From a virus: a DNA stretch of 30,236 nucleotides. The notes under the pieces are model-generated. The model was not told the origin of the DNA. It saw only the letters and a list, made by a program, of their open reading frames with translations, and searched no databases. The stretch's first letter is position 1. Every line of letters begins with the position of its first letter. The stretch is from positions 1 to 30,236 of IMG/VR virus record IMGVR_UViG_3300025133_000439. One strand, 5' to 3'. The position numbers and the translations under genes were made by a program. Of this stretch, positions 1-30,236 are shown in pieces.

Positions 1-165
1 GTAGGGATGTCTGGTGACATATTTAATAATATTGCTTTCAGGATAATCCATCTTCCAAGAACGAATGTAGCTGAAGGTTTCAATGGCTTTCTCGCCATCT
101 TTATTTATGTTATAATGGTTTGGATGGTTAATGGGGTCTTCTTTGCTTAGTTTATCTCCAGCCAT
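1..165 (-). CDS. DUF3310-type phage protein, C-terminus outside window
   Basis: Partial gene, 55 codons visible, running off the left edge. The ATG at 165 follows a strong ribosome site (AGGAGGGACA). It overlaps the end of the preceding gene by 19 bases in another frame. The protein starts MAGDKLSKEDPINHPNHYN and later has SNIIKYVTRHPY. The HPxHYN box and the later NxIKYxxRxxx box are the two hallmarks I know from the DUF3310 family, small phage proteins often mislabelled nucleotide kinases and of unknown biochemical role. Assignment is by motif only, and the second half of the domain cannot be seen. Confidence 0.75.
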   Translation of the reverse strand, partial: MAGDKLSKEDPINHPNHYNINKDGEKAIETFSYIRSWKMDYPESNIIKYVTRHPY

Positions 166-488
166 TGTCCCTCCTCAAAATCAATTTCTTGTTCTTCCAG
201 TGTTTCTTCAAGTTCTTCCCACTCGGATGAATTTTCAATGTCATCGAAAAGCACATAAGCAGTGTTCCACTCAAAGCCTTCCAAGTTTTGAATTCGTCCA
301 TCGTGCTCATATATAAATCGCTCAAGACTTTCGGGGTAAATGCCAAATCTTTCCTCAAACTGTTCACAAAAAATATCTGAGGATTGTTCTTCTTCCCATA
401 GAAGAAAACTGTCCAATAAATTAAGTTGTTCGGCAATTTCCATATCAATCGGAAAACCTTTTTTATAAATTAAATGAGTTTGTTGCAT
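147..488 (-). CDS. Acidic hypothetical protein, 113 aa
   Basis: I do not recognise this protein. The ATG at 488 has an AGGAAAGGAAATAAT ribosome site just after the stop of the zinc-ribbon gene, so it belongs to the same leftward operon. The product is very acidic, with runs such as EEEQ and EELEETLEEQE near the C-terminus, and it has no signal peptide or membrane segment. Its last 19 bases overlap the start of the DUF3310 gene in another frame, which suggests translational coupling. Acidic proteins of this size in phage early or middle regions are often host-takeover proteins or DNA mimics, but nothing here demonstrates that. Confidence 0.7.
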   Translation of the reverse strand: MQQTHLIYKKGFPIDMEIAEQLNLLDSFLLWEEEQSSDIFCEQFEERFGIYPESLERFIYEHDGRIQNLEGFEWNTAYVLFDDIENSSEWEELEETLEEQEIDFEEGQWLEIN

Positions 489-490
489 TA

Positions 491-784
491 TTATTTCCTT
501 TCCTCTCTTCTTTTTAAGAGGCCTTCTTGCATTTCTTTAACCAAATCAATTGCTTTCTTCCAACAGTCTGGGCAATAAAGATTAACTTTTTCTTCTCGCT
601 CGCGTACAACAACATTCCATGTTGAAACTTGCTCTCGATCCATTCTATCAAAACTTTTTTTACATGTCAAGCATTCATCAGCTATTTCTCCAAATAAAGA
701 AACTTTAGCGGCTAAATCTTTTTCGGCATTTTTCTTGGCTTTGATAGCGTTTTTTCTACTAAACTTGCGCTTTAAGGATGACAT
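491..784 (-). CDS. Small zinc-ribbon protein, 97 aa
   Basis: I chose the ATG at 784, giving MSSLKRKFSRKN, because a CGGAGTG ribosome site precedes it; an in-frame upstream start at 805 is less likely. The start overlaps the end of the lysozyme gene by 13 bases. The N-terminal third is strongly basic (KRKFSRKNAIKAKKNAEK). It is followed by a CLTC pair and, about 35 residues later, a CPDC pair, which together form a four-cysteine zinc ribbon. A basic tail plus zinc ribbon suggests a nucleic-acid or polymerase contact, but that is inference. No specific family is recognised. Confidence 0.75.
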   Translation of the reverse strand: MSSLKRKFSRKNAIKAKKNAEKDLAAKVSLFGEIADECLTCKKSFDRMDREQVSTWNVVVREREEKVNLYCPDCWKKAIDLVKEMQEGLLKRREERK

Positions 785-1659
785 ACGCACTCCGTACAAC
801 AGCAATCATCACAAGTAGATGGAACTTGTAAACTTTTCAATTGACCACCGGCAATCCAATTCAGATCAACTCGCCCTTTGCATCCATCGATTTCTCCTGA
901 ACCAGTGTACTGCCACACATCCCAAGCATCCCAAATTTTTACTTTACGTTCCGGTTCGATGCCATCATTATAACTTGCGAGCCAAAGAGGATATTCAGCG
1001 AGCTTCTCTTGCAAGTCATCTTCTGCTTTCATCACAAAAAGTTGCCATGCCCAACGTGCCGTATAGATTAATGGCCTCGTATTCGTTTCATTTCCAACTA
1101 GCTCCAACCAGTTCAAACACCAATTCACATTGTAATTGTCATCAGTCTTCATTCCTTTTTCTAAATCCAGAACGGGTAACAAATCACCGGGATGACAGCC
1201 AGCTTTTTCAAGCTGGAGTAGAAAGTTAGTAGCTTCTTTCTCCCAATCTTGTGGATCAGATGCAGAAGTGTCTGGTCGTCCAAAGTGGTATGCACCCACC
1301 GTCAAACCTTCTTTTCGCGCATCATCAAACTTTTCTTGATAGCCGGGATTTTGGTGCGTCGTTCCTTCTGTGATCTTAATCCATGCGATGGAACAACCGG
1401 CAGCCTTCATTTTTTTAAAATCAACAATCCCGTTCCAACTGGATAAGTCTACCGTTGGAAGCACACTTATTCCCAAAGCTGTTAGGGTTTGATTGCCTGC
1501 AAGACCGTCCACCGTTAGATTATTATGTTGTTGATATTCTCTTACTGCTTTTTCGGTTTTGGAACCGAATTTGCCGTCTTCGGCGACTGGTAGTTTGCTT
1601 TGGAGTCTCTTGACCTCTTGGCCCTCGTCTCCTTTTCTTAAAGTATATTGTAAGCTCAT
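772..1659 (-). CDS. GH25 N-acetylmuramidase endolysin with N-terminal peptidoglycan-binding domain
   Basis: Cell-wall muramidase of 295 aa, expected to cleave the MurNAc-GlcNAc bond at lysis. Residues about 5-65 form a PG_binding_1 repeat (RKGDEGQEVKRLQ, then DGKFGSKTEKAVREYQ and VDGLAGNQT). Residues about 68-270 form the GH25 barrel: VDLSSWNG with Asp71, KITEG with Glu98, VLDLE with the catalytic pair Asp165/Glu167, then DVWQYTGSG and RVDLNW. There is no signal peptide, so export would need a holin or pinholin. The last 14 residues are unusually cysteine rich (six Cys, including CDDCCC), which is not part of either domain. It directly follows the M15 peptidase gene, forming a lysis cassette. 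Confidence 0.93.
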   Translation of the reverse strand: MSLQYTLRKGDEGQEVKRLQSKLPVAEDGKFGSKTEKAVREYQQHNNLTVDGLAGNQTLTALGISVLPTVDLSSWNGIVDFKKMKAAGCSIAWIKITEGTTHQNPGYQEKFDDARKEGLTVGAYHFGRPDTSASDPQDWEKEATNFLLQLEKAGCHPGDLLPVLDLEKGMKTDDNYNVNWCLNWLELVGNETNTRPLIYTARWAWQLFVMKAEDDLQEKLAEYPLWLASYNDGIEPERKVKIWDAWDVWQYTGSGEIDGCKGRVDLNWIAGGQLKSLQVPSTCDDCCCTECVCHP

Positions 1660-2073
1660 TTAGTTATCTCCTCTAAAATCTTTAACGCCCTTTCCTTTCC
1701 ATCTCGCGTTCCAGCCGCGAGTATCGTAATGAACAAAACTGCGGTATAGGCCGACACCGCCTGTCTTGATTTTCCCTTCTTTAATTAGATTAATAATAAT
1801 TTCTCTTAATTCTTTTGGCTTGAGACTCTTAACTACGATGTCAGCGGCTTTAGCTTTCATGTGTTGCGATTTTTTTGCGCCTCCAATTTTTCTATTATAT
1901 TTTGGTGATCTATATCCTGAGATGATATGCATTGGAACACCAATGTGATCACGAATAATCTGTAGATTGCCCACCAGTTCTCTTAAATTGTCCATTAATT
2001 TATCAGGCGTCTCGGAACCGTCGCGGCATTTAAATTCGGTTTTTTTAAAATTCTTACTCATTTGATTGCTCAT
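1660..2073 (-). CDS. M15-family zinc D-Ala-D-Ala carboxypeptidase / endopeptidase
   Basis: Peptidoglycan peptidase of 137 aa. The start at ATG 2073 (MSNQMSKNF) has a strong AAGGAGAG site and overlaps the stop of the preceding hydrolase as ATGA; an in-frame upstream start at 2094 is unlikely. SGYRS (residues 52-56), SQHMKAKAADI (His71, Asp78) and VHYDTRG (His115) give the Zn ligands of the M15A / DUF882-like fold. This family trims or cuts the peptide stems of murein. With the neighbouring muramidase it would attack both glycan and peptide bonds. No signal peptide is seen. It could act as an endolysin partner or as a virion-associated enzyme. Confidence 0.88.
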   Translation of the reverse strand: MSNQMSKNFKKTEFKCRDGSETPDKLMDNLRELVGNLQIIRDHIGVPMHIISGYRSPKYNRKIGGAKKSQHMKAKAADIVVKSLKPKELREIIINLIKEGKIKTGGVGLYRSFVHYDTRGWNARWKGKGVKDFRGDN

Positions 2074-3041
2074 TCTATCTCTCCTTCGCCACAACCAGAT
2101 TCATCAGAAAGGTACACCCAAATGAGGGACTGATCTCCAATGTCGGCATGTGTCGTTCGTCTATTAAAAACATGGTGTGTGATATTTTGTGGTGTGATTT
2201 TAAATCTTTTCAAAAACCTTTTTGCGTTTCTATAAGGCTTATCAAACTTTCTTGTTAATACAATGAAGTTTATCGAAATGTCTGTTTTTGGTTTAAAATG
2301 TTTCCACGCGGTATCAAGCCAATACCCGTAAGAAGCATCTGAAAAAATCACTTTTAGTGTCTTAACTTTAGCAACATCTTCCAACCAATTTAATCCTCCA
2401 GAGCGAGATATAGACATAAGTGCGCTTCCACCGGCACTGTGGCCTATCAGCGACACACTGTCCACCGCTAAATTTCTAGTGGGGTGTGAATATGGCAAAT
2501 AGGGACAAGTCTGTTTGCAAGTGCTTTTAAAATGGACCTTGGCAACATCCAAAACGGAACCTACAAAATCAGAAAACTGGTTTTTTCCTGTAAAAACGCG
2601 ACCTTGGCGCGACCTTGGCGTTGAAGTATTTTTAGACCATGGCATCTCGGCAACTACAATAATATAATTTTTTTCTAAACTAAAAGATTTAGTATGCCTC
2701 AGAACTCTTGTTTTAAAGTCTCTTTCTTTAAAGCCTCCCAGCCCATGAAAATAAAAAATTATATCTAACGACTTTTTAAACGTGGCGTTCTTGGGAATAA
2801 AAACTATAGTATCTCGTGCCTTATTTTTGTGTAGCCTGTCCCTTAGACCGTTCCCTTTCAAGGGGGCAATATAGGCAACGCCCTCTGCAACGGCTTTTAC
2901 ACGGATCAAATTTTCATAAGCGTTTGTCCACGTTTTCGTAGTTACCCAATAAGCATTAGACTCAATCACTGGTGGGGTAGCATTGCCGCAGATGGGGAAA
3001 AGCATCCCAAGAATAAGTACGGCTATTTTAAATCTTTTCAT
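2070..3041 (-). CDS. Secreted alpha/beta hydrolase (esterase-like), 323 aa
   Basis: The N-terminus has a Sec signal: basic MKRFK, a hydrophobic run to about residue 16, and a likely cleavage after GNA (residue 21). The mature part has the oxyanion segment FYFHGLGG (about 97-103) and the nucleophile elbow GHSAGG with Ser202. Asp in FSDASYG and His in TTHADIGD are likely triad members. Start: ATG 3041 overlaps the dUTPase stop as TGATG and has GGGAG upstream; the GTG one codon earlier is possible. The substrate is not predictable. Its position just before two murein hydrolases suggests an envelope-directed esterase, functionally like mycobacteriophage LysB, but I see no specific LysB similarity. 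Confidence 0.82.
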   Translation of the reverse strand: MKRFKIAVLILGMLFPICGNATPPVIESNAYWVTTKTWTNAYENLIRVKAVAEGVAYIAPLKGNGLRDRLHKNKARDTIVFIPKNATFKKSLDIIFYFHGLGGFKERDFKTRVLRHTKSFSLEKNYIIVVAEMPWSKNTSTPRSRQGRVFTGKNQFSDFVGSVLDVAKVHFKSTCKQTCPYLPYSHPTRNLAVDSVSLIGHSAGGSALMSISRSGGLNWLEDVAKVKTLKVIFSDASYGYWLDTAWKHFKPKTDISINFIVLTRKFDKPYRNAKRFLKRFKITPQNITHHVFNRRTTHADIGDQSLIWVYLSDESGCGEGEIE

Positions 3042-3508
3042 CACTTATCTCCCGTACTTCCAAACCCGCCGCTTCCGCGTGTTGAATAAAGAGTTGAAAA
3101 CTCAGCAGCTTCAACTTCTTCTACGCCGCAATGAACAATTGGTATCAAAACTGCTTGGGCAATTTTATCTCCCGGCTCTATTACTTGGGTGGAATATCCA
3201 ATATTGTGTAGGTTTACAAAAACCTCTCCACTGTAACCCGGATCTATAACGCAAGCTCCAACCAATAGTTGTCGTTTGGAAGCGATTCCTGATTTGTTTT
3301 TGATCTCAAGCATGTGGCCATAAGGCACATCGACTTTTATCCCAGTTGATAACAATCGCGACTCTTTGGGTGGAACGTGATAATCTTCTGTGCTATACAA
3401 TTTTTCTTCCGCGTTAGGGCAATAATATATATCCATTCCAGCATCAAGCTCGTGCGCTCTTGTGGGAAGTTTTGCGCCTTCTCTAATTTTGCAAATTTTA
3501 ATATTCAT
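3041..3508 (-). CDS. dut: dUTP diphosphatase (trimeric dUTPase)
   Basis: Hydrolyses dUTP to dUMP and PPi, keeping uracil out of phage DNA and feeding dTMP synthesis. All five classic motifs are present in order: AGMDIY (1), NKSGIA (2), CVIDPGYSGE (3), PGDKIAQAVL (4) and the C-terminal RGSGGFGSTG (5). The 155-aa length is normal for the homotrimeric family. The ATG at 3508 has a TAAGGAA site, 9 bases after the dnaE stop. It lies directly downstream of the replicative polymerase and in the same operon as the ribonucleotide reductase, consistent with nucleotide metabolism. Confidence 0.96.
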   Translation of the reverse strand: MNIKICKIREGAKLPTRAHELDAGMDIYYCPNAEEKLYSTEDYHVPPKESRLLSTGIKVDVPYGHMLEIKNKSGIASKRQLLVGACVIDPGYSGEVFVNLHNIGYSTQVIEPGDKIAQAVLIPIVHCGVEEVEAAEFSTLYSTRGSGGFGSTGDK

Positions 3509-3517
3509 TTCAATTCC

Positions 3518-6500
3518 TTATCCTAATAATTTCCAATTCTTTAAAGCTTGTTTTGTTGAAAAGCCCCATTGCTCATCGTAATGTAATCTTGCCATATATG
3601 GCCGATTTAAATGAATCTTGTCCTTCTCCGGGTTAATCCCCCAGCATTTAATATCAATCATCTCTGAATTGATGTCGAGAGTCTTGACAATATAATAAAA
3701 TCTGCCCTTCTGAGTAGTTTTTATAATGATCTCGCGAGGAATAAACCAAGCAACCATTAAATCGCTATCAAATTCAGAAATTGGCTTCACGCAATGAAAG
3801 TCAAGACGTTGTTTGATTCTATCTGTGATTACAAGATTAAAGGGATAAACGCCGTTCAGATTTATTTTATTTTCAATTACTTCGTCGCGAGTAAAATCTT
3901 CCGCATCTTTAAATTCTTCAACATTCTCATTGAGTTTCTTTCTACTCTTCGGTCGATTGTCTGCAACAGCGAGCCAAAAGTGTCTAAGGTTTACGAAGCG
4001 CTCGTCAACAAGAGCATTTAACGCTTCCGCTCTGACCAGTACATCTAACGCTTTTTTATTAAGCTTAGAATACGCAATCTCTTCGCTAAAGAGAAATTCT
4101 TCAACAGTGTTAAAAGGTCTATTTGATATGATTTGTTCAATTGCTTTTTCTCCTAATCCTTTGATGGACGTCAAGGGCTGAATGAGGGTTTTTCCATCTT
4201 CAGAAATCTCCCAAACGGCTCCTGATTTGTTTATATGTATTGGTTCGATTTTATAACCAAATTGTTTTGTAATATTTATTGTTCTTTCTTTTTTACTCTC
4301 GGGTTCTTTGTCAAGGAAACTTGCAATCCATTCTGGTTCGTAATAATTTAAAAGCCAAGCGCACTGAAAAGAAATAATAGAATAGGAAATAGCATGAGAC
4401 TTGTTAAAACCATAGCCGCTGAAATACTCAAACCTTTGCCATATCTTTTCTGCCTCTTTGACCGATATTCCCTTAAGTTCACAACCTTTGACGAATTTTC
4501 TACGAATTGTTTCCTTTTTTCCATTCCTTTTGTTGCCCTTTTTAGTTAGAAGCTTGCGAAGAGAATTGCCCTCGTCCAAGCTGATGTCTTTTCCAAGCTT
4601 ATGAGCCAACAGAGCAATCTGCTCCTGAAATATTAAAAAGCCATAGGTTTCTTTTGTAACTTCTTTAATGATTTCATGGCCATAGCGAATATTGCTTGGA
4701 TTGGTTCGTGCTTCCATATAAAGATTGTGAACATTCGCGCTCAAAGCGGCTGGTCGGTAAATACTTGTAACTGCTGCAATATCAATAATACTTTTTGGCT
4801 TCACTCTCTTACAAAAACTTTGAGCGCCCTTTTCTGTAAACTGAAATATACCAGCCCATTTCCCCTTCTGAAAAATGTTTTTATAAACCTTCTGGTCGTT
4901 CAAGTCTATTTTATCTGGGTGTAAATTTTCATTATAAAACTTTTGAATGTCTTCGAAAGACGGGTTTACATTATTATGATGTCGTTTTAGTATGTGATAG
5001 ATCGCCCCTTCAATCATTTTAAGCGTGGAAAGTCCAAGAATATCAAACTTGATAAATCCCATCGGCTCAAGTTGTCTCACATGTTGACCTTCTGACCAAG
5101 GAGTCTGAGTCACGCCGCCGCTATTAATTAAAGGCATTCGCTTGTCAAGCTCTTCTCCAATGACAACTCCACCCGCATGACGAGAAACCGAACGAACTTC
5201 GCCTACGAGCGCTTCAACATGCGTTTTGATGTTTGGATACTTATTCAAAAACTTTTTTAAGCTGTGGGAATGATCCATAACTTCTTCAAAAGTTGGAGCA
5301 TAAACTCCCGCTTTGATTCCCTTGAGCTTTTTAACTATCGGAGTAGCCTCTTGAATCATTTTAGACGTGACCAAATTTGCCTCAGTGAAAGGAATATCAT
5401 AAAGCTTAGAAATATCTTTGATAAGCGAGCGAAGTTGAAGTTTATTAAAGTTAGAAATTGGAACAACTGTGTTTGCTCCCCATTCATCAATGAGCATTTC
5501 TTTGAGCTTCATTGGGTCGGAAACATCGTAATCGATGTCCGGGTAGTCTGTAGCGTCTTTCCGCAGAAATCGAGAGAAAAGAAGGTTGTATTTGATAGGA
5601 TCTACCTGTGTTATACCCAAAGCATAAGCCACCAAACTTCCTGCGGCTGATCCTCTGGCTGCGCCGGTCAATTGTGATTGGGATGCGCGGTCTGAAATGG
5701 CCTTCATTGTTAAAAAATATTCACTGAAACCTCTCTCGCTAATAGTATAAAGTTCTTCTTTTACTCTATTAATATATTCTTTGTCGTCTTTCAATCCTCG
5801 ATTTCGCAGTCCATCAACGCAAGACGCGATAAGCGCATCATCAGCGGTGAGACCTTCCGGTACAACAAAATCTGGAAACTTTACCGTACAATCCGGCATA
5901 AACGAATCGATTCTTTCATGGGCGATTTGATGAGTTTTTTCAATGCTCTCTCGAATCAGATCATCATCATATGAAGCGCCAAGTTTATCTGAATAATATT
6001 TATAGGATTCCCACATCTCGTCGCCATTCTTTGGATAAGCTTCGTAACCAACTTCTTCAACATCTGCGGGAAGTTCAGTAGGAAGCCACTCAGGAAATTT
6101 GCCTTTCCCAAGGAATCCCAATCTTTTATATAGTTCTCGGTCCTTCCAAGAATCTTTTGTTGGGTAATGGCTATCTGCTGTTGAAATCAAAGAAAGGCCG
6201 TATTCGTTGCTAACTTGAATAATATATTTGTTAAGCTCGTGTTGTTCTACGATTCCATTCCATTGAAGCTCTCCATACCAACGATCTCCAAAAACTGAAA
6301 CCATTTTTTCTGTCGATTCTCGCATAGCATCTAAAACAGCGTCGGGGCCACTCTCTCTATTTTCCCAATAATTACCAGCATATATGCCTCCGAGACAAGC
6401 GCTTGCGGCGATTACCCCTTCACTGTGCTTCTCCAACATTTTGTAATCCATTCTTGGAAAGCGATAGAAATTATCGGCCTGATATGACTTAGAGACTAAA

Positions 6501-6940
6501 GAAAAGATATTGTTAAGGCCCGTTTGGTTCTGCGCCAGCAAAATAAGATGACGCCTACGATTAAGAATGTTTTTAGTCTGGCTTTTTGTGCTCTCGTCTT
6601 CTATTGTTGTCCCGGCTTTAGAGCTGTCGATCTTTCTTTTCTTCTTCTTGTCTTGTTTGGCAATCTCAAGCTCTTCTTTCCATTTGTTAATACTCGGAAG
6701 AAAATACGCCTCGACTCCAAAAATAGGTTTAAAGTTCTTCCCCTCTTGTTGCATTCTTTGGGCATGTTGAACCTGATGGACGAAGCCATTCATATTCCCA
6801 TGATCAGTTAAAGCAAGAGAATCATTGCCGTTTTCGAAGGCATAGTCCATATGTTCGGATGGGAGGCCCAAACCGTCAAATGGCGAACCAGTTCCGCTAT
6901 GTCCGTGAAGTCCTACAAATGGTACGCTACTCTTCTTCAT
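3518..6940 (-). CDS. dnaE: DNA polymerase III alpha subunit-like replicase (family C, DnaE type)
   Basis: Family C polymerase of 1140 aa, about the length of bacterial DnaE. The N-terminal PHP domain keeps its metal ligands: HGHS (12-15), TDHG (45-48), GVEAY (Glu77), AC (Cys182) and ADSHY (255-259), so it may be an active proofreading 3'-5' exonuclease as in other PHP-intact DnaE proteins. The palm has ARGSAAGSLVAYALGI (428-443), the catalytic pair in YPDIDYD (Asp468, Asp470) and KFDILGL (Asp633). Later come SGYGFNKSHAISY of the fingers, an HhH (IKGLGEKAIEQI) and an OB-like C-terminal region. The ATG at 6940 has AAAGGA upstream and overlaps the previous gene by 14 bases. It is likely the main phage replicase. 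Confidence 0.95.
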   Translation of the reverse strand: MKKSSVPFVGLHGHSGTGSPFDGLGLPSEHMDYAFENGNDSLALTDHGNMNGFVHQVQHAQRMQQEGKNFKPIFGVEAYFLPSINKWKEELEIAKQDKKKKRKIDSSKAGTTIEDESTKSQTKNILNRRRHLILLAQNQTGLNNIFSLVSKSYQADNFYRFPRMDYKMLEKHSEGVIAASACLGGIYAGNYWENRESGPDAVLDAMRESTEKMVSVFGDRWYGELQWNGIVEQHELNKYIIQVSNEYGLSLISTADSHYPTKDSWKDRELYKRLGFLGKGKFPEWLPTELPADVEEVGYEAYPKNGDEMWESYKYYSDKLGASYDDDLIRESIEKTHQIAHERIDSFMPDCTVKFPDFVVPEGLTADDALIASCVDGLRNRGLKDDKEYINRVKEELYTISERGFSEYFLTMKAISDRASQSQLTGAARGSAAGSLVAYALGITQVDPIKYNLLFSRFLRKDATDYPDIDYDVSDPMKLKEMLIDEWGANTVVPISNFNKLQLRSLIKDISKLYDIPFTEANLVTSKMIQEATPIVKKLKGIKAGVYAPTFEEVMDHSHSLKKFLNKYPNIKTHVEALVGEVRSVSRHAGGVVIGEELDKRMPLINSGGVTQTPWSEGQHVRQLEPMGFIKFDILGLSTLKMIEGAIYHILKRHHNNVNPSFEDIQKFYNENLHPDKIDLNDQKVYKNIFQKGKWAGIFQFTEKGAQSFCKRVKPKSIIDIAAVTSIYRPAALSANVHNLYMEARTNPSNIRYGHEIIKEVTKETYGFLIFQEQIALLAHKLGKDISLDEGNSLRKLLTKKGNKRNGKKETIRRKFVKGCELKGISVKEAEKIWQRFEYFSGYGFNKSHAISYSIISFQCAWLLNYYEPEWIASFLDKEPESKKERTINITKQFGYKIEPIHINKSGAVWEISEDGKTLIQPLTSIKGLGEKAIEQIISNRPFNTVEEFLFSEEIAYSKLNKKALDVLVRAEALNALVDERFVNLRHFWLAVADNRPKSRKKLNENVEEFKDAEDFTRDEVIENKINLNGVYPFNLVITDRIKQRLDFHCVKPISEFDSDLMVAWFIPREIIIKTTQKGRFYYIVKTLDINSEMIDIKCWGINPEKDKIHLNRPYMARLHYDEQWGFSTKQALKNWKLLG

Positions 6941-7811
6941 TAAAATCCTTTCCTAATGGGTTTAGCTTGTTATATGATAATATAAAGTCTTTTGGTTTGT
7001 CAAGTGTATTATCGGAAGAAAACCAAATTTTTAATTTTTCCCAACTTGATACATCATAATACCATGGCAATTCTAAAATAGCAAGATCTTTTTGCTTAAT
7101 TCCTTTAAAAATATAATCATGCGAAAAGAACCTTCCAGAAAATCTTTCTTCGACTGGAATTGGCTTGAAGTCTTTGTCTTTGGTTCTTTTTTCTTTTGTC
7201 CGAAATCTTTTTCTTGTAGCGATATAATCTTCGCCATCAAAAGTAAAGGGTAAAAATAAACCATCTTTAAACGTTTTCCCCTCAAACGCTGCGGCAAATG
7301 GGACTTCGCTTCTAATCTTTGTTCTGAACCCTCTCATATAATAGGGTGAGAACATTCCGTATGGGAAAGAAACAAAATATTTATCTGGGGCAGTCCATCG
7401 GCTTATTTTCCGACTAACTACCCAAGCGTTATGAGCGCCTGTAAAAATGCTCCAAGCAAGACTATTTCTTCTCCCGTCATCCTTTGGATGGATTGGGACA
7501 TAGTAAATTGGAATTTCTTTAATTTTCGGATACTTTCCGAATTGAAGTTCTTTGTAGTAATAATAAGGGTCAACAACATAATCTCCTAATCTGTGACGAA
7601 GCAAAGGTTGAATGTCTTTCGGACATGCGAGCCAAATTGTATCGCAACCGGCCATTGCACAGTCAAAAACTGCTTTTTCTATCGCTAAATAGTTTTGGCC
7701 GATGGGCATTAAAGAGTCGTGCCAAGGGAAATTAAAATCAAAGGACTGGCCATCGACCGGAATGACACCAGCCAAATTAAATCTGTGTTTGTTTATTGGA
7801 TTAGCTTCCAT
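6927..7811 (-). CDS. Nucleotidyltransferase-like protein of uncertain substrate, 294 aa
   Basis: The N-terminus, LAGVIPVDGQ followed by DSLMPIGQNYLAIEKAVFDC and AGCDTIWLAC, reads like the opening of a GT-A / sugar-phosphate nucleotidyltransferase fold: a glycine-containing loop, then a proline-containing LMPI and a beta strand after AGC. The typical GxGxRxxP signature is not preserved, so function is uncertain. A central basic stretch (RKRFRTKEKRTKDKD) and several aromatic-rich segments follow. The ATG at 7811 overlaps the preceding gene by 11 bases with little ribosome site, suggesting coupled translation. It lies just before dnaE, and its last codons overlap the dnaE start. Confidence 0.75.
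   Translation of the reverse strand: MEANPINKHRFNLAGVIPVDGQSFDFNFPWHDSLMPIGQNYLAIEKAVFDCAMAGCDTIWLACPKDIQPLLRHRLGDYVVDPYYYYKELQFGKYPKIKEIPIYYVPIHPKDDGRRNSLAWSIFTGAHNAWVVSRKISRWTAPDKYFVSFPYGMFSPYYMRGFRTKIRSEVPFAAAFEGKTFKDGLFLPFTFDGEDYIATRKRFRTKEKRTKDKDFKPIPVEERFSGRFFSHDYIFKGIKQKDLAILELPWYYDVSSWEKLKIWFSSDNTLDKPKDFILSYNKLNPLGKDFNEEE
6974..7003 (-). promoter_or_regulatory. Candidate sigma70-like promoter upstream of dnaE
   Basis: On the minus strand a perfect TTGACA (-35, 6998-7003) is followed by either TATTAT (6977-6982, spacer 15) or TATCAT (6974-6979, spacer 18). It lies inside the 3' end of the preceding gene and about 35 bases before the dnaE start. The spacing is imperfect, so this is weaker than the other promoters in the window. 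Confidence 0.45.
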
Positions 7812-8484
7812 GGATAAATTTTATCTTTTCTGAATCTTCGTAGAAGTCCATTTTCTTTTCTACCAAACGTTCAACAACTTCTAGGTCAATATCAATTCTT
7901 TTGTTTCCGTAGACGGAGCCTTCAAAAGAGTTTTCGCGCAAAATGTGTTCGCTTTTAAATTTTGCCATTGTATCTGAAAAGTTGAAGTCAAGAAGTTGTT
8001 CTCCGTCTATTTCAGAAATGGCATATAACTTTACTGGATCAGATCTATGTTTTTTGTACACAAACAGCTTGGAAACAAATTTATCTTCTGTTTCGAAATA
8101 AGCATCTCCAGAGATCTTAAGAGAAACAGTTTTCATATGATCAACGATCTTATATAAATTATTTTGTTTGTGGGCGGCTGGTAAGCCTGAAATCTTTTTA
8201 TCATCAAATATAAACAAAGTATTGTAATTTGCATGTTTGACCACATTACCTTGGCAAACAATTGAAATCTCTTCTTCTGTGATTCTGGTATTCTTAACAG
8301 AATCTCCTCCAAAAATCTTTCCATCCAACATTAGCTTGGCATATAAAAGACCCCAAGCTTGTTTTATTTCTTCGGGTTCAAAGAGTTTTGGAAATTGTAA
8401 ATCGCCGATTACCAACCTTGTATTGTTTTGTTCGGCATGTTGCAGCGCGGCGAGAGAAGAGCCAAATGTAAAATTAAGATTCAC
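7801..8484 (-). CDS. Hypothetical protein with possible Rossmann-like N-terminus, 227 aa (GTG start)
   Basis: The start is GTG at 8484, seven bases after the stop of the 47-aa membrane peptide. The opening, LNFTFGSSLAALQHAEQNN followed by RLVIGD, resembles a beta-loop-alpha-beta unit with a GxxxxA loop as in FAD or NAD binding proteins, but no other diagnostic motif is seen and I do not name a family. The product is mixed alpha/beta and soluble with no signal peptide. It overlaps the nucleotidyltransferase-like gene by 11 bases, so the two proteins may act in one pathway. This pairing is inference from gene order only. Confidence 0.7.
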   Translation of the reverse strand: MNLNFTFGSSLAALQHAEQNNTRLVIGDLQFPKLFEPEEIKQAWGLLYAKLMLDGKIFGGDSVKNTRITEEEISIVCQGNVVKHANYNTLFIFDDKKISGLPAAHKQNNLYKIVDHMKTVSLKISGDAYFETEDKFVSKLFVYKKHRSDPVKLYAISEIDGEQLLDFNFSDTMAKFKSEHILRENSFEGSVYGNKRIDIDLEVVERLVEKKMDFYEDSEKIKFIHGS

Positions 8485-8491
8485 TTGGGAA

Positions 8492-8635
8492 CTAACTCAG
8501 AATAAAATCTAACAAAATCGCAGTGGCCGCTGTTGAAATAGAAGCAATTGACATAAATATTTGAAGGGCTACAATCCAAAGGGGAAACAGCCCGAGAGCC
8601 AAAAGCATCATTTGAATAAAAGACACCTTCTCCAT
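8492..8635 (-). CDS. 47-aa hydrophobic membrane peptide
   Basis: This short gene starts MEKVSFIQMMLLALGL. From residue 4 to the end nearly every residue is hydrophobic or small, including LFPLWIVALQIFM and ISTAATAILLDFIL, enough for one long or two short transmembrane helices. The ATG overlaps the GroES-like stop as TAATG, and the next gene (GTG at 8484) begins seven bases after its TAG, so it fits the operon exactly. A competing 71-aa frame over the same bases is cysteine- and polar-rich and looks like a shadow. A holin or membrane-anchor role is conceivable but unproven. Confidence 0.72.
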   Translation of the reverse strand: MEKVSFIQMMLLALGLFPLWIVALQIFMSIASISTAATAILLDFILS

Positions 8636-8919
8636 TACTTGTCCAAGACGCCATAAACGTGATTTTCAAGAACCAAAAGAAGTTCTTTGCCTTCAACGTT
8701 AATTTTTTCGACCATACTGTTGTTTACAACAACTTGTTTTTGAACATCGACGCTCGAAACAATTGTGCAATCTTCAGAGACGCTTACAACTTCATAGACC
8801 CCGTAAGGTTTTGCTTGAATTTTATAGGCGTCTGGAACCAAGACGGTAGATTTCTTTTCTTCCGACGTGGTTTCTTTTTCTTTCAACAATACATGTCGAT
8901 TGCGTGGATTTAGTTTCAT
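8635..8919 (-). CDS. GroES-like co-chaperonin (T4 gp31-type role)
   Basis: A 94-aa protein, the size of GroES. The start is ATG 8919 (MKLNPRNRHVLLKEKE) with AAAGGAGAG upstream; a longer frame to 9024 would run into the reductase gene and is unlikely. The layout follows GroES: N-terminal KLxPxxxRVLLKxKE strand, a flexible mobile loop (TTSEEKKSTVLVPDA) with a hydrophobic anchor, YGVYEVVSVSEDC, the VVVNNSMVEKI segment and the closing ENHVYGVL strand. Such phage proteins cap host GroEL, in T4 for folding the major capsid protein. It lies between the reductase and a small membrane peptide gene. Confidence 0.85.
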   Translation of the reverse strand: MKLNPRNRHVLLKEKETTSEEKKSTVLVPDAYKIQAKPYGVYEVVSVSEDCTIVSSVDVQKQVVVNNSMVEKINVEGKELLLVLENHVYGVLDK

Positions 8920-8929
8920 TTTCTCTCCT

Positions 8930-10804
8930 TTATATAAAAGAAACTTCGCAGCTTCCTCCGCTGCAAGCAAGTTCACCGGACAAATCAGTTTTGTCTTCGG
9001 TCTCAACGATCTTTGATAAATCAACCTTCTTTAATGTTTTCAAAAGCGACTCATATCTATCTTCTGTGCAACTCTCAAAAGGAGCCTGAACATAAGTATG
9101 TTCTTTATCATCATGTGGTAAGACGCTCAAACCATTGTAATTATGGCGATTTTCCCACATCCAGTCTCCAACCGAATCCCACTCTTTAGTTTTAATACTC
9201 ACAGTCGCTGAGACGTTGTGCGTATTTTGTCCTTGGATGTGTCCCGGCTTGGTCCATTCGGAGCTTACCTTTTGGACACGCTTTAACATATGCAAAGCGC
9301 TTTCGGATCTTAAAATTGCCTTTTCAGGGGCCTTTTGGGGAACGCTAATCACTGCTGTATCGTGAGGTCTAAAGTATTCATCCTCAACTAATTCCGAATG
9401 ATTCGCTTTTAAATATTTATAAATAGCTTCGCTCTTGCCGACTCGAATGCGACGAATATAAAACTTATCATGCCAAGCATGAATTCCGCTGGAAGTTCCG
9501 AGAGTTAAAGATGTTGTTCCGGCTGGTTTTACACAAGTTGTTCTTGCGGCTGGTTTGATGTCAATCATTTCTGCCACTCTTTTGTTCTCGTCAATCACTG
9601 CTTGGGCTGCTTTCTGCATATTTAACTTAGTAACCTTTCCAGAGGCAATTCCAGTCATGCTGACGCCTATCAGAGCGTCTTTTTCTGTGTTTCTTCTCCA
9701 GATCTCTCGAAGATAGTGGAAATCAGTATAAGAAGCCTGCAAAGTGGCAATAAAAGTAGCAGCTTTAGTTCTCTCTTCAAACTGTTCTTGAGATTCAAGA
9801 TCGCTTGCGTTTATTTCTACAAGATTACAAAACTGATATGGCCTGAGAGCTATTTCGCAGCAAGGATTGGTTCCCCAATCTTTATCATTAGAAAAATAAA
9901 ATCCGGGTTCTCCGCATCCTGAAGCCTGAACTCTTTGCCAAAGGTTTTTAAAATAACTCTTTGTAATCAGATGTCTCATCAAGACAACAGAATTGTTTGC
10001 GCGGCCCCTTTGCGGATTTTTCTCCCACCAATTACCAGTTTTGGCTGCGAGCATATTTTTATCGTCGGCGCTAAAAAGCGATATTAATGCGGCGCGGCGG
10101 ATTCCACCGGCAAGAACTGCGTCGGCAATATAACAAATAATATCATGGACTTCGATGGTTGAAAGCTTGTCGCCTGATTCCTTTTCTCTCAAAATCCCAT
10201 CAACCTTTACAAGACACTCTTTAAGTGGTTGAGGACCGGGAGCGGTTCCACCAGAAGTCAGCAATTTAGCTCCTTTGGGGCGAATGTCGGTAAAATCAAA
10301 CTTTACTCTTGAGCCACCTTGGAAGTGACTTCGCATCAATGCTTTGACGGCATCTGCCCAGCCTTCAATCGAATCGTTTACCAAAAAGCGTCTTGTGCGC
10401 TTTGTAGATGGCTTTTGGATCTCTGGAAGTTTTTCAATGTGGTGTCTTTGAACGCTATAGCCAACGCCTGTGCCACCCAAAAGCAAAAACATTGTTTCGC
10501 TAAAGGCTCTCCAATCGTCAATTGGTAAATAAGCGCAATTAAATATTCTATTCGGAGCCACTTCAATGGGTTTGCCGCCAAATTGCATTGACCTCATCGA
10601 AGGGAGTACTTTTTTATCATAGACATAATTATAAGCTTCGTCGATCTCGTTTTTAAGTTCAGGAAACTTTTTAATATGCATTTTTTTATTTCTTGTTACA
10701 AGTTCTTTCCAAGTTTCTCGCCTTTCCTTCTTGGGTAGGTAGCGAGCGTATTTCATATTCACTGTTATATCAGAAAGGATCTTATTGGCAATGTTTTGTT
10801 CCAT
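8930..10804 (-). CDS. nrdJ: Adenosylcobalamin-dependent ribonucleoside-triphosphate reductase (class II)
   Basis: Converts ribonucleotides to deoxyribonucleotides, using vitamin B12 as the radical source. The 624-aa length fits the monomeric Lactobacillus-type enzyme. Visible landmarks are FNCAYLPID (Cys90, redox pair), the active-site string NPCCEI (Asn313, thiyl Cys315, Glu317), QFCNLVEIN (Cys326, second redox Cys) and CVKPAGTTSLTLGTSSG. The C-terminal ACSGGSC (Cys614, Cys619) is the re-reducing shuttle. There is no NrdB-like partner nearby, as expected for class II. The ATG at 10804 has AAGGAGAG and follows the helicase by 13 bases. It would let the phage make dNTPs without oxygen if the host supplies or imports cobalamin. 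Confidence 0.94.
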   Translation of the reverse strand: MEQNIANKILSDITVNMKYARYLPKKERRETWKELVTRNKKMHIKKFPELKNEIDEAYNYVYDKKVLPSMRSMQFGGKPIEVAPNRIFNCAYLPIDDWRAFSETMFLLLGGTGVGYSVQRHHIEKLPEIQKPSTKRTRRFLVNDSIEGWADAVKALMRSHFQGGSRVKFDFTDIRPKGAKLLTSGGTAPGPQPLKECLVKVDGILREKESGDKLSTIEVHDIICYIADAVLAGGIRRAALISLFSADDKNMLAAKTGNWWEKNPQRGRANNSVVLMRHLITKSYFKNLWQRVQASGCGEPGFYFSNDKDWGTNPCCEIALRPYQFCNLVEINASDLESQEQFEERTKAATFIATLQASYTDFHYLREIWRRNTEKDALIGVSMTGIASGKVTKLNMQKAAQAVIDENKRVAEMIDIKPAARTTCVKPAGTTSLTLGTSSGIHAWHDKFYIRRIRVGKSEAIYKYLKANHSELVEDEYFRPHDTAVISVPQKAPEKAILRSESALHMLKRVQKVSSEWTKPGHIQGQNTHNVSATVSIKTKEWDSVGDWMWENRHNYNGLSVLPHDDKEHTYVQAPFESCTEDRYESLLKTLKKVDLSKIVETEDKTDLSGELACSGGSCEVSFI

Positions 10805-10817
10805 TTATCTCTCCTTA

Positions 10818-12188
10818 TTAAACATTTTTTTGTATTTGTTCAAGCATTTTTTTATAAACTTTTTTTGCCTCAGATAAATCGCGTTTATCTCTATTTTGTA
10901 CTTCATTCTCTTGGACCTTACAAACATCGTCTTGTTCGAGAACTTTTATTGTAACAGTTCCCGTATCCATAAAAACTGAAAAAATAATAGCATCGGGTCC
11001 GTTTCTGTTTTTGGCAACAAAAATTCTCCCGATATTGCTATTTTTGTCTTTTATCGTTCTTGACAAGCTGATGATGAAATCAGCAATGAAACATTTATTA
11101 AACGCTTCAGAGATTGACTCCATAGTAATGACTTCTTCATTAAGGCCCTTTCGATTCGTTTGAGAAGCTGTAACGAGTGGACAATTGAATTCTTGTGCAA
11201 TCCCCCGAAGCTCTTCGTAAATCGATTCAAGCTCATGTCTTTTCTCTGCTCTCATTTGAACGCTTCTCAAGAGATCGCCATAATCAACAATAATCAAATC
11301 AATTTCCATCTGATTTTGTTGAACCTTTTCAAGATGATTCTTGAGCGTTGTTGTCGTTGCAGATTTAGTTGGATACTCCTTGATAATGAGTTGACCGTCG
11401 ATATCTTTGATTTGCTCAAAAATAGAATCTTTCTTTTCTAAAACGTCGTCAAGGTTGTAACCCGTTATACAAGCATCATATCTCTGAGCAACGGTCGTAT
11501 CTGATAATTCCAATGTATAATGAACAACGTTCTTGCCCTGTTTTAAGGCCTCAACACCCAAGTGGACCAGAACATGTGATTTTCCTGCACCAGTAGGGGC
11601 AATTACAACTGAAAGTTCGCCCGTTCCAAGTCCACCTTTTGTGATTTTATCGATTTTTGGCCAACCAGTTGAAATTGGATTGCGAGCTTTAAATTTAAAC
11701 CTCTCTTCGAAGTCTTTGATATAATCATATCCAAAGTCATTATCAAGACCAGAACGCAAAGCTTTGATTATCAAACGTTCGATCTCTTCAAAAGAAGACT
11801 TTTCCAATAGCGGAGCGGATTTGATCATCGCGCTCTTTAAAACTTGTTTCTTACAGAAATCAAGACTGGCGGTTTTAATGTATTCTTGGTCCGTTACCTC
11901 TGGACTTGTCTGAGTGCGAATAAAATAATCTCTAACCTGTTTTTGAATAACATCGTTTTCACACTCCAGTTCAGTATTGAAGATAGAATTTAAAGTTCCA
12001 TTGGTTGGGTGGGATTTATATTTATCTTTATAGTCGAATAGTTTTTGGGTAAAAACCTGAAGATATTTTAGTTCAAGAAAGTTTGTATCTAAAACCTCTT
12101 GCATTTGATCGCAAAAAGAGCGATTGTAAAGTAGTAATTTGCATAAATTTTCTTGGAAACTTTTTCCAAAAATGCCTAAATTTTTCAT
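10818..12188 (-). CDS. Replicative DNA helicase, DnaB / T4 gp41 type
   Basis: A 456-aa hexameric helicase candidate. The N-terminal 150 residues are helical (DnaB-N-like). The RecA-like motor starts around 172 (ISTGWPKIDKITKGGLGTGE). Walker A is APTGAGKS (197-204), Walker B is LIIVDYGD (298-305), and VTASQTNRKG matches DnaB motif H4. The length matches T4 gp41 (about 475 aa). It should unwind the fork ahead of DnaE. It stands first in its operon behind a consensus-like promoter, with a GAGGTGAC ribosome site before ATG 12188. No separate primase is visible in this window. Confidence 0.92.
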   Translation of the reverse strand: MKNLGIFGKSFQENLCKLLLYNRSFCDQMQEVLDTNFLELKYLQVFTQKLFDYKDKYKSHPTNGTLNSIFNTELECENDVIQKQVRDYFIRTQTSPEVTDQEYIKTASLDFCKKQVLKSAMIKSAPLLEKSSFEEIERLIIKALRSGLDNDFGYDYIKDFEERFKFKARNPISTGWPKIDKITKGGLGTGELSVVIAPTGAGKSHVLVHLGVEALKQGKNVVHYTLELSDTTVAQRYDACITGYNLDDVLEKKDSIFEQIKDIDGQLIIKEYPTKSATTTTLKNHLEKVQQNQMEIDLIIVDYGDLLRSVQMRAEKRHELESIYEELRGIAQEFNCPLVTASQTNRKGLNEEVITMESISEAFNKCFIADFIISLSRTIKDKNSNIGRIFVAKNRNGPDAIIFSVFMDTGTVTIKVLEQDDVCKVQENEVQNRDKRDLSEAKKVYKKMLEQIQKNV

Positions 12189-12213
12189 GTCACCTCGTTG
12201 AAAATGTATAGTA

Positions 12214-12242
12214 AGTATATTATGTTATAATAAAGAAGTCAA
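12214..12242 (-). promoter_or_regulatory. Sigma70-like promoter for helicase-reductase operon
   Basis: On the minus strand TTGACT (-35, 12237-12242) and TATACT (-10, 12214-12219) are separated by exactly 17 bases. The predicted start of transcription is about 18 bases upstream of the helicase ATG. It sits in one of the few true intergenic gaps of the window (12189-12281). Confidence 0.75.
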
Positions 12243-12281
12243 GCTATTTTATAAGTCACTGGAAAGATTGAAAAGATTTTT

Positions 12282-12524
12282 TTACTTAAAGACCTTTTCT
12301 TTAGAAGTGTTAAAAAGCTTGGGCAAAAAACTCTTCTTAAGTTTCAAAAGACGACCAAATCTCGCCCTTTTTCTTGCATCTGTATAAAGTGCTGTCGGCT
12401 TTTTGATTTCGCCGTCAATTAATTGCTCACCGAAGTCATAAAACTTCGATTTTTGAGGAGGTGCTGCGATTACAAATTGAGAAAAAGACACCAACAATAG
12501 TAATACAACAAAACACCTTTTCAT
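12282..12524 (-). CDS. Small exported protein, 80 aa
   Basis: A clear Sec signal: MKRC, a hydrophobic core VVLLLLVSFSQFVI, and likely cleavage after the Ala-Ala before PPQK. The mature part of about 58 residues is basic, with DFGEQLIDGEIKKPTALY and RFGRLLKLKKSFLPK. The pattern xxIxGExxxPxxxYxxxRxxxxFxxLxxLxxxFxPK recalls small envelope proteins I associate with myxobacterial and related genomes, but this is recollection, not a search result. The ATG overlaps the stop of the HExxH gene as TAATG. An action in the host periplasm is implied; the function is unknown. Confidence 0.75.
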   Translation of the reverse strand: MKRCFVVLLLLVSFSQFVIAAPPQKSKFYDFGEQLIDGEIKKPTALYTDARKRARFGRLLKLKKSFLPKLFNTSKEKVFK

Positions 12525-12889
12525 TAGCCTTTGTCTCCAAAATATTTAGTCCATGCCCAAAGGCTACGATTTTGAAAATACTCTGAATCTAGTTCATGGG
12601 AATAAGCTTCGCGCTCGAACGGGTTTCTATAATAAGCTTTTACCCATGAGCCATGTTTAAGTCGCCCGTAACAAGAGAAAAGGCCATACAGAATCCATTG
12701 AAAAACAAAAAGTAATTCAAGCTGTTGGAAGAAATGAATGGTTTCATGCTGCCTCAGTCTTTCGGACGCTTCGCCTTTGCAGAAAACAAGCCAACCGAAA
12801 CTGAAAGCTTCAACATTTATTGGAGAAATCTTTGAAAGCCAAGCTGGTATCCTGCTGTTTTCAAAAATGAAAGGGCGTAGTTTATACAT
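12524..12889 (-). CDS. Membrane-associated HExxH zincin-like protein, 121 aa
   Basis: The start at ATG 12889 (MYKLRPFIFEN) is preferred over a TTG at 12925 that would overlap the 27-aa gene. The centre carries RQHETIHFFQQLELL: HETIH is an HExxH metal site, directly followed by a hydrophobic stretch LLFVFQWILYGLF that could enter the membrane. Downstream, NPFEREAYSHE offers a Glu/His third ligand. The combination suggests a minimal zinc metallopeptidase, perhaps membrane bound. It lies between a 27-aa membrane peptide and a small exported protein, so three consecutive genes look envelope-directed. Catalytic activity is inferred from the motif only. Confidence 0.72.
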   Translation of the reverse strand: MYKLRPFIFENSRIPAWLSKISPINVEAFSFGWLVFCKGEASERLRQHETIHFFQQLELLFVFQWILYGLFSCYGRLKHGSWVKAYYRNPFEREAYSHELDSEYFQNRSLWAWTKYFGDKG

Positions 12890-12894
12890 GTTTG

Positions 12895-12978
12895 TTATTT
12901 TCCTCTTCTCATCGAGATGGCGCAATGGGCCATGGAGCCAAGAACAAATATAGAAGTTAGCAGTTCAAATACAAGCAT
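12895..12978 (-). CDS. 27-aa putative membrane peptide
   Basis: A very short frame starting MLVFELLTSIFVLGSMAHC and ending MRRGK. It has one hydrophobic helix followed by a positively charged tail, the usual pattern for an N-out, C-in single-pass peptide. Its ATG overlaps the stop of the nuclease gene as TAATG, and it ends six bases before the preferred start of the next gene, whose AGAGGAA ribosome site it contains. Without it the spacing would be an unusual 88-base gap. Being so short, it could still be a chance frame. Confidence 0.5.
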   Translation of the reverse strand: MLVFELLTSIFVLGSMAHCAISMRRGK

Positions 12979-13940
12979 TATTTCTTTTTCCAACACATTC
13001 GTTTAAATCCCTGAAACAAATCTCCCCAATGATTATCAGCGATTCCATCGGTGATCATCATCACATCTGTTTCTGTCTTGTTGAACTCAAAGTCAAATTC
13101 GTCAATTGACCAATCAATACGCTGTTTGGTCTGGATAGACAAGCTTGGACTATAAAGCTGCATCAAGCTATAGTTATCCTTAATTAGTTCTTCGTTGTCA
13201 ATAACCGATTGAAAAGCCTTAACTTTACTTTCTTGATTCGAACAAAATTCAATCAACTCTGGAATAGAAACGTCTCTGTCTTCAGCAAAGAAAGCAAACC
13301 TCTTAGCGACCGTCTTGAGTCCAACTCCCGGTACTCCAACGAGATTATCAGATTTGTCTCCCACCATAGCACGGGCCAAAGCAAAATTTGTAGGGTGGAT
13401 TCCGTGCTCTTCAAGAATATTAAATTTATTTAAATATTGTTTTTGAATTGGTCTGTGAAGTACTGTATTCTCATCAAGAAGTTGATAAAAGTCTTTGTCG
13501 CTTGAGACGATGACCTTTTCCTCTTCTTTGAAGCATGAATAGCGCGTGATATAAGAAATGATATCGTCGGCTTCTACTTCATCAGCAACAAGCTGAATGA
13601 TGGGAAAATTATTAAGATACTCAAAGATTCGATGCATCTGCCAAATCTTATTTTCCTGTTCCTGTTCTTCGTTTAACATCTTAAAGTTTCTGTTAAGACG
13701 CACAGGAGACCGACCAGCTTTATAATTTTTATTTGCTTGTTTTCTTTTACGACTTCCGTCGCGGCCATCCCAACAAGCAATAATTACATCCGGTTTTATC
13801 TCACGCATCAATTTTTGAAGAGATGCGATAAAACCAATTGTACCTCCGATGGGATTTCCATCTTTTGACATTGTTGGGTTAACGATATAAGACCTTAAAA
13901 ATAAGTTTAACGAGTCTATTATTAATACTCTCTTGCTCAT
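12978..13940 (-). CDS. FEN-type 5'-3' exonuclease / RNase H-like flap nuclease
   Basis: A 320-aa member of the PIN-like 5' nuclease superfamily (Pol I 5' domain, T5 D15, T4 RNase H). Acidic metal ligands appear in order: LIIDSLN (Asp9), CWDGRDG (Asp58), VEADDIISY (Glu123, Asp125, Asp126), SSDKDFYQLL (Asp148, Asp150) and VGDKSDN (Asp195, Asp198). The helix-hairpin-helix VGVPGVGLKTVAK follows. It should remove RNA primers and flaps on the lagging strand, complementing the family A polymerase gene, which lacks this domain. It begins the next transcription unit, with an AAGGAGAGC ribosome site. Confidence 0.93.
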   Translation of the reverse strand: MSKRVLIIDSLNLFLRSYIVNPTMSKDGNPIGGTIGFIASLQKLMREIKPDVIIACWDGRDGSRKRKQANKNYKAGRSPVRLNRNFKMLNEEQEQENKIWQMHRIFEYLNNFPIIQLVADEVEADDIISYITRYSCFKEEEKVIVSSDKDFYQLLDENTVLHRPIQKQYLNKFNILEEHGIHPTNFALARAMVGDKSDNLVGVPGVGLKTVAKRFAFFAEDRDVSIPELIEFCSNQESKVKAFQSVIDNEELIKDNYSLMQLYSPSLSIQTKQRIDWSIDEFDFEFNKTETDVMMITDGIADNHWGDLFQGFKRMCWKKK

Positions 13941-13958
13941 GGTTGCTCTCCTTAATTT

Positions 13959-13987
13959 ATTTTATATAAAATTATTCTTTTTGTCAA
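13959..13987 (-). promoter_or_regulatory. Consensus sigma70-like promoter for the 5' nuclease gene
   Basis: On the minus strand a perfect TTGACA (13982-13987) stands 17 bases from TAAAAT (13959-13964). Transcription would start near 13952, leaving a leader of about 12 bases made up mostly of the ribosome site. It lies in a roughly 100-base gap between two genes. Confidence 0.78.
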
Positions 13988-13993
13988 TGGATT

Positions 13994-14035
13994 TTTTTGG
14001 AGCTTCCTAATTCAATGCAAATTAGGTGCCAAAAA
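13994..14035 (-). other. AT-rich two-part hairpin after the 230-aa gene
   Basis: A 7-bp inner stem (CCTAATT / AATTAGG, 7-base loop) is nested in an outer TTTTTGG / CCAAAAA stem, separated by a small asymmetric internal loop. It lies 7 bases after the stop of the 230-aa gene and just upstream of the nuclease promoter. No U-tract follows on either strand, so it is not a classic intrinsic terminator. It may mark a transcript end or processing site. Confidence 0.5.
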
Positions 14036-14042
14036 TCTTAGA

Positions 14043-14735
14043 CTACAGGGAAAGCAAACTGGTAAGATTAGACTTGTAAAGCTTTTCCTTATCATTATCG
14101 GTCAGTTGAGACATCTCGTTAATAATAGAAAATTGTTTATTTGAGTAGGAACTAAAATTATTGTTATAATTTGAGAACGAATTTTCAGAAATAGAAATTT
14201 CCTCTTCCATTGCATTTTCTGCTGATGGGGAAGTTTCCTCAAAAATATCTAAAAGGTTTAATTGTTTTGGATTCGGCTCAGGCTCACTGCGCTGAAAATC
14301 ACTCATATAGTCCTCTTTTAACTCAGACAGCGTTTTGCCCGTTGGAACGTGAACAGTCTTGCTAGGTTGAAGTCCCGGTGCATTTGAGAGGCCAAGTTGT
14401 ACGGCGATTTGGCCCCTAATATCAGCCAATGAAATAACAGAGCCATTATGATTAAAAAGCATTGAATTTCTGTTGATACCCTGTATGCTCAGAGCAATTG
14501 GTTTATAATGTCCGCTCTCGTCTTTAAGATTGGAAAATGCCATTTCAAGGACGTCGCCATTATTAATCAAACCAGCAGAATGAAGCTGTGTGATTTGGGG
14601 GCGCCAAATTCTTTTAGCGTATTCCGCTTTTGTTTTTGTCGAATAATACGAACAACTTCCATGAGGGTTCATAAATCCCCATTGTTGCTGGGTATTTTTT
14701 CGCCCTGTTTTAAAAATTGTATTTTTATTTCTCAT
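14043..14735 (-). CDS. Hypothetical protein downstream of uvsX, 230 aa
   Basis: I do not recognise this protein. The ATG at 14735 has AAGGAGATTAATA and follows the uvsX stop by two bases, so the two are translationally linked. The N-terminal 110 residues look folded (NPHGSCSYYS, AEYAKRIWRPQ, LADIRGQIAVQLGL). The middle is proline- and acid-rich (RSEPEPNPKQ, AMEEEISISE), followed by an asparagine/serine-rich stretch (FSNYNNNFSSYSN). A short helical end closes it. Proximity to UvsX and gp32 makes a recombination-mediator role (UvsY-like) worth testing, but no sequence similarity to UvsY is evident. Confidence 0.7.
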   Translation of the reverse strand: MRNKNTIFKTGRKNTQQQWGFMNPHGSCSYYSTKTKAEYAKRIWRPQITQLHSAGLINNGDVLEMAFSNLKDESGHYKPIALSIQGINRNSMLFNHNGSVISLADIRGQIAVQLGLSNAPGLQPSKTVHVPTGKTLSELKEDYMSDFQRSEPEPNPKQLNLLDIFEETSPSAENAMEEEISISENSFSNYNNNFSSYSNKQFSIINEMSQLTDNDKEKLYKSNLTSLLSL

Positions 14736-14737
14736 TA

Positions 14738-15853
14738 TTAATCTCCTTCTGTTCCATAAAAATCAACTGCAGAGCCTGTTCTTTCATCGAATTTGGTAAT
14801 AATTTCCTCATCCATGATTTGAAGGACTCTGTTCCTAAACTTACTATCTTCTAACTTGTTGAGCCAGTGAGCCGATTGAAACTTCTCACTTGTCTCGTCT
14901 TCATAGATTAACTCATACCAAGCGCCCGAACGCTTTAAGCTATCTGAACTTTGAATTGCATCAAACCAGCTTTCCTCGTCTTGAATGCCAATCTCATCAC
15001 CCCAAAGAATTTTGAACTGGCATTGGCGGCCTTGCGAACCAAAGCGAGACTTTTCAAGCTTTATTTTTACTGTGTTGCCAATTCGATAATCTTTATCGTC
15101 ATAGACAAAAGATGCCTTTGCTTTTGGTCGCGTGAGCCAAATGCGTAATGAATACGAATAGATAAGGGTTTTTCCGCCCGGAGTCATATAAGGCGTTGTC
15201 ATCGCCTCAGAAGGCGACCGTGTAATATTTGCCTTTAATTGATTAAGGATGAGCAAGGTTGACTTGGCATTCGCAATCGAAACCAAAAGCTTTGACATCC
15301 CTTTAGAAAGGATTCTGGCCTTTACTGCCATTGTTGACTGAGGGTTGAAGTCTCCTTCCATATCAGATATAGAGGGCGTTAGTGCCAAACTGTCCCAGAC
15401 AAACAACATTCTATTTTCATTTGACTTAAGAAGTTCCTCAATTGTTTCTAAAACAAATTCAACGCTTGTCGCTTGGATGTATAAAATATTGCTCGCGTTG
15501 CACCCTGTTCGCTCAAGAAACGAGTTATCCAGAGCAGATTCCGAATCAAAGTAGACTACATCAATCCCTTTTTTCTGAGCATTGGCTGCGATTTGCGCTG
15601 CCATATATGATTTTCCGCTGGATTCTAACCCAGCAATTTCTGTAATCTTTCCTACTGGAATACCCGCAAGCTTTCCACGGCAAATCATACTATCCAACCA
15701 GCGAGAACCAGTTGAAATCCAATCAGTTACATTTGTTGGGTTGTTTTCATCGTTTAAGTCGTGAGCGACTTTCATTCCAGCTTTTTTATTTATAAGCTGT
15801 CTCATTTGATCTATGCTGAGTTTACCAGCTTTTGTTTCTTTTCTTCGCGCCAT
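14738..15853 (-). CDS. uvsX: RecA/UvsX-type recombinase
   Basis: Strand-exchange ATPase of 371 aa, close to T4 UvsX (about 390). The ATG at 15853 (MARRKETKAG) with AAGGAGAAC is chosen over an upstream frame that overlaps the previous gene. Key parts are ISTGSRWLDSMICRGKLAGIP, Walker A GLESSGKS (75-82), the YFDSESALDN catalytic-Glu region, Walker B MLFVWDSLA (Asp153), LLILNQLKANI (motif with the Gln sensor) and TPGGKTLIYSYSLRIWL as in RecA loop 2. It would promote recombination-dependent replication with the gp32-like SSB encoded two genes upstream. Confidence 0.93.
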   Translation of the reverse strand: MARRKETKAGKLSIDQMRQLINKKAGMKVAHDLNDENNPTNVTDWISTGSRWLDSMICRGKLAGIPVGKITEIAGLESSGKSYMAAQIAANAQKKGIDVVYFDSESALDNSFLERTGCNASNILYIQATSVEFVLETIEELLKSNENRMLFVWDSLALTPSISDMEGDFNPQSTMAVKARILSKGMSKLLVSIANAKSTLLILNQLKANITRSPSEAMTTPYMTPGGKTLIYSYSLRIWLTRPKAKASFVYDDKDYRIGNTVKIKLEKSRFGSQGRQCQFKILWGDEIGIQDEESWFDAIQSSDSLKRSGAWYELIYEDETSEKFQSAHWLNKLEDSKFRNRVLQIMDEEIITKFDERTGSAVDFYGTEGD

Positions 15854-15864
15854 TAGCGTTCTCC

Positions 15865-16158
15865 TTATTTTGAAATCTTGAAAGCGTGGAAGCAACTTCG
15901 GAAGCCTTTTCTGTCCATTTTAATGACAACATTTTCTCCGTAGTCTCGCACTTCTAAAATATAATTTTTACTTCTTGAGATTAAGTTTGTTATGTCGCTG
16001 TTGTCAGAACAAAACAGGACATACCCATCTGATAGATCTTTTTTGTGTGCGTTTATGGCGGTTTCTCTATCTGGGCCGCCCCCTTTTCCTTTGAATCTTT
16101 CGGAAAGGCTTTTGATTTTTGCATCAAAGTCCGAGTCAGTTTTTTTATAAAGTTTCAT
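15865..16158 (-). CDS. Hypothetical protein, 97 aa
   Basis: A small basic soluble protein of unknown family. The ATG at 16158 has AAGGAAAATA. It opens KLYKKTDSDFDAKIKSLSERF, then has a glycine patch (KGKGGGPDRE), HKKDLSDGYVLFCSD and a C-terminal beta-rich half ending in FHAFKISK. It sits between the second structured RNA element and uvsX, whose start follows its stop by 11 bases. Genes in this position in T4-like replication clusters are often accessory recombination factors, which is only a hint. Confidence 0.68.
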   Translation of the reverse strand: MKLYKKTDSDFDAKIKSLSERFKGKGGGPDRETAINAHKKDLSDGYVLFCSDNSDITNLISRSKNYILEVRDYGENVVIKMDRKGFRSCFHAFKISK

Positions 16159-16180
16159 TATTTTCCTTAGTGAATGGTTT

Positions 16181-16218
16181 GAGGCACCTATAAACCCGTG
16201 CCTCCCTGCGGTTAAAAT
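16181..16218 (-). ncRNA. Structured RNA element, copy 1 (hairpin in leader of 97-aa gene)
   Basis: Directly after the stop of the low-complexity gene the transcript reads a conserved block (AACCGCAGG) and then a 7-bp hairpin: GAGGCAC / GTGCCTC with a 10-base loop (GGGTTTATAG). GGTT in the loop can pair with the upstream AACC, which would make a small pseudoknot. No U-tract follows. It matches copy 2 at 16626-16664 at all but four positions, and two of those form a compensatory pair. This is a likely cis-acting mRNA structure (operator, processing or stability element) rather than a terminator. Confidence 0.7.
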
Positions 16219-16599
16219 TTACTTTTCAAGAGCGCCCGGAGGAAGCACAGGTTTGACCGTAGGTTTAGTCTCGCCTTTAGTTTCATCCGAAGCCTTCGCT
16301 TCCACTTCAGCTTTTTCATCCGAAGCCTTCGCGTTCTCGCTAGAAGCACCTTCCTTGGTCGCCTCTGGAGAATTGATTTCAGTAGTTGTTTCGGTTGGCG
16401 TCTTAACAATCGCCTCCGTACCTACCGAATCAATTGCCTTAACAGGTGTAGCATTTACTTTCGTAGTTGCCGCAGGGACTGTCTTGGTAACATTTGATGT
16501 AGTCTTTACATCATCTTTAGAATTTGTATAATACAAATAAGCACTTGCGGCAACTGCAATCACTGCAAATGCCACTGCAATTTTATTCAAATCTTGCAT
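16219..16599 (-). CDS. Membrane-anchored low-complexity protein, 126 aa
   Basis: Residues 7-24 (IAVAFAVIAVAASAYLYY) form one transmembrane helix or uncleaved signal anchor. The remaining 100 residues are disordered and rich in Thr, Ala, Glu and Lys, with repeats such as KASDEKAEVE/AKASDETKGE. In the DNA a 19-base direct repeat occurs at 16281-16299 and 16314-16332, a 33-base period. The ATG has AAAGGAGTTAAA. It lies between gp32 and uvsX and is bracketed by two copies of a structured RNA element. The unstructured tail could tether something to the membrane. Function unknown. Confidence 0.78.
   Translation of the reverse strand: MQDLNKIAVAFAVIAVAASAYLYYTNSKDDVKTTSNVTKTVPAATTKVNATPVKAIDSVGTEAIVKTPTETTTEINSPEATKEGASSENAKASDEKAEVEAKASDETKGETKPTVKPVLPPGALEK
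16281..16332. repeat. 19-base direct repeat inside the low-complexity gene
   Basis: TTTCATCCGAAGCCTTCGC occurs exactly at 16281-16299 and again at 16314-16332. It encodes the repeated AKASDE units with an 11-residue period and is probably a recent in-frame duplication. Confidence 0.85.
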
Positions 16600-16625
16600 T
16601 TTAACTCCTTTAAGTTAATAGTAAT

Positions 16626-16664
16626 GAGGCATCTGTGAACCCATGCCTCCCTGCGGTTAAAATC
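16626..16664 (-). ncRNA. Structured RNA element, copy 2 (hairpin downstream of gp32)
   Basis: This starts immediately after the gp32 stop. The stem is GAGGCAT / ATGCCTC with loop GGGTTCACAG, and the same upstream AACCGCAGG block is present. Compared with copy 1 the closing pair has changed from C-G to T-A on both sides, keeping it paired. It lies about 27 bases upstream of the start of the low-complexity gene. No U-run follows the stem. Confidence 0.7.
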
Positions 16665-17399
16665 TTAGCCCAAAAGCTCGCTGAAAGCCTTGTCTACTGT
16701 ATTTTCTTGCGGGGCAGCTTCAGAAACTTCTTCTGAATCATTGTCGCTTTCCAGATAAGCAGAAAGGATATCTTGAACTTCGGTGGCTGTCTTTTTTGCA
16801 TTCTCGAAAAGATCCTCAAACTCAGGGACACCTTCCATCAATTCAACCATTCGGGCCGAATCTTTATGAAGAGGTGATGACTTACGTCGAGGGGTAATTT
16901 TCGTCTCAGGGAATTGAGAACCGGCGGGTTTACCATAGGTAATAACCAAATCAGTTCCGCTTTCAGGATCGGTGATGTCACCGTATTCTGGATTAAGAAC
17001 AAGACTCAGAAGGGTTTCGTAGGCTCGTTTGCCAAAACCCCAAACTTTTACGCCCTCTTCTTCTTCTCCGCGAACAAGAACAGGAGCGAAAAAGCGCTGA
17101 CGAGCGCCAAGCTTTTTGGCCATTCGTTTGGACTCTTCCGTGCCCTCTTTCCAAAGCTGACGGACATAACTATCCAAAGGACAGTCTTCCCCGAAATTTC
17201 GCTTCGGACTCAGGAAGCCCGGATTGTCGCCCACATTATAATGGAACCAGTAATCGCGGAAAGGATCTCCATTAGCTGGAGCTACAATACGAACTGTTTG
17301 ATCTCCATCTTGAGGACGCCAAAACTTATTTGAGCCTCCGTTATTACCATTCTTGAGAGCGGTTTGACGCGCCTTCATTTTTTCCATATCAATTGCCAT
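16665..17399 (-). CDS. Single-stranded DNA-binding protein, T4 gp32-like
   Basis: A 244-aa SSB. The N-terminus is basic (MEKMKARQTALKNG); a core with the gp32-type pattern FWRPQDGDQTVRIVAP and YWFHYNV follows. CPLDSYVRQLW sits where T4 gp32 has its zinc-binding segment, but only one Cys is seen, so zinc binding seems lost. The C-terminus is an acidic, disordered tail (ESDNDSEEVSEAAPQE) ending in the helix DKAFSELLG, as expected for partner recruitment. AAAGGAG precedes ATG 17399. Its neighbours are the tubulin-like gene upstream and structured RNA downstream. It protects ssDNA and loads UvsX and helicase. Confidence 0.88.
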   Translation of the reverse strand: MAIDMEKMKARQTALKNGNNGGSNKFWRPQDGDQTVRIVAPANGDPFRDYWFHYNVGDNPGFLSPKRNFGEDCPLDSYVRQLWKEGTEESKRMAKKLGARQRFFAPVLVRGEEEEGVKVWGFGKRAYETLLSLVLNPEYGDITDPESGTDLVITYGKPAGSQFPETKITPRRKSSPLHKDSARMVELMEGVPEFEDLFENAKKTATEVQDILSAYLESDNDSEEVSEAAPQENTVDKAFSELLG

Positions 17400-17429
17400 A
17401 ATATTATTTTCTCCTTTTAGTTATAGCTA

Positions 17430-17449
17430 CCCTGACAAATCTCTCAGGG
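17430..17449 (-). promoter_or_regulatory. Hairpin in the gp32 leader overlapping the upstream stop codon
   Basis: The transcript can form CCCTGA / TCAGGG with an 8-base loop; the 5' arm contains the TGA stop of the tubulin-like gene. It begins about 50 bases upstream of the gp32 ATG. T4 gp32 represses its own translation by binding a structured leader at a comparable place, so a translational operator is possible. This is inference. Confidence 0.45.
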
Positions 17450-18289
17450 CACAAGTTTTTGTATTAATGAACTGTTAGCTTCACAGTACACATAAATTTG
17501 ATCATAATCTGTCGGAAAGACGGAATATGTAATCTTCATTTTATCATGTTCTACTGATTTTTTAACTTGTTCTTTAATTTTTTCAATCAACGTAAAGTCT
17601 TCTTCAAGTGTTTTACGAGGTACTGCATAATAATACCTTTTTTCTCTTGGAATGTCAAGCTTAAAAAAGTATTTTTCTTCATCATCGTCAAAATTGCAAA
17701 AGCCGATTGAACTCATACGAGCTGTTTTGATACGACCAGTAAAGGTTGAAAAAACAGGCAAGCTGTGTTCAAAAACGTTAATCATGTGATAATTTGAAAC
17801 AATCATTTGATTTATACTTTCCCAATATTTCAAAATAGGAACAGGTCCAATTATACCAGAAATTAATTCATTGTCAAGTAAAATAATACGCTCAAAAAGC
17901 GCAGAACGTGCAAACTCCTGTAACACTCCGAAAAGTAAATTGTTTTGTTGATGTTGGATGAGTCCCAATTCGTCAGGATTGGGCACAACATACATTAAAG
18001 TGATCTTTGTTTTGTTTTTAATTTTCTCAAGAATTCTAAGAGAAGCCCCTGAAACAAGGCCACAACTTGTAATAAAAAGCGTTTCTGGTTCGACGCCCTG
18101 AAGAAACTTGTCAAGGGTCTTTGGAATGTTTTCTTCGTAGGCTTCAGGAGAATCTTGAACTTTAAGGCCAAGAGTTGTTTTTGTTTTTCTAAGACCGGCA
18201 TCGATCTTAAGAACATTATATTCTGAATATTGTTTGAAGCATTCGGCGATATTACAGCCAGCTTGTCCTAAACCAATAACGGTTTGCAT
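17444..18289 (-). CDS. Divergent tubulin/FtsZ-fold protein, 281 aa
   Basis: The N-terminus VIGLGQAGCNIAECF (4-18) followed by YNVLKIDAG matches the first nucleotide loop of FtsZ/CetZ/tubulin (GxGQAGxxI, then strand with D-A). Residues 73-87 (ITSCGLVSGASLRIL) sit where the GGGTGTG tubulin signature belongs but keep only part of the glycines. LLDNELIS (137-144) resembles the FtsZ NDxL nucleotide-base segment. The T7-loop acids that complete the GTPase site at polymer interfaces are not obvious. At 281 aa it is shorter than FtsZ or PhuZ (about 315). GAGGAAGAA precedes the ATG; it lies 8 bases after polA. It could be a filament-forming or regulatory tubulin homologue. Confidence 0.72.
   Translation of the reverse strand: MQTVIGLGQAGCNIAECFKQYSEYNVLKIDAGLRKTKTTLGLKVQDSPEAYEENIPKTLDKFLQGVEPETLFITSCGLVSGASLRILEKIKNKTKITLMYVVPNPDELGLIQHQQNNLLFGVLQEFARSALFERIILLDNELISGIIGPVPILKYWESINQMIVSNYHMINVFEHSLPVFSTFTGRIKTARMSSIGFCNFDDDEEKYFFKLDIPREKRYYYAVPRKTLEEDFTLIEKIKEQVKKSVEHDKMKITYSVFPTDYDQIYVYCEANSSLIQKLVP
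17850..17877 (-). promoter_or_regulatory. Perfect-consensus promoter inside the tubulin-like gene, upstream of gp32
   Basis: On the minus strand TTGACA (17872-17877) and TATAAT (17850-17855) are separated by 16 bases, with a TGG just before the -10 (extended -10 type). It would start a transcript about 445 bases before the gp32 ATG. It lies within a coding sequence, so chance is possible, but both hexamers are exact. Confidence 0.55.
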
Positions 18290-18297
18290 TTCTTCCT

Positions 18298-19479
18298 CTA
18301 TTTAATATTTAATTTTTGCATATCGTGCCAATTCTTACCGGCACTGCAATTTACTTTGAATTTGCCAAATCTTGTATTACAAAAAAGTTCTTTGATATCA
18401 TTTGTAATCAGTTGGTCATCTTCCGAAAAGTCAATCATAATTGAATCATGATTACAAAATTTAATAAAACTCTTTCGTCCCTCAAGAAGCTTCCAAACCT
18501 TATACATCTGTTCGAAAACAAGATCTGCCGCAGTTGATTGAACAATATAATTAACAGCGTGATCCTCGTCGCAATCTATTTTCCTATTATATACCGTCTC
18601 AACCAAATTATCCTTAAAATGGAGATTTTTAATCTTATCTCGGTTGTAAATCTCTGAGAAGCGGGTAGATTCGCTCTTGGGGTTGTAAAGCCAAGCAAAG
18701 ATCAATCTTTTGGCATATTCGCGATCTTTTGACCTTGGAAAAGCATTTACAAGGTTCCAATGATGGAGATCTTCTTCGGGTTGTTCTTTTCCAAGGAGAG
18801 CCAAGGCTACTCGTAATTCACAGGCGTTGAAGTCTATTTCAAATAGCCAATCGTTTGTTGGCTTTAGTGCTCCTCGATATTTCTTTGCCAAGGTCATTAT
18901 TGGAAAGGAATTCGATTTTGTGCTTAAACGCCCTGTGGCAGTTCTGAACTGGTCGTAGATTATATGTTTTTCGCATTTCTTTAAGAGATTATAAGTATTT
19001 TTGTCTTGAACTGTGATCTTGTCGTTTTCTTCGATATCCAGCTTCAAAGGTTGGAACTCGATTTCAGAAATCATCTTTTCCACATTTAAGAGAGAAGAGT
19101 AATTTGCTGGTTTGGAATGGTTGTCAAAAACGTGCTTGCAAGTGGCATCTTTAAGTTTTGCCCAGCTTTTTAGCACATGCTCTGGTATAAGGTCATAGAA
19201 ACAAACGTCTTTAAGACTAAGGCCAGATATAATAGCTGAGTTGAGGAATGCCTTTACTTTTGTTTCTATCGACTCAAGTTCCTCTTTAAGCTCTTCTGGA
19301 CATACTTCATTAAAGTTTTTACCTTGAACGAAGATTTTCGCATAATCAATGTCATAGTCTTTAAGGAAGTTCGCATATGTCCATGTTTGAGTACAAGATG
19401 GATCGACGTTTTCTTGAAATTCTGACCCCTTATAAATCATAAGGCAATCTTTCTTTTTGTCAAAAGTTTGAAAAAGCAT
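18298..19479 (-). CDS. Minimal family A DNA polymerase without exonuclease domain
   Basis: A 393-aa protein whose C-terminal half is a Pol I-type palm/fingers. Landmarks are FRTATGRLS (178-186), motif A WLFEIDFNACELR (Asp216, Glu221), motif B REYAKRLIFAWLY (Arg253, Lys257, Phe261, Tyr265), QSTAAD (314-319), motif C CNHDSIMI (His344, Asp345) and GKNW (381-384). The usual HDE is HDS. There is no 5' nuclease and no DEDD proofreading domain; the first 170 residues are unrecognised. Pol I Klenow is about 605 aa, so fingers and thumb are also short. It is first gene after a promoter; only a weak ribosome site is seen. It may serve repair, gap filling or priming beside DnaE. Confidence 0.88.
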   Translation of the reverse strand: MLFQTFDKKKDCLMIYKGSEFQENVDPSCTQTWTYANFLKDYDIDYAKIFVQGKNFNEVCPEELKEELESIETKVKAFLNSAIISGLSLKDVCFYDLIPEHVLKSWAKLKDATCKHVFDNHSKPANYSSLLNVEKMISEIEFQPLKLDIEENDKITVQDKNTYNLLKKCEKHIIYDQFRTATGRLSTKSNSFPIMTLAKKYRGALKPTNDWLFEIDFNACELRVALALLGKEQPEEDLHHWNLVNAFPRSKDREYAKRLIFAWLYNPKSESTRFSEIYNRDKIKNLHFKDNLVETVYNRKIDCDEDHAVNYIVQSTAADLVFEQMYKVWKLLEGRKSFIKFCNHDSIMIDFSEDDQLITNDIKELFCNTRFGKFKVNCSAGKNWHDMQKLNIK

Positions 19480-19486
19480 TATTACT

Positions 19487-19514
19487 ATTCTAAATTAATT
19501 TATTATTTTGTCAA
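19487..19514 (-). promoter_or_regulatory. Sigma70-like promoter for the polA-tubulin-gp32 operon
   Basis: On the minus strand TTGACA (19509-19514) overlaps the stop codon of the preceding structural gene. TAGAAT (19487-19492) follows after 16 bases. The predicted start of transcription falls within a few bases of the polymerase ATG at 19479, so the transcript may be leaderless. Confidence 0.68.
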
Positions 19515-20707
19515 TCAAAAAAGTATGGAGTTGGGTCATCTTTTGTATAAATCTTTGAATTTATTAACTTAAGGTCGATATAATTTAAAACTCTTTTAGT
19601 GTCTCCGAGATTGTAATAAGCACTAATGTTCTTCACCAGACTATCGTAATCGCTTTCTTGATCATTCTCAATCAATCTTATTCTAAAGTATAACTTTAAA
19701 AAATATTCTTCGCCATACTTTTCTTTAAATTCTTGAAAAGTTTTCGGAATCGTCTCAACGGGAAGTTCTTTTACGAGAGTGGTTTCATAATCTGAAAAAA
19801 GTGGGGAGCCGTATTTTATGGAACCCAAGCTTACTTTAACTTTTTGATATGTAGAATTCACTGAATAATGACTTGAGTAGAGAATGTATAAGTATTTCTT
19901 AAAATTCTCAAAATCAATCTCAGAAGCGGTGTAATAGTAACTCTCAAAGAGGTCAGGAATGCTCGAAACCTTGTGTTGTCGCTGGCGCACTGGTTGTTGG
20001 TATGAAATCATTTTGGGATTTGTAAGGTCGGCGATAAGCTGCCAAGGAGCGTTCTTGTTGATTCTGAATCCGAAATCTCTACAAGGATCGACAAAGCTTG
20101 CATATTCAAACGTGTCGAGATACTTTTCAACTTTATTTTTATTGTCCCCGTGGTCATCATTCGATAAATCGACAATCAATCCTGAAATCTTATTGGTACA
20201 GTTGTTACTCAAAATAAACTCGTTTTGAGTGATAGACACGTCGGGTGCCACCATCCTTGCAAATCTTAAATACTCTTTAACGAAAGAATCAAAATTCTTT
20301 ACTGTCTTGTCAACTAAATAAGAATTCAAAAACGGGTTGAATATAAAATCATTAAAATATTTATCATATTCTACCGGGAGGGACTTCCAAGCCTTTTTGG
20401 GAGAAAAATCCCCTAAGAAATCCAGAGAAAAAACCTTTCTCTCTTTTGCCCTGTCCATAAACGACTTGAGATCTCGAAACGCATCGGAAACAAAATTCAA
20501 TGCTTTGAATTGTCCTTTGTCATCAATGGCCGTAAGAAACTTTTCCTTTGGATATACTGTGATGCCCTTTGTGTTTATTTTACCATAATATGGCCTACTA
20601 TACCACAAGTCATAAAGTTTATCGGGTGGTGTCGCTGGAAAGGCATTGTTATAATTTATTTTGTTTTTAAAACATACCGAAGGTTTTGATGAGTTATTAC
20701 TGAACAT
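19511..20707 (-). CDS. Hypothetical, probably virion protein, 398 aa
   Basis: I do not recognise the family. The protein is mixed alpha/beta and rich in Tyr, Phe, Asp and Asn, with no signal or membrane segment. It has segments such as LYDLWYSRPYYGKI, ALNFVSDAFRDL, VDPCRDFGFRINKNAPW and FESYYYTASEIDF. It is the last gene of the virion block, 24 bases after the hub-like gene, and its stop overlaps the polymerase promoter, so it ends the late unit. Position suggests a baseplate or tail component. The ATG at 20707 has no good ribosome site. Confidence 0.7.
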   Translation of the reverse strand: MFSNNSSKPSVCFKNKINYNNAFPATPPDKLYDLWYSRPYYGKINTKGITVYPKEKFLTAIDDKGQFKALNFVSDAFRDLKSFMDRAKERKVFSLDFLGDFSPKKAWKSLPVEYDKYFNDFIFNPFLNSYLVDKTVKNFDSFVKEYLRFARMVAPDVSITQNEFILSNNCTNKISGLIVDLSNDDHGDNKNKVEKYLDTFEYASFVDPCRDFGFRINKNAPWQLIADLTNPKMISYQQPVRQRQHKVSSIPDLFESYYYTASEIDFENFKKYLYILYSSHYSVNSTYQKVKVSLGSIKYGSPLFSDYETTLVKELPVETIPKTFQEFKEKYGEEYFLKLYFRIRLIENDQESDYDSLVKNISAYYNLGDTKRVLNYIDLKLINSKIYTKDDPTPYFFD

Positions 20708-20730
20708 ATGATAAATAGATTCCCAGTGTA

Positions 20731-23274
20731 TTATTTAAACTTGTGTTCTCCGGCCAATTCGGCCTGATTCCAAGCTTCAATCTCTTTGGCGTTGGGATCT
20801 GTTATCCCCTTAGCGGTCGCTGGGACAACTTGTTTCTTTGTCTTCTTTGGTTTTGAAATGGTTGTGGTAGATTTTTTCTTACTTGGACTGTTTTTGTTAT
20901 CTTTCTTATCTTTTGTGATGGTTCCAGAATCATTATTGTTGGCTTCTTCTACAAGGGTTGCATTTTGCGGGGCCGGAGGGGTAGAATCCAAAGGAGCGTT
21001 ATAAGTTTTAGTTTTTAAATCGTTTACATATAAAAGTTTATAGCTTGTAGTCCATTTGTTTGCTTGAATACTGTGCTCTATTGCATAGATGTTGAAGAGA
21101 CCTGTAAAAAACAAAAGATTATTTTTCTGTTGGAAGAATCCTCCATCTACAAAACGAGAATCAATATAGATTTTATCCGAGATATTTAAAAATGGATTGC
21201 CAACCAGCGTAAGGTCAACTGCGACTTTGCTTGTAATCAAAATCGAGTCTTCCTTTGTTTCTCCAACTGATCTTTCGCCGCCCTTTGTGGCGTTGTATTG
21301 CGAAGCGAGTGTGTGTTCGGCCAATCCGGCGATTTGAACTGGATTATATTTAATAGTGTCCAGCGGTCCTTTATCGGGGCCGCCCAGAAAAATAGTTGGA
21401 ATATTTAATTTTCTGCGGCGCTTCTTATTTAAGCTGAGATCATACAAAACGTTTTTAACTATAAGAAAATCTTCCGTTTTCGAAGTTTCAAGCGACGTGG
21501 TATGTTCTCCAAAGTTTTTAATTGTTTTGGTATCGTGATCTATTGTTTTGGTATCAAGTGTTAAAATTTGTCCCCCTTCAAAGTATTGCACATCCTTACC
21601 TGTTTTTTCTTTTTCTCCGCCTAAGACTTGAAGATCAAAGAACTTTTTCATAAACTGGGAGAGAAATGCTCGAAGGCTGTATGTTTTAAGGTTTCGACTT
21701 ATAATCATGCGATTCAATTCAAACAAGAACATATCAAGCGAAATGGGAGTATTTGCAATGTTATAAATCTTTTTGGTGCTTTTGTTTTTAATAAAAACTG
21801 TTGGCCCCAAAAGGAGTTTGAAGGCTCCGTCGCCCTCTGCGTCAAGATCTTGTCCCATTCCACCGCCAGATTGATTATTAAGAATGATATTTAATAAATC
21901 TCCAAAGTAAAAGAATTTTACCTTATCATATTTTGAAGAGGTTGACGTATCATCGTCAAGAGAAAATCGTTTTATTTCAAAATCGCCAGCGGTGAATACA
22001 ACAGAATCTGAAACAGGAGCGTTAAGACCAACTTTTGCCATAATGTTTTCGGGCTTGAGTTTTTGTGATTTCTTTTCGTCTGGGACAATTCGAAGTTCTT
22101 GAACGTCAACTTCTTCTCCTTGAGCGATTTTTTGAATATATTTTTTATATACTTTGTTCTCCATATCGAAATAATAAACTTTACCGAGCGAGAACAAAAC
22201 AGATACAAAAGAAAATACCGGAGGGATAGAACCTGCCTCCCTTGCAATTTGAGCTTTTTTTCGAAGAGCCTCAACTTCTTTTGTAAGCACGTCTATCTTT
22301 CCGGTTGAATCTTTAAAATTTGGAGGAGGCGCAAAGCCTGCGTCAGTTTGCTTTTTGAAAAGGGCTTTCTCTTTTATAAGCCCGTCAAGAGTTCCTTGTT
22401 TGGAAGTAAGTTCTTCTAGGGAGTACTCTTCTTCGTTTTCGATGACCCGCATATTAGAACTTTTTCTAATATTTTTATAATATTTAGGGTCCAGCATATT
22501 ATAAGATTGTCCAACCGTTTCGGCAAAGCCCTCAAGAGTTGTCTGAAGAGAAGCTGATCCGTCTTGATTATATGTTATATCTGTTTTTGCACCGATGGGA
22601 TACAAAGAAAGAGTCATCTTTTTTTTCGTAAGAGACTCAAGATCCATATCAAGATTGTCTGGTGCATTAAAGCCCACTTCAATTACGATTCGATATCTAC
22701 TTGATCTTCCCGGCGAGGCAAAAATATCCTTATATTTAATATTCTCTTCATCGTGAAGGTTCTTAAAAAGCATTTTAACATCTTGAAACTCCATTTGGAT
22801 TCCAACGATTACTGAGTGTAAAGTGGCTGGAGTTGCACCTTTGCCACCTGAAAGACCTTTAAAGGAAACGTTAAATCCCTTAAGACCAACTTGTGGACCC
22901 ATAAATCTATCGGTTATAAAATCTGTTTCGCCGCCGATGAAGTCAACAGGATCTTCAAAGCTTCCAAAGTCGGTAAAGTTATCCAGTGGAAACTCAATTC
23001 TTTTTTTCTTTTTGTCTCTGAAGACTTTAAAAATTCGAATGGAGGGCTGCAGGAAGTTTAACTTAAAGGGATCTGCTGCGAAAAAATCAATGACCTCTTC
23101 GGTTGTTGAAGTGGCTGGTTTTGAATAGGGATTCTCATCAAGGTAATAGATATATTTATTGTCTGGGCGCTTGTCATTATAAAACTCATACAATTCGCTG
23201 TGGTATCCCAAAAGCTTTTGTTGGTTTTTAACTAAACTGCCGAGCGAAGAAATATATTTCGAAAGGGTGGCCAT
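20731..23274 (-). CDS. Large baseplate hub-like structural protein, 847 aa
   Basis: A virion protein with a probable central baseplate role. Near the C-terminus LTLVGNPFLNISDKIYID, then FFTGLFNIYAIEHSIQ and WTTSYKLL, form the beta pattern common in gp27/D-type hub proteins. Between about 280 and 345 there is a charged coiled-coil insert (EEYSLEELTSKQ, TKEVEALRKKAQIA). The tail after about 770 is a low-complexity Lys/Ser/Thr linker (KKDNKNSPSKKKSTTT) that may attach a spike or enzyme. It directly follows the gp53-like gene (stop TAG abutting ATG). No lysozyme domain is present. The gp27 equivalence is inference. Confidence 0.7.
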   Translation of the reverse strand: MATLSKYISSLGSLVKNQQKLLGYHSELYEFYNDKRPDNKYIYYLDENPYSKPATSTTEEVIDFFAADPFKLNFLQPSIRIFKVFRDKKKKRIEFPLDNFTDFGSFEDPVDFIGGETDFITDRFMGPQVGLKGFNVSFKGLSGGKGATPATLHSVIVGIQMEFQDVKMLFKNLHDEENIKYKDIFASPGRSSRYRIVIEVGFNAPDNLDMDLESLTKKKMTLSLYPIGAKTDITYNQDGSASLQTTLEGFAETVGQSYNMLDPKYYKNIRKSSNMRVIENEEEYSLEELTSKQGTLDGLIKEKALFKKQTDAGFAPPPNFKDSTGKIDVLTKEVEALRKKAQIAREAGSIPPVFSFVSVLFSLGKVYYFDMENKVYKKYIQKIAQGEEVDVQELRIVPDEKKSQKLKPENIMAKVGLNAPVSDSVVFTAGDFEIKRFSLDDDTSTSSKYDKVKFFYFGDLLNIILNNQSGGGMGQDLDAEGDGAFKLLLGPTVFIKNKSTKKIYNIANTPISLDMFLFELNRMIISRNLKTYSLRAFLSQFMKKFFDLQVLGGEKEKTGKDVQYFEGGQILTLDTKTIDHDTKTIKNFGEHTTSLETSKTEDFLIVKNVLYDLSLNKKRRRKLNIPTIFLGGPDKGPLDTIKYNPVQIAGLAEHTLASQYNATKGGERSVGETKEDSILITSKVAVDLTLVGNPFLNISDKIYIDSRFVDGGFFQQKNNLLFFTGLFNIYAIEHSIQANKWTTSYKLLYVNDLKTKTYNAPLDSTPPAPQNATLVEEANNNDSGTITKDKKDNKNSPSKKKSTTTISKPKKTKKQVVPATAKGITDPNAKEIEAWNQAELAGEHKFK

Positions 23275-23616
23275 CTACTCTCCTTCAAGAATCTCAAGAA
23301 TTCGCGTCAAGGGCGTTGGAATATAAATAGTATCTCCTTGTTTTACTGAATTTTCGAGTGGCTTTTGATTGAAATGGGCTATCACCCACCAAAGTGAAGG
23401 GTCGCCATAATATTTCTGAGCGTATTTAAAAAATCTATCGCCCGTCTTATAAATTTCAACATTTATAGAAAGGCCGTCGAGATCATTGGACTTTGGATAA
23501 GTAAACTCAGGAGTTGCGAAGTGCTTGATAAAGCTTACTTTTCTCTTTTTAAGCTGATTGATATATCTGTCGTCTTGATTTGTGAAGATCATTCTATCTT
23601 TATAACGTGAAACCAT
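23275..23616 (-). CDS. LysM baseplate wedge protein, T4 gp53-like
   Basis: A 113-aa protein. After a basic N-terminus (MVSRYKDRMIF) the second half is a LysM-like fold: GDRFFKYAQKYYGDPSLWW, VIAHFNQKPLEN, QGDTIYIPTPL. The YYGDPSLWWVIA string and GDxIxIP ending are typical of gp53-type wedge proteins and of LysM baseplate proteins of other contractile tails. Such proteins sit at the inner baseplate and need not bind murein. It is shorter than T4 gp53 (196 aa). Its ATG overlaps the stop of the previous gene as TAATG. Confidence 0.85.
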   Translation of the reverse strand: MVSRYKDRMIFTNQDDRYINQLKKRKVSFIKHFATPEFTYPKSNDLDGLSINVEIYKTGDRFFKYAQKYYGDPSLWWVIAHFNQKPLENSVKQGDTIYIPTPLTRILEILEGE

Positions 23617-24482
23617 TATTTAATTCCTTTAACTGGGTTGGGATTGTTTTGAGTATTCAAGACCATTGAGGAATTGCCCGATTCATTGGCTTGTGCAACA
23701 ACTGCAGAAGGGCTTTCTGGTACTGCTGTTTTTTCTCCTGCGCCGGGATTTCCACCGGCCATTCCGGGACCATCAGCAGTTTGGTTTATTACAACGCCAG
23801 TGTTAAATGGGAAGTTCGTCCTGCCATCTCCAGCAAATTTTCCATCGTACCAACCCACAGGATGATCGTGAAGTACTTGAAAATCGATTGAAACAGTATA
23901 TTCTACAGGGAGAACGGTTTCGTTTACGCCATAGTTTAAATTCTCGCCGACGTTGCCCCTACCAAGAGAAACAGAAAGACCGGAAATAAATCCCGGCAAA
24001 CCTTTTCGTTGGCCACCTTTAAAATCGCCGATGAGATCTCCATATAATATTCTAAAGAAAGGAGGCGTCTTTAAAACGCTTGTGTTCTGTTTGGCAGTCG
24101 CTGTATAGGCCGGGTAAACAAGTTGTTGTAACATATTTGCAGTCATTGCGTTGCTAGAAACTGCTTCAGCGCCGTTTAAAATATAACTTTTAACCATTTT
24201 GAAACCAACCCGAAGAGTTCTTCGAGTATGTTTGTAGGTTGCGATACCGTCTACTCGACCATAAAATTCGCCGCCAACTGACATTCCAACGTTTACATTG
24301 TTATCAATGCTCAAATCAACTGGTTCGATAAGGACAACAATATTACTACCATTAATGGATGTATGAAGAGGTTCAATTTCAAGGAGTTCTACATCATCAT
24401 CAATAACGCCTTTAACCGTTCCTCCGTTAAAAACGGCGGCAATGTCTTTGGTCGTTTTGATTATGTTTTTAAAATCTACCAA
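23616..24482 (-). CDS. Baseplate / tail-tube-cap-like structural protein, 288 aa (TTG start)
   Basis: The only in-frame start near an AGGAG site is TTG at 24482. The body has RRTLRVGFKMVKSY, a helical stretch with MLQQLVYPAYTATA, then PPFFRILYGDLI, GLPGFISGLSVSLGRG and LPVEYTVSIDFQVLHDHPVGW. The order (PPFxRIxxGxLI, then GxxxxLxVS, then VxFxVLHxHxxGW) recalls the T4 gp48/gp54 tube-cap and tube-initiator group. The C-terminus is Pro/Gly/Asn-rich and disordered. It lies between tape measure and gp53-like genes, which suits a baseplate-tube junction. Exact gp number uncertain. Confidence 0.72.
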   Translation of the reverse strand: MVDFKNIIKTTKDIAAVFNGGTVKGVIDDDVELLEIEPLHTSINGSNIVVLIEPVDLSIDNNVNVGMSVGGEFYGRVDGIATYKHTRRTLRVGFKMVKSYILNGAEAVSSNAMTANMLQQLVYPAYTATAKQNTSVLKTPPFFRILYGDLIGDFKGGQRKGLPGFISGLSVSLGRGNVGENLNYGVNETVLPVEYTVSIDFQVLHDHPVGWYDGKFAGDGRTNFPFNTGVVINQTADGPGMAGGNPGAGEKTAVPESPSAVVAQANESGNSSMVLNTQNNPNPVKGIK

Positions 24483-24495
24483 GTTTTATTTTCTC

Positions 24496-26331
24496 CTAAT
24501 TGATTTGCCTTGTGGCCTGTTGCATTACAGAATCTTTAAGTAGGTTAGCTGGAAGTATGAATTCTTGACTTACATTAACTTTGATATCTCCATTTGGTTG
24601 TTTGGTGATCTGTTGGTTTTTAGGTGCTGCTGTGCCTGCGCCTGTCGAAGCAGGAAGTGGTTGACCGGCAGGAGGCTTGCCTTCTTGTTGGTCTTTAGCG
24701 TCTTGAATGGTCTGGCGACCCGCTTCCATTTGCTTATCAAGGGTCTTTATCAATTCCGACAGATCAGTCGTTAGACCTCTCGCATCTTCAACTCTTTGGT
24801 CAAAAAGCTCTCTCTGGCCAAATAATAATTGTCCAAAGAGGCCTGCTTTGCTGTCGGGGCCTTCGCCTTTCCAAGTGTCAGCAGAAGTTTTTACGCCTGA
24901 AACGGCTGTTGAGATCTTGTGAATTGCATTTCCGACTGCTGTGGCATGTTTTTCCATTATCTTTGAACTGTCTGCTACTATTCTGTTAAAATCTTTTTGG
25001 GCGGTTCCTGCCATGACTATAGCATTTTTCAAATTTATTGGGGCAGCTTTTATTTTTTCTGACGCTCCCATTTGTGCTTTGACGTCTTGTTTGTTTTGTT
25101 CAACGGTTTTATTAGCAGCGTCTGCTCTTTTTGCAAAAAGCTCATCAACAGAGTGTTGACTTTGTAGAAGCTTATTCATGTCGGCCTCGGCGATTCCTGC
25201 GGATTGAGCGAGTGCTTGAACTTGATAAACTCGTTCCATACCGCCTTCAGCCAAATTAAAGCGGCCTTCGTCCATTGCACTTTTAATATCTTTTAAAACC
25301 ATTTTTACTCTATCAGCAGGTTCTGCGCTGATTAATTCGCCAACTTCAAGATTTGTACCTTTAAGTACGGCAGAAAGATTTCCAATTTGTTGTGAAGCGC
25401 CTTCAATCGTATTGAATTTTTTGCCCATGTTTACAAGACCTTCTAAGGAAGTGCCAGTTCTTTGACTTACCCTGTTAAGTTCTGCCATGTTATTAACAAA
25501 GCTGCCGCCTAATACGGTTAATTCTGGAAACTGGTTGCTTAGAGATTTTAGAGTGGTGCCCAGCGGAGAATTAAGTTCAGCGGATAAAGTTAGAGCTTCA
25601 CCCATCATTTTGTTCATTGCCTTTTCGGCGCCTTCGCCGTTTTTGCCTACCAAACCCAAGTCAAAATTAACAATGTCTAAGGCTTTAGCAAAAGTTTCAC
25701 TATCAACTCCAGCTTTTTCAGCTTGAGAAGCAAAGGCGGCAAGTCGTCCAGCGGCTTTTTCTGAGCCTTCGGCGTTTGAAGCCAATATATTTCGTGCTGT
25801 TAATGAATGCTTTGCTAGTTCTTTAAGTTTGTCAACGGCTTGATCCGTGCTAATCGCAAGGCCTTCGATGCCAAATTCTTTAATGCCTTCTTTAACTTTA
25901 TTAAAGTTAATATCTTGAAAGCCGATATGTTTATTTAAATCAGCAAGAGCATCTGAAGTCTTTTTGAATGCTTCGGATTGGTCTGTAAGTCCGGTTAAAT
26001 AGCTTGCAGCGTCTTTTCCGGTGCCTCCTAAAGCTTTAAGGTCTTTGAGGTCAAGTCCTTGTAATTTAAGGGCAACGCCAGTGGAAACTAAAGTATGAAG
26101 ACTACCTTTAATGTCGTCAAGAACGGCGACAGTTTTGGCATCTTTGCCAAGGTCAATTCCTGATAGGTCAGTGCTGCCGCCAGTAGGTTTGTCAATCCTT
26201 CCGCCTTTGCCTCTGGCGATGGTATCTTGGCCTCTGGCGATGGTATCTTTGGTAATCGCTTCTGTGTTGGCCTTCAAGATGATGCCATGTTTGGCCAGAC
26301 TATCCTGCAGTTCTTTAAACTTATCAACCAT
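24496..26331 (-). CDS. Probable tail length tape-measure protein, 611 aa
   Basis: Long, helical, alanine/lysine/leucine-rich protein without membrane start, the profile of T4 gp29 (about 590 aa), so the tail should be of T4-like length. It opens MVDKFKELQDSLAKHG. Residues 29-42 hold a tandem heptad duplication (DTIARGQ/DTIARGK). The middle is a continuous series of amphipathic helices (SEKAAGRLAAFASQAEKAG, KAMNKMMGEALTLSAE). The end has a Pro/Gly linker (EGKPPAGQPLPAS) and a final helix. AGAGGAAC precedes the start. Its placement between gp26/gp51-like and tube-cap genes supports this; sequence alone is not diagnostic. Confidence 0.72.
   Translation of the reverse strand: MVDKFKELQDSLAKHGIILKANTEAITKDTIARGQDTIARGKGGRIDKPTGGSTDLSGIDLGKDAKTVAVLDDIKGSLHTLVSTGVALKLQGLDLKDLKALGGTGKDAASYLTGLTDQSEAFKKTSDALADLNKHIGFQDINFNKVKEGIKEFGIEGLAISTDQAVDKLKELAKHSLTARNILASNAEGSEKAAGRLAAFASQAEKAGVDSETFAKALDIVNFDLGLVGKNGEGAEKAMNKMMGEALTLSAELNSPLGTTLKSLSNQFPELTVLGGSFVNNMAELNRVSQRTGTSLEGLVNMGKKFNTIEGASQQIGNLSAVLKGTNLEVGELISAEPADRVKMVLKDIKSAMDEGRFNLAEGGMERVYQVQALAQSAGIAEADMNKLLQSQHSVDELFAKRADAANKTVEQNKQDVKAQMGASEKIKAAPINLKNAIVMAGTAQKDFNRIVADSSKIMEKHATAVGNAIHKISTAVSGVKTSADTWKGEGPDSKAGLFGQLLFGQRELFDQRVEDARGLTTDLSELIKTLDKQMEAGRQTIQDAKDQQEGKPPAGQPLPASTGAGTAAPKNQQITKQPNGDIKVNVSQEFILPANLLKDSVMQQATRQIN
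26210..26251. repeat. 21-base tandem duplication at the tape-measure N-terminus
   Basis: Two nearly identical 21-base units (CCTCTGGCGATGGTATCTT plus two bases) lie head to tail at 26210-26230 and 26231-26251. They encode DTIARGQ and DTIARGK, an in-frame seven-residue expansion. Confidence 0.85.
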
Positions 26332-26361
26332 TCAAAAATGTTCCTCTTGTTATTAAATAGT

Positions 26362-26523
26362 TTAGCGTTGGTTATTTTCGGCGGCTTCGCGTTCTCGATT
26401 CTTTTGTTCAATAAATTCTTCGATGAACCAAGTACGCAATGCGACGGGAAGGTTGTAAAGCTCAAGGAAAGACCAATTGGAATTTCTCTTGAAGGAGAGA
26501 AAGAGTCTATAGACCTCTTTCAT
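26362..26523 (-). CDS. Small gp51-like baseplate hub assembly protein
   Basis: The recognisable part starts MKEVYRLFLSFKRNSNWSF and continues LELYNLPVALRTWFIEEFI, matching the short gp51-type proteins after gp26 in T4-like phages (W-S-F, then Y-xLPVxLRxWFI). The ATG at 26523 is 4 bases after the gp26-like stop and lacks its own ribosome site, so translation is probably by reinitiation. The same frame stays open back to 26709, overlapping the gp26-like gene, and a seven-T run in the transcript (26542-26548) would allow a +1 frameshift fusion. The true N-terminus is therefore uncertain. Confidence 0.68.
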   Translation of the reverse strand: MKEVYRLFLSFKRNSNWSFLELYNLPVALRTWFIEEFIEQKNREREAAENNQR

Positions 26524-26527
26524 GTAA

Positions 26528-27340
26528 TCATGACTGAGGCCAAAAAAAGTCAGCCGAAATCGGCATTTCTCTCCTTTCTGTATGAGAACAGGATTTGCAT
26601 TCAACCTCTTGAGAGAAATCAACATCTGGTTTCGAATCAACATATTGTTTCTTAATAAACTTGGCATCAACAGTAGGCATGTTCTCCAGAAATTGAGAAA
26701 TAAACCCATCGGAGGCGCTCACGCCATCAACTGATGTTACAATAAACTTTAGGAAAGTTGTAAGGGAACTATCAGGAAAGCCCATTTTTGTTCTCTTCTC
26801 GACTTCCTTTTCCAACAGTCCTTCCTCGTGAACCGTTAAAAACCTAATAGTTACAGCGAACTCCGTCTTCGGCAATACAAAACGAAGGGACTCTTCGTCC
26901 AAGGAATCTTCTTTACTTTTCATTTTTGAAAGGTCAAAAGTGGTGTCCGTCATAGCGCTACATTCTGAACAAATCGAAGATGCTTTATAATCGGACCCGT
27001 AAGCATTCATTCTTGCGTTTACAAGAATAGCGTTTCTATCGCCAGTAAACAATGTCCTTGCGTTAATATTCTTGTCCAGAAGCAAGCTTTGGATCAAATG
27101 GTCAAGAACAACGCCTTTTGTGATTAAGCTGGTTGAAGTAAGAATATCTTCTTCTTTTGCTGTCATGTGTTTAATCTCAACGAATTCTTGATTGTGCAAG
27201 GGATGATCTTTCGGATAAAAGACTCCTTTGCTTGGCAAGTCCACAACTTCTGTTGGGACAACATAATTCATAAGTCCAGCATTGGATTGAGGGACTTTTG
27301 GGGCTTCCGGCTTAGAAAGCCGATCATCGTTTTGTCTCAT
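26528..27340 (-). CDS. Baseplate hub subunit, T4 gp26-type
   Basis: A 270-aa protein of the T4 baseplate family I know as PF12322. Signature segments are VVDLPSKGVFYPKDHPL (33-48), IKHMTAKEEDILTS (56-69), KGVVLDHLIQSLLLD (75-89), FTGDRNAILVNARMNAYG (98-115) and the closing MPISADFFWP. Two CxxC pairs (Cys124/127 and Cys248/251) could bind one zinc. Spacer regions match the family in order. ATG 27340 has AAAGAGGAG. In T4 this family helps build the hub; here it stands between the tube-like genes and the tape measure. Confidence 0.86.
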   Translation of the reverse strand: MRQNDDRLSKPEAPKVPQSNAGLMNYVVPTEVVDLPSKGVFYPKDHPLHNQEFVEIKHMTAKEEDILTSTSLITKGVVLDHLIQSLLLDKNINARTLFTGDRNAILVNARMNAYGSDYKASSICSECSAMTDTTFDLSKMKSKEDSLDEESLRFVLPKTEFAVTIRFLTVHEEGLLEKEVEKRTKMGFPDSSLTTFLKFIVTSVDGVSASDGFISQFLENMPTVDAKFIKKQYVDSKPDVDFSQEVECKSCSHTERREMPISADFFWPQS

Positions 27341-27365
27341 ATACTCCTCTTTTTAGTAATAGTTG

Positions 27366-28070
27366 TTAAAATAAGCTTTTTTCGTACTTAAAATTATTAT
27401 ATTTAAACTGCAATGCAATCTCTGTAAAATTCGAATTGGCATAACTAAATGAACCAAAATTTGCAGATGTAATAATTGGAGAGTCCATAGTCCAAACTCC
27501 GGCCACATTATCACCTAAATAATTTACGGCTGTTGAAGCAGTTTCGGCAAGAGATCCAAGGCTAATACCACCATTCATAATATCGCCTGCAATATCCGTT
27601 ACGGCTGAAGCTACGGCATTCGCAATCCTTTTTGACTCACCTTTGGCATGTGGCATTAATTCAAGAATTTGCATGTTTGGTAGTCTAAGAAGCCCTTTTG
27701 TTTGAGCCAAAGCGCCCTTTGAGCGTTCATTGGAAGTCAAAGTCCAGCCGCCAGCGGTCAACATATCAAAAATAGTTTGTGATTTGTTCAATGTATTCAA
27801 AAGGTTATCTACAACTTGTTGATCATAAGCATCAATGATTTTCATTTGAATTGTATTCAATGTGTAATCATTCTTATAATGGTTTTCTGTTCTTATTGTA
27901 CCATTTTTTAATATTTTTTTAACTGTTTCTGAGGAGATTGTAGAAAAAGATGGTTTGGTCATCGATTGGATAAGAAATGGTTGAACGAAATCTGTGAGGC
28001 CAATGGCCTGAAATTGAAACTTTGGTTCAATGTAACTTTCGCTTCTTGTAGATGACCAGAAATGAGACAT
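27366..28070 (-). CDS. Second tail-tube-like protein (tube paralogue or initiator), 234 aa
   Basis: Its N-terminus parallels the preceding tube gene: FWSSTRSESYIEPKFQFQ versus FWNDASVEPKRDFRW, and FLIQSMTKPSFSTIS versus YTIQDVQKPSYTIAE. The next halves also align (IQMKIIDAYDQQ versus VTVNLLDPVNPD). An Ala/Gly-rich insert (ANAVASAVTDIAGDIMNGG) of about 40 residues distinguishes it. Both end in the tube-type strand ALQFKYNNFKYE / ALTLTYDYALYR. It is probably a tube initiator or a specialised tube ring near the baseplate. AGGAGC precedes the ATG, 10 bases after the tube stop. Confidence 0.8.
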   Translation of the reverse strand: MSHFWSSTRSESYIEPKFQFQAIGLTDFVQPFLIQSMTKPSFSTISSETVKKILKNGTIRTENHYKNDYTLNTIQMKIIDAYDQQVVDNLLNTLNKSQTIFDMLTAGGWTLTSNERSKGALAQTKGLLRLPNMQILELMPHAKGESKRIANAVASAVTDIAGDIMNGGISLGSLAETASTAVNYLGDNVAGVWTMDSPIITSANFGSFSYANSNFTEIALQFKYNNFKYEKSLF

Positions 28071-28080
28071 AAGAATGCTC

Positions 28081-28668
28081 CTATTTCAGAACTTCTTTCA
28101 TTTCACCACTGACTGGATTGTAATCACCCCTGTAAAGGGCATAATCGTAAGTGAGGGTCAAGGCTATTTTTACGAGATCTTCGCCGCCGTACTTCAAATT
28201 TCCGAATTTAACATCTTTGACCCATGCGTTTATAAGGGTCCATTCTTCGATTTCACGAGGATTTCTACCCGTCAGCGGGTCGCCTGCATCGACTTGAACA
28301 ATTCGTGGATTATTTAGTGCATTGACTGAGCTTGCTTTCGAAAAAGAAAACTCTGCATTATTTTGATTGTCAGGAGTCTTATAACCGGAGGCCATTAAAA
28401 CCTTTGTAAGAGTACCAGCATTATCTGGATTAACCGGATCAAGCAAGTTGACCGTCACAGGATTCCAAGTGATTCTGCCGGGATACTTAAAAGTATGAAT
28501 CATAAAGGGAACCGTTTTTTCAGCGATTGTGTAAGAAGGCTTCTGTACATCTTGAATAGTATAAGTTTCAATTGCGGGTGAGTTTGCATCACCAGTAAGC
28601 GTTGGCATATACAGCAACCACCTAAAATCTCGTTTTGGTTCTACCGAGGCATCGTTCCAGAAAGGCAT
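28081..28668 (-). CDS. Tail tube protein, T4 gp19-type
   Basis: A 195-aa protein, close to T4 gp19 (163 aa). It begins MPFWNDASVEPKRDFRWLL, then has YTIQDVQKPSYTIAE, HTFKYPGRITWNPVTVNLLD, and WTLINAWVKDVKFGNLKYGGEDLVKI toward the end, the typical order of a tube subunit (strand, N-loop, PGxxxWxPxTVxLxD, xxAWxxxVxFGxLxY). It follows the sheath gene by a 47-base gap with AAGGAG before the ATG. Hexamer rings of this protein form the inner tube through which DNA passes. Confidence 0.9.
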   Translation of the reverse strand: MPFWNDASVEPKRDFRWLLYMPTLTGDANSPAIETYTIQDVQKPSYTIAEKTVPFMIHTFKYPGRITWNPVTVNLLDPVNPDNAGTLTKVLMASGYKTPDNQNNAEFSFSKASSVNALNNPRIVQVDAGDPLTGRNPREIEEWTLINAWVKDVKFGNLKYGGEDLVKIALTLTYDYALYRGDYNPVSGEMKEVLK

Positions 28669-28715
28669 CTTATAAGGTCTCCTTAATCTCTAATTTTAAA
28701 TAGTTGTCAAATTTA

Positions 28716-30236
28716 TTAATCATCGAAAGCTGCTCCACTATCTGTGATAACAAAATCAATTGCAATAAACTCGATTGCCCTTGCAGGCTTAACAAAGATC
28801 TTTGCATAAAGAATATTTCTGTCAATAAGATCTGGTGTCGTTGTTGATTCATCAAGAATAACTTTGTAATCAGTGAGACCAAGGCCAGATTTAACTCCAG
28901 CAAGGAATCTTTCAGCCTGTCCACGGAATTTATTCCAAGTCATTTTAACATTTTGATCAAACAACAATGTTGCAGCGATTCTTGAAATCTCGCGCTTCAA
29001 GAAGATTGTTAGTCGTCGAACGTTAATCCTGTCAAGGGCAGACGGCGTTGTTTGAAGCGTCTTCTGTCCGAAGATGACAATCCCTTCCGCTGGGAAGCTT
29101 GCAATCGGATTAATGTTGTTTTCATACAGTTTATCGCGCTCTTTTGAGGTAAGTCGCTGGCGTACTCCAACCACTGGAAGTCCTGCAGCATTATTAGCAG
29201 AAAGTCCACCGCGAGTAAATCCGGCAGGAGCAAACCAAAGCTCTGAAACTGCTTCAGAGTAAGAAAGTGCGCCGATGGCAGCGACTGAAGGCGGTGCCCA
29301 CAAAGTTGCGCCATTTACGGTATCTCGAATCTGAACCCAAGGATAATAAGCAGCGCCATAGCTTGAGTTTAATTTCAAGTTTTGTTGCATGTTATTAACA
29401 GTACTGTCTACAGAACCGATTCTATCTTCGATTGATTTGGTTCCTTCTGTACTTGCGACATAGCCACCTTGCGGATCAATAATTGCCAGTGCGTCTCCGC
29501 GACCTTCAGCGGTTCTTACAAGTTTACTGTTGAGAGTATTGTTTGTAAGTCCCGGCATTGCAACCATATTAAATTCAGTTCTTTCGGGATCGCGCAGAGA
29601 ATCAATTGCAACGCTGATGGCGTTATATGCATAATTGTTTTCTTCTGAGGCTCCGTCAAGGAATGTATTTCGGAAAGGCTCGCGCTCTTTAATATCAAGA
29701 GCGTTGAAACCGCCGTGCAAGCAAGTTGTATATCTATCGAATCCAGCATCAAGAACATTCTCGTAAGAAGCTGTTGCGGAATTGATAGGTACGTTGTCTT
29801 CACCGGCTGAAGCTGAATGGTTGTTATAAGAGGATTCATTGATTCTTGCAGATTCGTCATAAACTGCATTTGCAGCGTAACTACCAGTGTAATTAGCGCC
29901 TGTTGTGCTTGCATTTCTAATGTTGTCGAGCGTAAAAACCCAAGAATTTTGAGTTGTTACATCATCGGCTGTATAAGAATCAAGCGTATCAGGTTTCGCT
30001 CGAAGAACGTCCCGCACACTTTGATTAAATTCATTTGAATTATAAGTTGTATCCGCTCCAAAGAAGGCATCTGTAGGATCAATTACAAAACCTTCCGAAG
30101 AAGAAACTCTCAACCGAATTTCAGGGAATTCTACTTTGGTTGCAACTGCGCCCATAGTAGAACCCGTATTTACAATGGCAATTGTATTGCCCATAATCGG
30201 CGTCCATGCATAATCAGTACCTCTTTTAACAAAGGT
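28716..30236 (-). CDS. Contractile tail sheath protein, T4 gp18-type, N-terminus outside window
   Basis: The frame is open to the right edge (14 codons before the first visible Met at 30194, reading TFVKRGTDYAWTPI), so the gene is partial; 506 residues are visible of about 660 in T4. The C-terminal third is decisive: VIFGQKTL, then SALDRINVRRLTIFLKREI, QAERFLAGVKSGLGL, and the conserved IFVKPARAIEFIAIDFVIT of sheath domain. The central region carries long surface loops with Asn/Thr/Ala. It defines a contractile-tailed phage. The tube gene follows in the same direction, the usual sheath-tube order. Confidence 0.94.
   Translation of the reverse strand, partial: TFVKRGTDYAWTPIMGNTIAIVNTGSTMGAVATKVEFPEIRLRVSSSEGFVIDPTDAFFGADTTYNSNEFNQSVRDVLRAKPDTLDSYTADDVTTQNSWVFTLDNIRNASTTGANYTGSYAANAVYDESARINESSYNNHSASAGEDNVPINSATASYENVLDAGFDRYTTCLHGGFNALDIKEREPFRNTFLDGASEENNYAYNAISVAIDSLRDPERTEFNMVAMPGLTNNTLNSKLVRTAEGRGDALAIIDPQGGYVASTEGTKSIEDRIGSVDSTVNNMQQNLKLNSSYGAAYYPWVQIRDTVNGATLWAPPSVAAIGALSYSEAVSELWFAPAGFTRGGLSANNAAGLPVVGVRQRLTSKERDKLYENNINPIASFPAEGIVIFGQKTLQTTPSALDRINVRRLTIFLKREISRIAATLLFDQNVKMTWNKFRGQAERFLAGVKSGLGLTDYKVILDESTTTPDLIDRNILYAKIFVKPARAIEFIAIDFVITDSGAAFDD

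Follow-up and report, generated by a model that had tools for sequence, protein, structure and literature searches.

The window analyzed here, a 30,236-nucleotide stretch of an IMG/VR virus record, encodes in the midst of its replication genes a protein that structure prediction identifies as a divergent member of the tubulin/FtsZ fold superfamily. This tubulin fold without the canonical GTPase apparatus is encoded by a core gene in conserved synteny, and the large uncultured phage group that carries it so far gives no sign of belonging to the nucleus-forming or plasmid-like lineages. The phage tubulins studied so far, PhuZ and TubZ, come, to our knowledge, from nucleus-forming or plasmid-like phages and retain the GTPase apparatus in canonical form. 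The fold assignment is well supported by the model, while the function is read from conserved residues and gene order. Our tentative proposal, to which we give almost but not quite an even chance, is that the replication operon here includes an assembly protein that binds GTP, has changed or lost its hydrolysis, and organizes phage DNA replication. If so, T4-like phages would use cytoskeletal proteins in replicating their DNA, and the family would test the abilities of the tubulin fold without T7-driven hydrolysis.

The open reading frame is a real gene and not a chance occurrence, because it has more than 500 tblastn-confirmed relatives in IMG/VR, with identities down to ~30%, along with invariant residues and a conserved gene order. 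Two alignment-based scans of IMG/VR recovered at least 547 and at least 539 confirmed relatives, and an alignment of 111 non-redundant family members (A3) is the basis of both the structural model and the residue counts, which were made position by position. An earlier note, made from the letters of the window, had placed the gene correctly at 17444-18289; the strand, absent from that note, is minus, and all of the motifs that it quoted (GLGQAGCNIAECF, YNVLKIDAG, TSCGLVSGAS, and DNELIS) are present in the frame. Its placing of the gene between DNA polymerase and gp32 genes, in a T4-like replication operon, is borne out by the Pfam DNA_pol_A and gp32 matches on either side (Table 1). The note did not register that the gene is one of a large family with shared synteny, or that some relatives have a second, canonical tubulin. 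The family-A polymerase frame ends 8 nt upstream of the start of the tubulin-fold gene, and the window also holds genes for UvsX, a 5'-3' exonuclease, a replicative helicase, a DnaE-type polymerase, and ribonucleotide reductase, as well as T4-like tail genes. Two unlike DNA polymerases are present in this one phage window, the DnaE type (3518-6940; 1140 aa) and the short family-A enzyme (393 aa), and a GH25 lysozyme with a peptidoglycan-binding domain, likely the endolysin, lies at 772-1659.

Table 1. Coordinates of the tubulin-fold gene, its operon partners and conserved segments (window positions), and of the second tubulin genes in related contigs
Feature	Position	Strand	Basis
Tubulin-fold protein, 281 aa	17444..18289	minus	ORF (ATG at 18289, stop at 17444, 281 codons); AF2 pLDDT 95.5, pTM 0.92; Foldseek to FtsZ/TubZ/tubulin
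Family-A DNA polymerase, upstream partner	18298..19479	minus	Pfam DNA_pol_A E 8.5e-14
gp32-type ssDNA-binding protein, downstream partner	16665..17399	minus	Pfam gp32 E 9.9e-14, phrog_1192
UvsX/RecA recombinase, same operon	14738..15895	minus	Pfam RecA 1.9e-37, phrog_97
T1-like glycine loop, residues 6-15 (GLGQAGCNIA)	18245..18274	minus	G6 110/111, G8 111/111; in register with T1 of E. coli FtsZ and second phage tubulin
Degenerate T4 loop, residues 74-83 (TSCGLVSGAS)	18041..18070	minus	S80 102/111; aligns with GGGTG region
Invariant H5 end, residues 124-129 (QEFARS)	17903..17920	minus	Q124, R128, S129 111/111; H5 = 110-128 in model
N140, T6 position	17870..17872	minus	111/111; aligned with FtsZ PND and DNE of second tubulin
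Core helix H7, residues 152-174	17768..17836	minus	Helix in model; N160 111/111, H168 110/111, N171 108/111
T7/H8-equivalent segment, residues 175-191	17717..17767	minus	Coil in model, no conserved acid; R191 108/111
Second canonical tubulin (A4 family)	L209 6915-8042 (G001)		
Second canonical tubulin (A4 family)	L210 6974-8101 (G008)		

Members of the family occur on uncultured phage contigs, the large ones reaching ~200 kb, and the gene is single copy in ten large contigs. The phages are presumably marine, going by the nearest relatives and general knowledge of such collections. A set of 50,697 phage records gave no useful match to the protein, and scanning GTDB genome contigs once, with a single peptide pattern, yielded no relative. 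Recoding, as a reading of in-frame stops flagged in family members, is rejected because these stops read as terminal, as checked on the open reading frames of two loci (L211 and L290).

Sequence searches give no significant placement by themselves and touch the tubulin superfamily at the N-terminus: the Pfam Tubulin match of the window protein (E 0.0013; 19.5 bits vs a cut-off of 33) spans residues 4-20 only, and the curated PF00091 cut-off is not reached, the best family member having an E of 1.9e-4. NCBIfam, PHROGs, and a single-sequence search of the PDB gave nothing informative for the window protein, and searches of PDB sequences with the profiles A2 and A3 returned weak unrelated matches only. 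The AF2 model built with the 111 aligned relatives has a pLDDT of 95.5 and a pTM of 0.92 (an earlier model from nine sequences, with a pLDDT of 52.6, was set aside) and displays the two-domain fold with the central helix H7. The earlier note had read the protein as tubulin/FtsZ-like and had named structure prediction with Foldseek beforehand as the check that could overturn this; instead, the best matches of the model across its two domains are FtsZ, TubZ, and tubulin, far ahead of plain Rossmann proteins. The 50 best PDB matches all belong to these three groups (E 8.1e-14 to ~2e-11; TMq 0.63-0.74), and the top viral model is an FtsZ-annotated phage protein (E 1.1e-12; TMq 0.79), followed by other phage tubulin-like entries and PhuZ, with the first Rossmann enzyme in that library appearing at an E of 3.9e-3. 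A few family members do weakly match TrkA_N, F420_oxidored, or ApbA in Pfam, as would be expected of a plain NAD(P)-binding Rossmann protein, or another fold, that resembles tubulin by chance. However, the composition of the top 50 matches, the late appearance of the first Rossmann enzyme, and the presence of H7 and a C-terminal domain in the model make this highly improbable, and a plain dehydrogenase is rejected on fold.

Conserved residues occur at both ends of the domain. G8, Y24, L84, Q124, R128, S129, N140, and N160 are invariant in all 111 sequences, and G6 and H168 (110 each) and N171 and R191 (108 each) are nearly so. On the nucleotide side, the T1 glycine loop is kept across the family, and alignments with E. 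coli FtsZ and with the second phage tubulin place N140 and N160 at the guanine-contacting sites of T6 and H7, which presumably correspond to N206 and N228 of tubulin (tubulin numbering). The degenerate glycine loop recognized in the earlier note, TSCGLVSGAS, aligns with the GGGTG region of FtsZ and departs from the T4 signature GGGTG[ST]G, the family having roughly [TV][SG][CS][GS]xxS[GN][AY] in its place. Equally, the absence of T7-loop acids noted for this one protein holds across the 111 sequences: the highest acidic frequency in any column of residues 174-191 is 0.61, and H8 is missing, there being no helix in the model after H7 ends at residue 174. In FtsZ, two catalytic aspartates of the T7 loop act on the GTP of the neighboring subunit, and T7 mutants impair assembly (PMC8936486), which makes canonical hydrolysis and canonical head-to-tail stacking unlikely for the tubulin-fold protein. 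The other conserved residues form a polar set (Gln-Arg-Ser, His, Asn, Arg) whose probable location is the lower face, opposite the nucleotide side and at the place of T7, the H5 end, the H7 end, and R191 being assigned to it by topology and not from coordinates. The simplest reading of this conservation is a new interface on the lower face.

These features set the protein apart from each of the known systems. It shares with FtsZ (PDB 7ojd, 4dxd, and others; Foldseek E down to 8e-14, TMq up to 0.74) the two domains joined by H7, the T1 loop, and the asparagines at T6 and in H7. In contrast to FtsZ, with which it is 11-17% identical (FtsZ and PhuZ were compared with it as single sequences only), it lacks GGGTGTG, the T7 NxDxxD, and, in the model, H8, and is a short core of 281 aa encoded in a phage replication operon. 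Bacillus TubZ (PDB 4ei7) resembles it in fold (E 3.2e-13) and in its extrachromosomal DNA context, but the window protein lacks the T4 and T7 signatures and has a different gene neighborhood, that of PolA and gp32. PhuZ of the nucleus-forming phages (phrog_4733) is likewise a phage tubulin fold and matches in the viral library (E 1.6e-6), yet the window protein has no match to phrog_4733 at an E of 1, where phiKZ PhuZ itself matches at 4.6e-118. Unlike the window protein, PhuZ keeps the catalytic T7 aspartate (PMC3678025). A single-sequence search, which could miss a distant homologue, did not find phiKZ chimallin in nine large relatives. The best viral structural match, A0A6J5RW92, an FtsZ-like GTPase of an uncultured Caudovirales phage, is 452 aa long, as against 281 aa; it was compared with the window protein by structure only and may belong to the second tubulin family described below. 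A survey of jumbo phages describes two kinds of phage tubulin (PMC7824862), and the literature covered, with subscription papers and preprints outside its scope, contains phage tubulins of the PhuZ or TubZ kinds only; for reason of that scope, the novelty of the family is provisional.

The gene order around the tubulin-fold gene is nearly invariant. Among loci with enough flank, PolA is upstream in 93 of 94 and gp32 downstream in 100 of 100, in both cases on the same strand, with median gaps of -1 nt to PolA and 53 nt to gp32. This order, together with the median PolA gap, points to coexpression and a shared role with replication, although the place of the gene in the operon may be a matter of timing only. 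Among phages outside the family, Flavobacterium phage immuto, a 484-kb uncultured phage, and three contigs (G021, G029, and G036) keep PolA and gp32 with other ORFs between them, none of which has a tubulin match. Thus, the tubulin gene marks one large phage group among related phages with other occupants of this slot. The PolA-gp32 interval appears as a slot for differing small genes in sister phages (L206 1346-2318; L208 3926-5763; L296-L298). A 429-aa protein adjoining gp32 in Microcystis phage Mel-JY01, considered as a tubulin, was rejected as SAM lyase-like. The near-invariant PolA and gp32 linkage, the loss of the canonical T4 and T7 features, and the other small proteins that sister phages hold in the same slot would also suit a non-polymerizing replisome accessory, GTP binding or structural, that reuses the tubulin fold as a scaffold, a switch, or an adaptor between polymerase and single-strand-binding protein. 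Against this, conservation at both domain ends suggests stacking, and we know of no tubulin-fold protein that acts as a non-polymerizing replisome accessory, so that we regard such a role as quite unlikely.

In the reading that we prefer, that of an assembly protein of the replication operon, the gene, which lies among those for the phage replication proteins and is presumably expressed along with them, has a product that would bind GTP or GDP. The missing contact between T7 and nucleotide, set against the invariant residues at both domain ends, suggests that it probably self-assembles via a rebuilt lower interface formed by Gln124, Arg128, Ser129, His168, Asn171, and Arg191. The polymer would hydrolyze GTP slowly, differently, or not at all, and the assembly would keep replicating phage DNA in place or position it in the cell, along with the PolA/gp32/UvsX machinery. 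All of these functional steps are our inference, as are the roles put forward in the earlier note (filament capping, inhibition of host FtsZ, and locating replication), and, since FtsZ depends on its T7 residues to assemble (PMC8936486), the protein may not polymerize at all.

Some relatives of the window phage also carry another tubulin. In G001 and G008 it lies ~43 kb from the first gene and scores above the Pfam cut-off. The family to which it belongs (A4; 33 sequences, 340-470 aa) is canonical, with invariant columns for GGGTGS, two asparagines, and the two T7 aspartates (DxxD), and its profile matches CetZ (4e-9) and FtsZ (2e-8) in the PDB, with no match in the 50,697 phage records at an E of 0.1. 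It was found in 2 of 19 contigs picked for the first gene, and the first gene in 8 of 21 picked for the second. The ~ten contigs with both fall on either side of the midpoint root of the first family's tree, a root with weak support; two contigs of 190 and 186 kb have only the first gene and one of 235 kb only the second tubulin, these contigs being possibly partial. Unlike the first protein, the second has the canonical GGGTGS and T7 DxxD and is encoded elsewhere in the genome, yet hhalign of the two families (P 0.008) gives an in-register alignment of 152 columns over T1-T4-T6-H7. This score beats 60 column shuffles but is about equaled by one short reversed decoy, and we judge it only suggestive; the common origin of the two families thus rests on the fold and not on sequence.

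The coexistence of two tubulins bears on the main rival to assembly, that the protein is a poison of host division or a filament cap, whose nucleotide-bearing upper face would dock on the T7 end of a filament protein, either host FtsZ or, in phages that have it, the second tubulin, and which, for want of a T7 of its own, would end the filament. Such a role would account for the retention of G8, N140, and N160 on the upper face with the loss of the T7 acids and H8, and the ~ten related contigs whose canonical tubulin has intact T7 aspartates offer a partner. However, a one-sided cap needs no constraint on the presumed lower face, where Q124, R128, S129, H168, N171, and R191 are strongly conserved too; most contigs picked for the first gene, including those of 190 and 186 kb, have no second tubulin that was found; and the conserved operon partners are replication genes rather than host-takeover genes. 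Capping is, on this evidence, unlikely. A fuller form of the assembly proposal, which we hold to be doubtful as a whole, is a tubulin that polymerizes by way of a new lower interface and whose GTPase mechanism is either novel or absent, the Gln-Arg-Ser/His/Asn/Arg set standing in place of the T7 aspartates. This tubulin would act in the core replication operon of a large uncultured T4-like phage group and, in some lineages, form a two-tubulin cytoskeleton with the second, canonical tubulin. In G001, the second tubulin gene is near an SbcCD-like gene, with one gene between them, and the frame just upstream of it (L209 5988-6899), which has no Pfam match, contains a DGHHRW motif reminiscent of ParB-like domains.
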